DNA of 47,198 bases from an uncultured Erysipelotrichaceae bacterium. GTDB lineage: Bacteria > Bacillota_I > Bacilli_A > RF39 > UBA660. Shown here piece by piece: positions 1-47,198 of the stretch. The translations under genes were made by a program, and so were the position numbers. The notes under the pieces were generated by a model. The model was given only the letters and a program-made list of their open reading frames with translations, was not told the origin of the DNA and did no database searches. Within the stretch, counting starts at the first letter, position 1. Every line of letters begins with the position of its first letter. The stretch lies in the NCBI GenBank assembly GCA_902791625.1, contig CADAWN010000005.1, positions 1-47,198 of the forward strand, given 5' to 3'.

Positions 1-880
1 CTGTAACAGGTGCACTTAATATATCATACCAATTAAATGCCTTTCCTGTTTTGTTAATTACCTTATTTAAATTTGGATTAGATGTATCAGATTTCATTAG
101 CGCTCCTTGATATATTTGAGTTACTTTTTCTGGAATTGTAATTTTAGTAAGATTGGCAGTAGCAAATGCAGAGTATCCTATACTAGTAACATTTTTACCT
201 ATTACAACTTCCTCTAATTTTGGTGATGGAGTATTAGATGAGAAATAACCATGTTTTATTTCAGTTATACTATCACCAATTACAAATTTTCTTACTTCTG
301 AAGTATTAAATAATCCATAATTTAGTTCAGTCACACCATTTCCAGTATAAAATTCTTTTATTTCAGCATTGCTAAATGCTCCAGAATTTAAAGTTGTAAT
401 AGTATCAGGAATTACTAATTTTTCCATTTTAACATTACTGAATGTACCTCCATCTATTCTTGTAACTTTTTTAGGAAAATCAATACTTGTTAATCCTGCA
501 TCTGCAAATGCTCCAGGTTCTATTGTTGTAATATCATCATTTAAAACAACTTTAGTTAATGAAGTACACTTAGCAAAAGTTCCAGCTTTAACAATAGTAA
601 TACCCTTACCAACATTTGCAAAAGTCAAATTAGTATTATGATAAAAAGCTCCTTCTCCTATATAAGTTACACTATTTGGAATAGCTACTCCTTTAAAAGA
701 ATTATTACCAAAACTATAATAAGGATTTTCTTCATCATCTTTTAATAAATCTTCAATTGTTGTAATTGTTGGTGAAATAACTAATACTTCTGATGTTATT
801 TTACTATCAAATGCATCTCCTGCAACTTTAGTTACTGTTTTACCATCTATACTTGTTGGTAAAGCAATGTGTATATACTT
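1..880 (-). pseudogene. BspA-like leucine-rich repeat region, out of frame with its N-terminal part; runs off the window
   Basis: Read on the minus strand this stretch is open for about 290 codons without a stop, from about 880 down to position 1. It encodes repeats of the BspA/LRR_5 type: recurrent units such as IPNSVTYIGEGAF, TTIEPGAFADAGLTSI and TSIGYSAFATANLTKI, about 21-23 residues each. Such repeats form surface solenoids in gut bacteria and are used for binding host or community ligands. It has no start codon or ribosome site of its own. Its first residues (LPTSIDGKTVTKVAGDAF) look like the natural continuation of the protein encoded at 847-1524, but in the -1 frame. The two are probably one gene broken by a frameshift or by a sequence error. 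The C terminus lies outside the window. Confidence 0.8.
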
Positions 881-1524
881 TCATCTATATAATCACCACA
901 TATTGTGTTATATTGTGATGTTGATATATTTCCTTCAGCATATAAATACTGATTACAACTTCTTGGTCTTACTACTGCATTATTATTTGCTTGAACATAT
1001 TTAATCTCAAATGTTAAATCTATTGTTTCTGTTCCTTCTGGTAACTTTGATGGTTCTATATCTGTTCTATACTCAAGTCTTACAACATATGTATCTCTTG
1101 TATGTGCTGTTAACTTATCATTTACTTTTACTTCACTTCCATCTTTATATTTTACACTATAATTAATATATTCTTTTTGTCTTGCAGTTAAGCCACTATC
1201 AGTTATAGTTTCAATCATAGCATCCAAACTACCATCATTTACAGCATCTACAGAGAATTCATAGAAATCTCCTGGCTCACTTAACTCTATATCATATTCA
1301 ACTATAGTTTTATAGTAATCTACTATTCTAGTAGCACTATTTCCATGTATTGGTGAACTTCCTTCTTTTACTTGTAAATTATCCCAATATACATTCCATC
1401 TTGCACTTTTAACACTAGATGAACCGTTTATTTTTAGTGTTGTTGCAATAAGAGCGTATCCTACACTTATTGCAAGTAACAATACTAAAAATATAAATAC
1501 TTTTTGATTCTTATTTTTCTTCAT
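847..1524 (-). CDS. N-terminal part of a secreted or membrane-anchored BspA-like surface protein (frame-broken)
   Basis: The 225 residues start with a Lys/Asn-rich stretch and one hydrophobic segment (about 9-28, VFIFLVLLLAISVGYALIAT). This looks like a signal or anchor for export. The rest (about 35-190) is a beta-rich extracytoplasmic domain (WNVYWDNLQV, FYEFSVDAVNDGSLDAMIE) resembling immunoglobulin-like or TasA/camelysin-type segments; no precise family is claimed. The ATG at 1524 follows a good AGGAGAG site. The ORF stops at a TAG (847-849) shortly after the frame in which the LRR repeats continue has become open, so this is most likely the 5' half of a longer gene. It stands apart from greA, behind the greA terminator. 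Confidence 0.7.
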   Translation of the reverse strand: MKKNKNQKVFIFLVLLLAISVGYALIATTLKINGSSSVKSARWNVYWDNLQVKEGSSPIHGNSATRIVDYYKTIVEYDIELSEPGDFYEFSVDAVNDGSLDAMIETITDSGLTARQKEYINYSVKYKDGSEVKVNDKLTAHTRDTYVVRLEYRTDIEPSKLPEGTETIDLTFEIKYVQANNNAVVRPRSCNQYLYAEGNISTSQYNTICGDYIDESIYTLLYQQV

Positions 1525-1577
1525 AACTACTCTCCTATTATAATTAAATTCTATATCAGTAACTAGTTTTAGTCAAT

Positions 1578-1601
1578 AAAAAAAACAAGTATTTCTACTT
1601 G
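1578..1601 (-). terminator. Intrinsic terminator of greA
   Basis: On the minus strand a 6-bp stem CAAGTA/TACTTG with a GAAA tetraloop is followed by eight T. The greA stop codon (TAG) lies in the loop and stem, so the terminator overlaps the end of the gene. Confidence 0.8.
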
Positions 1602-2065
1602 ATTTGTGTAATTTTAATTTCGTAACTTCCATTAGGAGATTCTACTGTTACTATATCTCCAACTTTATGATTCATAATAGCTTGAGCAATTGGAGATTCA
1701 TTAGAAATTCTACTTTGGAATGGATCTGCTTCTTGTACTCCTACAATTTTATATTCTTCTTCATCATCGTCATCTACATATTCTATAGAAACAGTACTAC
1801 CTAATCCTACAACATCTTTAGGTACATCAGTAATAACTGAAACATTTTCTAACATTTTTTCAATAGTTTTAATTCTACCTTCTATTTGTGCTTGTTCATT
1901 CTTAGCAGCATCATAATCTGCATTTTCTGACAAATCACCTAAACTTCTTGCTTCTTTAATAGATTGTATATTTTCAGGTCTACGAACATTAATTAAATTA
2001 TCAAGTTCTGCTTTTAATTCAGCTAGACCTTCTTCTGTTAAATATACAGTATTTTTGTTTGTCAT
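1595..2065 (-). CDS. greA: Transcription elongation factor GreA
   Basis: GreA enters the RNA polymerase secondary channel and stimulates cleavage of backtracked RNA. The 156 residues match the family length. Residues 1-75 form the coiled coil with the acidic tip motif GDLSENADYDAA. The C-terminal half is the FKBP-like domain (GLGSTVSIEYVDDDDEEEY, then SPIAQAIMNHKVGD). The ATG follows a GAGGTGG site. In B. subtilis greA closes the same yrzL-yrrO gene cluster; here it keeps that place but has its own promoters upstream (2099-2127 and 2170-2198) and its own terminator. Confidence 0.96.
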   Translation of the reverse strand: MTNKNTVYLTEEGLAELKAELDNLINVRRPENIQSIKEARSLGDLSENADYDAAKNEQAQIEGRIKTIEKMLENVSVITDVPKDVVGLGSTVSIEYVDDDDEEEYKIVGVQEADPFQSRISNESPIAQAIMNHKVGDIVTVESPNGSYEIKITQIK

Positions 2066-2098
2066 TTTTATCCACCTCTTATATTAATAACTTTCTAA

Positions 2099-2127
2099 AT
2101 ATTACTACATAATATTCAAAAAGTCAA
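2099..2127 (-). promoter_or_regulatory. Probable greA promoter (proximal)
   Basis: Minus-strand TTGACT, 17-base spacer, TAATAT, about 35 bases ahead of the greA start. Fits a sigma-A promoter; read by eye only. Confidence 0.5.
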
Positions 2128-2169
2128 GATTTATTCACTTGTTTTCCTTCTTTTACGGAAACTGTGCTT

Positions 2170-2198
2170 ATTATACCACATTTTAACGTTTTTGTAAA
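2170..2198 (-). promoter_or_regulatory. Probable greA promoter (distal)
   Basis: Minus-strand TTTACA, 17-base spacer, perfect TATAAT, just downstream of the dGTPase-like gene. It would give a roughly 100-base leader containing a small GTTTCC/GGAAAC hairpin. No clear terminator separates it from the upstream operon, so greA may also be reached by read-through. Confidence 0.6.
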
Positions 2199-2208
2199 TG
2201 TTTTAAGC

Positions 2209-3324
2209 TTATTTTTTAGCATTTTTTATGAAATAATCATCAGTCATTCCTGCAATAAAATCAATAACTTTTCTCTTTGTTTTAGTACTCTGATTATACT
2301 CTTCATTTTGATTATTTAAAAATACTTTGAATATCTCACTATCAAAGTTTTCGTTATCAATATCATTTACATATTTTTGATATAATTCATTCATCTTTTC
2401 TTTATATAATTTATGTTCAGACTCATTTAAAGATTTATAATATATGTTCTTATAATTAAAATCTTTTAATGCTTCTATTGCATTATAAACTTCATCACTT
2501 AACATAATATATGGTTTATTAATACTATTTTTAATAATATCTGTAACTATACTATTTACTATTTCTCTATTTGTATTTCCAAGTACCTTAGTTATTTCTT
2601 CTGGTATATCACTTCTATTTAGTAATCCTAAATTAATTGCATCCTCTAGGTCTCTACCGATATACGCGATAATATCAGATATTCTAACAACACAACCTTC
2701 TAATGTCATAGGCATAATATTATTATATTTTTTATCTTTATAACAATTATTATATTGATTTATTACATCATCTTTACTCTTTTTTACAGGTTCATATTTT
2801 TGTAGCAATACTTCTCCGTTATGACAAAGAATTCCATCAAGTGTTTGAATAGTAAGATTACTTCCTCGACCATTATTTTCTATAACAAGATAATTTCTCA
2901 TACTTTGAACATTATGACAAAAATATTCATCTAATTCTCTTCTACTTATTTCATTTAAGAAAGACTCTCCAGTATGTCCAAGTGGAGTATGCCCAATATC
3001 ATGACCTAATCCAATAGCTTCAATTAAATCACAATTAAGTCTTAAACTTCTTCCTATAGCACGAGCTATTTTACTAACTAACTGAACATGAACTATTCTT
3101 TTACTAATATGATCATTTTCTTTAAAAGAATATACTTGAGTTTTATCCATATAACGAGTATATGATAATGAATAAATAATTCTATCTGCATCTCTAAAGA
3201 AAGGTGATCTATAATCATCTTCTTCTTGTTTTATTCTTACTGCATCACTACTTTTTGTAGCAAACTCACTTAAATATTCTTCACATAATAAAAAGTTCTT
3301 TTTAGCTTCATTTAATTCATTCAT
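2209..3324 (-). CDS. dGTPase-like HD-domain phosphohydrolase
   Basis: Likely a deoxynucleoside triphosphate triphosphohydrolase, releasing tripolyphosphate from dGTP or a related nucleotide. Its 371 residues carry the family features: FFRDADRIIYS-YTRYMDKTQVY near 42-65, the first HD ligand His79, and the signature HDIGHTPLGHTGE at 108-120. The C-terminal half is all-helical and poorly conserved. The ATG overlaps the stop of the upstream U32 gene by one base (TAATG), so translation is coupled. In B. subtilis the uridine kinase gene udk sits at this point between yrrO and greA; here an HD hydrolase replaces it. Substrate is not deducible from sequence. Confidence 0.85.
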   Translation of the reverse strand: MNELNEAKKNFLLCEEYLSEFATKSSDAVRIKQEEDDYRSPFFRDADRIIYSLSYTRYMDKTQVYSFKENDHISKRIVHVQLVSKIARAIGRSLRLNCDLIEAIGLGHDIGHTPLGHTGESFLNEISRRELDEYFCHNVQSMRNYLVIENNGRGSNLTIQTLDGILCHNGEVLLQKYEPVKKSKDDVINQYNNCYKDKKYNNIMPMTLEGCVVRISDIIAYIGRDLEDAINLGLLNRSDIPEEITKVLGNTNREIVNSIVTDIIKNSINKPYIMLSDEVYNAIEALKDFNYKNIYYKSLNESEHKLYKEKMNELYQKYVNDIDNENFDSEIFKVFLNNQNEEYNQSTKTKRKVIDFIAGMTDDYFIKNAKK

Positions 3325-4508
3325 TATATTACCTCTTTTCTTAACATAGAATATTCTTCTACTTCAAATGGTATATCTACTTCAATATAATATATTTCAT
3401 CTGGATGTCTAGCAACATCTAATATATTCTTATCTTTATCATAAAGTTTATCCACAGTAAATGTTAATAACTTTTTAGATGGTGTGAATAAATCTACTTT
3501 ATCTCCTTTTTCAAAATAATTTCTTTCTCTAATTTCTAATAATTTATTTTCTTTATCATAAGAAATTACTTGTCCAAGATAATCTTGATTAGATATTTCT
3601 TGTCTTCCAGTAAAATATTGATCAGTTTCATCTGCATCTCTTAAATAGTACTGAGTACTTACTTCACGATTAGCTACTCTACTTAATACTTTTTCATAAT
3701 ACTCTAATTTTTCTTCAGTTAACTCATTATTATAATAGTCATCTATTATCATTCTATAAGTACCTATAACAGTAGCAAGATAATAATGACTTCTCATTCT
3801 TCCTTCTACTTTTAAACTAGCTACTCCCATATCTATTAATTCAGTTACGTATCTTGCCATATTTAAATCTTTAGTAGCTAGTGTAAACTGTTTATCTGTA
3901 TCTGTATCAAATGAAAATCTACATACTTGAGCACATCCTCCTCGATTAGCATCTCTATTTGTAACATAATTAGACAGTGCACATCTACCACTTACACAAG
4001 TACACATAGCACCATGAATAAATACTTCTATATCTATTTTAGTTTTATCAATTATCTCTTTAATTTCATCTTTATTAAGTTCACGAGCTAAAACTATTCT
4101 ATCTACTCCAATACTTTTTATAAACTCTCCTGCTTTATAATTCATAGTTGAACTTTGAGTAGATAAATGAACTTCAACATTATCATAGTTTTTCTTAATA
4201 TATTCACATATTGAAATATCACTAACTATAAAAGCATCTATTCCACAATTAACTACATCATCAATATATTTAAATACATCTTTAATATCATCATTATGAA
4301 ATACTATATTTAAAGTTAAATATACTTTCTTATTAAGTTTATGTGCGAAACTACATCCTTCTTTTAATTCATCTAATGTAAAGTTAGTAGCATTAGCACG
4401 TAAACCAAATTGTTTACCTCCTAAATATACAGCATCAGCTCCATATAATAAAGTAACTTTTAATCTCTCTAAATCCCCTGCTGGAGATAATAATTCTACT
4501 CTTTTCAT
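3324..4508 (-). CDS. trhP2: tRNA uridine-34 hydroxylase subunit, peptidase U32 family (YrrO/TrhP2 type)
   Basis: U32 proteins of this type (E. coli TrhP/YegQ; B. subtilis TrhP1/TrhP2) hydroxylate U34 of tRNAs to 5-hydroxyuridine. The 394 residues start with the conserved ELLSPAGDLERLK. They contain the U32 signature around 161-178 (E-x-F-x2-G-A-M-C-x4-G-R-C-A-L-S) and cysteines 169, 176, 192 and 196, the expected iron-sulfur ligands. A C-terminal barrel-like domain follows. It overlaps the upstream trhP1 by ATGA and the downstream HD gene by TAATG. With trhP1 and trmR in the same operon it points to the mo5U34 pathway. It is unlikely to be a peptidase despite the family name. Confidence 0.9.
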   Translation of the reverse strand: MKRVELLSPAGDLERLKVTLLYGADAVYLGGKQFGLRANATNFTLDELKEGCSFAHKLNKKVYLTLNIVFHNDDIKDVFKYIDDVVNCGIDAFIVSDISICEYIKKNYDNVEVHLSTQSSTMNYKAGEFIKSIGVDRIVLARELNKDEIKEIIDKTKIDIEVFIHGAMCTCVSGRCALSNYVTNRDANRGGCAQVCRFSFDTDTDKQFTLATKDLNMARYVTELIDMGVASLKVEGRMRSHYYLATVIGTYRMIIDDYYNNELTEEKLEYYEKVLSRVANREVSTQYYLRDADETDQYFTGRQEISNQDYLGQVISYDKENKLLEIRERNYFEKGDKVDLFTPSKKLLTFTVDKLYDKDKNILDVARHPDEIYYIEVDIPFEVEEYSMLRKEVI

Positions 4509-5335
4509 TTTGTCACCTTATATATTGTCTTACGATATAAGAAACCTGTATCGCTCCCAAATATATCCCTCATCTTATCAACATAATCTAAATTATTATT
4601 ATCTATATACTCTTTAGTTAGTTTTAAAGCTTCTAAAAAACTATTATGATTAATATCATCTTCTATTAAATAAATATAATCTAATTTATTATCAATTAAT
4701 TCTTTTAAGCATGATGCATTATTTCTAATTTTATTATATTTAAATGTTGTACCAAATTCACTTTCTATTACTTTATATTCTTGTAATGATTTAGGTTCTT
4801 TAATCTTTAATTCTTTATCGAAATCACTATTAGTTAATAGTTTTCTCTTAGAAAAAGATACAACTGGATAACCAAGTAACATAAATATAAGTTTTGCTTT
4901 AGCATTCTTTTTAAATTCTATTATTTCATCTATAGTAATTTCATTAGATAAATAACTATACTTACATCCCTTATCATAATAATAATTACTTGTATAATAA
5001 TTAGTTACCATATGAGTATTATTCCATACTAAATCTATATTTAAATTTAATTCTTTTTTTAATTCTAAAACAGCAAGATCATAAAAGAAAACTCCACTAA
5101 TATTTAGTTTATCTAGTTCTAGTAAAACTTCTTTTAGATTTTCAATTTCATCATTTTCTATCATTTTATTAATTACAACAAATATCTTTTTATTTGTCTC
5201 ACTAATTAATTTTTTTATATCATCTAGTGAGTAATAATTTTTATAGTCAACAGAAAAATTAAGAAGTGGTAAAACAAATCCATCTGCTTCTTTATATTCT
5301 AAAATATTATTAGTTGGTTTTATTAATATTTCCAT
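4505..5335 (-). CDS. trhP1: Divergent U32-family partner protein (YrrN/TrhP1 position)
   Basis: The 276 residues are a short, divergent U32-like protein: a TIM-barrel-like pattern with LLNFSVDYKNYYSLDDI near 24, DLVWNNTHMVTNYYT near 100-115 and LIFMLLGYPVVSFSKRKL near 150-165. It lacks the cysteine signature that trhP2 carries. The assignment rests mainly on position: it lies directly upstream of trhP2 and downstream of trmR, as yrrN does in B. subtilis. It overlaps trhP2 by ATGA, using TGA as stop, which argues for standard code. The ribosome site AAGGAG is clear. It probably forms a complex with, or supports, TrhP2. Confidence 0.7.
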   Translation of the reverse strand: MEILIKPTNNILEYKEADGFVLPLLNFSVDYKNYYSLDDIKKLISETNKKIFVVINKMIENDEIENLKEVLLELDKLNISGVFFYDLAVLELKKELNLNIDLVWNNTHMVTNYYTSNYYYDKGCKYSYLSNEITIDEIIEFKKNAKAKLIFMLLGYPVVSFSKRKLLTNSDFDKELKIKEPKSLQEYKVIESEFGTTFKYNKIRNNASCLKELIDNKLDYIYLIEDDINHNSFLEALKLTKEYIDNNNLDYVDKMRDIFGSDTGFLYRKTIYKVTK

Positions 5336-5353
5336 AATTACTCCTTTATAAAT

Positions 5354-5380
5354 AAAATAGAAAGATATACTTTCTATTTT
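5354..5380 (-). terminator. Strong hairpin between the 198-residue protein gene and trhP1
   Basis: An 11-bp perfect stem (AAAATAGAAAG/CTTTCTATTTT) with a 5-base loop includes the stop codon of the upstream gene. The following T stretch is weak (TTTTATTTAT), and the next gene starts only about 20 bases on, so it may attenuate rather than end transcription. Confidence 0.5.
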
Positions 5381-5970
5381 TTAATTTCTGGTAACATTCT
5401 TTGTGGTATTTCATATACTTCACTTAAGTTAAATTTAATCTTATAATACTTATCAACATACCATCTATGATTATCAGTTTCTTTAAATAATTTTACTTTT
5501 ATGTAAATCCATTTTTTATTAATTCCGTATATTTCACTCACTGTAGCATTATCTATAAAATATCCTGAATACACTTTTCTTGTTTTAGAAGGTACTTCTG
5601 CAGATAAATCATATCTTATAATATCATTACCTATTATATAAAAATACTTTTTATAAAAAAGACTATTATCTCTCATTAATGTTGTTTCTTCATCATTTAA
5701 AGGTATTATTAATTTGTATTTATTAGTTATATTATTTTTACGTATAATCGCATTATTATAACTAATTAATTTACTATTAACATCTTTAGGTCCAAAATAA
5801 TATGAATAATCACCATACGTATGTAATTCACTTTTTAAAATAGTATCATATGCATAAGCACCAGCATCACTATTTATATACTTTAAACCTATCCATGTAC
5901 CATAGAAAGTAACAACTATTAAAACTAGAAATGCAAAAATATATATTTTAGTCTTAGTTAATCTAAACAT
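5374..5970 (-). CDS. Hypothetical single-pass membrane protein
   Basis: Not recognised. The 198 residues have one N-terminal membrane segment (about 9-30, IYIFAFLVLIVVTFYGTWI). An extracytoplasmic domain of about 165 residues follows, rich in Tyr, Lys and beta-prone stretches (KLIIPLNDEETTL, KYFYIIGNDIIRYDL, KWIYIKVKLFKE). No lipobox cysteine follows the membrane segment. It is inserted in the conserved ireB-greA operon between trmR and trhP1, next to another single-pass protein, and no such genes lie there in B. subtilis. An SD site AAAAGGAG precedes the ATG. Confidence 0.75.
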   Translation of the reverse strand: MFRLTKTKIYIFAFLVLIVVTFYGTWIGLKYINSDAGAYAYDTILKSELHTYGDYSYYFGPKDVNSKLISYNNAIIRKNNITNKYKLIIPLNDEETTLMRDNSLFYKKYFYIIGNDIIRYDLSAEVPSKTRKVYSGYFIDNATVSEIYGINKKWIYIKVKLFKETDNHRWYVDKYYKIKFNLSEVYEIPQRMLPEIKK

Positions 5971-5993
5971 ACAGTAACTCCTTTTTGTGGTAT

Positions 5994-6021
5994 ATTATAC
6001 TACTAATTCTTTTTTATGGAA
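5994..6021 (-). promoter_or_regulatory. Possible internal promoter ahead of the 198-residue protein
   Basis: Minus-strand TATAAT with a poor -35 (TTCCAT, 16-base spacer). It would let the distal half of the operon be transcribed independently of ireB. Confidence 0.35.
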
Positions 6022-6030
6022 CACTTTTTT

Positions 6031-6765
6031 TTATTTTTTTAAAACATTTGTAATATAAAATTTAAAATCATCACGTGTAAAATAATTTTCTTCATGATAA
6101 TCAGTAAATGTATTATATGTTGTATACACTACTAACCATCCATTTTCTATATAATAATGTGCATTATCAGTATACTTTTCTACACCTCTTAATTTCAAAT
6201 AACAATCCTTATAATTACAATTCGATGGTAAAATATTTTTATTAATTTCTTCATCATATTTTTTTACCATTTGAACTGATATTTCTTCATTAATTTTATC
6301 ATTAGTTGTATTAAATTTACCTATTATTTCATCATCAGTCAATGCTTTACCACCTTTGTTAAGATCGAAAACATAAGTTGTAAAATCAAATTTTAATTTA
6401 TTATTTTTATCTAGGTTTTTATATATTAAAACAAGTGAGATAATATTGTTATTAATATTATATTCATAAGTAATAGAATTATTAGAAGTATTAGAATTTG
6501 CATATTTTTCACCTAGTTTTTGAATTTGTTCATTTAAATTATGTACAAATTCAGTATCTATATTAATAAATGGAATATTTGATTTACTATCATCATATGA
6601 CTGATATGTATAAATAAATTCCTGATCATCGTCAATTTTATAATCATCATATTCAATAACATATGCCTTTTTTAAAATAAAAACTAATATTGTTAAGACA
6701 ACAACTACTATGAATGTTATAAATAATTTTTTACTTATTTCTATTTTACCTATCTTCATATCCAT
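6031..6765 (-). CDS. Hypothetical single-pass membrane protein with extracytoplasmic domain
   Basis: Not firmly recognised. From the chosen ATG (244 residues; a 253-residue reading from 6792 lacks a ribosome site and overlaps trmR more) it has a short cytoplasmic head, one membrane segment (about 13-34) and an outer domain. That domain has alternating helices and strands (NIPFINIDTEFVHNLNEQI, NNIISLVLIYKN, YYIENGWLVVYTTYN). The pattern of a strand, a helix with a later NEEIS.QM helix, and a beta sheet faintly recalls DUF3298/RsiV-type domains, but this is a guess. The GAAGGAAAG site sits just before the ATG pair at 6765/6759. It overlaps the 3' end of trmR by about 20 bases. Confidence 0.7.
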   Translation of the reverse strand: MDMKIGKIEISKKLFITFIVVVVLTILVFILKKAYVIEYDDYKIDDDQEFIYTYQSYDDSKSNIPFINIDTEFVHNLNEQIQKLGEKYANSNTSNNSITYEYNINNNIISLVLIYKNLDKNNKLKFDFTTYVFDLNKGGKALTDDEIIGKFNTTNDKINEEISVQMVKKYDEEINKNILPSNCNYKDCYLKLRGVEKYTDNAHYYIENGWLVVYTTYNTFTDYHEENYFTRDDFKFYITNVLKK

Positions 6766-7354
6766 CTTTCCTTCTTGTAACAGAGATTCCATCTCCTATT
6801 TTTTTTATTTCGGTTTCATAATTTTCATTTTGTTCTAAAAACTCAATATATTTTCGTATTTTTCTAGCAATTGCTCTTACGTTTCTACTTTCTATATCTT
6901 CTAAATTCATATATGTAAAACCATGAAAGAAAATATTATCTGTTATTATTGTTCCATTTTTATTTAAGTTTTTTTCAAAGTGTGTAAAAAAGTTAATATT
7001 TTGTGCTTTTGCTGCATCTATAAAAATTAAATCAAACTTTTCTTCTAAGCTTACCTCTAATGCATCTTTAAATATTAATTTAATTCTATTTTCTAATTTA
7101 AATTTTTTAATATTTTTAACTGCTTCTAAATATCTTTTTTCATCTCTTTCTATTGTAGTAATTTTTAGATTTGGATTGCTAAGGGCCATACATATTGCAG
7201 AATATCCTATTGCAGTTCCTATTTCTAAAACACTTTTTACATTTTTAACTTCAATGTAATTATTTAAATAATTTAGACTCTCTTTTTGAATAATTGGTAC
7301 TTTCTCTTTTTTAGCATATTCTTCTAGCTCTTTTACTAGTTTCTCTTCTACCAT
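6746..7354 (-). CDS. trmR: tRNA 5-hydroxyuridine O-methyltransferase (YrrM/TrmR)
   Basis: TrmR methylates 5-hydroxyuridine-34 to 5-methoxyuridine, acting after TrhP. The protein is a class I SAM-dependent O-methyltransferase of the COMT-like family: motif I VLEIGTAIGYSA (residues about 42-53), acidic SAM-ribose residue in TTIERDEKR, and metal/catalytic motifs DLIFIDAAKAQ and TDN. The ATG at 7354 has a CAGGT site eight bases ahead and is preferred over the in-frame TTG at 7360. It overlaps the mltG stop by 7 bases. The order mltG-trmR is the same as yrrL-yrrM in B. subtilis, which supports the specific function over a generic methyltransferase. Confidence 0.88.
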   Translation of the reverse strand: MVEEKLVKELEEYAKKEKVPIIQKESLNYLNNYIEVKNVKSVLEIGTAIGYSAICMALSNPNLKITTIERDEKRYLEAVKNIKKFKLENRIKLIFKDALEVSLEEKFDLIFIDAAKAQNINFFTHFEKNLNKNGTIITDNIFFHGFTYMNLEDIESRNVRAIARKIRKYIEFLEQNENYETEIKKIGDGISVTRRKDGYEDR

Positions 7355-8415
7355 ATCCAATTACCTGCTTGTTTTATTTCTTTTATTGTTTGTTCATGTT
7401 CTCTATTTGTTTTTGTATAATATACTTTACCATTCTTATCAGCAACAAAGAATAGATAATCACTAGCAGTTGGATTAATAGCTGCTTCTATACTTGATTT
7501 AGATGGACTACAAATAGGTCCAACTGGAGGTTTTCCTGCCATATTACTAGCTCTTGTATTATATGCATTAGGTTGAGCAAACTCCTGAGCAGTCAAATCA
7601 CTAGTCATTGGTTTTTGAAGTCCATAATATGTAGTAACATCACTACCAATATTCATGCCTTTATTTATTCTATTATTAAATACTCCTACTATCATCTTAC
7701 GATCTTTTTCATTTAATCCTTCAAGTTCAGCAATAGATGCCATTGTTAGATAATAATGTACACTCTTTCCAGATGTAGTTATCTGATTCTTATAAGGAGT
7801 TAACACTTTATCTGTTTGATCTAGTAATCTTGTTATTATTTCTTTGGTATTTGATTTTTTATTAAATTCATATGTTTCAGGATAAAGATATCCTTCAAGT
7901 GGATAATAAATATTTTCATTTAATATTTCATCTGTTAAAAACCAATACTTATTAATTAACTCTTTTAGATATTCTTTGTTATTAAATGTATTTTTTACTT
8001 CTTCTTCATTAATATTAAATTTTTCACTTATTAAAGATATATAACTTGTTAGTCTTTTACCTTCTTTAAATGTAACTTTAATACTATCTTTTTTTACTTT
8101 ACCACCACATAATTTTTCTTTAACTTGTTTTACATTCATACTCTTAGTAAAATCATATGGTCCAGCCTTTAAAGAATCACATTTATTAAGTTTTAAATAT
8201 ATTAAAAAGAAACTACTACTTCTTATAATATTTTTCTTTTCTAATAATTTAGCTATTTGTTTAGTACTCATTCCTTGTTCTACTACTACTTCTATTTTTT
8301 TATTAGAATTCTTATCTACTGGCATAGATAAAATCATATATAGAATGCTTGCTGCAATCAATAAAACAGCAATAATAGATATTATAATTATTGTTATTTT
8401 TACTTTTTTCTTCAT
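7348..8415 (-). CDS. mltG: Endolytic peptidoglycan transglycosylase MltG (YceG family)
   Basis: MltG cuts nascent glycan strands at the outer face of the membrane and sets their length. The 355 residues contain one N-terminal membrane helix (6-30), a LysM-like subdomain (about 41-105) with VVEQGMSTKQIAKLLEKKNII, and the YceG catalytic domain. The catalytic Glu is E230 in TMASIAELEG. Downstream are the family motifs VFNNRINKGMNIGSD, YNTRASNMAGKPPVGPI and YLFFVADKNGKVYYTK. Length is typical. A GGAG site precedes the ATG. The place between yrzB and trmR is conserved in Bacilli. Confidence 0.95.
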   Translation of the reverse strand: MKKKVKITIIIISIIAVLLIAASILYMILSMPVDKNSNKKIEVVVEQGMSTKQIAKLLEKKNIIRSSSFFLIYLKLNKCDSLKAGPYDFTKSMNVKQVKEKLCGGKVKKDSIKVTFKEGKRLTSYISLISEKFNINEEEVKNTFNNKEYLKELINKYWFLTDEILNENIYYPLEGYLYPETYEFNKKSNTKEIITRLLDQTDKVLTPYKNQITTSGKSVHYYLTMASIAELEGLNEKDRKMIVGVFNNRINKGMNIGSDVTTYYGLQKPMTSDLTAQEFAQPNAYNTRASNMAGKPPVGPICSPSKSSIEAAINPTASDYLFFVADKNGKVYYTKTNREHEQTIKEIKQAGNWIW

Positions 8416-8440
8416 ACTATTCTCCGAACAAATAACGAGC

Positions 8441-8734
8441 TTATTGCTCGTTGTTGTTTTCTTCAGCTTTTTTTCTTAATTCTTTTTGAATTGTATTTAA
8501 AATAGTTTCAATTATTTTCCACTCTTTATCAGTAGTTATTTCTCCTAAAACCATTTCTTCACTATTAGGATCATAAGTTGATGCATATACTGAAATATTT
8601 CCTTCTTCATCATAAGTATTATCAGTATAAGCTATATAACTTTTCTTAGTATCATCACTATCAAATGTAAATAATACATCATATTTTGTTTCTTTTCCTT
8701 CTTCATTAACTAATGTAAAACTTTTATCTTCCAT
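8441..8734 (-). CDS. yrzB: DUF1292 protein (YrzB family)
   Basis: A small acidic protein of 97 residues with the DUF1292 pattern: FTLVNEEGKETKYDVLFTF, then a strand pair around KKSYIAYTDNTYDEEGNISVYAS and the C-terminal TTDKEWKIIETIL helix. Function is unknown. It is conserved between ruvX and mltG in Firmicutes, and its start overlaps the ruvX stop by 11 bases. A small ACGAGC/GCTCGT hairpin straddles its stop codon but lacks a T tract. A second DUF1292 copy lies at 42260-42529. Confidence 0.88.
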   Translation of the reverse strand: MEDKSFTLVNEEGKETKYDVLFTFDSDDTKKSYIAYTDNTYDEEGNISVYASTYDPNSEEMVLGEITTDKEWKIIETILNTIQKELRKKAEENNNEQ

Positions 8735-9149
8735 TTTTATTCTCCTTATCTAAATAACTTTGTAATATGATACAAGCAGCCATACTATCAATCACTTTTT
8801 TTCGCTTTTTTCTGGATGTATCATTTGATATTAATATGTCTTGTGCTTCTTTAGTAGTTAAACGTTCATCTTGTAAAAATACAGGTAAATCAAGAGTTTT
8901 TTCTAATTCTTCTTTAAATTTAATACTTAACTCAGCTTTATAACTAATTGAATTATCCATATTTTTAGGATAACCAAGTACAATGGCCTCTATTTTTTCT
9001 AATTCAACTATTTCTTTTACTTCTTTAAGTAATCTTTTATATTCTTCATTATGTCTAATAATTTTATAACTGTGTGCGAAAATACCACTTTTATCTGAAA
9101 TAGCACATCCAAGAGTTCTACTTCCTAAATCAAGTCCTAAATATCTCAT
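8724..9149 (-). CDS. ruvX: Holliday junction resolvase-like RNase H-fold protein RuvX (YqgF/YrrK)
   Basis: The 141 residues fit YqgF/RuvX: first catalytic Asp in YLGLDLGSRTLGCAISD (D7), central IEAIVLGYPKNMDNS, LQDERLTTKEA, and the final Asp in KKVIDSMAACIILQ. The family has been linked to Holliday junction resolution and to 16S rRNA 5' maturation. The start overlaps the ireB stop (TAATG), so it is translationally coupled. Its position between ireB and yrzB is the ancestral one. Confidence 0.94.
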   Translation of the reverse strand: MRYLGLDLGSRTLGCAISDKSGIFAHSYKIIRHNEEYKRLLKEVKEIVELEKIEAIVLGYPKNMDNSISYKAELSIKFKEELEKTLDLPVFLQDERLTTKEAQDILISNDTSRKKRKKVIDSMAACIILQSYLDKENKNGR

Positions 9150-9400
9150 TATTTTTGTTTTTGAAACTCCCTTAATAAAACTTCAATTATTTCTGCTCTA
9201 TCAAGTTCTTGTATTTTCTTACGAGCATCTTTATGACTAGAAATATAACCTAAGTCTCCGCTAATTAGATAACCAACTATTTGATTACTAGCATCATATC
9301 CTCTTTCTTCAAGAGCATCAATGACTTCATCAAGTATTTTCCTAATTTTATGGACATTTAACTCATCAATATGAAATAAATTTGTTTCTTCATTATTCAT
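9149..9400 (-). CDS. ireB: IreB family regulatory phosphoprotein (YrzL, UPF0297)
   Basis: IreB of Enterococcus faecalis is phosphorylated on N-terminal threonines by the PASTA kinase IreK and restrains cephalosporin resistance. This protein has the family core: IRKILDEVIDALEERGYDA, NQIVGYLISGDLGYISSHKDAR, then ELDRAEIIEVLL. The start at 9400 is chosen because it gives the family length (83 residues), has an AGAGGTG site 7 bases upstream, and because the promoter at 9432-9460 would begin transcription too close to the upstream GTG/ATG candidates (9427, 9418). The only threonine near the N terminus is in MNNEETN. First gene of the operon. Confidence 0.92.
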   Translation of the reverse strand: MNNEETNLFHIDELNVHKIRKILDEVIDALEERGYDASNQIVGYLISGDLGYISSHKDARKKIQELDRAEIIEVLLREFQKQK

Positions 9401-9431
9401 AGAATCACCTCTAAGCATATTACCCACCTTT

Positions 9432-9460
9432 ATAATATCATTTTTTTATATATTAATCAA
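9432..9460 (-). promoter_or_regulatory. Promoter of the ireB-ruvX-yrzB-mltG-trmR operon
   Basis: Minus-strand TTGATT, 17-base spacer, TATTAT. It lies between the rhomboid terminator and ireB, with the predicted transcript start about 25-30 bases before the ireB ATG. Confidence 0.65.
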
Positions 9461-9473
9461 GGAATAATAATGT

Positions 9474-9506
9474 AAAAAAAGTAAGAATTAACACTAATTC
9501 TTACTT
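9474..9506 (-). terminator. Intrinsic terminator of the rhomboid gene
   Basis: Minus-strand 12-bp perfect stem AAGTAAGAATTA/TAATTCTTACTT with a four-base loop, then seven T. The rhomboid stop codon is inside the stem. Confidence 0.88.
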
Positions 9507-10661
9507 TGAATATATAAATCCCATAAAGATTAAAAACGCTACAAAAATTATTGAAATAATTATACCATTTACTCTTTCTGAAGTTTTACTTTTATATTTA
9601 ACACCTAAAGCCATATTAATAAGTAATCCACCTATTAAACCACCAATATGAGCCCAATTATCAACACCATTCATCATAAATCCTAATGATAAATTTAAAA
9701 TAATAATTGGTATTAAATTTGTCTTTACAACATTACCTAAATAAACTCTATAATGAAGTCCAAAATATATTAGTGCTCCTGCTAAACCAAATATTGCACC
9801 ACTTGCTCCAATGCTTACACCATTTTTTAAGAAAATAAGAGACATAAGGGAACCTGTTAAAGCACTAAATAAATATATTAAGATAAACTTAACTTTACCT
9901 ACAAAACTCTCTAATTGACTACCAAAAATATATAAAGCATACATATTACACAATAAATGAATTATATTTGCATGTAAGAAAGTAGCAGTTAATAATCTAT
10001 AATATTCACCACTTCTAACATAATCACCAAAAATACAAAACTGAGATAATACATAATTTTGCTTATTATATATTATAGGAAAAACATAAAAAAATACGTT
10101 TAAAAATATTAATATATAAGTAATTATTGGATACTTAGGTTTAAATACTTTCTCAACTTTTTCACTATCTTTAGCGCTATGTTCACTAATATCAGAAGTA
10201 ATTTTTAGAAATAACTGCATTCCTTCTTCTGTATATTTTAATTTATCTTTCATATCTGGAAAGATTTTCTCAATAACATTATTATCTTTTATTTCTTTTT
10301 CATCTCTAGCATTAACACATTTAATATTTTTAGGTTCTTCTATTTCAATACTTTTATCCAAATCTAAAAATATGCTTAATGTTTTTATATTAAAAGTAAA
10401 AGTCTTTTTCTTTATTTTTTTTACAATTCTATTAGTTTTAAATATATCAAATTTAAATTGTTCATCATTTATTATTTTACCAGTTACTATTCTAACTATT
10501 TTATAATCTTCATCTAAGTTTTCAAGCCAAATCTCATTTTCAGCTCCCTGTAAAACTATAGGATTATAATTACGTTCAACTATTAAATAATGTATTATTT
10601 TCATCACTAATAAATTTTTATTATCTAACATTGCTTCATCAATGATAACATCTTGATCCAT
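9501..10661 (-). CDS. Rhomboid-family intramembrane serine protease
   Basis: The 386 residues have a cytoplasmic N-terminal domain of about 175 residues (as in B. subtilis GluP/YqgP) and then about seven membrane helices. The catalytic dyad is visible: Ser287 in GASGAIFGLAG and His338 in NWAHIGGLIGGLL. The family motifs HANIIHLLCNMYALYIFG and a conserved Arg in YYRLLTATFLH are also present. It should cleave membrane proteins within or near their transmembrane segments. A very strong AAGGAGGAGG site precedes the ATG. It is its own unit or the last gene after rluD, and ends in a strong terminator. Substrate unknown. Confidence 0.93.
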   Translation of the reverse strand: MDQDVIIDEAMLDNKNLLVMKIIHYLIVERNYNPIVLQGAENEIWLENLDEDYKIVRIVTGKIINDEQFKFDIFKTNRIVKKIKKKTFTFNIKTLSIFLDLDKSIEIEEPKNIKCVNARDEKEIKDNNVIEKIFPDMKDKLKYTEEGMQLFLKITSDISEHSAKDSEKVEKVFKPKYPIITYILIFLNVFFYVFPIIYNKQNYVLSQFCIFGDYVRSGEYYRLLTATFLHANIIHLLCNMYALYIFGSQLESFVGKVKFILIYLFSALTGSLMSLIFLKNGVSIGASGAIFGLAGALIYFGLHYRVYLGNVVKTNLIPIIILNLSLGFMMNGVDNWAHIGGLIGGLLINMALGVKYKSKTSERVNGIIISIIFVAFLIFMGFIYSK

Positions 10662-10691
10662 AGTCTTACACCTCCTCCTTAGAACATTTAT

Positions 10692-10721
10692 ATTATAACC
10701 TAAAATAAGAATAAAATAAAG
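10692..10721 (-). promoter_or_regulatory. Possible rhomboid gene promoter
   Basis: Minus-strand TATAAT with a poor -35 (CTTTAT, 18-base spacer) between rluD and the rhomboid gene; no terminator was found after rluD. Confidence 0.4.
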
Positions 10722-10723
10722 TT

Positions 10724-11608
10724 TTATTGTTCTATACTATCAAGAATATCTAAAAAATCTTTTGGTGGTTCTACTTCAAAATACATTTTTTCACCAGTTA
10801 CTGGATGAATAAACTCTATACTCTTCGAATGAAGCATTTGACCAAAATCAGTTGATTTCTTTTTATTATAAATTGGATCATTTACAATAGGATGATTAAT
10901 ATAGGCCATATGAACTCTAATTTGATGAGTTCTTCCTGTTTCAAGAATACATTCTACTAGTGTATTTTCTTTATATCTTTTTAATACTTTAAAGTGAGTT
11001 ATAGCCTCTTTACTATTAACATCTGTAACCATCATTTTTTCTCTTGTATTTATATCTCTTCCAATAGGAGCATCAATAGTTCCTGAATCTGGAGAAATAA
11101 CGCCATCTACTAGTGCTAAATAATGTCTTTTAACTTCTTTATCTTTTATCATATTTGACAATTTATCTAACATTTCATCTGTTTTAGCAACCATCATTAA
11201 ACCACTTGTATCTTTATCTAATCTATGAACAATACCTACTCTAATATTAGTAGTTTCTTTAATATTAAAATGATATAAAAGTGCATTAACAAGTGTATCT
11301 GTATAATGACCAGGTGCAGGATGAACAACCATTCCACTTTGCTTATTTATAATCATTAAATAATCATCTTCATAAACTATATCAATAGGAATATTTTTAG
11401 CTTCTATTTTAATTGTAAAATCAAGTTCTGAATCTATTCCTATTTCATCGCCTATTTTAACAAGATAACTACTTTTTTCTATTTTTCCATTAACCATAAT
11501 CTTATCTTGCTTTAATAATTTTTGTATTTTACTTCTAGATATTTCAAGATTATTACTAAGATACTGATCAAGTCTAATGTTTTCCTCTTCTACTATTACT
11601 TTTTCCAT
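10724..11608 (-). CDS. RluA/RluD-family 23S rRNA pseudouridine synthase (YlyB type)
   Basis: The 294 residues have an N-terminal S4 RNA-binding domain (about 11-60, IRLDQYLSNNLEISRSKIQ...KIMVNGK) and the RluA catalytic domain with the signature GIVHRLDKDTSG (catalytic Asp131) and LETGRTHQIRVHMAYI. It makes pseudouridine in rRNA, most likely the large subunit. It follows lspA, as ylyB does in B. subtilis, and its start overlaps the lspA end by 35 bases. An AAGGAAA site supports this start. Two more RluA paralogs lie in this window (33680-34345 and 45521-46363), so the exact target cannot be named. Confidence 0.9.
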   Translation of the reverse strand: MEKVIVEEENIRLDQYLSNNLEISRSKIQKLLKQDKIMVNGKIEKSSYLVKIGDEIGIDSELDFTIKIEAKNIPIDIVYEDDYLMIINKQSGMVVHPAPGHYTDTLVNALLYHFNIKETTNIRVGIVHRLDKDTSGLMMVAKTDEMLDKLSNMIKDKEVKRHYLALVDGVISPDSGTIDAPIGRDINTREKMMVTDVNSKEAITHFKVLKRYKENTLVECILETGRTHQIRVHMAYINHPIVNDPIYNKKKSTDFGQMLHSKSIEFIHPVTGEKMYFEVEPPKDFLDILDSIEQ

Positions 11609-12113
11609 ATTTTCCTTCCCTTATTTTCTTATATTCTTTATCCATTGGACCTTCTTCTTTTCCCTCTAAAAATACATCTATTATAAATATTACCATTCCA
11701 ATAACTATAAACGTATCAGCAATATTAAATACAGGAAAACTATATCCAAATATTCTAAAAGATAAGAAATCTGTAACTCTTTGATAAATAATTCTATCTA
11801 TTATATTTCCAATAATACCACCAATTAAAAAACTATAACCCATAATATTAAGTTTAGTATTTCTACTATCTTTAATAATACATCTAAATATAAATACTAG
11901 AAATAATAATCCTAAAACTGTTAATAAAATCCATTTACCATTTAAAACAGACCAAGCTGCTCCTTCATTTTCTACATGCATTATTTTAAAGAAGTTACCT
12001 AATACTTTAAATCCAGAATTTACATCTAAATAAATTCTTATAAATATTTTAGATAATTGATCTAGTAAAATAACAAAGGAACTAATTAAAATTATTTTTT
12101 TTATTTTTGTCAT
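11574..12113 (-). CDS. lspA: Lipoprotein signal peptidase (signal peptidase II)
   Basis: LspA removes signal peptides from diacylglyceryl-modified prolipoproteins in the membrane. The 179 residues have four membrane helices. They show the catalytic aspartates Asp106 (GGIIGNIIDR) and Asp133 (PVFNIADTFIVIG), and the conserved ENEGAAWSVLNG. A charged C-terminal tail of about 30 residues (EEGPMDKEYKK...) exceeds the usual length, and its coding region forms the 35-base overlap with rluD. The ATG is two bases after the dnaE stop, with the GGAG site inside the dnaE end, so the two genes are tightly coupled. Confidence 0.95.
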   Translation of the reverse strand: MTKIKKIILISSFVILLDQLSKIFIRIYLDVNSGFKVLGNFFKIMHVENEGAAWSVLNGKWILLTVLGLLFLVFIFRCIIKDSRNTKLNIMGYSFLIGGIIGNIIDRIIYQRVTDFLSFRIFGYSFPVFNIADTFIVIGMVIFIIDVFLEGKEEGPMDKEYKKIREGKYGKSNSRRGKH

Positions 12114-12115
12114 AA

Positions 12116-15055
12116 CTACTCCTTGTTCTTCTTTTCTATTTTATTAATAATAATTTGATATTCATTTAATCTTTTTTCAACTTTACCATCAACTTCTATT
12201 ATATCACCACGTACAATATCATTGTACATATTATATACTTTAGGGAAACAAACAAATTCCAAAGTATTTTCTTGATCACTACAAGTAATAAAACTCATAT
12301 TTTCACCCTTAGAAGTTTTAATAACTCTTATTTTTTCAACTAATACAATTGTTTTTATATTTTTACCAAAATAACTCTTAATATCTTTTAATTCAATATA
12401 ATTGTTGTCTTTTTTATACAACATAGTTGGATGTAAAGTAATGTAAAATCCAAATATTTCTTTTTCTTTTTTTAGTAATACTTCTTTACCAAATTCATCT
12501 TTTATTTCTATTTCTGGTTTCATAACAAGTGATGGATCTAAATCTTTTGTTAGTTCTCCATAATTTATTAATTCATCCAAATTATAAATTAAAGTATTAG
12601 TATTATATCCAAATTTACTAAAAGCTTGACCATATATTAAAGACTCTAAAGTAGATTTAGTAACACCATTTATTACTAATCTACTAAAAGTATCATATAT
12701 ATCACTAAATTCATCACTACCACGAGCTTGAATTATCTTTTGAGCAGCGACTAATCCAACAGATTTTATATTAGTAAGTGGATAATATATTTTCCCATTA
12801 TATACTTTATAAACTTCATCACTAATATTAATATCAGGTAATACTACTTCTAATCCTTTAGATTTTGCTTCTATAATATATTCTTTTGTTTTAGTCTCAC
12901 TACCTATTACATTAGTAAGCAAATTACTATAAAATATTTCTTTATAATGTACTTTAAAATAAGCAAGTTTATAAGCAATTAAAGAATAAGCAACTGAATG
13001 TGATCTATTAAATCCATATCCAGCAAAATTTAATATTAAATCAAATATCTTCTCTGATATTTCTTTTGTATGACCTTTTTCTAATGATTTTTTAATAAAC
13101 TTTTCTTTTTCTGATTTTAATAAATCAACTTTTTTCTTACTCATTGCACGTCTTAATATATCAGCTTCACCCAATGAATATCCTGCAAAAAGACTAGCTG
13201 CTTGCATTATTTGTTCCTGATATATAAATATACCATATGTATTCTTTAAAATTGGCTCTAGTGTTTTATCTAAATATTCTACTTTCTCTAAACCATGTTT
13301 TCTTCTAATATAAGTATCTATATTAACAGCTGGACCTGGTCTAAACAAAGCTATAGCTGCAAAAATATCTTCAAATGTATTAGGTTTTAATCTTTTTAAG
13401 AAATTCTTCATTCCACTTGATTCAAACTGAAATATACCTACTGTATCTGCTTCTTCAAAAATTTTTAAAGTATCTTTATCATCAAGTGGTATTTTATTAA
13501 AATTAATATCTTCACCTGTTTGTTCTTTTATATCTCTAAGAATATGTTCAATAATACTCAAATTCTTAAGTCCTAAAAAATCCATCTTTAATAATCCCAT
13601 ATCTTCTAAATATTCCATGGAATAAGCTGATAAATACATAGAATCATTCATTGTCAAAGGAATTACTTCATCAAGTGGTACTTGTGACATAAGTATTCCA
13701 GCAGCATGTGAAGAAATATGTCTTGGAAATCCTTCTAATTTAATTGCAATATTAAATAAATTTTTAAGTGTTATATCACTTTCTATCATTGCTTTAAAAT
13801 TAGGATTATTTGAATATATATCTTTAAGTTTATCTTTTGTAAAATTAGGTATTAACTTATTTAATGAATCCAATTTATAAGTTGGAATATTCATTACTCT
13901 AGCTACATCTCTTAATACTTGTTTAGCACTTAAAGTTCCAAAAGTAACTATACCTGAAACATTTTTACTACCATATTTTTCTCTAACATACTCAATTACT
14001 TGTTCTCTTTCCTCATCAGGAAAATCCGTATCAATATCTGGCATTCCACGTCTTTCTGGATTTAAGAATCTTTCAAACAATAAATTATATTCTAGCGGAT
14101 CAATCTCAGTTATTCCAAGTGAATAAGCAACTAAACTACCTGCCGCACTTCCTCTTCCTGGACCAACTAAAATATTATTATTTTTCGCATATTTAATAAA
14201 ATCATAAACTACTAAAAAGTAATTACTGAATCCCATATCATTAATAATATTTAACTCATAAGATAGTCTTTCTTTATATTTAACTGGTATTTCTCCACCT
14301 AATCTTCTTTTTAAACCAGTCTTTGATAATTCAAATAAATATTTACTAGGATCAACATCAGTTTTATAAATTGGAAGAAGTAATTTGCTTTTTGGAAACT
14401 CTAAATTACATTCACCCACTATTTTTTCTATATTCAAAACCCCATCATGATCAGTATAATTTTTGATATCAGTGCATATTAATTCTTTTTCTTTTAAATC
14501 ATAAGCTACTTCATCACTAGTAGTTTTACCATCTCTTATTAAATATAAGTATTCTAAATATTTACTATCATTATATTTTAAATATAAACATTCTCTAAAA
14601 TATACAGTATTTTTAGTAATTAAAAAACTCTCTTTTTGTTCAATTTTATTACTATATCCTAAATATAAATTATCATAAATACTTTCTAATTCTTTAAAAT
14701 AAGTATTGTCAGAATATTTAACTACACATATTAAATCACTATTATATTTTTTTAAATCATCAATTGTTACAATTCTTTCATTTTGTATAGTAGAAAGTTT
14801 TATCATATTCTTATAACCATAATAATTCTTACAATAAATATATACTTTAAAATTATCTAAATTAATTTCTAATCCTATTACAGGTTTAATATTACTAGCT
14901 ATACACTTTTTATAAAACTCCATAACTCCATACATATTATTATCACATAATACACATATAGAATCATTACTATTTTTACAGTTATCTATAATATTATCTA
15001 TAGTCAAGCAACTTGAAAGAAGAGAATAATTACTCTTTACATTTAAATTAATCAT
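12116..15055 (-). CDS. dnaE: DNA polymerase III alpha subunit (DnaE type)
   Basis: Replicative C-family polymerase. The 979 residues comprise an N-terminal PHP domain (1-about 200), the palm with GPGRGSAAGSLVAYSLG (299-315) and catalytic MPDIDTDFPD (Asp340, Asp342), the fingers (LFRPGPAVNIDTYIRRKHG), the NGVTKSTLESLI helix-hairpin-helix region, and a C-terminal OB fold. It is shorter than B. subtilis DnaE (about 1,115). In the PHP domain the metal-binding His pair of LHVHS is replaced (LNVKS), so the domain should be structural only. There is no proofreading exonuclease insert, so it is not PolC. A TAAAAT -10-like box with poor -35 precedes it; an AAAGGAGAG site fixes the start. Confidence 0.95.
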   Translation of the reverse strand: MINLNVKSNYSLLSSCLTIDNIIDNCKNSNDSICVLCDNNMYGVMEFYKKCIASNIKPVIGLEINLDNFKVYIYCKNYYGYKNMIKLSTIQNERIVTIDDLKKYNSDLICVVKYSDNTYFKELESIYDNLYLGYSNKIEQKESFLITKNTVYFRECLYLKYNDSKYLEYLYLIRDGKTTSDEVAYDLKEKELICTDIKNYTDHDGVLNIEKIVGECNLEFPKSKLLLPIYKTDVDPSKYLFELSKTGLKRRLGGEIPVKYKERLSYELNIINDMGFSNYFLVVYDFIKYAKNNNILVGPGRGSAAGSLVAYSLGITEIDPLEYNLLFERFLNPERRGMPDIDTDFPDEEREQVIEYVREKYGSKNVSGIVTFGTLSAKQVLRDVARVMNIPTYKLDSLNKLIPNFTKDKLKDIYSNNPNFKAMIESDITLKNLFNIAIKLEGFPRHISSHAAGILMSQVPLDEVIPLTMNDSMYLSAYSMEYLEDMGLLKMDFLGLKNLSIIEHILRDIKEQTGEDINFNKIPLDDKDTLKIFEEADTVGIFQFESSGMKNFLKRLKPNTFEDIFAAIALFRPGPAVNIDTYIRRKHGLEKVEYLDKTLEPILKNTYGIFIYQEQIMQAASLFAGYSLGEADILRRAMSKKKVDLLKSEKEKFIKKSLEKGHTKEISEKIFDLILNFAGYGFNRSHSVAYSLIAYKLAYFKVHYKEIFYSNLLTNVIGSETKTKEYIIEAKSKGLEVVLPDINISDEVYKVYNGKIYYPLTNIKSVGLVAAQKIIQARGSDEFSDIYDTFSRLVINGVTKSTLESLIYGQAFSKFGYNTNTLIYNLDELINYGELTKDLDPSLVMKPEIEIKDEFGKEVLLKKEKEIFGFYITLHPTMLYKKDNNYIELKDIKSYFGKNIKTIVLVEKIRVIKTSKGENMSFITCSDQENTLEFVCFPKVYNMYNDIVRGDIIEVDGKVEKRLNEYQIIINKIEKKNKE

Positions 15056-15099
15056 AGTATCTCTCCTTTCTTTATAAATATTTTACCACAAATATAAAG

Positions 15100-15131
15100 A
15101 AAAAGACTAGCAACTTAGTGCTAATCTTTTT
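15100..15131 (-). terminator. Terminator of the LTA-synthase/LCP operon
   Basis: Minus-strand 13-bp stem AAAAAGATTAGCA/TGCTAGTCTTTTT with one G-U pair and a 6-base loop, then CTTTATATTT. The LCP stop codon is at its base. Confidence 0.8.
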
Positions 15132-17097
15132 ATTCTGTGTTTCCTCCCTGATTACCAGTTTGGTTTTCTTCTTTATCTTTGTCCTTATCTTTATCTTCTT
15201 CTTTTTCCTTTTCTTTTTCTTCTGTTTTTTCCTCTTTCTTTTCTTCTTTTTTAGTTTCTTCTTTCTTAGGTTCTTCTGTTTTTCTAGAAAGAGTTAAAGT
15301 AATAGCTCCACTTAATTTATCAGTTCTCTTATTTGTTGGTACACTTTGACTTACTACTGTTCCACTTGCACCATCAAAAGTAACTCTAATTCCATATTGG
15401 TTAGCAAGACTTTGAGCTTGTTCTTTTGTCTTACCAGTAAAATCAGGAACTAATTTATAATTAGAACCACTATTATAAGGACCTTTACCTATAACTGTTT
15501 TTTCATATTCCTCATCTATAGAAAAACTAAATGATTTTACTACATCATGATCAACTAAACCTAAATTAGTTTTCATAGCTTTTATAATATCTTTTCTACT
15601 AGATTCATTAGGAATGTAATCCCATAATACCATTCTAGCTCTTTCATCATAAATCATTTGTCCAGATCCAAGAAGATATAATTGTTGAATATTAACTAAA
15701 TCTGTTTTATTAGTAGCTAAATCATTATTCATAAGATCCTCTGCAATACTATAGAATGATAATATTTGATCATTTGTAAAGTTAGAATCAAAGTTATTTG
15801 ATATAGTATCTAATACTTTTAAGAATTGACTTGCACTCTTAATTGATTTAATTTTATCAATCATAGCTTTAATAACTATTTGTTGATTTTCTCCTCTGCC
15901 TAAATCTCCATTAGCAAGTTGTTTTCTATTACGTGATAAAACTAAAGCTCCTTCACCATCTAGATGTTGATGACCTGCTTTAATACAAACTTCACCACTT
16001 CTATTAGAATCATCAGTACATAAATCTTTAGGAACATCTACATCTATTCCTCCAAGAGCATTTACTAATTGAACCATTCCTTTGAAATTAATTTTTGCAT
16101 AATAATCAATTTTAACATCAAAATAGTTTTCTATAGTTGACATCATACAATCTGTACCATATGCAGCAGCATGTGTAATCTTATTTTCTGGCTTACCACT
16201 CCAACAAGCAATTGGAACATAACTATCACGTGGAATACTTAACATTGTAGCATTTAATGTTTTAGGATTAAATGTAATTAAAATTAACGAATCTCCATTA
16301 GCAACAGTATTTTTATCAAGCCCTTCTTGATTCGAATCAACTCCAAGTAATAATATTGTAAATGGATTTTTTACACTTTTACCACGAGAAGAAACTTCTC
16401 TTTTACTAGTAGAAGACTTTTTGAATTTTTGACTCTTCTTAACTATAATCTTAGTTCTTTCAGTGATATTTTCATACCCCTCTATACCATTAAATATTGG
16501 TGCATAATCTGTTGGTATGAATATTGCATCAAGTTTATTTGAAAGAAGTTCTGACATCATCTCTTGATAACTATCGTATTCTTTAATTTCATTTTCGTCT
16601 TCTAATTTATATTTTTTAATCATTTTTTGAGGAATAATATAACCATCCTCTGAATCTTTATTAGATAATATACCTATTGTGTAATCATTTACATCTTTTA
16701 CATTTTTACAATTTTTTTCTTTTAAAGTTATTAAACTAGATGAATACTCAATATATTCCTTATTAAAACTACCTGCATAATTATATACAAAACGAGTAAC
16801 AAAGAAAGCTGAGCCACATGCTAATATATATATAACAAGAGCCGTATATAAAGCTTTCTTCTTAATATTTTTTTCTAATTTCTTTTGCTTTTTTATTTTT
16901 TTACAAACACAAAATGCAATTATCAAATAGAATACAACTATTAAGAAAATGGCTAAATATATATATTTAGGAATTTGTCCACCCATACTTCTTAATTTCC
17001 AAACTTTAAAAATTGCAAAAGCACCAGCTATTAAAGCTATAAAACTAAGTAATCTAAGTAAAATTTTACCTCTAGGTTTCATATTCTTATTTTCCAT
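15130..17097 (-). CDS. LytR-CpsA-Psr (LCP) family cell-wall ligase with binding-protein-like insert and PASTA domain
   Basis: LCP enzymes attach teichoic acids or other glycopolymers to peptidoglycan from lipid carriers. The 655 residues have three N-terminal membrane helices (13-30, 45-65, 83-101). An extracytoplasmic segment (about 130-220, YTIGILSNKDSEDG...MMSELLSNKLDAIFIP) resembles one lobe of a type-3 solute-binding protein. The LCP domain (245-420) shows the arginines of SIPRDSYV (R290) and LSRNRKQ...GDLGRGENQQ (R389-R401). A single PASTA domain (about 547-605, LVPDFTGKTKEQAQSLANQ) and a Lys/Glu-rich tail of about 50 residues follow. The PASTA domain may place the enzyme on nascent peptidoglycan. 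It is the last gene of an operon with an LTA-synthase-like gene. Confidence 0.92.
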   Translation of the reverse strand: MENKNMKPRGKILLRLLSFIALIAGAFAIFKVWKLRSMGGQIPKYIYLAIFLIVVFYLIIAFCVCKKIKKQKKLEKNIKKKALYTALVIYILACGSAFFVTRFVYNYAGSFNKEYIEYSSSLITLKEKNCKNVKDVNDYTIGILSNKDSEDGYIIPQKMIKKYKLEDENEIKEYDSYQEMMSELLSNKLDAIFIPTDYAPIFNGIEGYENITERTKIIVKKSQKFKKSSTSKREVSSRGKSVKNPFTILLLGVDSNQEGLDKNTVANGDSLILITFNPKTLNATMLSIPRDSYVPIACWSGKPENKITHAAAYGTDCMMSTIENYFDVKIDYYAKINFKGMVQLVNALGGIDVDVPKDLCTDDSNRSGEVCIKAGHQHLDGEGALVLSRNRKQLANGDLGRGENQQIVIKAMIDKIKSIKSASQFLKVLDTISNNFDSNFTNDQILSFYSIAEDLMNNDLATNKTDLVNIQQLYLLGSGQMIYDERARMVLWDYIPNESSRKDIIKAMKTNLGLVDHDVVKSFSFSIDEEYEKTVIGKGPYNSGSNYKLVPDFTGKTKEQAQSLANQYGIRVTFDGASGTVVSQSVPTNKRTDKLSGAITLTLSRKTEEPKKEETKKEEKKEEKTEEKEKEKEEDKDKDKDKEENQTGNQGGNTE

Positions 17098-17106
17098 ATC
17101 ATCACC

Positions 17107-17730
17107 CTACTTTAATTCCACTAAATATAGTTTCTTATCTTCATGAACAAAATACATAGTTGCTTTAGTTTGATATCCTTCACCTGTATTCTTTTTATAT
17201 GTCCATGTAACACTTACTTCATATGCATTATCATCTTTTTTATCTTTATATGTATAAGGCACTGTTCCAACTTTTTCAACAGTTACTTTATCAACACTAG
17301 GTAAATTTTGTTTTCTTTCACCATAAAGATTATTTTCAACATACTTATACATAGTATCTTGGGCCTTTTCTAAGAAATCTTCAAGTTCCAATTCATGAAC
17401 AAAATCTTTTCCACCAATATCTGTTTTAGCTAGTTTATCTTCTAAAGAATAAAAATCTATAATGAATAATTTACTTATACTCTTTACATATTCTTCTTCA
17501 TTTTTCTTTTTACTATTTAATATTTTTTCAAGATTTTTAAATTCTTCTTTATATCTATCATTTTGAGTATCTTTAACAACATAACCATATTCTTTAATTT
17601 CATTAGTTATTTTGGCCTTAGTTTTTTTCTTAGTACCAAAACAATTAAGATATATATAGATTCCCGCAATCGCAACAACAATTACAAAAAATATAATTAT
17701 TCTTCTTTTTACACTTTTCTTTAATTTCAT
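17107..17730 (-). CDS. Hypothetical single-pass envelope protein
   Basis: Not recognised. The 207 residues have a basic N terminus and one membrane helix (11-28). A 175-residue outer domain follows, with helices (RYKEEFKNLEKILNSKKKN, FLEKAQDTMYKYVENNL) and then strands (YEVSVTWTYKKNTGEGYQTK, TMYFVHEDKKLYLVEL). The helices-then-sheet pattern is like NTF2/DUF4878 or extracytoplasmic accessory domains, but no family is claimed. It sits 8 bases after the LTA-synthase-like gene and 9 bases before the LCP gene. It is probably an envelope accessory factor of that pair. Confidence 0.75.
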   Translation of the reverse strand: MKLKKSVKRRIIIFFVIVVAIAGIYIYLNCFGTKKKTKAKITNEIKEYGYVVKDTQNDRYKEEFKNLEKILNSKKKNEEEYVKSISKLFIIDFYSLEDKLAKTDIGGKDFVHELELEDFLEKAQDTMYKYVENNLYGERKQNLPSVDKVTVEKVGTVPYTYKDKKDDNAYEVSVTWTYKKNTGEGYQTKATMYFVHEDKKLYLVELK

Positions 17731-17738
17731 AATTCCTC

Positions 17739-19796
17739 CTATTTGGATTTATTTACTTGTTGTTTTTCTTTTTCCTTTTTTACTAAATCAAATACTATCA
17801 TATCATTTGATACATCAAGTAATTTTTCTGCATATTCAGTTTTGTTATCTATGTAATCTTTATCAATTACTTCGTTATTATTAAGTGTTATATATTCACC
17901 TTTTTGACCATTATAATATACTTTATTAGTTACCCAGTTACCATTAGGGAAAACTACAATATTATCAGATTTAATATTAAATATATCATGACCTAAAGCA
18001 TAATCATTTTTGAATCCAAACATGTTACCCATTGTTGGCATTGCATCATACATTCCCATAACATCAGTAACTTCTGTTTCATATTTTTTATCTTTAGTCC
18101 AAATAATAAATGGTACTTTTCTATTTAATTCGTATTTATAACTATCAAATTCTTCATAATTTGGATCTTCTTCATCTAAAATATCATCATTTTCTTTATC
18201 ATAATTATAGAATCTATTGTAATCATCTTTTGGAAGTCTAGCATCATGATCTCCATATATTATTACTACAGTGTTATTAAGTAAACCTTTTTCATCAAGT
18301 GCATTAATAAATTCTCCGAATGCTTCATCTGCATAATGTACTGATTTAAAATAATTACCTAATTTTGTATCTTCCATATATGGATAAGTCTTTATCTCAC
18401 CATTTTCATCTGTTTCTTTTAAACTAACATCAAATTCACCATATTTATCTACCTCAGCAAAAGGAGTATGATTAGTAAGTGTAATTAATGTTCCATAATA
18501 TTTATCATGTTCCTTACTTATTTTTTCTATGTAATCAACTGATTGACTAAAGAAAGCTTTATCACTTATTCCAAGACCTATAGTATTATCCTTTGTTACG
18601 TTGTAATCAACTTTACTATAGAATTTATCTACACCAAAATTATTATGCATAACTCTTCTATTCCAGTAATCAGCTGTATTGCCATGCATACTGAATGTAT
18701 AGTAACCTAATTCTTTCATCTTTGATGGAGTTGCATAATACTTTCTATCTGAATATGAAACAAAAGCTGTTCCACTCTTAGTAGGCATTAATGAGTTATT
18801 AAATGTTAATTCAGCATCACTACTAGTACCTACACTAACTTGTGAATAAAAATTTGAAAAATATATTCCTTCTTGAGCTAATTTCTTAAAGTTAGGAGCT
18901 ACTTCTTTACCATTAAATTCTGTATTTAAAGCTACTGTTTGTAAACTTTCAGCATGAATAACTAAGACATTTTTATCTTTAAATATATTAGTATATTCAT
19001 TTTCTTTTGTAGTATCTTCATTTTTCTTTCTATCATCAAAATACTCTCTAAATTGCTTAGCTGCATCATCATAACCAAACATTGAACTAATCTTTGGTTT
19101 TAGACTTGCTATACCATCATTTATTTGATAAACATAAATACCAAATCTTTGAACTACATATTCTTTATTCCATTGTTTTATAAAACGACTAACTTCTATT
19201 CCAGATAGTGTTATACAAAATACTCCAATTAGTATTCCTCCAGCAAGTAAAGTCTTTAAAAACTTCTTTCTTCTTCTCTTTTTAATAACTACTTTTGTCT
19301 TTAATTTTTTTCTATTTATAAATAGATATATATAGAATGATAATAATGGTATAATATATATAAAATCTTTTATTTGTAATATATTTTTAACAACTGCATC
19401 TCCTACTGGTGCAATAAACTGTGTTAAAGATAACATAGAGAAACTTGCAAAAGATGTATAATATGTATAGTAAACTGAATTTATTGTACATATTGCTGTA
19501 AATAAAAATGTTAAAAAGCTTAAATATATAACTTTTGATTTATTCTTTTTAAACAAATATACAAATGATCCGAATATAACTACTACTGCAGTATCTGCTA
19601 TTATAGGTTTTGGTAAAATAATATTCCCAAAACTTGGCATAGTTAATATTCTTAAAAGCATTGCATTAAGTACATTTAAACCAACATATACAACAAACAC
19701 TTTATTATTTTTAACATAATTTGATATCATGTGTTCTGTTTTAATTCTTTTTATTTTTTCAAATGTTTTCTTAAAAAAACTTTTTAATTTATTCAT
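17739..19796 (-). CDS. LTA synthase family phosphoglycerol/sulfatase-fold membrane transferase
   Basis: The protein has five N-terminal membrane helices (to about residue 205). An outer sulfatase-fold domain contains NVLVIHAESLQ (metal ligand Glu286, counted from 19805), GTSSDAELTFNNSLMP, SMHGNTADYWNRR, ITLTNHTPF and IIYGDHDARLP. This is the layout of LtaS, which polymerises glycerol phosphate, or of related phosphoglycerol/phosphoethanolamine transferases. Ungapped alignment with the LtaS motif GKTSD puts Ser328 at the nucleophile position, next to Thr327. The start at 19796 is preferred because AGGTG lies six bases upstream; GTG/ATG at 19805/19802 overlap that site. First gene of the operon with the LCP ligase, which suggests linked teichoic acid synthesis and attachment. 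Confidence 0.88.
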   Translation of the reverse strand: MNKLKSFFKKTFEKIKRIKTEHMISNYVKNNKVFVVYVGLNVLNAMLLRILTMPSFGNIILPKPIIADTAVVVIFGSFVYLFKKNKSKVIYLSFLTFLFTAICTINSVYYTYYTSFASFSMLSLTQFIAPVGDAVVKNILQIKDFIYIIPLLSFYIYLFINRKKLKTKVVIKKRRRKKFLKTLLAGGILIGVFCITLSGIEVSRFIKQWNKEYVVQRFGIYVYQINDGIASLKPKISSMFGYDDAAKQFREYFDDRKKNEDTTKENEYTNIFKDKNVLVIHAESLQTVALNTEFNGKEVAPNFKKLAQEGIYFSNFYSQVSVGTSSDAELTFNNSLMPTKSGTAFVSYSDRKYYATPSKMKELGYYTFSMHGNTADYWNRRVMHNNFGVDKFYSKVDYNVTKDNTIGLGISDKAFFSQSVDYIEKISKEHDKYYGTLITLTNHTPFAEVDKYGEFDVSLKETDENGEIKTYPYMEDTKLGNYFKSVHYADEAFGEFINALDEKGLLNNTVVIIYGDHDARLPKDDYNRFYNYDKENDDILDEEDPNYEEFDSYKYELNRKVPFIIWTKDKKYETEVTDVMGMYDAMPTMGNMFGFKNDYALGHDIFNIKSDNIVVFPNGNWVTNKVYYNGQKGEYITLNNNEVIDKDYIDNKTEYAEKLLDVSNDMIVFDLVKKEKEKQQVNKSK

Positions 19797-19815
19797 TAAC
19801 ATCACCTATTATATT

Positions 19816-19844
19816 ATTATAGCATGTTGAATATATTTTTTCAA
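19816..19844 (-). promoter_or_regulatory. Promoter of the LTA-synthase/LCP operon
   Basis: Minus-strand TTGAAA, 17-base spacer, perfect TATAAT, about 20 bases ahead of the start codon region and right after the BrkB terminator. Confidence 0.75.
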
Positions 19845-19881
19845 ATAAAAGACACATAAAATATATGTAATTTTACGTGCC
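19843..19881 (-). terminator. Terminator after the YihY/BrkB gene
   Basis: Minus-strand 12-bp stem (GGCACGTAAAAT/ATTTTATGTGTC, two G-U pairs), 7-base loop, then TTTTATTT. It overlaps the end of the BrkB gene and the -35 of the next promoter. Confidence 0.78.
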
Positions 19882-20712
19882 TAAATTTGCATTTTCAACA
19901 ATTTTATTTTCCTCTTCTTCAGTAGCGTTTATAGCCATTCCAAATACAAATATATATGATAAGAAATATACCCAGATCATTAAAATTATTATATTAGAAA
20001 TACTACCATAAAATAAATTATACTTAACAAAATGTCTTACATATATTGAGTAAATTTCTGTTCCTATAATCCACATTATTGTAGTAAATAAAGGACCTAA
20101 ATTATTACCTCTTCTACTTATCTTTTTATCTGGTGCCATATGATATATAATCTTTACTACAAAGAACATTAATACCATAGTAATTGGTATTCTTATTATT
20201 TTAAATATAGTAGATAAAACTTCTATTGTATTAACATCTTGTATTTCAGATTTTAAAGCATCAAATATGTTATTACCAAAAACAGGTACTGCAAGTATAA
20301 ATAGTATTAATAATACTAAAATTAAAGTTATTAATACTGCCTTTAATCTTCTTCCAAAAAATCCTCTTCCTTTAATGCCATATATCTCATTTGAAGTAAT
20401 AATAATAGAATGTGCACCATTAGAAGCAAGAAAAAACGATGTAAGAAAGAAAATAAACAAATTAAATGTTAAACCACTACCGCTTATACTAGTAGATGTT
20501 ATATTCATGATATCTGTTGGTAAAAACTTATGTGTAAGTTCTGAAATTGACGATAAAGGTATTGAAAAATATGAAGCAATCATTCCAAGTGCTGCAACAA
20601 GTGGAATTAATGACAACACAGTAAAAAAAGCAAGTTGTCCTGGTAAAACTCGCATATATGGCTTTCTAACTATATAAAACAATTTTTTATAGAACTTCCT
20701 TACTTTTTCCAT
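19873..20712 (-). CDS. YihY/BrkB-family membrane protein
   Basis: The 279 residues and about six membrane helices fit the YihY/virulence factor BrkB family. The typical N-terminal RVLPGQLAFFTVLSLIPLVAAL is present, with the family landmarks NEIYGIKGRGFFGRRLKA and FYGSISNIIILMIWVYFLSYIFVFG. Biochemical function is not established; older RNase BN annotations are wrong for this family, and transport or lipid roles have been proposed. It follows the GGDEF gene by 11 bases and is the last gene of that operon. Confidence 0.9.
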   Translation of the reverse strand: MEKVRKFYKKLFYIVRKPYMRVLPGQLAFFTVLSLIPLVAALGMIASYFSIPLSSISELTHKFLPTDIMNITSTSISGSGLTFNLFIFFLTSFFLASNGAHSIIITSNEIYGIKGRGFFGRRLKAVLITLILVLLILFILAVPVFGNNIFDALKSEIQDVNTIEVLSTIFKIIRIPITMVLMFFVVKIIYHMAPDKKISRRGNNLGPLFTTIMWIIGTEIYSIYVRHFVKYNLFYGSISNIIILMIWVYFLSYIFVFGMAINATEEEENKIVENANLGT

Positions 20713-20723
20713 CTTATTTTCCT

Positions 20724-22760
20724 TTATTTATTTTCCTCTTTAGAATTAATCATTTCAAGTGTAGCTTCATTTATTGCATCATCTATTGTCTTAATAGAAT
20801 CATCAATCATACTATATCCAATAGCTGCACCAAATTCATGTGGTAAATTCTTCATTTCTTTAGTTAATTTTTTACAATAAACACTTATTTGTCTTTCACT
20901 ATAACCGATTAAATATATTAAGAATTCATTACCATCAGTTCTAATTATTTCACTATTTTCAAGTTGTGTATTAACAAGTAATGCAGCAGCTTTAACAATT
21001 AGATTATCTCCTTCATTATGTCCATAATTATCATTTACATATTTTACTTTATTTAAATCTACTATTACTACAGCTTGTGGATAAACATTACATTCTCCCC
21101 ATTCTGGCATCTTAGCATTTAAATAATTTCTATTTTTTAATGAAGTAAGTATATCTGTATATTTATGTTTATCAACTATTTTTAGTTTCTTAATTCTTCT
21201 CTTTTTATTTATATATGCACGAATTATTAAAATTACAATAATTGGCATGAAAATAATAAACAATACATTTAAATAAATTTTCTTCATAGTAGCACCTTTA
21301 AATAATGATTCATGCATGCTTTCAATACCACTATTACGATAATTATAATAAGAATTAGTATTTATAATATAATTCATCAAGTTATAGAAAGATTCATTAT
21401 CTTTTTTTACCATAAACTTGTAATCATTCATTATAACATCTATATATAATACATTATAATCATCAAATTTTTCTTTATTATAGTTATATATTTCTCTATC
21501 AAGAACTACTAATTTATCATCTGCTTTATCAATTACTTCATCTAGATCTTTAGCTTTTGTAATATTACATTTACTATTTATAGAGAAATAATTATATAAT
21601 GAATCATTTGATAACATAACTACTTCTTTGTTTTTCAAGCTTTCAAAAGAATTAACTATATGTTTATCTTCTTCTTTTCCTAAAACAACATAGTTTTCTA
21701 TAAAAGTAGAAATTGTTGATAAATAATTATCATTTGAATAATTATAATAATCAAAATAAATATCTACTTCTTTTTTATCAATAGCTTTCTTTAATTCTTC
21801 TTTGCTATCATATTTTTTATATTTAAATTCTATATCTGTTAATCTAGAAATTCGATTAATATATTCACCTGCTATACCTGCAAGTCCTTTTCTTGTTTCT
21901 ACTTCATATGGTGGATTATCTATATAACCATAAGTATATATTTTAGAAACTAATGATGTTTTTGTTTTATCACTTAAATTATTCTTTTCTATATAATAAT
22001 CAAGATAAGCATTATTATATTTTTCAACAAATTTAGTTTCTTTCCATTTGTTATAGTATTTAGTTACTATATTATTTAATTTTTCATTTGAATCACTTAA
22101 AGTTAAAACTACTTTTTTATTCATTTCTGTAAAGTAATAATTTATAAAATAATTATTTTTACCAATTATTTTGTCTAAATACATAATATTTGGAACAATT
22201 ATCATATTAACTTCACCATTATCTAGTGCAGAATATAATTCATCTATACTCTTATAAGTCTTAAAAGATAAATTATTACCACTCTTTAAATAATATCTTA
22301 ATTCATCACTATCTGATTCAAAAACACCAAATATAGTATTCTTTATATCAGATATTCTATTAATTCTTTGATATTCTTTTCCAATAGCTACATAATTATC
22401 AACAAAGATTAACAAATCTTTTTTAGATAATTCAGTCTCATTATCTAATATTCTTATCCTATAACTATTAGTTGTAGGTTTAGATTCCTTTAAATATGGA
22501 ATCTTATTAAATTCAAGTCCAACATTTTTTTCAAAATCTTTTAAGAAATCAAAGAAAACACCAGAACCATTTATACCATATAATGGATAATCATTAACAA
22601 CCTCAAAATCAACAGCTGTTTTTTTATTACTTTCTACCCATTTCTTTTCTACTATTGTAAGCGATGTCGTAGCATCCTCATTATTATAATAACGATACAC
22701 AATAGCAAAAGTAACTACAGCAATCAGTATTGGTACCAATATTATTATTTTCTTTTTCAT
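20724..22760 (-). CDS. Membrane sensor: two solute-binding-like domains plus degenerate GGDEF
   Basis: The 678 residues are arranged as: membrane helix (5-22), binding-protein-like domain 1 (about 40-255), domain 2 (about 270-480, starting KIYTYGYIDNPPYEVETRKGL), membrane helix (about 490-513), then a cytoplasmic GGDEF domain (about 525-670). The GGDEF start (DILTSLKNRNYLN) and metal-site strand (VIVDLNKVKYVNDNYGHNEGD) look normal. The signature loop is DGNEF (609-613) instead of GGDEF, with Asn in place of the catalytic/metal Asp-Glu position. It may thus be an inactive or GTP-binding receiver rather than a diguanylate cyclase. Second gene of a three-gene operon. Confidence 0.88.
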   Translation of the reverse strand: MKKKIIILVPILIAVVTFAIVYRYYNNEDATTSLTIVEKKWVESNKKTAVDFEVVNDYPLYGINGSGVFFDFLKDFEKNVGLEFNKIPYLKESKPTTNSYRIRILDNETELSKKDLLIFVDNYVAIGKEYQRINRISDIKNTIFGVFESDSDELRYYLKSGNNLSFKTYKSIDELYSALDNGEVNMIIVPNIMYLDKIIGKNNYFINYYFTEMNKKVVLTLSDSNEKLNNIVTKYYNKWKETKFVEKYNNAYLDYYIEKNNLSDKTKTSLVSKIYTYGYIDNPPYEVETRKGLAGIAGEYINRISRLTDIEFKYKKYDSKEELKKAIDKKEVDIYFDYYNYSNDNYLSTISTFIENYVVLGKEEDKHIVNSFESLKNKEVVMLSNDSLYNYFSINSKCNITKAKDLDEVIDKADDKLVVLDREIYNYNKEKFDDYNVLYIDVIMNDYKFMVKKDNESFYNLMNYIINTNSYYNYRNSGIESMHESLFKGATMKKIYLNVLFIIFMPIIVILIIRAYINKKRRIKKLKIVDKHKYTDILTSLKNRNYLNAKMPEWGECNVYPQAVVIVDLNKVKYVNDNYGHNEGDNLIVKAAALLVNTQLENSEIIRTDGNEFLIYLIGYSERQISVYCKKLTKEMKNLPHEFGAAIGYSMIDDSIKTIDDAINEATLEMINSKEENK

Positions 22761-22769
22761 ACAAAACTC

Positions 22770-23222
22770 CTATCTGCCTTTTGTCCAACTAACATTTTCC
22801 TTATTATGATGTTTATAACCTATAGTTGGAAAATTATCATCTTTGCCTTTTTTCTTTAAGAAAACTTGAACATCAAAATATTTCTTTTGGTCATCACTAA
22901 GTTTTTCCATTAGTTTACCATAAGACTCTTTAGCTTTGTTTAAATCAACATCGTCTTTCACAGTAACAACTACTTTTACTATTTTTCCTGTTAAATATAC
23001 ATTAACAGAAGTAGACATTTCTAAAGATTCAATATTTTTCTTAATTTCATTTTTCTGTTTAGCTTTAACATTTACTTTTTCTATACCATCTAATCTATCA
23101 CCATATTTACCATTATTATTAGAGAATATTGTTTCATAAACTATACATAAAGCTAAAACAATTATTACAAGAAAAGATAAAGCTAGTATAAGTTTAGTTT
23201 TCTTTCTTAATATATTTTTCAT
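22770..23222 (-). CDS. Hypothetical single-pass membrane protein
   Basis: Not recognised. The 150 residues have one membrane helix (about 11-33). An outer domain of about 115 residues has a strand-helix pattern (STSVNVYLTGKIVKVVVTVKDD, LNKAKESYGKLMEKLSDDQ, YFDVQVFLKK) and ends in a basic tail (YKHHNKENVSWTKGR). It is first in the operon with the binding-protein/GGDEF sensor and BrkB protein, directly behind a good promoter. It may be an accessory to the sensor; that is inference from position only. Confidence 0.72.
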   Translation of the reverse strand: MKNILRKKTKLILALSFLVIIVLALCIVYETIFSNNNGKYGDRLDGIEKVNVKAKQKNEIKKNIESLEMSTSVNVYLTGKIVKVVVTVKDDVDLNKAKESYGKLMEKLSDDQKKYFDVQVFLKKKGKDDNFPTIGYKHHNKENVSWTKGR

Positions 23223-23247
23223 CTAATCAACTCCCTATTTTAGATTA

Positions 23248-23276
23248 ATTATACACTTGTTTTTAATTAATTTCAA
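23248..23276 (-). promoter_or_regulatory. Promoter of the sensor/BrkB operon
   Basis: Minus-strand TTGAAA, 17-base spacer, perfect TATAAT, just downstream of gatB. Confidence 0.78.
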
Positions 23277-23282
23277 TCTACA

Positions 23283-24713
23283 TTATTTTAATTTAGATAA
23301 TTCTTCCTGTAACAACTTCATAGCAAGTCCAGGATTAACTTTACCTTGTGATGCCTTCATCACTTGTCCCATAAGGAATTTAATAGCTCTATCATGACCA
23401 CTCTTATAATCTTCTACGCTATCATTATTTTCACTTATTACTTTATTAATAATATTTAGTACTTCACTATCATCAGTAATATTTGAAATTCCTTTTTCTT
23501 TTATAATTTCATTACAACTAATGTCTCTATCTAAGATATCATCTATTATATCTTTTACATTCTTACTAGTTAATTCATTATTATTAACTTTAGTAACAAG
23601 TTGATAAAACTTATCTTCATCAAGTTTAGTATCTTTTAACTCTTTATTATTTTTATTTAAATATGAAGCTATATCACCAAGTAATAGATTAACTGCTGTT
23701 TTAAAATCTAGATCTGTATCTATAAAACCATTTAAGAAATCACTCATTTCTCTATGATTAATCATTTTATCTGTATTTATTTCAGATACTCCTCTAGATA
23801 TATAAATTTTTCTTCTTTCATCAGGCATCATAGGTATTTCACTTACTACTTCATCTATATGTTCATCAGTTAAATTAATATATGGAATATCTGGCTCAGG
23901 AAAGTATCTATAATCATTACCAGTTTCTTTAACACGCATTAAAACTGTATCATTAAGTTTTGAATCAAATCTTCTTGTTTGTGGAAGAAATGTTTCTCCA
24001 TTATCATATAGTTTTTCTTGACGTTCAATTTCTTTTTCAATACTTAATTTAACATTACTTATTGAACCTATATTCTTAATTTCAGCTTTAGTACCAAATG
24101 GATCAGATTCACTTTTTCTAATAGATACATTAGCGTCACATCTCATACTTCCTTCTTCTATTTTACAGTCACTTATATCTGCATAAAGAAGTGTTTCTCT
24201 TAATTTTTCAATATAAAGCTTTGCTTCTTCAGCTGAAGATATACATGGTTTAGTAACTATTTCAATTAAAGGTACGCCTGCTCGATTAAAGTCAAGTAAT
24301 GTAACACTACCTCTATGCATACTCTTACATGTATCTTCTTCTATATGCATCTCTTCTATTTCAATTCTTTTTTCTTTACCATCAACAATTATAGGTACAT
24401 AACCATCATATCCAATAGGAGTATTAAACTGAGTAATTTGATAATTCTTTGGATTATCTGGATAAAAATAATTTTTTCTATCAAAATGCATAGTTTTTCT
24501 TATTTTACAATTAAGTACTTTAGCGGCCTTAATAGCTTTATTAATTACTGCTTCATTTATAGTTGGTAAAGTACCAGGATATCCTAAATCAATAACATTA
24601 GTTAAAGTATTAGCTCCCATTCCATAACCATTTTTAGAATTAGAAAATATTTTAGTATTAGTCTTTAATTCTACGTGTACTTCAATACCAATTGTAGGAA
24701 TATAATTACTCAT
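23283..24713 (-). CDS. gatB: Asp-tRNA(Asn)/Glu-tRNA(Gln) amidotransferase subunit B
   Basis: GatB binds the misacylated tRNA and phosphorylates its carboxylate so that ammonia from GatA can amidate it. The 476 residues show IGIEVHVELKTNTKIFS at the start, DLGYPGTLPTINE, and HFDRKNYFYPDNPKNYQITQ. Also present are EIVTKPCISSAEEAKLYIEKLRE, SMRCDANVSIR, DYRYFPEPDIPY and the C-terminal YqeY-like tail. It is one base after gatA. With gatC and gatA it forms the complete operon and implies that glutaminylation, and perhaps asparaginylation, is indirect. Confidence 0.97.
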   Translation of the reverse strand: MSNYIPTIGIEVHVELKTNTKIFSNSKNGYGMGANTLTNVIDLGYPGTLPTINEAVINKAIKAAKVLNCKIRKTMHFDRKNYFYPDNPKNYQITQFNTPIGYDGYVPIIVDGKEKRIEIEEMHIEEDTCKSMHRGSVTLLDFNRAGVPLIEIVTKPCISSAEEAKLYIEKLRETLLYADISDCKIEEGSMRCDANVSIRKSESDPFGTKAEIKNIGSISNVKLSIEKEIERQEKLYDNGETFLPQTRRFDSKLNDTVLMRVKETGNDYRYFPEPDIPYINLTDEHIDEVVSEIPMMPDERRKIYISRGVSEINTDKMINHREMSDFLNGFIDTDLDFKTAVNLLLGDIASYLNKNNKELKDTKLDEDKFYQLVTKVNNNELTSKNVKDIIDDILDRDISCNEIIKEKGISNITDDSEVLNIINKVISENNDSVEDYKSGHDRAIKFLMGQVMKASQGKVNPGLAMKLLQEELSKLK

Positions 24714-24714
24714 C

Positions 24715-26166
24715 TTATTTTTCTCCTTTCGGATTTAAATCTAGTTTTAATTCTTTTTCAATGAAACTAGCTAATTTGTAAATAGTTGCTTCATCAAAAT
24801 GTTTACCTATTATATGCATACCAATTGGCATATGTTCTTTATCAAAACCAATAGGAACATTTATAGCAGGAAGTCCAGCCATATTAACAGGAATAACTAA
24901 AACATCATCTAAGAATCCTTTTAATGGATTATCAAGTTCACTATCAAGATTATAAGCAGTAGTTGTTGTAGTTGGACCAATTACTAAATCATATTTTTCA
25001 AATACTTTTAAAAACTCTTTTCTCATATCATCTCTAATAGATAAAGCTTTATTATAATATGTTTTAGCATTCTCACCACTAAGTAAATAAGAACCAACCA
25101 TTATTCTTCTTTTTACTTCTTTACCAAATCCATTTTTTCTAGTTTCTAAGTATAAATCATCTATACTTTCTGGATTTTCATATGAATAACCATATCTTAT
25201 ACCATCAAAACGAGCTAGATTACTACTTGCTTCACCCATAGCAATTATTTGATATAAAGTTACTGCATTTTCAATATATTTTATATCTACTTCCTCAACA
25301 GTAGCACCTTTTTCTTCTAACATTTTCTTAGTTTCTAATACTTTTTCTTTTATCTCACTTGATACTACATCACTCATAAAATAATTAGGTAAAGCTATTC
25401 TTATACCTTTTATGTCTTCACCAATAAATCTTGTAAAGTCTTCTTTTTCTTTACTTGAAGATGTTAAATCTTTTTCATCTTTTCCAACTATTGCATTTAA
25501 AAGTACAGCATTATCATAAACATTAGTAGTCATTGGACCAATTTGATCTAAGCTTGATGCGAAAGCAATAAGTCCATAACGTGATACTCTACCATATGTT
25601 GGTTTCATACCTACTATTCCACAATAACTTGCAGGTTGACGTATACTTCCTCCTGTATCACTTCCTAAAGCAAAACGAGTAAGTCTTCCACTTACACAAC
25701 TAGCTGATCCACCACTTGATCCACCAGCTATTTTTGTTTTATCCCATGGATTAGTTGGTGCTCCATAATAACTAGTTCTACTAGTTGAACCCATTGCAAA
25801 CTCATCCATATTAGTTTTACCAATAATAATCATTTTTTTATCTTTTAATTTTTCTACAACTGTAGAATTATATATAGGAATAAAATTATCTAACATACGT
25901 GATGCACATGTTGTTCTTAAATCTTTAGTTACAATATTATCTTTAACTGCTATAGGAAGACCCCAAAGTAAGTTATCTTTTTCTACTTTTCCTTCTAATT
26001 CTTTGGCAGTTTTAATTGCTTCTTCTTTATTTAGAGTTATAAAACAATTTAAATCTTTATTTTTTTCAATTTCATCAAATACATAATTAACTAAATCTAA
26101 AGGTTTAATTTTTTCTGATACTAATAAACTATGTAGTTCTTCAATACTCATTTCATTATAATTCAT
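24715..26166 (-). CDS. gatA: Asp-tRNA(Asn)/Glu-tRNA(Gln) amidotransferase subunit A
   Basis: GatA is the glutaminase of the amidotransferase and belongs to the amidase signature family. In the 483 residues the Ser-cisSer-Lys triad is visible: Lys75 (PIAVKDNI), cis-Ser150 (AGGSSGGSAS) and nucleophile Ser174 (GSDTGGSIRQPAS). These are offset by four from S. aureus GatA. Other landmarks are YGAPTNPWDKTKIAGG and INVPIGFDKEHMPIGMHIIG. It is one base after gatC. Confidence 0.97.
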   Translation of the reverse strand: MNYNEMSIEELHSLLVSEKIKPLDLVNYVFDEIEKNKDLNCFITLNKEEAIKTAKELEGKVEKDNLLWGLPIAVKDNIVTKDLRTTCASRMLDNFIPIYNSTVVEKLKDKKMIIIGKTNMDEFAMGSTSRTSYYGAPTNPWDKTKIAGGSSGGSASCVSGRLTRFALGSDTGGSIRQPASYCGIVGMKPTYGRVSRYGLIAFASSLDQIGPMTTNVYDNAVLLNAIVGKDEKDLTSSSKEKEDFTRFIGEDIKGIRIALPNYFMSDVVSSEIKEKVLETKKMLEEKGATVEEVDIKYIENAVTLYQIIAMGEASSNLARFDGIRYGYSYENPESIDDLYLETRKNGFGKEVKRRIMVGSYLLSGENAKTYYNKALSIRDDMRKEFLKVFEKYDLVIGPTTTTTAYNLDSELDNPLKGFLDDVLVIPVNMAGLPAINVPIGFDKEHMPIGMHIIGKHFDEATIYKLASFIEKELKLDLNPKGEK

Positions 26167-26167
26167 A

Positions 26168-26464
26168 TTATTCTCCTATAACTACAGGTACTTCTATATA
26201 ATTACCACTATTTCTTGGTACATTTTTAAGTACTTCCTTAGCATCTAACATTTCTTTTTCTTCATCTTTTCTTGCCTTTGTCTCATCACTCCAAGGTGCG
26301 ATTAACATATCATCATCATAACCTTTAATATCATTAATTTTTTCAACTTCATTAAGTATTTGTTTTAACTCTACTTGATATTTTTCAATCTCATCTTCAC
26401 TTACTTTAATTCTTGCAAGACGAGCAACATGTAACACTTCTTCTTTTGTTAATTTATCTGTCAT
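26168..26464 (-). CDS. gatC: Asp-tRNA(Asn)/Glu-tRNA(Gln) amidotransferase subunit C
   Basis: The 98 residues are typical for GatC, the small belt-like subunit that stabilises GatAB. Landmarks are LTKEEVLHVARLARIKVSEDE, LKQILNEVEKINDI and the C-terminal APWSDETKARKDEE...VPRNSGNYIEVPVVIGE. First gene of gatCAB, with an AGGAGG site and its own promoter. Confidence 0.95.
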   Translation of the reverse strand: MTDKLTKEEVLHVARLARIKVSEDEIEKYQVELKQILNEVEKINDIKGYDDDMLIAPWSDETKARKDEEKEMLDAKEVLKNVPRNSGNYIEVPVVIGE

Positions 26465-26487
26465 GTTTTATTCCTCCTAACTAATTA

Positions 26488-26516
26488 ATTATACCACTTT
26501 TACCTACTTTTTTAAA
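26488..26516 (-). promoter_or_regulatory. gatCAB promoter
   Basis: Minus-strand TTTAAA, 17-base spacer, perfect TATAAT, about 20 bases before the gatC start. Confidence 0.7.
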
Positions 26517-26523
26517 GAAAAAT

Positions 26524-26557
26524 AAAAAGGTGTTGTATTATTTTACAACCCCTTTTT
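26524..26557 (-). terminator. Terminator of the OB-fold membrane protein gene
   Basis: Minus-strand 14-bp stem AAAAAGGGGTTGTA/TACAACACCTTTTT with one mismatch and a six-base loop, then ATTTTTC. The stop codon lies in the loop. Confidence 0.82.
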
Positions 26558-27305
26558 CAAGATATAATTTATTATTAGATTCAACATATATTCTTCCAGT
26601 AATATTTACCATCTTGTTAACACTAATTTTATTATATGCTTCAAACTCTTCTCTCATATCACAATAAACTTTAACTTTTCCATTTTGTAATACTAATCTT
26701 TTATTCTTTTTATCAATCTTTTTAACTTTTCCTGTTATTTCTACATAATCACCATTGTCATCTTCTGTTAACTTAGTTTTACTTAAATTAATTTTTTTAG
26801 CAGTTGGATTATATTTTAAACTATAACCCCCTACTACTAAACCACTTCTTCCATTTGTAACATTATATCTAATAACCTTATAGCCTAAACCATAATACTC
26901 TTTTGTTCCACCATCATTATGTGTTTTTGTTCTAATAGCAAAAAGTGGACCAAACTCAAATCTAGTTATAAGAAATAAATCTATAACTATTAAAATAGAA
27001 ATAACTATTACTACTTTTAATACAATACGAGCTATTCTATTTAATTTACGTAATAAATCTTTATTATCTTTTTCTTCTTCTATATAAATATCATTACCAT
27101 TGTCTTCAATTTTGTAAGTAGTTTTTGTTGTTTTTTCAACGTTAATTTGCTCATTTTCATTATTCCAATTTGCTTGATATTTATCTACATAATCACTATT
27201 TTCATAATCATCTTCAAACTTAAAAAAATCTGGATCTTTTTCTACTTTCTTTTTAACTGTTCTTTTTCTTGTGACAGTTTTTTTTGTTTTAGTTGTTTTA
27301 GCCAT
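26538..27305 (-). CDS. Single-pass membrane protein with C-terminal OB-like domain
   Basis: The 255 residues start with a very basic Thr/Lys tract (KTTKTKKTVTRKRTVKKK) and an acidic linker, with a membrane helix at about 92-112. An outer segment FGPLFAIRTKTHNDGGTKEYYGLGYKVIRY is of a type seen in other secreted proteins of low-GC Firmicutes. The C-terminal 75 residues (about 183-255) look like a tRNA_anti-like OB fold: DYVEITGKVKKIDKKNKRLV, KVKVYCDMREEFEAY, MVNITGRIYVESNN. Function unknown. Monocistronic between its own promoter and terminator, between serS and gatCAB. Confidence 0.75.
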   Translation of the reverse strand: MAKTTKTKKTVTRKRTVKKKVEKDPDFFKFEDDYENSDYVDKYQANWNNENEQINVEKTTKTTYKIEDNGNDIYIEEEKDNKDLLRKLNRIARIVLKVVIVISILIVIDLFLITRFEFGPLFAIRTKTHNDGGTKEYYGLGYKVIRYNVTNGRSGLVVGGYSLKYNPTAKKINLSKTKLTEDDNGDYVEITGKVKKIDKKNKRLVLQNGKVKVYCDMREEFEAYNKISVNKMVNITGRIYVESNNKLYLEKGVVK

Positions 27306-27330
27306 ATTAACACCTCTTTATATGAGTGCT

Positions 27331-27359
27331 ATTATAACATAAAACTCTTTATTTTACAA
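27331..27359 (-). promoter_or_regulatory. Promoter of the OB-fold membrane protein gene
   Basis: Minus-strand TTGTAA, 17-base spacer, perfect TATAAT. Confidence 0.72.
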
Positions 27360-27360
27360 G

Positions 27361-27389
27361 AAAAAAAGAATTATCAGGATGATAACTCT
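27361..27389 (-). terminator. Terminator of the serS operon
   Basis: Minus-strand 10-bp stem AGAGTTATCA/TGATAATTCT with one G-U pair and a three-base loop, then seven T. Confidence 0.85.
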
Positions 27390-28671
27390 ATTTCTTTTTA
27401 ATTACTTCTAATCCTCCCATATATGGTTGTAGAGCTTTTGGTACTTTAATACTTCCATCTTCTTGATAATTATTTTCTATTACTGCAATTAATCCACGAG
27501 GAGTAGCTACTACTGTATTATTAAGTGTATCTACATAATAAGTACCTTTTTCTCCTTTAGTACGAATACCTAAACGTCTTGCTTGAGCATCTCCTAAAGT
27601 AGAACAACTTCCAACTTCAAAGTATTTCTTTTGTCTTGGACTCCAAGCTTCTACATCACAAGATTTAACTTTTAAATCAGCAAGATCACCACTACAACAT
27701 TCAAGTGTTCTTACAGGTACATCTAAACTTCTAAAGAACTCAACTGTATAACTCCACATCTTGTTATACCAATCCATTCTCTCTTCTGGTTTACATAAAA
27801 CAATCATTTCTTGTTTTTCAAATTGGTGAACACGATAAAGTCCTCTTTCTTCAAGTCCATGAGAACCACCTTCTTTTCTAAAGCATGGTGAATAACTTGT
27901 CATAGCAATAGGCAATTCATCTTCTTTAATAATTTGTCCTTTAAATCTACCAATCATAGAATGTTCACTAGTTCCAATTAAATATAAATCTTCTCCTTCA
28001 ATCTTATACATCATAGCTTCCATTTCTGGAAAAGACATAACACCAGTTACAACATCACTTCTAATCATAAATGGTGGAATTGCATAAGTAAATCCCTTAT
28101 CAATCATAAAGTCTCTTGCATAAGCAAGCATAGCTTCATGAAGTCTTGCAATATCACCTAGTAAATAGTAAAAACCTTGTCCGCTAGTTCTACCAGCAGC
28201 ATCTTTATCCATTCCTTTTAAGTTTTCAATAATATCAGCATGATATGGTATTTCATAATCTGGTACAACTGGATCTCCATATTTTTCTATTTCAACATTC
28301 TTACTATCATCTTCACCAATTGGAACAGATTTATCCATAATATTAGGTATAACCATCATTATATCTTTTATTTTTTTAGATAACTCTTCTTGTTCTTGTT
28401 CTAGTGATGTAATCTCATCACCCATACTAGCTACTTTTTTCTTAATTTCTTCAGCTTCATCCTTCTTTCCTTGTTGCATTAATTTACCAATTTCTCCACT
28501 TTGTTTATTCTTATCTGCTTTTAAAGAATCAGCTTTTACTTGTACTTCACGTACTTTTTTATCAAGTTCATATACTTCATCTACTAAAGGTAATTTTTCA
28601 TCTTGAAACTTCTTCTTAATATTTTCCTTTACTAATTCTTTATCTTCTCTTATTAATTTAATATCTATCAT
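27388..28671 (-). CDS. serS: Seryl-tRNA synthetase
   Basis: Class II synthetase charging tRNA-Ser. The 427 residues have the N-terminal coiled-coil arm (about 30-105) that grips the long variable arm of tRNA-Ser. The class II motifs include CFRKEGGSHGLEERGLYRVH (motif 2) and FEVGSCSTLGDAQARRLGIR, with VATPRGLIAVIENNYQEDGS as motif 3. The start overlaps the upstream HD gene by ATGA. Expression should be controlled by the T-box riboswitch ahead of that gene. Confidence 0.97.
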   Translation of the reverse strand: MIDIKLIREDKELVKENIKKKFQDEKLPLVDEVYELDKKVREVQVKADSLKADKNKQSGEIGKLMQQGKKDEAEEIKKKVASMGDEITSLEQEQEELSKKIKDIMMVIPNIMDKSVPIGEDDSKNVEIEKYGDPVVPDYEIPYHADIIENLKGMDKDAAGRTSGQGFYYLLGDIARLHEAMLAYARDFMIDKGFTYAIPPFMIRSDVVTGVMSFPEMEAMMYKIEGEDLYLIGTSEHSMIGRFKGQIIKEDELPIAMTSYSPCFRKEGGSHGLEERGLYRVHQFEKQEMIVLCKPEERMDWYNKMWSYTVEFFRSLDVPVRTLECCSGDLADLKVKSCDVEAWSPRQKKYFEVGSCSTLGDAQARRLGIRTKGEKGTYYVDTLNNTVVATPRGLIAVIENNYQEDGSIKVPKALQPYMGGLEVIKKK

Positions 28672-29171
28672 TGTATTCTCTCCATCCTTTTTACTAATTT
28701 TTTATATTCATTTTTATATTTATTTTTAATATATTCTTTTTCTTCAACACTATTATTTTTCATTCTAGATAGATTCATATTATTAATCATATCTAAAAAC
28801 TTAACTTGAATAGCTGTATCATTATTACTATCTATTATTCTATCTATAAAATCACTATATGATTCATCCTCTTTTTTAGTAACTATCGAAACTGCTTCAA
28901 CTTGCTCTTTAGTAAATCCTAAAAACAACAAATCATCTTTAGTGAATTCTTTATCTTCAATAATATCATGAAGAAGTCCAACTACTTTTAAATTATCATC
29001 TTCAAAGCTATCCGAGACACTATATAAATGTTCCATATAAGGATTCCCACCTTTATCATATGTATCTTTAAATACCTTATTTGTTACATATAATGCTTTA
29101 TTATATGTATCTTTGTGATCTTGTAATTGTTTTATTTCACTTTCTGTAAAATATTTATTAAGTGTATTCAT
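28668..29171 (-). CDS. SpoT-like HD-domain hydrolase (small alarmone hydrolase type)
   Basis: The 167 residues match the HD domain of RelA/SpoT and stand-alone hydrolases. They show His48 (GGNPYMEHLYSVS), His68-Asp69 with Glu72-Asp73 (GLLHDIIEDKEFT), then VTKKEDESYSDFIDRI and KFLDMINNMNLSRM. No synthetase or C-terminal regulatory domain is present. By family it may hydrolyse (p)ppGpp or a related nucleotide, though many such proteins are untested. It is the first gene after the serine T-box and is translationally coupled to serS (ATGA). A GGGAGG site precedes the ATG. Confidence 0.85.
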   Translation of the reverse strand: MNTLNKYFTESEIKQLQDHKDTYNKALYVTNKVFKDTYDKGGNPYMEHLYSVSDSFEDDNLKVVGLLHDIIEDKEFTKDDLLFLGFTKEQVEAVSIVTKKEDESYSDFIDRIIDSNNDTAIQVKFLDMINNMNLSRMKNNSVEEKEYIKNKYKNEYKKLVKRMERIQ

Positions 29172-29190
29172 TTAAACCTCCCTAAAATAC

Positions 29191-29378
29191 AAAAAAAAGA
29201 ATAGTACAAGGAGTGCATATGCACGGTACCATCCTTTATTTCACTTAATTACATAACGGTATTACCCGGGATATAAATCCATCTATAGGGTAGACAAATA
29301 AGTTTTTAATAGCTTTTTCCACCAACCAAAGCTTCTCTATGATTAAAAGTTCTTATTATTATCCCTAATCACAAACTT
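29191..29378 (-). promoter_or_regulatory. T-box riboswitch, serine-responsive (UCU specifier), ahead of the HD gene and serS
   Basis: Minus-strand leader with the T-box core AAGGATGGTACCGTGC (about 29222-29237). It is followed by a terminator stem GGATGGTAC/GTACTATTC closing an inner TGCAT/ATGCA helix and eight T (29191-29198). Stem I has a TAGGG/CCCTA base, an internal loop with TGTCTA on its 3' side, an upper AATAAG/CTTATT helix, an AGAGA element and a GGTTGGTGG apical loop. The specifier reads UCU (Ser) followed by A, which agrees with serS downstream. Uncharged tRNA-Ser should pair with the TGGT bulge and specifier and let transcription continue. Confidence 0.9.
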
Positions 29379-29385
29379 TAAATTA

Positions 29386-29414
29386 ATTGTACTATTAATA
29401 TTAGATTATTTCAA
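29386..29414 (-). promoter_or_regulatory. Promoter of the serS T-box operon
   Basis: Minus-strand TTGAAA, 17-base spacer, TACAAT, immediately upstream of the T-box leader. Confidence 0.75.
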
Positions 29415-29418
29415 GTAA

Positions 29419-30465
29419 TTATTTTTTTAAATATTTTTTATCTTTAAACATTTGACTACTTATTTCTTCTGCATTAGCAGTTGCGATTAATATTTCATCA
29501 TATATTTTACCTTTTTCTTGTATAGTAATTGGTCTTATATTATATCTCTCATCCATTATATTATTTGTACTTATATTGAATATAGTTGTCTTTTCAGTAT
29601 TACTTTTCTTATTCTTCTGTGTTATTACTATTCTTTCACCTAAACCTGTTTTATCACACTTAGTAGCATTTAATTCAAAATAGTGTTTAAAAATATTATC
29701 TTCACCTCTAAAATTATATCCTACTTCATAAGAAAAACTAGTATTTGTTCTTTCATATTTTATATAATTACCTGTCTTACTATCAACAACTTTAAGAAGT
29801 GCACCCTCAGATCCTAAATTTAGATTATCAACGCTTATATCTAAATTTTCTCTCATAATTCCCATACTTTTTAAATTAGTAGAATTACTTATATAAGGAT
29901 TAACACATAAATCAAAGTTATCTATATTTTTTCTAATATTTAAATTGTAATCATATTCAGCCATATTCTTTTCTGTTTTAAAAAATGGTCTTTTGTTTAA
30001 TTTTTTTACATATTCTTGATATGCGACAACATCCAAACAATGTTTTTTTCTAATCCATTCTTCATTAGGTAGCTGTAAATTAACTTGTTCACAAATATTA
30101 CCTAATATTTCAGCTATTACATCATCACACATTTCTTTACTATTTGACTCTAATCCTCTTTTATTTAAAGTATAATCTTCCATATATTCATAAAATAATA
30201 CAAATTCTTCTATTGTTGAAAGTTCTACTTTTTTAAAATACTTGCCATCTCTTTTATCCAAAGATAATAATAACTCTAAAAAATTATTTTTACTTCTAGG
30301 CAACATCGAAAGTTCTTGAATAACACTTACAGGTATTTTTCCAAAAGCAATTACTTTATCTTTTTTAAATGTGTACGTAATATCCCCTGCTTGATATGTA
30401 TTTTGTTCTTTTAAAGAATAAATATTTAGAGCTTTAACAAGCTCTTCTAATTCAAGATTTGTCAT
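29419..30465 (-). CDS. Hypothetical cytoplasmic protein
   Basis: Not recognised. The 348 residues lack a signal or membrane segment and are rich in Asn, Lys and Glu. The N-terminal part is helical (LELEELVKALNIYSLKEQ, NNFLELLLSLDKRDG, STIEEFVLFYEYMED). The C-terminal part looks like a beta sheet (GALLKVVDSKTGNYIKYERT, FKHYFELNATKCDKTGLG, ERIVITQKN). A weak purine-rich GGGGGAA site precedes the ATG. Its promoter overlaps the end of the flippase-like gene; no terminator is visible at its 3' end. Confidence 0.65.
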   Translation of the reverse strand: MTNLELEELVKALNIYSLKEQNTYQAGDITYTFKKDKVIAFGKIPVSVIQELSMLPRSKNNFLELLLSLDKRDGKYFKKVELSTIEEFVLFYEYMEDYTLNKRGLESNSKEMCDDVIAEILGNICEQVNLQLPNEEWIRKKHCLDVVAYQEYVKKLNKRPFFKTEKNMAEYDYNLNIRKNIDNFDLCVNPYISNSTNLKSMGIMRENLDISVDNLNLGSEGALLKVVDSKTGNYIKYERTNTSFSYEVGYNFRGEDNIFKHYFELNATKCDKTGLGERIVITQKNKKSNTEKTTIFNISTNNIMDERYNIRPITIQEKGKIYDEILIATANAEEISSQMFKDKKYLKK

Positions 30466-30505
30466 ATATATAATTCCCCCATATATAATATGTTTGATTA
30501 ATATG

Positions 30506-30535
30506 ATTATACATCGAATTATTATGCTTTTTCAA
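30506..30535 (-). promoter_or_regulatory. Promoter of the 348-residue hypothetical gene
   Basis: Minus-strand TTGAAA, 18-base spacer, perfect TATAAT; the -35 lies inside the last codons of the flippase-like gene. Confidence 0.65.
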
Positions 30536-31547
30536 GTTGTTTGTGTTTTGTTCTTCTTGTTACATTAAATATTATTCCACCAACAATAACTGGTAAATAA
30601 TATGTAACGAATCTCCATAAAATAGTAGCAGCTGTAACTGATGATTTTCTAAGAATATTTTTAAACATTCCCATAAATCCAAATTCCATACCACCTGTTC
30701 CACCAGGTATAGGTACATAACATCCAATTAAGAAGATATATGATGATGCTGCAATACTATTAAATAAATTAATCTTTGATGAATCCTTTATTGAGTAAGC
30801 TATGAATAATGGCACTAAATATAAAAGTATTAGTTGAGCCACTTGTAATAGTGAACTCTTAATCAAAACACTAGGATTCTTCCTAAATTTTAATGCACTT
30901 TCGTAAAACTCTGTACATCTTATTGTCCATTTCTCTATTTGGGCATCTTTATTTTTAACTATTTTTATTTTGTGTAAAAATCTGATAATAATTTTACAAA
31001 TTTTAATATTAAACCTTTTATTAAAACTAACAAATATAAATAATAATAAACCTAATACATTAAGACAATAACCAATTATTGTTAATTTCTTTAATAATGG
31101 ATTTTTCTCAAATATATGTAGAAAATTATTTAAAACTATCATTACTGAAGAAATAGATACAAGTCCTATTTGGAATACTATAAAGAATTGCATTATTATA
31201 TTAGTCGCATCATTTACTCTAACACCATTTTTATGTAATTCATATATTTGAAGAGGTTGTCCACCAGATGAAAGTGGTGTTATACCATTAAAAAACTTAG
31301 TCATTATATTTAATTGTAATGTTTTTTTAAAGTTATACTTATTTGTATATTGTTTTACTAATAAGTGAAAAGAATATGAATCAATAAATAATGATAGAGA
31401 AAATACTACAATTGCAATTAAAATAAATAACTTATTACTATTTACTAACCAATAAGCTATATTTTTATAATCTTTTCTCATCATAAAAACTAACATCCCA
31501 ATAGTTAGTATTAATATGATAATACTATTTCTCTTAACTGATTTCAT
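30522..31547 (-). CDS. Flippase-like integral membrane protein (lysylphosphatidylglycerol synthase TM region / UPF0104 family)
   Basis: The 341 residues have seven or eight membrane helices. They show the family landmarks NIMTKFFNGITPLSSGGQP (about 86-104), which faces the lipid-handling cavity, and the late YVPIPGGTGGMEFGFMG. The family covers the membrane half of MprF, which synthesises and flips aminoacyl-phosphatidylglycerol, and stand-alone flippase-like proteins. No soluble aminoacyltransferase domain is attached here, so this is likely a lipid or glycolipid translocase. It has its own promoter and is divergent from spoVS. Confidence 0.85.
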   Translation of the reverse strand: MKSVKRNSIIILILTIGMLVFMMRKDYKNIAYWLVNSNKLFILIAIVVFSLSLFIDSYSFHLLVKQYTNKYNFKKTLQLNIMTKFFNGITPLSSGGQPLQIYELHKNGVRVNDATNIIMQFFIVFQIGLVSISSVMIVLNNFLHIFEKNPLLKKLTIIGYCLNVLGLLLFIFVSFNKRFNIKICKIIIRFLHKIKIVKNKDAQIEKWTIRCTEFYESALKFRKNPSVLIKSSLLQVAQLILLYLVPLFIAYSIKDSSKINLFNSIAASSYIFLIGCYVPIPGGTGGMEFGFMGMFKNILRKSSVTAATILWRFVTYYLPVIVGGIIFNVTRRTKHKQLEKA

Positions 31548-31566
31548 CCTCTACACCTCTTCTATT

Positions 31567-31595
31567 ATTATATCTAATTTCTTTAATTATTACAA
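31567..31595 (-). promoter_or_regulatory. Promoter of the flippase-like gene
   Basis: Minus-strand TTGTAA, 17-base spacer, perfect TATAAT, in the intergenic space shared with the divergent spoVS. Confidence 0.7.
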
Positions 31596-31652
31596 CATAG
31601 TATTTTTTTTATTTTAATGCATATTATTTAGAAGAAAGGAATGATTACAATA

Positions 31653-31913
31653 ATGGAAACACTTAAAGTTTCATCAAAATCTAATCCCAGTAGTGTTGCT
31701 GGTGCACTTGCGAATGTTTTTCGTGAGAAAGGTAATGTAGAAATACAAGCAGTTGGTGCAGGAGCACTTAATCAAGCAATAAAAGCTATTGCTATTGCAA
31801 GAGGTTTTTTAGCACCTAGCGGTAAGAATTTAGTATGTATACCTGCCTTTCAGGATATAACTATTGAAGGTGAAGAAAGAACAGCAATTAAACTTATAAT
31901 AGAAGCAAATTAA
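31653..31913 (+). CDS. spoVS: Stage V sporulation protein S (SpoVS)
   Basis: From the ATG at 31653 the 86 residues align end to end with B. subtilis SpoVS: METLKVSSKSNPSSVAGALA, IQAVGAGALNQAIKAIAIAR, GFLAPSGKNLVCIPAFQDI, IEGEERTAIKLIIEAN. SpoVS is an Alba-like small protein needed for efficient spore coat formation and septation control. The in-frame ATG at 31641 abuts the GAAAGGA site with no spacing and adds four residues absent from relatives, so 31653 is preferred despite a long spacing. It is one of the very few plus-strand genes. No convincing sigma-A promoter was found, which would fit sigma-H control as in Bacillus (inference). Confidence 0.95.
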   Translation: METLKVSSKSNPSSVAGALANVFREKGNVEIQAVGAGALNQAIKAIAIARGFLAPSGKNLVCIPAFQDITIEGEERTAIKLIIEAN

Positions 31914-31936
31914 AAGTAGATTTAAAATCTACTTTT
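31912..31936. terminator. Bidirectional terminator between spoVS and the mscS-like gene
   Basis: Perfect 10-bp stem AAAAGTAGAT/ATCTACTTTT with a five-base loop and T-rich flanks on both strands. It lies between convergent genes and overlaps the mscS-like stop codon. Confidence 0.85.
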
Positions 31937-32738
31937 TTGTATGAACATCTAATTGTGGATAAGGTATTGAAATATTATTATCATCCAACTCTGTTTTAAT
32001 AATTCCATTCGCATCTCTTCTTGTTTGTAATTTTACATTCGGTTTAGTTAATAATATTTTTATCTTATATGTTATTGATGAATCTTTAAATTCTTGTAAT
32101 CCAATATATTTACATTCCTCAACACTTTCTAATTTTGCAATTTTTTCACATATCTTATTAAGCACTTTCTCAGCAGTTTTCAAATCAAGTTCATATGAAA
32201 GCGGAACATCTAAATATAATTCATTTGATATTACAAGTGCAGAACTTATATTTCTATTAGCAACTGTATATGTATTGCCATTAGCTATATCCTTTAACTT
32301 AGTAGTTTTAAGTCCTAATTCAATAACTTTACCTTCTATATTATCAATTTTTAATATATCTCCTACTGTAAAATATCCATCAACTATTATATTAAATCCC
32401 ATAATAATATCTTTTAAAGCATCTTGTAAAGCAAGACCTGCAATAACTGAAGCAAGACCGAGTCCAGCAATAATTGATGTTACATTAACACCATATATTT
32501 TTAACACAACAACTACTACTATTAATAATATTACATACTTAGTAATGTTACTAAATAACCTAAAATAAGTTTTTCTCTTTTTATTTATTAATTCAGTCCC
32601 ACGATTTTTATTACCTATTTTATTAAAACTTGCCTTAATTATTCGATATACAGCTATACCAACAAGTATAACAATTAAAGACATATATATTTTTTTATCT
32701 GTAAAAAAAGGTACTACATCATCTAAAAACTTTCGCAT
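31929..32738 (-). CDS. Mechanosensitive ion channel, MscS family
   Basis: About 269 residues with three membrane helices. The pore-lining helix is Gly/Ala-rich (SIIAGLGLASVIAGLALQDA), followed by the beta domain (YFTVGDILKIDNIEGKVIEL, LKTTKLKDIANGNTYTVANR) and the C-terminal alpha/beta domain. It releases solutes on hypo-osmotic shock. The ATG at 32738 has GGGAAG eight bases upstream and is preferred over the GTG at 32747. Single-gene unit with its own promoter and the shared convergent terminator. Confidence 0.93.
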   Translation of the reverse strand: MRKFLDDVVPFFTDKKIYMSLIVILVGIAVYRIIKASFNKIGNKNRGTELINKKRKTYFRLFSNITKYVILLIVVVVVLKIYGVNVTSIIAGLGLASVIAGLALQDALKDIIMGFNIIVDGYFTVGDILKIDNIEGKVIELGLKTTKLKDIANGNTYTVANRNISSALVISNELYLDVPLSYELDLKTAEKVLNKICEKIAKLESVEECKYIGLQEFKDSSITYKIKILLTKPNVKLQTRRDANGIIKTELDDNNISIPYPQLDVHTKK

Positions 32739-32765
32739 AAAAAACACTTCCCATTCTTAACAAGA

Positions 32766-32774
32766 ATTATAACA
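32766..32774 (-). promoter_or_regulatory. Extended -10 promoter of the mscS-like gene
   Basis: Minus-strand TGTTATAAT (TG-n-TATAAT) with only a T-rich -35 region. Confidence 0.5.
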
Positions 32775-32790
32775 CAAATACTCAAAAGAA

Positions 32791-32810
32791 AAAAGCACTA
32801 ACGTGCTTTT
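32791..32810 (-). terminator. Terminator of the proline-rich repeat protein gene
   Basis: Minus-strand 8-bp stem AAAAGCAC/GTGCTTTT with a GTTA loop, then TTCTTTT; it adjoins the stop codon. Confidence 0.78.
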
Positions 32811-33594
32811 ATGGCATTAATGAATCAATATCATTTGATTTTGTTTCAGGAACAGCTGGTATAACACTTACTGTTGGCTGAGGTTCTTCACTAACTGGAG
32901 TAACACTTGGTATAGTAACTGGTGCTTCTTCAACCTTAGCTACAGGTTCTGTAACACTAGGTGTAACAGTTAATGTTTGTGTATTTTCTAATGGATCAGC
33001 TCCACCATATATTTGATGTTCTTCTTTTTTACTTAAATCTATATTTGGAATAATTTGACTTACCCCACCATATATTGCTGGTTTTTCTTCTGCAACAGGT
33101 GTTGTAGCTGGTTCAACAACAGGTGCTGGAGTTGGTTCAACAACAGGTGCTGGAGCTGGTTCAACAACAGGTGCTGGAGTTGGCTCAACAACAGGTGTTG
33201 GAGTTGGTTCAACAACAGGTGTTGGAGTTGGTTCAACAACAGATGTTGGAGTTGGCTCAGCAACAGGTGTTGGAGTAACATCCATAACAGGAATTTCTGC
33301 TGCTCCTACTATTGGATCAGTAACTGCTACTGGTTCAGCAGGAACTTCTATTGGAACTGCCATATCACTTTCACCAATATCTTGTAATGGTGTGCTATCT
33401 ATTTCTATAGGTGCTGCAGTAGTTGCAGTTGCAGTAGCTTCAACAGCATCTTTCTTTTCTTCTTTATTCTCATCTACTTTTTTATTCTTCTTTGATGTAA
33501 CTATAAATATTACTAAAGCTAAAATTAATAAAACAACTCCACATGTTATAAGAATACCAGGAATTGTAGTAAACCAACTTAAATCAAATTTCAT
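32809..33594 (-). CDS. Membrane-anchored Pro/Val/Glu/Thr repeat protein
   Basis: The protein (261 residues from the ATG at 33594, chosen because GAGGGAG lies eight bases upstream) has one N-terminal membrane helix (about 10-32). A Lys-rich stop-transfer and then a long low-complexity region of Pro, Val, Thr, Glu and Ala follow. The centre is an array of VVEPTPxP octapeptides encoded by 24-base repeats. Two YGG motifs (AIYGGVSQII, QIYGGADPL) flank IDLSKKEEH. No sorting signal is visible. Basic residues after the helix suggest the tail is cytoplasmic, though the opposite orientation is possible. It may be an extended spacer or scaffold; function unknown. Confidence 0.8.
   Translation of the reverse strand: MKFDLSWFTTIPGILITCGVVLLILALVIFIVTSKKNKKVDENKEEKKDAVEATATATTAAPIEIDSTPLQDIGESDMAVPIEVPAEPVAVTDPIVGAAEIPVMDVTPTPVAEPTPTSVVEPTPTPVVEPTPTPVVEPTPAPVVEPAPAPVVEPTPAPVVEPATTPVAEEKPAIYGGVSQIIPNIDLSKKEEHQIYGGADPLENTQTLTVTPSVTEPVAKVEEAPVTIPSVTPVSEEPQPTVSVIPAVPETKSNDIDSLMP
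33098..33265 (-). repeat. Seven tandem 24-base repeats encoding VVEPTPxP
   Basis: Consensus on the plus strand is ggtgytggagytggytcaac plus aaca. Copies differ at a few wobble and Thr/Ala positions. A partial eighth copy follows. In-frame 24-base units allow copy-number change without frameshift. Confidence 0.95.
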
Positions 33595-33626
33595 AATCAT
33601 TCTCCCTCTAATTTTATTCTAAATAT

Positions 33627-33655
33627 ATAATAACAAAAAATAACTTTATTTGCAA
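33627..33655 (-). promoter_or_regulatory. Promoter of the repeat-protein gene
   Basis: Minus-strand TTGCAA, 17-base spacer, TATTAT. Confidence 0.6.
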
Positions 33656-33679
33656 CAAAATATTTTTTTTGACATTTTT

Positions 33680-34345
33680 TTACATTTTAAAATCATTCCA
33701 GTATTCTCCACTAGGTTTTCTAATATCAAAAACTATTTTTTCTCTTGTAATAGGATGATTGAATTCTAAGTGATAAGCACATAATGCAATTTGTGTTTTG
33801 TCCATTTTTCCGTATCGCTGATCACCACATAATGGATGATTACGACTAGCAAATTGAACTCTAATCTGATGATGTCTTCCTGTTTTTAATTCTATTTCAA
33901 CTAACGTCTCATTTTTCTCATAATTTCTTTCTATTACATTATAGTTAAGTATACTTTCTTTACCATCACTACTATTAGTAACAACTGTATTACCATTATT
34001 TTCTCTTTTTAAATAGTCAACTAAAGTATCTTTATCTTTTTCCATAATTCCATTTATTACCGCTAAATACTTTTTACTAAACTCATTCTTTCTAATCTCT
34101 TCAGATAATCTACTAGCAGCTTTACTGGTTCTTGCAAAAACCATAATTCCACTTACTGGTCTATCTAATCTATGTACCAATCCTATGTAAACATTACCTG
34201 GTTTATGATACTTTTCTTTTACATATTCTTTTACCATAGTTAATAAATCTAAATCATTACTGCTATCCTGTTGACTAGGAACATTACAAGGTTTTACAAC
34301 TACTATCAAATGATTATCTTCATATAAAACATTTAACTTATTCAT
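33680..34345 (-). CDS. RluA-family pseudouridine synthase without S4 domain
   Basis: From the ATG at 34345 (221 residues) the protein starts directly with the catalytic fold (NVLYEDNHLIVVVKPCNVPS). It has catalytic Asp61 in GLVHRLDRPVSG, then KTGRHHQIRVQFASR and HPLCGDQRYG. It lacks the N-terminal S4 domain, like RluA/RluC-short or TruC-type enzymes acting on rRNA or tRNA. The longer reading from 34372 overlaps the methyltransferase gene and has a poorer start. The stop of the upstream methyltransferase overlaps this start by 8 bases, so the two RNA-modifying enzymes are co-expressed. Confidence 0.88.
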   Translation of the reverse strand: MNKLNVLYEDNHLIVVVKPCNVPSQQDSSNDLDLLTMVKEYVKEKYHKPGNVYIGLVHRLDRPVSGIMVFARTSKAASRLSEEIRKNEFSKKYLAVINGIMEKDKDTLVDYLKRENNGNTVVTNSSDGKESILNYNVIERNYEKNETLVEIELKTGRHHQIRVQFASRNHPLCGDQRYGKMDKTQIALCAYHLEFNHPITREKIVFDIRKPSGEYWNDFKM

Positions 34346-35210
34346 TACTTTCCCATCTTCCATATATACCACATGGTAATACTAAATTATTTTCTTTTAT
34401 AGGTAATCCTATTTCTCCACAACTTATTTTACCTTTACATTTTTTATCAACAGTAAGTGTTAATAAGTTTGAAAGAACAGTAGAAGAAAGTCCAGTTGTA
34501 TAAGAATTAATCAAAAAGAATAATGGATTATCACTTAATATTTCACAACATAATTCTACTAATTCACTTAAATCTTTTTCTATATCCCAAACCTCACCAT
34601 TTGCTCCTCTACCATAACTTGGTGGATCCATTACAATTGCATCATATTTATTACCACGCCTTATTTCTCTTTTTACAAACTTTACAACGTCATCTACTAA
34701 GAATCTAATTGGCCTATCACTCATATCACATGACTTTACATTTTCTTTACACCAATCAATCATTCCTCTAGAAGAGTCTACATGCACTACTTCTGCTCCT
34801 GCGCTTAAACATGCACAACTAGCTCCACCTGTATAAGCAAAAAGATTTAATACTTTTATCTTTCTATTACTGTTCTTAATCTTATCTATCATAAAATCCC
34901 AATTATATGCTTGTTCAGGAAAAAGACCTGTATGTTTAAATCCCATCTGTTTTATATTAAAAACTAAATCATCATATTTAACTTGCCATACTGAATTAAA
35001 TTTTTTTAAGTTTTCCCAATGACCTCCACCTTTATTACTTCTATAATAAACAGCATGAATTTTATCTTTATATTTTTCAATTAAATTACCATTATTCCAT
35101 ACTATTTGTGGATCTGGTCTAAGTAAATAAACATTACCCCATCTTTCTAATTTTTCACCATTAGATGCATCTATTATTTCATAATCAAGCCATTTACTAC
35201 TAATTTCCAT
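34338..35210 (-). CDS. Class I SAM-dependent methyltransferase, RlmI-like
   Basis: The 290 residues resemble the catalytic part of 23S rRNA cytosine-C5 methyltransferase RlmI and relatives. They show GLFPEQAYNWDFMIDKI, motif I KVLNLFAYTGGASCACLSAGA, the acidic loop VVHVDSSRGMIDWCKENV, RFLVDDVVKFVKREI and motif IV VMDPPSYGRG. The N-terminal PUA domain of RlmI is absent. The conserved Cys nucleophile of C5 methyltransferases is not obvious, so an N-methyl or other RNA target is possible. It is coupled to the downstream pseudouridine synthase. Confidence 0.85.
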   Translation of the reverse strand: MEISSKWLDYEIIDASNGEKLERWGNVYLLRPDPQIVWNNGNLIEKYKDKIHAVYYRSNKGGGHWENLKKFNSVWQVKYDDLVFNIKQMGFKHTGLFPEQAYNWDFMIDKIKNSNRKIKVLNLFAYTGGASCACLSAGAEVVHVDSSRGMIDWCKENVKSCDMSDRPIRFLVDDVVKFVKREIRRGNKYDAIVMDPPSYGRGANGEVWDIEKDLSELVELCCEILSDNPLFFLINSYTTGLSSTVLSNLLTLTVDKKCKGKISCGEIGLPIKENNLVLPCGIYGRWESNE

Positions 35211-35228
35211 AGTATCACCTCACAAATC

Positions 35229-35237
35229 ATTATATCA
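35229..35237 (-). promoter_or_regulatory. Extended -10 promoter of the methyltransferase/synthase pair
   Basis: Minus-strand TGATATAAT just after the sigma-factor terminator; no clear -35. Confidence 0.5.
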
Positions 35238-35242
35238 TAAAT

Positions 35243-35267
35243 AAAAAGATAGTTTTACTACCTTTTT
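35243..35267 (-). terminator. Terminator of the large sigma-factor gene
   Basis: Minus-strand 11-bp stem AAAAAGGTAGT/ACTATCTTTTT with one G-U pair and a three-base loop, then ATTTAT. It overlaps the stop codon. Confidence 0.75.
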
Positions 35268-37767
35268 AATCATCAATAAAAGTTTTTCTCAATATTTTAT
35301 TACTTCTATTCCTATCTAACTTATTTTGTATTTTTTTTAAAATCGTTATTAATACTTTTTTCTTTAATTCTTCAGGTAGATAACCATTAATTATAGGATG
35401 CCTTAAATCAGAACCATAGTATTCTCTTAATAAAACTTTATCATTATCATTAAGTTCTGAAATAGCTTGTGTTATTTCAGCATCTACATATCCATCATTT
35501 TCAAAATAAGTATATATATTATCTTTAGATCTTCTATCTACATATTTACCTTTGATAAAGCAATATATATCAACACTTTTTCCTTGTTGTATTAGTCTTC
35601 TATATTTTTCTAGACGAACCTTTATTTTATTAAATATTCTAGTTCTTTCATATCTATCCATATCTTTGAAATCAACTTTATCTTTAGGATTTTCATTATA
35701 ATCTTCCCCATACCATTTCTTTAAAAATACTATTTCTTCATCATCTAAAGATTCAATAATTGCAAGTATTGGTATTTTATCTTCTTCTTTTTCTATACAG
35801 AAGTATTCATATAAATTATTTCGAGTAACAGTATTTTTTTTACCTATATTATCTACTCTTGCAAATGATTTCTTTATCTCAAATAAACCTTTTTTTACTT
35901 TTTCTATAATTAATGCAATTTGTTCTTTTTCATACATAGTTATATTAGTTACATTACGTAATTCACCTGTATAAATATCATAAAACTTATTTAGTATTAG
36001 TCTTTCAAAAGGTTGTAGAATATCTATTTGTTTTTCTACATCATCTTTTTCATGTATATCATCTATTTTATAAATATTTCGAGGTAACACTGTTTCTCTT
36101 AATCTTTTTGATTTTACCCTTCTATTTATTTCATATAAAAGTCTTGGATAAATATTTTCTAGTAATATTTCTATCATATTATTTGAAGGTTTCTTAAGTT
36201 CAGCTTTTACAATATCCATTCCAAAACACTCATTAATGACAATTTTATCTCTATCAGATAAAGAACTATAAGCATTATAAAGAATATCTTTATCAGTAGT
36301 TCTTAACAAGATTATAGCATCTTTTAATGTAGCAACTTGTGGTTTTACTACTTCTTTTGTTTTAGGAACATTAAGATTATTAAAATTATGATCATAATTT
36401 TCTTTATTTCTTTTAATTTTTCTCATAGCTTTAAGTTCTAGTTGTCTTACTCTTTCTCTTGTTAATTTTTTATCTTTTAAACCAATTCTATAAAGAATAA
36501 CCGCTATTTCATCTAGTGTATGTTCTTCTTGATCATAAATTCCTGTTCTAAGTAACATTATCATTTTCTCAACATCTGATAATCCTTCAAACAATACATC
36601 TAAATTACCTTTATCACTATTAATAATTATTTCTTCAGGTATAACATCTTGAGAATCAGCAATAAAATCTCCTAATTCCGAACTATCCCTATCACTTGTT
36701 AATATTTTAGTATGTAAACTTATTGTTTTACTTATATTATTCTCATATTCATTTATTTTTCCATAACTAAGTCCTGTTTGTTTCTTTATTTCTTCAACAC
36801 TTGGTTCTCTGCCTAATTTTCCTTCTAATTCTTTTTTATTTTTATTATATTTTGACATTTTTTCTTGAACATGTACAGGTACTCTTATAGTATTACTATT
36901 ATCATGTATTTCTCTTCTTATTCTTTGATATATCCATGGTTTAGCATATGTTGTAAACCTTGCTTGATCAGGATCATAATCTTCTAGTGCTCTAAAAAGA
37001 CCATCATTACCCGCAGAAATTAAATCAAGAAGTGTTAAAGAAGAAGATTGAGAATATAATTTTTTAGCAACAGACACAACTAAACGTAAGTTAGACTCAA
37101 TTATTTTATTTTTAACTTTTTTATCATGAGTTTCACGATATAATTTAGTTAATCTATATTCCTCTTCTGGAGTTAAAAGAGGAATTCTACCTATTTCATT
37201 TAAATATGATCTAAGAGCATCACTAGTTAAAGCAGGATTATTAAGTAATTCTTCATTATTTAATTCTTCCTCTGATACATCTTCTATATCAGAATACACC
37301 TCAATTAAACTATTGTTATTAGTATCATAAATATCTAAAATATCCGCTGCTTTTTCATTTAATAATTCATATTTTTGTTCTTTAGTTAATTCTTTAGAAA
37401 GAGAAATACTTTTAAGACATTTCTCAAATTGTTCTGAACTTTTTAAAATTTTATTACAATTATCACCATTTGCCTCTATATTACAACTAGTAAGAAAGAT
37501 AGATAATTTATTTAGTGATTCTATACATTTATTTAAAGTACTTAAATCAAAGTTCTCTTCTATATAGTTTTCTATATCTATAAAACTACCAGTTTCAACT
37601 ATATTTTCGTTTACCATCTTATAAAGAATTTTATATACTCTTTTCTTATTTTCTTCATTAGTTTTTCTAGGATCAATACATCGATTAAATATTTTATCAA
37701 AAGTATCATCACTAATATTTAAAAAAGAAAAATCATGTTTAACTTCTTCCATAAAATCTCTATTCAT
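35266..37767 (-). CDS. Very large sigma-70 family RNA polymerase sigma factor with C-terminal repeat extension
   Basis: The 833 residues have an unusual N-terminal region (1-175). Region 1.2 (TSDALRSYLNEIGRIPLLTPEEEYRL, about 181-206) follows. Region 2 is at about 218-297 (NKIIESNLRLVVSVAKKL, LLDLISAGNDGLFRALEDYD, FTTYAKPWIYQRIRREIHDN). Region 3 is at about 298-375 and a recognisable region 4 at about 396-453 (LSDVEKMIMLLRTGIYDQ...LTRERVRQLELKAMRKIK). About 380 further residues look like four degenerate copies of region 4: LSDRDKIVINECFGMD (503), LQPFERLILNKFYD (584), LDDEEIVFLKKWYGEDY (674) and LNDNDKVLLREYYGSD (772). Each has a Lys-rich helix after it. Region 2.3-2.4 departs from RpoD, so it is probably not the primary sigma factor. 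Own promoter and terminator. Confidence 0.88.
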   Translation of the reverse strand: MNRDFMEEVKHDFSFLNISDDTFDKIFNRCIDPRKTNEENKKRVYKILYKMVNENIVETGSFIDIENYIEENFDLSTLNKCIESLNKLSIFLTSCNIEANGDNCNKILKSSEQFEKCLKSISLSKELTKEQKYELLNEKAADILDIYDTNNNSLIEVYSDIEDVSEEELNNEELLNNPALTSDALRSYLNEIGRIPLLTPEEEYRLTKLYRETHDKKVKNKIIESNLRLVVSVAKKLYSQSSSLTLLDLISAGNDGLFRALEDYDPDQARFTTYAKPWIYQRIRREIHDNSNTIRVPVHVQEKMSKYNKNKKELEGKLGREPSVEEIKKQTGLSYGKINEYENNISKTISLHTKILTSDRDSSELGDFIADSQDVIPEEIIINSDKGNLDVLFEGLSDVEKMIMLLRTGIYDQEEHTLDEIAVILYRIGLKDKKLTRERVRQLELKAMRKIKRNKENYDHNFNNLNVPKTKEVVKPQVATLKDAIILLRTTDKDILYNAYSSLSDRDKIVINECFGMDIVKAELKKPSNNMIEILLENIYPRLLYEINRRVKSKRLRETVLPRNIYKIDDIHEKDDVEKQIDILQPFERLILNKFYDIYTGELRNVTNITMYEKEQIALIIEKVKKGLFEIKKSFARVDNIGKKNTVTRNNLYEYFCIEKEEDKIPILAIIESLDDEEIVFLKKWYGEDYNENPKDKVDFKDMDRYERTRIFNKIKVRLEKYRRLIQQGKSVDIYCFIKGKYVDRRSKDNIYTYFENDGYVDAEITQAISELNDNDKVLLREYYGSDLRHPIINGYLPEELKKKVLITILKKIQNKLDRNRSNKILRKTFIDD

Positions 37768-37792
37768 GAGATCACCCCTAAAATTGCTAATT

Positions 37793-37821
37793 ATTATAAC
37801 ACTTTTTTAAAATTATGTAAA
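37793..37821 (-). promoter_or_regulatory. Promoter of the large sigma-factor gene
   Basis: Minus-strand TTTACA, 17-base spacer, perfect TATAAT, about 25 bases before the start codon. Confidence 0.75.
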
Positions 37822-37841
37822 TATTTTACAATAAATAAAAC

Positions 37842-37865
37842 AAAAAAACGAATCATGTGATTCGT
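37842..37865 (-). terminator. Terminator after tRNA-Arg
   Basis: Minus-strand 8-bp stem ACGAATCA/TGATTCGT with a two-base (effectively four-base) loop, then seven T. Confidence 0.88.
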
Positions 37866-37875
37866 TAATTCAAAA

Positions 37876-37952
37876 TGGTGCGCCCGAAGGGATTCGAACC
37901 CCTGACCTTTTGGTTCGTAGCCAAACACTCTATCCAACTGAGCTACGAGCGC
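37876..37952 (-). tRNA. tRNA-Arg (anticodon ACG, read as ICG)
   Basis: Complete 77-base cloverleaf with encoded CCA. Acceptor GCGCTCG/CGGGCGC, D arm GCTC/GAGT-like, anticodon loop CTACGAA, T loop TTCGAAT. It lies downstream of a zinc-ribbon protein gene and ends in its own terminator. Confidence 0.95.
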
Positions 37953-38014
37953 ATTTACTTGCCCCTAAAAGACAAATAAATATTAACACAATATATTAAA
38001 ATAGTCAAGTAAAA

Positions 38015-38527
38015 CTAGTATTTACTAGCCCATTTTATAATTTTTGAAAATATCAACATTTTAATAAATCTAAGTATTGATTCTATTAAAAATGTTATAT
38101 TTACAGAAAGAGCAATATCTCTAATGTAAGGTAAATCATATTTTGCTTTAAATATTATTAATAAAACTGGAATAAGAACAATAGCAAGTCTAAATACAGA
38201 AATATGTAGTATTTTTTCAATTACAAAAAATACTAAACATATGATACTTACAACAAATGAAATTTTGTATAATTTAAAGCAATATAGAGTTATACCAAGT
38301 ACTGATGCAATTATATAAAACCATCTTGAAAATGTAAAAACAGCTCCTAAAAAATTTCCTAACTTATCTTCAAAATTTTTACTAGTATTTTCATGTTTTA
38401 TTTCTTCTTTTTCATTAGTTATTTTATTTCTACATTTCGGACATGTTATACTCTTTAATTCATCCATATTATTAATAGTGTATTCAAATTTATTATTACA
38501 ATTTTTACAGTGAATAGTTTTTTTCAT
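38015..38527 (-). CDS. Zinc-ribbon membrane protein, function unknown
   Basis: Not recognised beyond its parts. The 170 residues start with a zinc ribbon (HCKNCNNKFEY at 6-16 and TCPKCRNKI at 33-41, two CxxC pairs). A charged linker and three or four membrane helices (about 62-170: FYIIASVLGITLYCF, SFVVSIICLVFFVIE, LAIVLIPVLLIIF, LSVNITFLIESIL) follow. The layout resembles small zinc-ribbon-domain membrane proteins of Firmicutes. It has a GGTGG site and lies between the tRNA array terminator and tRNA-Arg, with which it may be co-transcribed. Confidence 0.72.
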   Translation of the reverse strand: MKKTIHCKNCNNKFEYTINNMDELKSITCPKCRNKITNEKEEIKHENTSKNFEDKLGNFLGAVFTFSRWFYIIASVLGITLYCFKLYKISFVVSIICLVFFVIEKILHISVFRLAIVLIPVLLIIFKAKYDLPYIRDIALSVNITFLIESILRFIKMLIFSKIIKWASKY

Positions 38528-38550
38528 TTTTACACCACCTAATTATTTTT

Positions 38551-38577
38551 AAAAAAAAATGACTTAGAAAGTCATTT
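38551..38577 (-). terminator. Terminator of the ten-tRNA array
   Basis: Minus-strand 9-bp stem AAATGACTT/AAGTCATTT with a TCT loop, then at least six T. A second small stem ACTCG/CGAGA with a T5 loop lies between it and tRNA-Phe (38587-38599). Confidence 0.85.
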
Positions 38578-38609
38578 ATATATTCTCGAAAAACGAGTTA
38601 CTGTTAACC

Positions 38610-38673
38610 TGGTGGCTCCAGCGGGAATCGAACCAGCGACACAGGGATTTTCAGTCCCTTGCTCTATGAAGCC
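38610..38673 (-). tRNA. tRNA-Phe (anticodon GAA), truncated: lacks the D arm
   Basis: Only 64 bases including CCA. Acceptor GGCTTCA/TGGAGCC is intact (one G-U). The anticodon arm AGGGA-CTGAAAA-TCCCT and a five-base variable loop are normal. Between acceptor and anticodon stem there are just seven bases (TAGAGCA) in place of about 19, so the 5' half of the D arm and its loop are missing. The T stem GCTGG/CCCGC also has a T-C mismatch in the middle. It is the last gene of the array. It may be a decayed copy, an unusual tRNA or an assembly deletion. Confidence 0.8.
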
Positions 38674-38676
38674 ATA

Positions 38677-38753
38677 TGGCGGTCTCGACGGGGCTCGAAC
38701 CCGCGATCTTCTGCGTGACAGGCAGACGTGTTAACCAGCTGCACCACGAGACC
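38677..38753 (-). tRNA. tRNA-Asp (anticodon GTC)
   Basis: 77 bases with CCA; acceptor GGTCTCG/CGAGACC, anticodon loop CTGTCAC, G discriminator. Ninth in the array, 3 bases before tRNA-Phe. Confidence 0.95.
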
Positions 38754-38755
38754 AA

Positions 38756-38832
<77 letters not shown>

Positions 38833-38851
38833 ATAAAAAAAATAAAATTAA

Positions 38852-38944
38852 TGGCGGAGGAAAAGGGATTCGAACCCCTGCGCCACTTGCATGACCTCCC
38901 GGTTTTCAAGACCGGTCCCTTCAACCAGACTTGGGTATTCCTCC
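38852..38944 (-). tRNA. tRNA-Ser (anticodon TGA)
   Basis: 93 bases with CCA; anticodon loop CTTGAAA, long variable arm (GGAGGTCATGCAAGTGGC region), G discriminator. Class II tRNA. Confidence 0.95.
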
Positions 38945-38948
38945 ACGT

Positions 38949-39037
38949 TGGTGCCTAAGGCCGGACTTGAACCGGCACGAGGGTTGATTCTCGCAGGATT
39001 TTAAGTCCTGTGCGTCTACCAATTCCGCCACTCAGGC
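38949..39037 (-). tRNA. tRNA-Leu (anticodon TAA)
   Basis: 89 bases with CCA; anticodon loop CTTAAAA, long variable arm, A discriminator, acceptor GCCTGAG. Confidence 0.95.
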
Positions 39038-39040
39038 ACA

Positions 39041-39116
39041 TGGTGACCCGTTGGAGATTCGAACTCCAGACCCTTTGATTAAAAGTCAAATGCTCTACCG
39101 ACTGAGCTAACGGATC
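39041..39116 (-). tRNA. tRNA-Lys (anticodon TTT)
   Basis: 76 bases with CCA; anticodon loop CTTTTAA, acceptor GATCCGT/ACGGGTC with one G-U pair. Confidence 0.95.
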
Positions 39117-39132
39117 AAATAATAAAAAAATA

Positions 39133-39207
39133 TGGCTGCCTCGGCTAGATTCGAACTAGCGCATGTCAGAGTCAAAGTCTGATGCCTTACCACTTGGCTA
39201 CGAGGCA
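39133..39207 (-). tRNA. tRNA-Gln (anticodon TTG)
   Basis: 75 bases with CCA; anticodon loop CTTTGAC, acceptor TGCCTCG/CGAGGCA, G discriminator. It is probably charged through Glu-tRNA(Gln) and GatCAB. Confidence 0.95.
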
Positions 39208-39211
39208 ACAG

Positions 39212-39295
39212 TGGTGGAGAGGGATGGATTCGAACCATCGAACCCGAAGGAACAGATTTACAGTCTGTCGCGTTTAGCCTCTTCGCTACCTCTCC
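39212..39295 (-). tRNA. tRNA-Tyr (anticodon GTA)
   Basis: 84 bases with CCA; anticodon loop CTGTAAA, long variable arm (CCTTCGGG), acceptor GGAGAGG. Confidence 0.95.
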
Positions 39296-39303
39296 AAAAA
39301 AAA

Positions 39304-39379
39304 TGGTGCCGAAAACAGGACTTGAACCCGTAACCTACTGATTACAAATCAGTTGCTCTACCAATTGAGCTATTTCGGC
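39304..39379 (-). tRNA. tRNA-Thr (anticodon TGT)
   Basis: 76 bases with CCA; anticodon loop TTTGTAA, acceptor GCCGAAA with G-U/standard pairs, A discriminator. Confidence 0.95.
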
Positions 39380-39384
39380 ATTTA

Positions 39385-39461
39385 TGGTGGGCGATATAGG
39401 ACTCGAACCTGTGACCCCCTGCTTGTAAGGCAGGTGCTCTAACCAACTGAGCTAATCGCCC
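39385..39461 (-). tRNA. tRNA-Val (anticodon TAC)
   Basis: 77 bases with CCA; acceptor GGGCGAT/ATCGCCC, anticodon loop CTTACAA. First gene of the array, directly behind a consensus promoter. Confidence 0.95.
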
Positions 39462-39482
39462 ATAAACACATTGACAATACAA

Positions 39483-39511
39483 AATATATCAGTTTATCAA
39501 TGTTTTGTCAA
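39483..39511 (-). promoter_or_regulatory. Promoter of the tRNA array
   Basis: Minus-strand consensus TTGACA, 17-base spacer, TATATT, about 20 bases upstream of tRNA-Val; the strongest -35 in the window. Confidence 0.85.
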
Positions 39512-39538
39512 TATAGTTTATTGTACTTTTTTTCTTTT

Positions 39539-39892
39539 TTATTTATTTTTGATTTCGTCTATTTTCTCATCTATCCAATGTGGTAAATTACTTTTTAATG
39601 TATCAAATCCATGTTTTGTTTCCTTTATCCTTGTATTTTTCTTTTCTATTCGATAATCAGTATTCTTTATACTTAATTTTAATTTTTTATTTTTTTCATC
39701 TACATCAATAACAATAACATTAATTTTTTCACCAATTTCAACATAATCTTTCAAGTTTGAAACAAATTTCTCACTCACTTCAGAAATATGAATTAATCCT
39801 GTATAGCTATCTTCTAAATCAATAAAAATACCATAATTCTCAATTCCAGTTACAACTCCAAGAATTACATCTCCTACTTTATATTTTTTCAT
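39539..39892 (-). CDS. S1-domain RNA-binding protein (YugI/CvfD-like)
   Basis: The 117 residues start with one S1 domain (1-75): YKVGDVILGVVTGIENYGIF, YTGLIHISEVSEKFVSNL, INVIVIDVDEKNKKLKLSIK. A basic linker and the conserved C-terminal GFDTLKSNLPHWIDEKI, typical of the YugI/GSP13/CvfD group, follow. Members bind ribosomes or RNA and act as post-transcriptional regulators under stress. It is divergent from the NifU-like gene; the two promoters lie back to back at 39912-39971. Confidence 0.9.
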   Translation of the reverse strand: MKKYKVGDVILGVVTGIENYGIFIDLEDSYTGLIHISEVSEKFVSNLKDYVEIGEKINVIVIDVDEKNKKLKLSIKNTDYRIEKKNTRIKETKHGFDTLKSNLPHWIDEKIDEIKNK

Positions 39893-39911
39893 AATATCGC
39901 CTCTGATTAGT

Positions 39912-39940
39912 ATTATATCATGAATTAGTTGTAATTTAAA
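39912..39940 (-). promoter_or_regulatory. Promoter of the S1-domain gene
   Basis: Minus-strand TTTAAA, 17-base spacer, TATAAT with a TG extension (TGATATAAT). Confidence 0.75.
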
Positions 39941-39942
39941 CC

Positions 39943-39971
39943 TTTACTATGAATACAATTAAAGTTATAAT
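39943..39971 (+). promoter_or_regulatory. Promoter of the NifU-like gene
   Basis: Plus-strand TTTACT, 17-base spacer, perfect TATAAT. It places the ATG at 39949 within the promoter, so the protein must start at 39988. Confidence 0.75.
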
Positions 39972-39987
39972 ATGTTTGGTGAAGAAA

Positions 39988-40224
39988 ATGAATAAAGACG
40001 AAATAATTGAAAAAATAAAATTTGAATTAGATAAAATCAAACCATTTCTTATGAGCGAAGGTGGAGGGATTGATTTTGTTAAATATGAAGACAACATTGT
40101 GTATGTAAGATTTTCAGGTGCTTGTGTAAATTGTGGATTAATAGATTACACGTTAAAAGATGGTGTTGAACAAATATTAATGAATGAAATTCCAGAAATT
40201 AAGGAAGTTAGAAAAGTTGACTAG
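39988..40224 (+). CDS. NifU C-terminal-domain Fe-S scaffold/carrier protein (YutI type)
   Basis: From the ATG at 39988 it has 78 residues, the length of stand-alone NifU-like proteins: IIEKIKFELDKIKPFLMSEG, GGIDFVKYEDNIVYVRFSGA, then the cluster-binding CVNCG and LKDGVEQILMNEIPEIKEV. It carries Fe-S clusters to apoproteins, perhaps including TrhP2 or the TtcA-like enzyme here. The longer reading from 39949 starts inside the promoter. It is convergent with the yutH-like gene and shares its terminator hairpin. Confidence 0.9.
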   Translation: MNKDEIIEKIKFELDKIKPFLMSEGGGIDFVKYEDNIVYVRFSGACVNCGLIDYTLKDGVEQILMNEIPEIKEVRKVD

Positions 40225-40259
40225 GACAACCACTCTACTTGTGGTATCCTAGTTTTTTT
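40221..40259 (+). terminator. Terminator of the NifU-like gene, overlapping both convergent stop codons
   Basis: Plus-strand stem CTAGGACAACCAC/GTGGTATCCTAG (small internal mismatch), seven-base loop, then seven T. The palindromic CTAG at its base supplies the TAG stop of both convergent genes. Confidence 0.82.
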
Positions 40260-41120
40260 ATTAATTGTATAAAATATATTTTTTAGAAAAATCTCATATT
40301 CATTTATTCTATTTATCATATTAATCAATTGTTCTTCGGATAAATTATCATTCACTACTTTTTCATATTCATCAAAAAAATATGACGGAAAAACCATTCT
40401 AGCATATAATAATCTATACATAAATTCATCATATTTTACTTTTGAAAAAATAAAATTTAAATCTTTTAGTGTAACTTTATTTGAAAAAAATTTATGTTTT
40501 AAATATTCACTTAAGGTTCTAACAGGATAATCTATAATTAAATCATCAAGATTATAAAAAACACTTCTTAAAGATGATTTTATTCTTCTATGTGATAATG
40601 TATATGTAGAATTATAATTCTTAAAAGTATCCATAGTTTTTTTAAAATAACTTATAGAGTTTTCTGCCATTCCTAAATAATAATCTAAATACTGTTCGAT
40701 AATTTTATATTTCCCTCTGATATGTTCTTTTTGATATAAAATATAATCAACTTTTTTTGTCCATAAACTATACCAATCTACTCTTAAAAGCACCATATAT
40801 TTATTAATATTGCATATATTATATGAAACCAATATATCATTAAGATTAATTTTTTCAGTACCATAATCATTTAGAATTTGAACTAAAACGTATTGTTTTC
40901 CACCAACAGTAGTGATTGGATGATTAAATATATTATGTATTATTTTATTATATTTTTTGTCTTTAATTAATATTTTATTTAATAGATCTAATTCATGTGG
41001 GCTTCTCCTACAATAAAAAAATACATATTTTTTATTATTATAATTAAAGTAATGTTCATTACCAATCGTATTTAATTCAATATTTTTAAAATTATAATAA
41101 TATTCAATCATCTTTTTCAT
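40221..41120 (-). CDS. YutH-like spore coat protein (CotS family, kinase-like fold)
   Basis: The 299 residues carry the marks of YutH/CotS-type proteins, which have an aminoglycoside-phosphotransferase-like fold and are found in the spore coat of Bacillus. They show VDWYSLWTKKVDYILYQ (about 114-130), the YutH hallmark LDYYLGMAENSISYFKK (about 146-162), TYTLSHRRI and DYPVRTLSEYLKHKF. The catalytic motifs of true kinases are not evident. In B. subtilis yutH is a few genes from yutI, the NifU-like gene that is adjacent here. The gene ends in the hairpin shared with the NifU-like gene. Confidence 0.75.
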   Translation of the reverse strand: MKKMIEYYYNFKNIELNTIGNEHYFNYNNKKYVFFYCRRSPHELDLLNKILIKDKKYNKIIHNIFNHPITTVGGKQYVLVQILNDYGTEKINLNDILVSYNICNINKYMVLLRVDWYSLWTKKVDYILYQKEHIRGKYKIIEQYLDYYLGMAENSISYFKKTMDTFKNYNSTYTLSHRRIKSSLRSVFYNLDDLIIDYPVRTLSEYLKHKFFSNKVTLKDLNFIFSKVKYDEFMYRLLYARMVFPSYFFDEYEKVVNDNLSEEQLINMINRINEYEIFLKNIFYTINKKTRIPQVEWLS

Positions 41121-41163
41121 ATTATCCCTCTAAATATTTTATGTTGAACAAAAAAAATTAAAA

Positions 41164-41190
41164 CAAAAAATAGACCATTGAGGTCTATTT
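41164..41190 (-). terminator. Terminator of the DUF1292/acidic coiled-coil gene pair
   Basis: Minus-strand 9-bp stem AAATAGACC/GGTCTATTT with a five-base loop, then TTTGTTTT; it overlaps the stop codon. Confidence 0.85.
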
Positions 41191-42243
41191 CATCATACCA
41201 AATTGATTATCGTTATATTTATCTGACTGATTTTCTAATTCTTCAAGCATTTTTCTAATATCTTCTTCATGTTTTTTAATCTTTGAATCCTCTGCATCTT
41301 CAGCAAACCAAGTTTCTTTTAACTCTTTCTTTTGAGCTTTTTTTGCTTCTTGAGTTTGATATTTACTCTTAATTCTAGCCTCTTTTAAAGCTGCTATTTT
41401 ATTAGCATTAGCTATTGAAACTTTTAACATTCTTTCTTTTTCACTTTTTATGCCATTTACAATTCCTTTTAATCCATTAATATCATTATCTAATTGATTA
41501 TTAGTTTTATCGATACTTTCTTCTTCTGCAGATAAATCAGCAATTCTTTGCATTAATTGTGCAAGTTCACTATTATCACTAGCACTATAGTAGCTATCTT
41601 TATTTTCAGCATAATCATCAATATGAGAAGTATTAAGAGCTGCACTTACCATAGCTTCTAATTCTGCTAAATCCATTTCACTATCTTTATTATCATATGA
41701 TTGAGGAACCTCTTTTTCAGCAGTTTCATCAAGAGCTTTCTTTATTACTTCTTCTAATTGAGAGTAATCATTATCTTTTGCTTCTTTATTTTCATCAGCA
41801 GCAAAGTAATCTTCTTTTTTCTCATCTTTTATATCACTATTATTACCAAATACTTCATCTGCTGCATATAAGAAGGATTGATTTGGATAATAGTCTTCTA
41901 ATTGAGATGATATATTTTCATCTCCTAGTTCATAATTATAACTATCCTGAAGTTCATCATAAAGATCTTTTTTACGAAAACCACTCCATTTTTCTTCTGC
42001 TCTATTCTTACCTTCACTAACAATTCTAATTGGTTTTGCAGCATTAGTAGCTTTAACAATAGAATCACTTATACCAATTAATTCCCATTCAGGCTTAATC
42101 TTAGTATCAAATTGATTTTCCTCTTTTTTTCTATTAATTTCTTCAGAATTTTTAACTAACTGCTCCCATTTACTAATTTTAACCTTCTTAGGAGTACCAT
42201 ATAAAATTCCACTTTCAATACTTGTTACATTTATATTTTCCAT
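41185..42243 (-). CDS. Hypothetical acidic, coiled-coil protein
   Basis: Not recognised. The 352 residues have no membrane segment. A conserved-looking N-terminal part (1-75: SIESGILYGTPKKVKISKWEQ, IKPEWELIGISDSIVKATNA) precedes an acidic, Asp/Glu/Ser/Tyr-rich middle (about 95-225). A C-terminal coiled coil (about 228-345) starts ELAQLMQRIADLSAEEESID and becomes Lys/Glu-rich. It is 16 bases after a DUF1292 gene in a two-gene unit between two sporulation clusters. A structural or scaffolding role is only a guess. Confidence 0.75.
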   Translation of the reverse strand: MENINVTSIESGILYGTPKKVKISKWEQLVKNSEEINRKKEENQFDTKIKPEWELIGISDSIVKATNAAKPIRIVSEGKNRAEEKWSGFRKKDLYDELQDSYNYELGDENISSQLEDYYPNQSFLYAADEVFGNNSDIKDEKKEDYFAADENKEAKDNDYSQLEEVIKKALDETAEKEVPQSYDNKDSEMDLAELEAMVSAALNTSHIDDYAENKDSYYSASDNSELAQLMQRIADLSAEEESIDKTNNQLDNDINGLKGIVNGIKSEKERMLKVSIANANKIAALKEARIKSKYQTQEAKKAQKKELKETWFAEDAEDSKIKKHEEDIRKMLEELENQSDKYNDNQFGMMK

Positions 42244-42259
42244 AACAAACCTCCTGCTT

Positions 42260-42529
42260 TTAATTTGATTCTGGTTTAGATAATTCTCTTAATACATCTT
42301 TTATACGTGACCATTCTTCTTCACTTTCAACGCCCATTAATCTTGCTTCACCATCTGAACGTTCTACATTAGAAACATAAACTGTCACATTTCCATTTTC
42401 ATCTTTTTCATTTTTTGTATAAACTACATATTCTTTCTTATTATCTTTAAATTCAAATGCTAATACAACTTCTACTTCTTCAGTTTCACCATTTTCATTA
42501 ACAATTGACATTATTTGTTTATCTTTCAT
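42260..42529 (-). CDS. DUF1292 protein, second copy
   Basis: The 89 residues show the YrzB/DUF1292 pattern: MSIVNENGETEEVEVVLAFE, KKEYVVYTKNEKDENGNVTV, YVSNVERSDGEARLMGVESE and EEWSRIKDVL. It is a clear paralog of the gene at 8441-8734, shorter at the C terminus. It has its own promoter and heads a pair with the acidic coiled-coil protein. Function unknown. Confidence 0.85.
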   Translation of the reverse strand: MKDKQIMSIVNENGETEEVEVVLAFEFKDNKKEYVVYTKNEKDENGNVTVYVSNVERSDGEARLMGVESEEEWSRIKDVLRELSKPESN

Positions 42530-42560
42530 ATTAGTCCTCCCTTTATTACCTTATATATCA

Positions 42561-42588
42561 ATTTTATCACAAAATGTAATAATTTCAA
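42561..42588 (-). promoter_or_regulatory. Promoter of the second DUF1292 gene
   Basis: Minus-strand TTGAAA, 16-base spacer, TAAAAT. The -35 lies directly against the stop codon of the upstream 93-residue gene. Confidence 0.55.
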
Positions 42589-42870
42589 CTATTTATTTAC
42601 TTTTTTTAATAAAAAATGTTTAGCTTTATAACTGCACAAATCTTCTATATATTTTTTGTATGTAGCTATATCATTAACTTTATTAAAACTCTTATTTGTT
42701 TTATCATTAAAACCCTTAAGTCTTAATTTATCATAGGAATAATCACCACATATATAATCATAATTTTCAAAATAATCAGTATATAAATACTCTATTTCGC
42801 TAGTATTAATACAATCACCAATATCTTCAACAACTTCATATTCTTTGCCATTTATCTTTATTTTTTTCAT
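42589..42870 (-). CDS. Hypothetical small protein
   Basis: Not recognised. The 93 residues begin with a beta hairpin typical of small ubiquitin-like or prophage-type proteins (MKKIKINGKEYEVVEDIGDC), then a Tyr-rich acidic stretch (YLYTDYFENYDYICGDYSY) and a Lys-rich helix. No signal peptide. It lies 25 bases after yunB and is probably the last gene of the sigG-ylmC-yunB unit. The ribosome site is weak. Confidence 0.6.
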   Translation of the reverse strand: MKKIKINGKEYEVVEDIGDCINTSEIEYLYTDYFENYDYICGDYSYDKLRLKGFNDKTNKSFNKVNDIATYKKYIEDLCSYKAKHFLLKKVNK

Positions 42871-42895
42871 ATTATCACCATATTAATTATATCAA

Positions 42896-43606
42896 TTATT
42901 TCTTTATTGGTAAAGAATAAGAATTTGAATTACTACTATATTTATCACCATAATAATTTGGAATTGTACCTTGTATTATTTTTAGTGTGATAGGATAACT
43001 ATTTTTTATTTTATATTTAAATTCCATCATAGGAAGTTTAATACTCTCATTTATTTCTACATTAATATTAACTTCTAGATATGCACTATTATATCCATAG
43101 TTCTTGATATTTGTTGATATATAAGTATATACATTACCTATAAAAGATAATTTTATTGGTACTTTTGTATCTGTTCCAATTAAACTATTATCATAAAAAT
43201 CATCTCTTAACTCAAATAAAACACCCTTCTTTAGTTTTATAAAATTATAACCATTAAATTTAGAATAATATTTAATATCATTAATCTTAGCATCTTCTAA
43301 ATTCTTTAAACTCTCCTCTATTTTCTTAGTAATCCTTTCAAGCACTTTATTAACTTCAACTGTATCAAAATCAATTATTTCTATTTCATTATTACTATTT
43401 CTACTTATTTTAAAGATGTTATTAGTATAAATATTCTCACTATCAACTATTTCTTTTACTAAATTAGAAATAAAGTGTTTAGTTTCAGAAATAGAATATT
43501 TTTTTAATTTTTTTTTATTATCGTTTTTAAATTTTATTGCAAATGAAAAAGAGATTATAAAACTCAAGAATAATGTAACAAGAAAAAATAATAATCTTTT
43601 TATCAT
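42896..43606 (-). CDS. yunB: Sporulation protein YunB
   Basis: The 236 residues have one N-terminal membrane helix (about 4-24) and a long outer domain. The YunB-type ending is visible: the strand YLEVNINVEINESIKLPMM, then KNSYPITLKIIQGTIPNYYG, which matches the family's PL-x-x-x-x-x-G-x-(V/I)PN-Y-Y-G. The internal VLFELRDDF and SFIGNVYTYISTN also fit. YunB is a mother-cell sporulation protein in Bacillus, of unknown biochemistry. It overlaps ylmC by ATGA with TGA stop. Placement behind sigG and ylmC supports the assignment. Confidence 0.8.
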   Translation of the reverse strand: MIKRLLFFLVTLFLSFIISFSFAIKFKNDNKKKLKKYSISETKHFISNLVKEIVDSENIYTNNIFKISRNSNNEIEIIDFDTVEVNKVLERITKKIEESLKNLEDAKINDIKYYSKFNGYNFIKLKKGVLFELRDDFYDNSLIGTDTKVPIKLSFIGNVYTYISTNIKNYGYNSAYLEVNINVEINESIKLPMMEFKYKIKNSYPITLKIIQGTIPNYYGDKYSSNSNSYSLPIKK

Positions 43607-43833
43607 TTAATATTTACTAGTATTACATCTTCTCCTATTTTTTCTATTTCTTCCCATCTTACTTCCATATCTCTATCTTTATTTAAAAACTTAAACATAT
43701 TAGTTTTAGATTCTATTATAAAAGAATTAATATTACCACTTTTATAATCAATATTAACATCTACTATATTACCTATATTTTTACCATCACTAGTATTTAC
43801 TAAATTTTTATTTTGTAATTCTGATAGTCTCAT
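43603..43833 (-). CDS. ylmC: YlmC/YmxH-family sporulation protein (PRC-barrel)
   Basis: The 76 residues fit the PRC-barrel family YlmC/YmxH: MRLSELQNKNLVNTSDGKNI, GNIVDVNIDYKSGNINSFII, then VRWEEIEKIGEDVILVNI. In B. subtilis ylmC lies close downstream of sigG, as here. The role is unknown but linked to sporulation. An AGGTGA site precedes the ATG. Confidence 0.88.
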   Translation of the reverse strand: MRLSELQNKNLVNTSDGKNIGNIVDVNIDYKSGNINSFIIESKTNMFKFLNKDRDMEVRWEEIEKIGEDVILVNIK

Positions 43834-43877
43834 TTTATCACCTAAATAATTATATTAAAAAAAGTACTATTCTATTA

Positions 43878-44654
43878 CTAACGCAATACTTTTTTAAGTC
43901 TTTTTATTGCTCCTTGTTCAAGTCTTGATACTTGTGCTTGACTAATCATAAGTTCATTAGCTACTTCTGTTTGAGTTTTACCTATTACAAACCTTTCATC
44001 TAAAATAAACTGTTCTCTTTCACTTAATTCATTTATTGCTTCATCAACAGAAAGTCTTAATTCCATGTCTTTACTATTAGTCTTTTTATCTTCTATTTGA
44101 TCACATATATATATTGTATCTCCTCCATCTGAATAAATTGCTTCATACATACTAACAGGATCTTTTAAAGACTCAAGTGCGAGTACTACATCATAACTTG
44201 ATACATCTAAGTATTTAGCTATTTCTTCATAACTAGGTACTTTACCAGTAGTTTTTAAACATTCTTCTTGAAATTTTAGACTTTTATACGCAATATCTTT
44301 TAATGATCTACTAATACGAAGAGATGTATTATCTCTTAAATATCTTTTTATTTCTCCTTCAATCATAGGAACTGCATAAGTAGAAAACTTAACTTCATAA
44401 CTTAAATCAAAATTATCAATTGCTTTTATTAAACCAATACATCCTATTTGAAATAAATCATCCATATTATCTGAACGATTAATATACTTTTTTAAAATAG
44501 AAAGTACTAATTTTAAATTACCTTCAATAATTAAGTCTCTTGCATATTCATCACCTAATTTTAGTTTTTTAAACAACTCTACCATTTCTTCATTAGTTAA
44601 AACTATTATATCTTTAGTATTAATTCCTGTAATTTCAACTTTATTTTTTGCCAT
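43878..44654 (-). CDS. sigG: RNA polymerase sporulation-specific sigma factor G
   Basis: Sigma G directs late forespore genes such as small acid-soluble proteins and germination receptors. The 258 residues align along their length with B. subtilis SigG: MAKNKVEITGINTKDI, NGNLKLVL-like IIEGNLKLVLSILKKYINR, region 2 DLFQIGCIGLIKAIDNFDLS and VKFSTYAVPMIEGEIKRYLR. Also present are LRISRSLKDIAYKSL, DPVSMYEAIYSDGGDTIY, and region 4 KTQTEVANELMISQAQVSRL. The N-terminal match fixes the start. Its GAGGAG ribosome site is buried in the hairpin at 44655-44684. Confidence 0.95.
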   Translation of the reverse strand: MAKNKVEITGINTKDIIVLTNEEMVELFKKLKLGDEYARDLIIEGNLKLVLSILKKYINRSDNMDDLFQIGCIGLIKAIDNFDLSYEVKFSTYAVPMIEGEIKRYLRDNTSLRISRSLKDIAYKSLKFQEECLKTTGKVPSYEEIAKYLDVSSYDVVLALESLKDPVSMYEAIYSDGGDTIYICDQIEDKKTNSKDMELRLSVDEAINELSEREQFILDERFVIGKTQTEVANELMISQAQVSRLEQGAIKRLKKVLR

Positions 44655-44684
44655 AAAAAAATCTCCTCAAATTAATTAAGGAGA
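44655..44684 (-). terminator. Terminator-like hairpin enclosing the sigG ribosome-binding site
   Basis: Minus-strand 9-bp stem TCTCCTTAA/TTGAGGAGA with a five-base loop, then seven T and immediately the sigG ATG. The 3' arm is the Shine-Dalgarno sequence itself. It can end transcripts of the ttcA-like operon and hide the sigG start in any read-through RNA. Confidence 0.75.
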
Positions 44685-44696
44685 CTTAATACTTTT

Positions 44697-45512
44697 TTAT
44701 ACATCTTTTTCATATAAATCATTAAAATTATACTTATTATTATCTTTTTTAATACCTATAACAGTATTAACATTTACATTTTCACTACTTTTAAAGATAT
44801 TATATTCAATATTTGGATTAGATTCTTTTAATTTTCTGATTAGAAGCTTTATCTCAAGTCTTTTAGAACTATCTTGTTTAGTTTTTACAAAGTTGCAAGC
44901 ACAGTTTAAAAACTGTAAATTGTGATAATCTCTAAACTTAATAATATCTTCTTCTCTAATTAGATACATTGGTCTAATTAACTCCATATCTTTAAAGTTA
45001 GTACTTTTTAGTTTAGGTGGCATTGATTTATATTCTCCACCATATAAAATACTAAGTAATATTGTCTCAATAACATCATCAAAGTGATGTCCTAGAGCTA
45101 TTTTATTACATCCTAACTCTTGTGCTTTATTATATAAAAAACCTCTTCTCATACGTGCACACATATAACAAGGATGTTCACTATTTAGTTTAGTTGATAC
45201 TTGAAAAATATCAGAATCATATACCTCTATTGGTATACCTAATTTTTTAGCATTTTCTTTTATTAGTTTTATATTTTTATCTTCATAACCTGGATTCATA
45301 ACAATGAATACTAAATCAAACTTTTTAGTACCATGTCTTTTTATTTCTTGCATTAGTTTAGCAAGTAAAAATGAATCTTTTCCCCCACTTATACATACAG
45401 CTATCTTGTCGCCTTCTTCTATTAATTTGTAATCTCTTACTGCTTTAGAAAAAGGTCTCCAAATAGTCTTTCTAAATTTAGTTATGATAGATCTTTCTAA
45501 TTCTTCTATCAC
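44697..45512 (-). CDS. TtcA-like tRNA 2-thiolation enzyme (PP-loop ATPase)
   Basis: The 271 residues have the PP-loop SGGKDS (42-47), which activates the target cytidine by adenylation. The TtcA-type cysteines are C115 and C118 in HPCYMCARMRRGFLY and a third pair in LNCACNF (204/206), expected to bind a 4Fe-4S cluster. GHHFDDVIETILL is also present. TtcA makes 2-thiocytidine-32 in tRNA in gamma-proteobacteria; the Firmicutes homologs are less studied, so the target base is inferred. It is the last gene after the HAD and RluA genes. Confidence 0.88.
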   Translation of the reverse strand: MIEELERSIITKFRKTIWRPFSKAVRDYKLIEEGDKIAVCISGGKDSFLLAKLMQEIKRHGTKKFDLVFIVMNPGYEDKNIKLIKENAKKLGIPIEVYDSDIFQVSTKLNSEHPCYMCARMRRGFLYNKAQELGCNKIALGHHFDDVIETILLSILYGGEYKSMPPKLKSTNFKDMELIRPMYLIREEDIIKFRDYHNLQFLNCACNFVKTKQDSSKRLEIKLLIRKLKESNPNIEYNIFKSSENVNVNTVIGIKKDNNKYNFNDLYEKDV

Positions 45513-45520
45513 TTTATCAC

Positions 45521-46363
45521 CTACTTTACTTTACTATTAAATATACTAGGTACTTTACTTGTAAAAAACATATTCTTTCTTGTTATTGGATTAAATAATT
45601 CTAATTTAGAAGCATGTAAGAATAATCTTTTTTCTTTATCATCACCATACTTTTTATCACCTAGTATTGGATGATTAATATTTTTAAGTTGAACTCTTAT
45701 TTGATTTTTTCTTCCTGTTTCAATATTAATAAGTAATTTAGAATAATTATTATTTTCTTTTAACACTTCATAATTAGTAATAGCAAGTTTTCCTTCTTTA
45801 TTTTTAGAAATATAAACTAAATTAGTAGAAGTTTCTTTTAAATAATTAACTAGTCTATCTTTCTTCTTATCTAATCTACCATGAACAATAGCAATATATT
45901 CACGTTTTTTAACAAGTTCATTCCAATCTTTTTGAAAAGTATTTTTAACATACTCACTTTTAGCAAATAATAATATTCCACTTGTATCTTTGTCTAATCT
46001 ATGTACAACAAATACTTTAGAATTCTTATTTTTCTTTTTTAAATATTCTCTTAAAATATGATATACAGTTTCTTCTTTTTCTTTTTCAGTTGCGATAGAT
46101 AAAATACCACTTGGTTTATCAACAACAATTATATCTTTATCTTCATATAAAACTTCAAATGGTAACTCACTTCTATTTTTACTATTTTCATTTATTTTAA
46201 TTATAGAATTTATTGATAATGGATAATCAAATTTAGTAGTTCTTACACCATCTACATAAATAGATCCTTTTTGTAAATATTGTTTTATTGTTTTACGAGA
46301 CATATCTAAATTGTTTACTAAATAATCTAATAATTTTCCTTCTTTTTTAACAACTATTTTCAT
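45521..46363 (-). CDS. RluA-family pseudouridine synthase with S4 domain
   Basis: The 280 residues have an S4 domain (about 1-60, LLDYLVNNLDMSRKTIKQYL, GSIYVDGVRTTKFD) and the catalytic domain with Asp124 in VVHRLDKDTSGIL. IETGRKNQIRVQLKNINHPI carries Lys-Asn where most family members have THQ or HHQ. It acts on rRNA, probably the large subunit. One base separates it from the HAD-like gene upstream and 8 bases from the TtcA-like gene downstream. Confidence 0.9.
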   Translation of the reverse strand: MKIVVKKEGKLLDYLVNNLDMSRKTIKQYLQKGSIYVDGVRTTKFDYPLSINSIIKINENSKNRSELPFEVLYEDKDIIVVDKPSGILSIATEKEKEETVYHILREYLKKKNKNSKVFVVHRLDKDTSGILLFAKSEYVKNTFQKDWNELVKKREYIAIVHGRLDKKKDRLVNYLKETSTNLVYISKNKEGKLAITNYEVLKENNNYSKLLINIETGRKNQIRVQLKNINHPILGDKKYGDDKEKRLFLHASKLELFNPITRKNMFFTSKVPSIFNSKVK

Positions 46364-46364
46364 A

Positions 46365-47114
46365 TTAACCTCGCAATATTTCTCTAATTACTTTTTCAAC
46401 ACCTAAATAATCACTTGATGAAGTTTCTTTATCACATTTATCTTTTATTTCTTCTACTCCACCTTGACTAAATACGGAAGTTCCTACTTTTTTAATAATT
46501 TCTAAATCATCATAATTATTAGATATTGATGTAACATCAGCTAGTTTTATTTTTTCTTTTTTATTTATCATTTTTAATGCTTCATATTTAGATACTCCAG
46601 GATTTACTATTGAACAAATATATTCTTTATTTTCATATCTCATTGAAGTATTAACAATGTACTTTGTTTTAATCTCTTTTACATGTTCTAAACATTCTTT
46701 TTTATTTTTAAAAGCTACTTCTATTTTGTAAAATTTAATATGTTTTAAAATATCAAAATCTATTTTTTTAGCACCTCTATACATATGATGAGTAGTATCT
46801 GTATATATAGTTACTTTGTTATCAGAATATTCTTTTAGAATTTTTTTAATTAAATCTACATGTAATGGACTATCATATAATACTTTTCTTTCTTCATTAT
46901 CATATACATAACTTCCATCCATACAAATAATATAATCTATAAAATTAAAGTCATGTGTATAGAAAGTTACAAATGATATTTCCATATCAGATATAACTGA
47001 GAAAACATAATCTTTTCTTCTTAAATCATCTACACTTATAACAGTTGAGATAGGAATAGTTTGATCAGAATCTACTAAAACATTTTCAAATTTAGTTATT
47101 AACATTTTTTTCAT
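46365..47114 (-). CDS. Cof-type HAD-superfamily protein, probably catalytically degenerate
   Basis: The 249 residues have the overall Cof/HAD-IIB layout: DYIICMDGSYVYDNEERKVL (cap start), ALKMINKKEKIK (helix before motif III), SISNNYDDLEIIKKVGTSVF (motif IV) and the C-terminal YLGVEKVIREIL. Motif I, normally DLDGTL with the Asp nucleophile, reads ITKFENVLVD, so the nucleophile appears to be lost. It may have become a binding or regulatory protein. The GGAGG site supports the first ATG. It begins the HAD-RluA-TtcA unit just after a tRNA terminator. Confidence 0.8.
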   Translation of the reverse strand: MKKMLITKFENVLVDSDQTIPISTVISVDDLRRKDYVFSVISDMEISFVTFYTHDFNFIDYIICMDGSYVYDNEERKVLYDSPLHVDLIKKILKEYSDNKVTIYTDTTHHMYRGAKKIDFDILKHIKFYKIEVAFKNKKECLEHVKEIKTKYIVNTSMRYENKEYICSIVNPGVSKYEALKMINKKEKIKLADVTSISNNYDDLEIIKKVGTSVFSQGGVEEIKDKCDKETSSSDYLGVEKVIREILRG

Positions 47115-47141
47115 ACTATTCCTCCTCTTTTATAAAATAAA

Positions 47142-47161
47142 AACCATTGTAAACAATGGTT
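47142..47161 (-). terminator. Terminator after tRNA-Ser
   Basis: Minus-strand stem AACCATTG/CAATGGTT with a four-base loop, then TTTATTTTAT. It lies 9 bases after the tRNA. Confidence 0.8.
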
Positions 47162-47170
47162 AATAACATA

Positions 47171-47198
47171 TGGCGGAGCAGGAGGGATTTGAACCCTC
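47171..47198 (-). tRNA. 3' end of a tRNA, probably tRNA-Ser; cut by the window edge
   Basis: The visible 28 bases hold the T arm GAGGG-TTCAAAT-CCCTC, acceptor 3' strand CTGCTCC, G discriminator and CCA. The implied GGAGCAG 5' strand and G73 suit tRNA-Ser; the anticodon is outside the window. Confidence 0.75.

Follow-up and report, generated by a model that had tools for sequence, protein, structure and literature searches.

The minus-strand gene at this contig end raises the question of whether one surface protein or two are encoded here, and of what separates the two reading frames. The window that was analyzed is contig C5 in full (47,198 bases), taken from a genome assembly (G000) of 61 contigs and 1.53 Mb; because the window is the whole contig, the gene runs into the contig end. 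The original prediction described a BspA-like surface protein gene split by a frame break, with a secretion-type ORF ending at 847 and leucine-rich repeats continuing in the -1 frame from 880. The ORF list, a frame scan, and the match to Pfam family PF13306 bear this out, and the string AGTATATACACATTG quoted with it is found at the crossover. Frame A carries a signal-type N terminus and a domain tentatively assigned as TasA-like, and frame B lies one frame back (-1) from it, with an overlap of 34 bases, stop codon included (Table 1). There are 0 stops in the 293 codons of frame B between 880 and the window start. The likeness of frame B to BspA-type leucine-rich repeat proteins is strong (PF13306, LRR_5, BspA type; E = 1.5e-78, 261.2 bits), above the curated cut-off of 27.7. 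Stop density on the minus strand between positions 1 and 1600 ranges from 0.066 to 0.141 per codon in the three frames, open parts included. Judged against this local density, the stop-free length and the strong family match indicate that frame B is not open by chance. The difference from known BspA-type proteins is that the repeats of the window gene do not share a frame with the secretion domain and are probably not made.

Table 1. Coordinates in the window of the features of the broken gene and its conserved neighbors.
Feature	Position	Strand	Basis
Frame A: signal-type N terminus and tentatively TasA-like domain, 225 codons	850..1524; stop codon 847-849	(-)	ORF list (ATG start), structure model, relatives
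Frame B: 293 open codons of BspA-type leucine-rich repeats, cut by the contig end	2..880	(-)	frame scan, Pfam, relatives
AGGAGA, ribosome-binding-like, just 5' of the frame A ATG	1531..1536	(-)	sequence
Junction: last frame A homology at 868, first frame B homology at 865	865..868	(-)	relatives with 55-56 extra codons (165-168 nt)
TATATA, three units, slip site suspected in the original prediction	872..877	(-)	identical place and length in both relatives
Motif NLNKVINKTGKAFNW, aligned with the C-terminal cap in relatives	29..73	(-)	comparison with G003 and G002
greA, upstream neighbor; also adjoins the corresponding place in G001, G002, and G003	1595..2065	(-)	synteny, neighbor families
HD-domain hydrolase, conserved neighbor	2209..3324	(-)	synteny, neighbor families
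U32 peptidase genes (two), conserved neighbors	3324..5335	(-)	synteny, neighbor families

The corresponding position was compared in the three same-genus genomes listed by the genome search (G001, G002, and G003), four counting the window's own. An intact syntenic homologue, the mark by which a truncated allele is recognized, exists in G003, where greA is followed by one 1355-codon ORF that carries both the TasA-like domain and the repeats and matches PF13306 with E = 9.8e-199. The syntenic homologue in G002 (contig C63, locus L078) also has both parts in one frame, with a single in-frame amber codon (TAG) inside the first domain; that genome is 77% complete with 6% contamination. In both G002 and G003 the homologue has the HD hydrolase and U32 peptidase genes as neighbors, along with greA. 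The position after greA in G001 is occupied by another large ORF of 1687 codons. A homologue is therefore present at the greA position in three of the four genus genomes, the window's own included, and one of these three is unbroken. Frame A is 50% identical to the G002 protein and 45% identical to the G003 protein up to frame A residue 219. The corresponding values for frame B are 41% and 34%, with the alignment beginning at frame B residue 6. These two proteins are the only relatives found that combine the TasA-like domain with the repeats. Two of the three copies at the greA locus are interrupted, and the lesions differ, being a frame break in the window and an amber codon in G002.

Alignment to the two relatives locates the break. 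Residues 1-229 of the G003 protein correspond to window positions 1536-868 and residues 286-582 to positions 865-98, and blastp with each window frame alone gave end points that agree with this mapping. The segment between the two domains, absent from the window, measures 168 nt in G003 and 165 nt in G002 (55-56 codons). The two relatives resemble each other at the ends of this segment (ENEDGT.TLTGF and FKDN), and its middle is poorly conserved between them. The break had been attributed to the loss of one base or the gain of one TA unit, but the relatives carry 165-168 additional nucleotides at 868/865 that a slip in the tract does not explain. We conclude that the locus probably derives from a single ancestral gene with an internal deletion of about 165 bp, and that it probably represents a genuine truncated allele or pseudogene belonging to a quickly turning-over surface protein family. 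The ancestral gene would have encoded a signal peptide, the TasA-like domain, a linker of about 55 residues, and then the BspA-type leucine-rich repeats. One internal deletion of about 165 bp would have spanned the domain/repeat boundary, and the frame would have been lost because the length deleted was not a multiple of three. A ribosome leaving the TasA-like domain would, as read from the sequence, add six foreign residues and stop. The predicted outcome is truncation to 225 residues, counted before signal cleavage, with the repeats left untranslated. Reading the locus as two genes would be wrong, and so would reading it as a TA-tract phase switch. The main value of the analysis is this corrected reading, in which the frame break is confirmed and its mechanism is replaced.

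The size of the deletion depends on the linker of the ancestor. Since the linker middle is poorly conserved and the relatives are few and distant, the ancestor of the window gene may have had a shorter linker and the lesion may have been smaller. The same poor conservation between G002 and G003, together with the shorter repeat array of the window, would also suit a naturally linker-free version of the gene that later acquired a separate one- or two-base indel. We give little credence to this history, which demands two events at one point and has to contend with linker ends that are alike in both relatives. If the deletion is real, the state of frame B bears on its age. Single substitutions would create a stop in frame B in 4.6% of cases, and the probability of finding no stop after 60 random substitutions (6.8%) is 0.058. 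The 293 stop-free codons therefore limit the age of a real lesion, and the lesion appears young because the repeat frame is still free of stops.

The TA tract had been singled out as a possible phase-variable site, and slipped-strand changes in it could in principle turn the gene on and off, as in Candidatus Mycoplasma girerdii. The gene class fits this explanation, and dinucleotide-repeat switching in BspA-like genes has a published precedent: PMC5476646 places eight BspA-like genes of that organism among those with length-variable repeats. The M. girerdii genes described there resemble the window gene in having truncating frame breaks, in encoding BspA-like surface proteins, and in coming from a metagenome assembly. 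They differ in that their breaks lie at dinucleotide repeats whose length variants were measured in reads, whereas the break in the window combines a three-unit tract with a missing segment. Three units fall below the five or more marked in the PMC5476646 map. TATATAC is unchanged in place and length in both same-genus relatives, and TATATA occurs 83 times in the window compared to 99.6 expected, so it is not above chance. A switch would also leave the absent 55-56 codons at the junction unexplained. These data make a TA switch highly improbable and turn against the original choice of the short tract as a possible phase-variable site. Assignment to the simple-repeat phase-variable class, which requires a dinucleotide repeat of at least five units at the break, was rejected for a tract of only three. 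Phase-variable BspA-like genes are already published in PMC5476646, and the window gene is without their type of repeat.

The 34-base overlap and the clean state of frame B are also what would be expected if both halves were made from one message by programmed -1 frameshifting or by restart. Among the 17 in-frame heptamers between 892 and 844, none has the X XXY YYZ form. The earliest possible frame B start codon is a TTG at 628, and neither relative uses two frames at this place. The probability of either process is close to negligible. Both candidates, a programmed frameshift and an internal restart, were rejected on the absence of a slippery heptamer in the overlap and on the position of the first frame B start.

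An assembly artefact is the alternative that has to be taken most seriously, although we consider it unlikely: the source gene would be intact, and a short-read or strain-mixture assembly would have lost the segment near the contig end. The assembly is fragmented, the bin has an estimated contamination of 6.33%, and the junction lies 0.87 kb from the contig end. On contigs C22 and C2 of G000, two paralogs are also without part or all of the most conserved motif of the family. The repeat array, at 293 codons compared to about 1,070 in G003, is far shorter and could reflect assembly trouble. Against an artefact, nothing else in G000 substantially matches the 111 bases around the junction (best 28 bases, 86%), so a repeat collapse at the junction would be without an evident template. 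There is no N within window positions 1-3600. Control gene pairs (window versus G002 or G003, identity of at least 45%, covering 21 of the 40 window genes tried) were clean, with 30 of 30 in a single frame over more than 85% of their length. The window is thus sound elsewhere, where relatives permit the check. A search of G000 with residues 227-280 of the G003 protein (numbering of that search) gave no match at E ≤ 0.001, so the missing piece is not recognizable on another contig, and an intact second copy of the gene was not found elsewhere in the assembly at the same threshold. Besides a phase-variable switch, the original prediction offered a recent pseudogene or a sequencing error, and one of these last two causes is probably right.

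The contig end cuts the gene short. The match of the G003 protein to the window end motif stops at residue 1328 of 1351 and that of the G002 protein at residue 1408 of 1436. The motif sits 23 residues from the C terminus in G003 and 28 in G002, so about 20 residues are probably lost beyond the contig end. The gene that is the downstream neighbor was located on contig C43, which starts 73 bases ahead of its open frame. No 15-mer is common to C43 and the first 600 window bases, and the two contigs therefore could not be joined. A search for a related locus in viral contigs gave three pattern-matching stretches, none of which was a relative. Elsewhere in the window, a tandem repeat array at 33093-33276, with units of about 24 bases by eye, lies inside an ORF at 32809-33600 (-) and contains two 112-base stretches that are 91% identical.

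The truncated product would consist of the domain in frame A and a short tail. Frame A was modeled together with 18 of 19 family loci; L048 was left out beforehand because its frame possibly holds a stop. The frame A model has a mean pLDDT of 81.6. Its likeness to the TasA/SipW-type filament proteins of Bacilli rests on Foldseek, in which the best match among solved structures is the TasA fiber 8aur (E = 7e-4), and on the presence of TIGR02228 in the genus genomes. The structural scores are middling. In the VIA table 8aur has a Z of 6.0, close to many Ig-like rows, and the list is headed by 7pnb, an archaeal filament with a Z of 7.8. The TasA assignment from the model is tentative, because TasA does not lead the VIA table and is level with many Ig-like folds. 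The Pfam and NCBIfam matches name no TasA, camelysin, or SipW-substrate model, in searches that short or distant models may escape. The TIGR02228 signal-peptidase family is above cut-off in all four same-genus genomes (G000, G001, G002, and G003). Controls matched as well (8 of 14 genomes, among them archaea, with four over cut-off), and the family covers other type I peptidases; it is therefore weak support for SipW-type export. A further difference from TasA/SipW-type proteins is the fusion of the domain to repeats in G002 and G003. The 225-residue product is close in size to family members that stand alone, which span 171-215 codons from stop to stop. Four TasA-like genes form an array in G001 (C14:10800-16600, L137), and a TIGR02228 match lies on the same contig at 11582-11938.

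The domain was present in 47 of 48 regions scanned from four genomes. Seven loci among the matches listed are frame-broken: the window, G000:C22, G001:C96, G002:C63, G002:C32, G002:C21, and G002:C22. This count is rough, as several members are cut by contig ends, some regions contain more than one, and the scan listed no more than seven pieces for each region; the break in the window itself was visible in the alignment to relatives but not in the 48-region scan. Stops within hits at G000:C27 and C12:64938 mark where intact genes end and were excluded. The excess of frame breaks in the family (7 loci, 47 regions) over the controls (0 of 30 pairs) is only suggestive, because the control genes are conserved, pairs below 45% identity had been dropped beforehand, and the broken count is rough. 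The pattern supports the idea that broken members occur often in this family. The window gene is best regarded as an ordinary truncated representative of a changeable surface protein family.

Other members have lost parts of the domain or appear to be mosaic. The paralog on G000:C2 has lost part of the domain in frame, and the one on G000:C25 (L088) has lost the N-terminal half and lies beside a truncated DUF1016 gene. The G002 loci on C32 (L150) and C21 (L151) have unrelated flanks and different C-terminal parts, yet they are identical over the first 225 alignment columns of the gene, including a shared frame break where the signal region ends. Their upstream blocks are 54-56% identical and most of their C-terminal blocks 44-65%. 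This looks like cassette copying between loci, and the identity could also come from collapsed assembly repeats. A broader proposal, which we regard as improbable, is that the TasA-like genes of the genus form a reshuffling repertoire. Near-identical N-terminal cassettes would be copied among loci with unrelated flanks and different C-terminal domains; deletions close to or at domain boundaries, whether frame-breaking or in frame, would routinely silence or free the C-terminal parts, and the window break would be one product. If the broken and mosaic pattern is real in the organisms, it would suggest rapid surface-protein remodeling in uncultured Bacilli.

Three of the G000 loci show further detail. 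L082 (C22) and L086 (C2) are 91-98% identical through the N domain. Different lengths are missing from them at the most conserved motif, EPGDFYEF, with a right-hand end point that is apparently common, and the loss is out of frame in one of the two and in frame in the other. A DUF1016/YhcG gene lies directly upstream of the L086 paralog. In L088 (C25), positions 2462-3749 join a DUF1016_N gene to the C-terminal half of a TasA-like gene, an arrangement that resembles a fusion by deletion.

Follow-up and report, generated by a model that had tools for sequence, protein, structure and literature searches.

The question raised by the 47,198-nucleotide stretch of DNA analysed here (the window; contig CADAWN010000005.1 of an uncultured Erysipelotrichaceae bacterium) concerns an 833-residue sigma factor with about 380 residues beyond its conserved core: what these residues are, and what they might do. 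In the usual view, a sigma factor reads its promoters with a single region 2 and a single region 4. An earlier inspection of the window without database searches (the sequence-only reading) had proposed that the extension holds four degenerate copies of region 4, duplicated in tandem in a layout not known from any described sigma factor. It had suggested contacts with several -35-like elements, binding to another part of the polymerase, or a fused regulator as possible roles. Features of the gene are listed in Table 1.

Table 1. Features of the giant sigma factor gene in the window (positions are those of the whole window).
Feature	Position	Strand	Evidence
Sigma-70 factor gene with C-terminal module array, 833 aa	35266..37767	-	ORF, Pfam, NCBIfam
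N-terminal region, residues 1-182, in region 1.1 position	37222..37767	-	Alignment of 54 N-termini
Sigma-70 core, residues 183-455, regions 1.2, 2, 3 and true region 4	36403..37221	-	Pfam, phmmer
Module R1, residues ~479-556, region-4-derived	36100..36333	-	HMM, AlphaFold2
Module R2, residues ~562-640, the most degenerate of the four; ortholog of R2 in sister species	35848..36084	-	HMM, AlphaFold2
Module R3, residues ~648-726	35590..35826	-	HMM, profile search, AlphaFold2
Module R4, residues ~747-833, nearest to family consensus	35269..35529	-	HMM, profile search, AlphaFold2

The open reading frame was intact and began with ATG. Pfam models for sigma-70 regions 1.2 (residues 183-212, 43.8 bits), 2 (223-291, 47.9 bits), 3 (302-379, 46.1 bits), and 4 (393-452, 24.3 bits) matched in this order, all above their gathering scores, region 4 barely so. 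The protein thus belongs to the sigma-70 family, and the complete core that the sequence-only reading had seen ending near residue 453 was confirmed. The core aligned to SigA structures (phmmer, E about 1e-45), and the -35 reading motif TRERVRQLE was intact at residues 436-444 of the true region 4. Scores of the protein for the NCBIfam RpoD equivalogs were below the cut-offs (PRK09210, 196 vs 572 bits; TIGR02393, 181 vs 354 bits). Nine sigma region-2 genes were found in the genome, including one for a separate, ordinary 366-aa SigA. The product of the window gene is therefore an alternative sigma-70 factor; it belongs to a lineage-specific family of "giant" sigma factors. Its N-terminal region resembled a domain of about 190 aa common to the giant sigma factors of the family (54 N-termini, alignment by inspection), which found no match, and hence no name, in a Pfam search. 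YunB, a protein of sporulation, and a sigma factor of the sporulation type are encoded close to the locus (42896-44654), which makes the host a probable spore former; RF39, a GTDB order, consists of uncultured Bacilli bearing spore genes (PMC10868615).

Residues 479-833 consist of four modules of about 75-90 aa each, in which the segments recognized by the sequence-only reading start exactly at residues 503, 584, 674, and 772. The motif that it had given for them (L-x-D-x-(D/E)-K-x-x-L-x-x-x-Y-G-x-D) was strictly matched by R1 (LSDRDKIVINECFGMD) and R4 (LNDNDKVLLREYYGSD) and nearly so by R3 (LDDEEIVFLKKWYGED), and did not hold for R2 (LQPFERLILNKFYDIY), which is without YG. The aromatic N-x-Y motif was found before R3 (NLYEYF, residue 651) and R4 (NIYTYF, residue 750), where it had been noticed earlier, and also, in degenerate form, before R2 (NIYKID, residue 564). 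With an HMM built without any repeat of the window protein, R1-R4 scored 17.3, 11.6, 26.6, and 40.5 bits, as compared to 11.1 bits for the highest-scoring of 2000 shuffled versions of the extension, which places the internal repeat above background. When same-genus sequences were excluded as well, R4 alone remained above the shuffles (20.3 bits) and R3 fell below them (6.5 bits); the scores of R1 and R2 lean mainly on same-genus homologs, those of R3 and R4 less. R2 and R3 are degenerate, with 20-30% identity to other repeats. No other Pfam domain in the extension scored above its curated cut-off.

Descent of the modules from region 4 was supported by profile searches, by hhalign, by a PDB profile search, and by Pfam searches of relatives. 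A profile seeded with 17 repeats, and with no true region 4 among them, matched region 4 of ordinary SigA proteins (362-383 aa) and of 230-aa sigma factors outside the seed (E 1e-5 to 1e-4). When 90 repeats were compared with SigA region 4, hhalign gave a probability of 94.5% (P=7.5e-8) over a match that spanned the 4.1 helices, vs 0.2% in a control comparison with sigma regions 2-3. SigA was also the best match of the repeats in the PDB profile search (E=9.4e-5), in which sigma factors made up most of the top matches. Pfam Sigma70_r4 matched a 955-aa, array-only relative with 111.7 bits, summed over its repeats, and 29 of 69 single repeats at E below 1; window R4 alone gave no match to this model. 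By the family profile, R1-R4 are homologous to region 4 in sequence, and the 4.1 portion is their best-conserved part. The resemblance to Pfam Sigma70_r4 and r4_2 lies in the 4.1 helices with L-x-x-x-E-x-x-x-L-x-x-R-Y-G and in significant profile matches. In contrast to these domains, the modules have a long helix in place of the helix-turn-helix (HTH), an extra N-terminal IYEYF helix, and no -35 contact motif. Indeed, the -35 recognition motif TRERxRQ was kept in 0 of 189 repeats tested, and the residue equivalent to R554 was usually E (half of repeats), which argues against contacts with several -35-like elements in the form originally suggested.

For R4 alone, with 69 homologous modules as input, AlphaFold2 predicted helices at positions 7-12, 18-26, 30-40, and 55-87 (pLDDT 93.8), including a single 33-residue helix where region 4 has its HTH. 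The same helix pattern was predicted four times for residues 456-833 (30 multi-module rows as input; mean pLDDT 83.5, pTM 0.42), in a model that was confident for the modules, uncertain for their arrangement, and of low confidence for the linkers. According to these models, each module would keep the two region-4.1 helices, with one long helix replacing the HTH. In Foldseek searches, sigma factors filled the top ten for the four-module model and recurred among the matches of a single module, although each match had E above 1 and was not individually significant; the check for an unrelated fold thus returned mostly sigma factors. Taken together, a sigma core followed by four region-4-derived modules is, with high confidence, the anatomy and ancestry of this gene.

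Used as a single query against genome contigs, the window protein found no match. Module profiles matched 88 of 145 family genomes at E 1e-3, a number to which some matches to true region 4 contribute, and a consensus-like profile matched 62 of 386 genomes of the window's family at E 1e-15. At E 1e-6, in samples of 296 class-level and 392 phylum-level genomes, the module profiles had no match outside this family. The carriers with named records were MAGs assigned to uncultured Bacilli, Tenericutes, or Erysipelotrichaceae; most came from rabbit gut ("Lapin" isolate names), and further MAGs from rumen-type and sheep-ileum samples. One module-bearing sigma gene (L120) was found in a bin labelled Methanobrevibacter, probably as a result of bin contamination. 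The layout, which recurs across one bacterial family, had been called undescribed, and a search of the open-access literature, in which absence is no proof, indeed brought up no sigma factor in which region-4 modules are arrayed in tandem.

Relatives of the window protein differed widely in architecture. Sigma cores in the family carry one to eight modules and reach 1717 aa; the protein of this length in L040 (1578-6731) has eight modules, and its long C-terminal half is TPR-like by eye, with no Pfam TPR match. In many relatives one module is combined with a terminal sigma4-like domain, and many giants end in a terminal sigma4-like HTH domain, its recognition helix without the -35 motif (L048, 1635-4478; L077, 57-2426; C-terminus in L141), whereas the window protein has none. 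Array-only proteins (1864, 1568, 1548, 1303, and 955 aa) contain up to about 20 modules. In two genomes (L100, L073), genes for arrays follow immediately after sigma genes, as in an operon-like trio (L100, 233-13456, plus strand) of a 949-aa sigma factor and array-only proteins of 1864 aa (about 20 modules, gene overlapping the sigma gene by 14 bp) and 1568 aa (about 18 modules). In the other genome, an array gene follows a 644-aa sigma gene after 17 bp. The 1548-aa array-only protein (L141, 3563-8209, plus strand), the gene of which is flanked by trmD and a gene of the Sir2 family, has 13 near-identical 85-aa modules with a 255-bp period, which differ mostly within a short stretch where the long helix begins. 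Single modules occurred at the N-terminus of calcineurin-like phosphoesterases (L093, 2428-3729; L095, 2491-3834; L102, 2618-3847; L137, 826-2226), and a gene just after a giant sigma gene (L119, 6762-8537) encodes TPR repeats with a region-4-like module.

Sigma genes of the family are often arranged in tandem, as pairs or in larger groups. Tandem clusters with two to four such genes (L067, 2540-9001; L043; L065; L122) suggest repeated local duplication of sigma factors. A second, unrelated type of HTH array was seen in the same family, in a 768-aa protein with many Myb/GcrA-like HTH repeats of about 50 aa (L058, 3157-5463, minus strand), the gene of which adjoins that of a 372-aa sigma factor.

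The homolog search for the same extension yielded, besides these family relatives with modules on sigma cores, orthologs from two sister species of the same genus with two modules and 34% identity to the window protein. Their neighbours are conserved, the same 290-aa and 230-aa genes following, and module number thus varies among species of one genus. R2 is common to the window protein and the two-module orthologs, and R4 is nearest to modules of another giant sigma factor (1717 aa) of a sister species, which suggests that modules pass between sigma paralogs. The proposed duplication in tandem was seen in other arrays and was not the simple history of the window gene. A true tandem repeat at the DNA level was found in L062 (6.7 copies of 264 bp); no such long tandem repeat is present in the window gene, and a recent DNA-level tandem duplication inside it was rejected. 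In relatives, modules have demonstrably been gained and exchanged. A phage or mobile origin was likewise rejected. No module was found in viral contigs or phage records, the window gene has tRNA-Arg, RNA-modification, and sporulation genes as its neighbours, and in other places array genes adjoin housekeeping genes such as those for a class-I tRNA synthetase, trmD, and RNase Y.

Within a young array, the modules hardly differ from one another outside the first part of the long helix. The differing columns coincided across eight arrays (0 of 5000 permutations), and likewise when eleven arrays were used. Columns 51, 52, 56, and 57 were fixed from arrays L113 and L101; in the nine arrays outside this choice they differed in 65% of pairs, vs 22% elsewhere (P=5e-5). 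On minimum spanning trees of the validation arrays, pN/pS was 1.81 at the four fixed columns and 0.39 elsewhere (Fisher P=2.7e-5), a pattern that points to purifying selection on the remainder of the module. At the hot columns, pN exceeded pS only marginally relative to neutrality (pooled P about 0.03, without correction for transition bias), so that relaxed constraint could also explain their variation. Column 49 was variable too, and the spacing of columns 49, 52, and 56 fits one helix face, although the helical moment test gave a P value no lower than about 0.06. Residues at the hot columns were mainly N, K, S, Y, T, R, and Q, and conserved Lys/Arg occurred close by at columns 61, 63, and 64. 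Overall, the modules were near neutral, with a mean net charge of -0.04 (n=207).

The modules of the window protein are old and divergent, and hypervariability is therefore extended to them by homology from the young arrays of relatives. Their residues at columns 49, 51, 52, 56, and 57 are N-I-E-E-N in R1, Y-K-E-A-L in R2, K-M-D-T-R in R3, and E-K-K-I-T in R4, with several acidic residues at variable positions in R1-R3. In Escherichia coli sigma70, R584 and E585 contact -35 bases (PMC2613000). One register between long helix and sigma4 places the hot columns on the E585/R588 face, and a MAFFT register places them on the first HTH helix and turn; in view of this competing register, direct mapping of the hypervariable positions onto E585/R588 was set aside. 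The conserved scaffold and few variable helix positions of the young arrays are the signature of a modular recognition array with TALE-like logic.

Several known systems share single traits with the window protein. Like the group 1/2 sigma-70 factors SigA and RpoS, it has regions 1.2, 2, 3, and 4 in order and an intact -35 motif; unlike these, it adds the family-specific N-terminus of about 190 aa and the 380-aa C-terminal array. TALE and Burkholderia TALE-like arrays (PMC4066763) also consist of near-identical, tandem helical repeats in which the differences fall on a few fixed positions, and the young arrays of relatives show the same combination of conserved scaffold and few hypervariable positions. 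However, the present modules are sigma4-derived, 75-85 rather than 33-34 residues long, part of or adjoining a sigma factor, and known from sequence alone, and they matched sigma region 4 and no TALE models. A computational screen for TALE-like repeats made no mention of sigma factors (PMC5472282). The ECF sigma factors ECF41 and ECF56 have an extra C-terminal part after the sigma core as well, but their extensions are SnoaL-type or other single domains, in contrast to the several region-4-derived modules that here follow a full group-1-like core. The sigma-70 core also matched PADLOC and NCBIfam models of MzaA. A role in MZA defence was rejected, since the MzaA match (159 bits vs a cut-off of 800) was confined to the sigma core; other MZA genes were not seen among the scanned neighbours.

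As an explanation of the whole gene, we favour, with a probability of about 0.5, an alternative sigma factor whose array is a modular recognition device that directs the holoenzyme to its targets. With regions 2-4 intact, the core would bind RNA polymerase and read -10 and -35 elements in the ordinary manner. Each module would expose a variable patch where its long helix begins, and together the modules would tether or direct the holoenzyme to chosen targets, more likely DNA around or upstream of the promoter than, alternatively, a protein partner. The four older modules of the window protein may, by homology, work like the young ones of relatives. As relatives show, arrays grow, shrink, and diversify by duplication and exchange of modules, sometimes as separate proteins encoded beside the sigma gene. 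More tentative, and somewhat doubtful, is the wider proposal that the family invented from region 4 a programmable recognition array that directs holoenzymes, or arrays alone, to long, evolvable DNA targets, with the window gene as a small, old, four-module member.

Region 4 grips the beta flap of RNA polymerase via its 4.1 helices. The modules might accordingly form a protein-protein scaffold that uses these helices to bind the flap, other sigma factors, or partners, and reads no DNA. The 4.1 part being best conserved, the loss of the -35 motif in all repeats tested, the near-neutral charge, the TPR repeats of some relatives, and the position of array-only genes after sigma genes all fit such a scaffold, as does phage T4 gp33, which clamps the flap tip at the region 4 site without DNA binding of its own, although it is a single phage domain structurally unrelated to region 4 (PMC7892883). 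However, each polymerase has a single flap, which makes some 20 flap-binding modules hard to explain, and hypervariable polar positions along one stretch of helix in otherwise conserved modules suit the reading of varied sites better than the binding of one conserved partner. We regard a scaffold as rather unlikely. For the window protein itself, protein binding is a close rival to DNA reading, because its residues at the hot columns, R4 perhaps excepted, form no obvious DNA-reading set.

An extension folded back onto the core so as to regulate the sigma factor by autoinhibition or sensing, the fused regulator of the sequence-only reading, has precedents in the C-terminal extensions of ECF sigma factors (ECF41, PMC3426412; review, PMC8999054) and would suit the many relatives with one module and a terminal sigma4-like domain. 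We consider it improbable, since module number varies freely from 1 to 8 in sigma proteins, modules without a sigma core or on phosphoesterases misfit a fixed intramolecular lock, and the low pTM and low-confidence linkers of the four-module model speak against it. Still less probable is an array of modules duplicated by recombination that drift without a function of their own. The degeneracy of R2 and R3 and the different module numbers in same-genus species would agree with such drift, but reading frames stay open over thousands of bases in many genomes, pN/pS is about 0.4 outside the hot columns of young modules, and the modules are predicted to be well folded.

Under the favoured reading of a modular recognition device, region-4 arrays may form a new class of proteins for modular recognition and, if they diversify at fixed helix positions, they would represent a new way of extending the recognition of promoters or other targets. 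Their carriers, with small gut genomes of about 1-1.7 Mb, put heavy investment into sigma factors.
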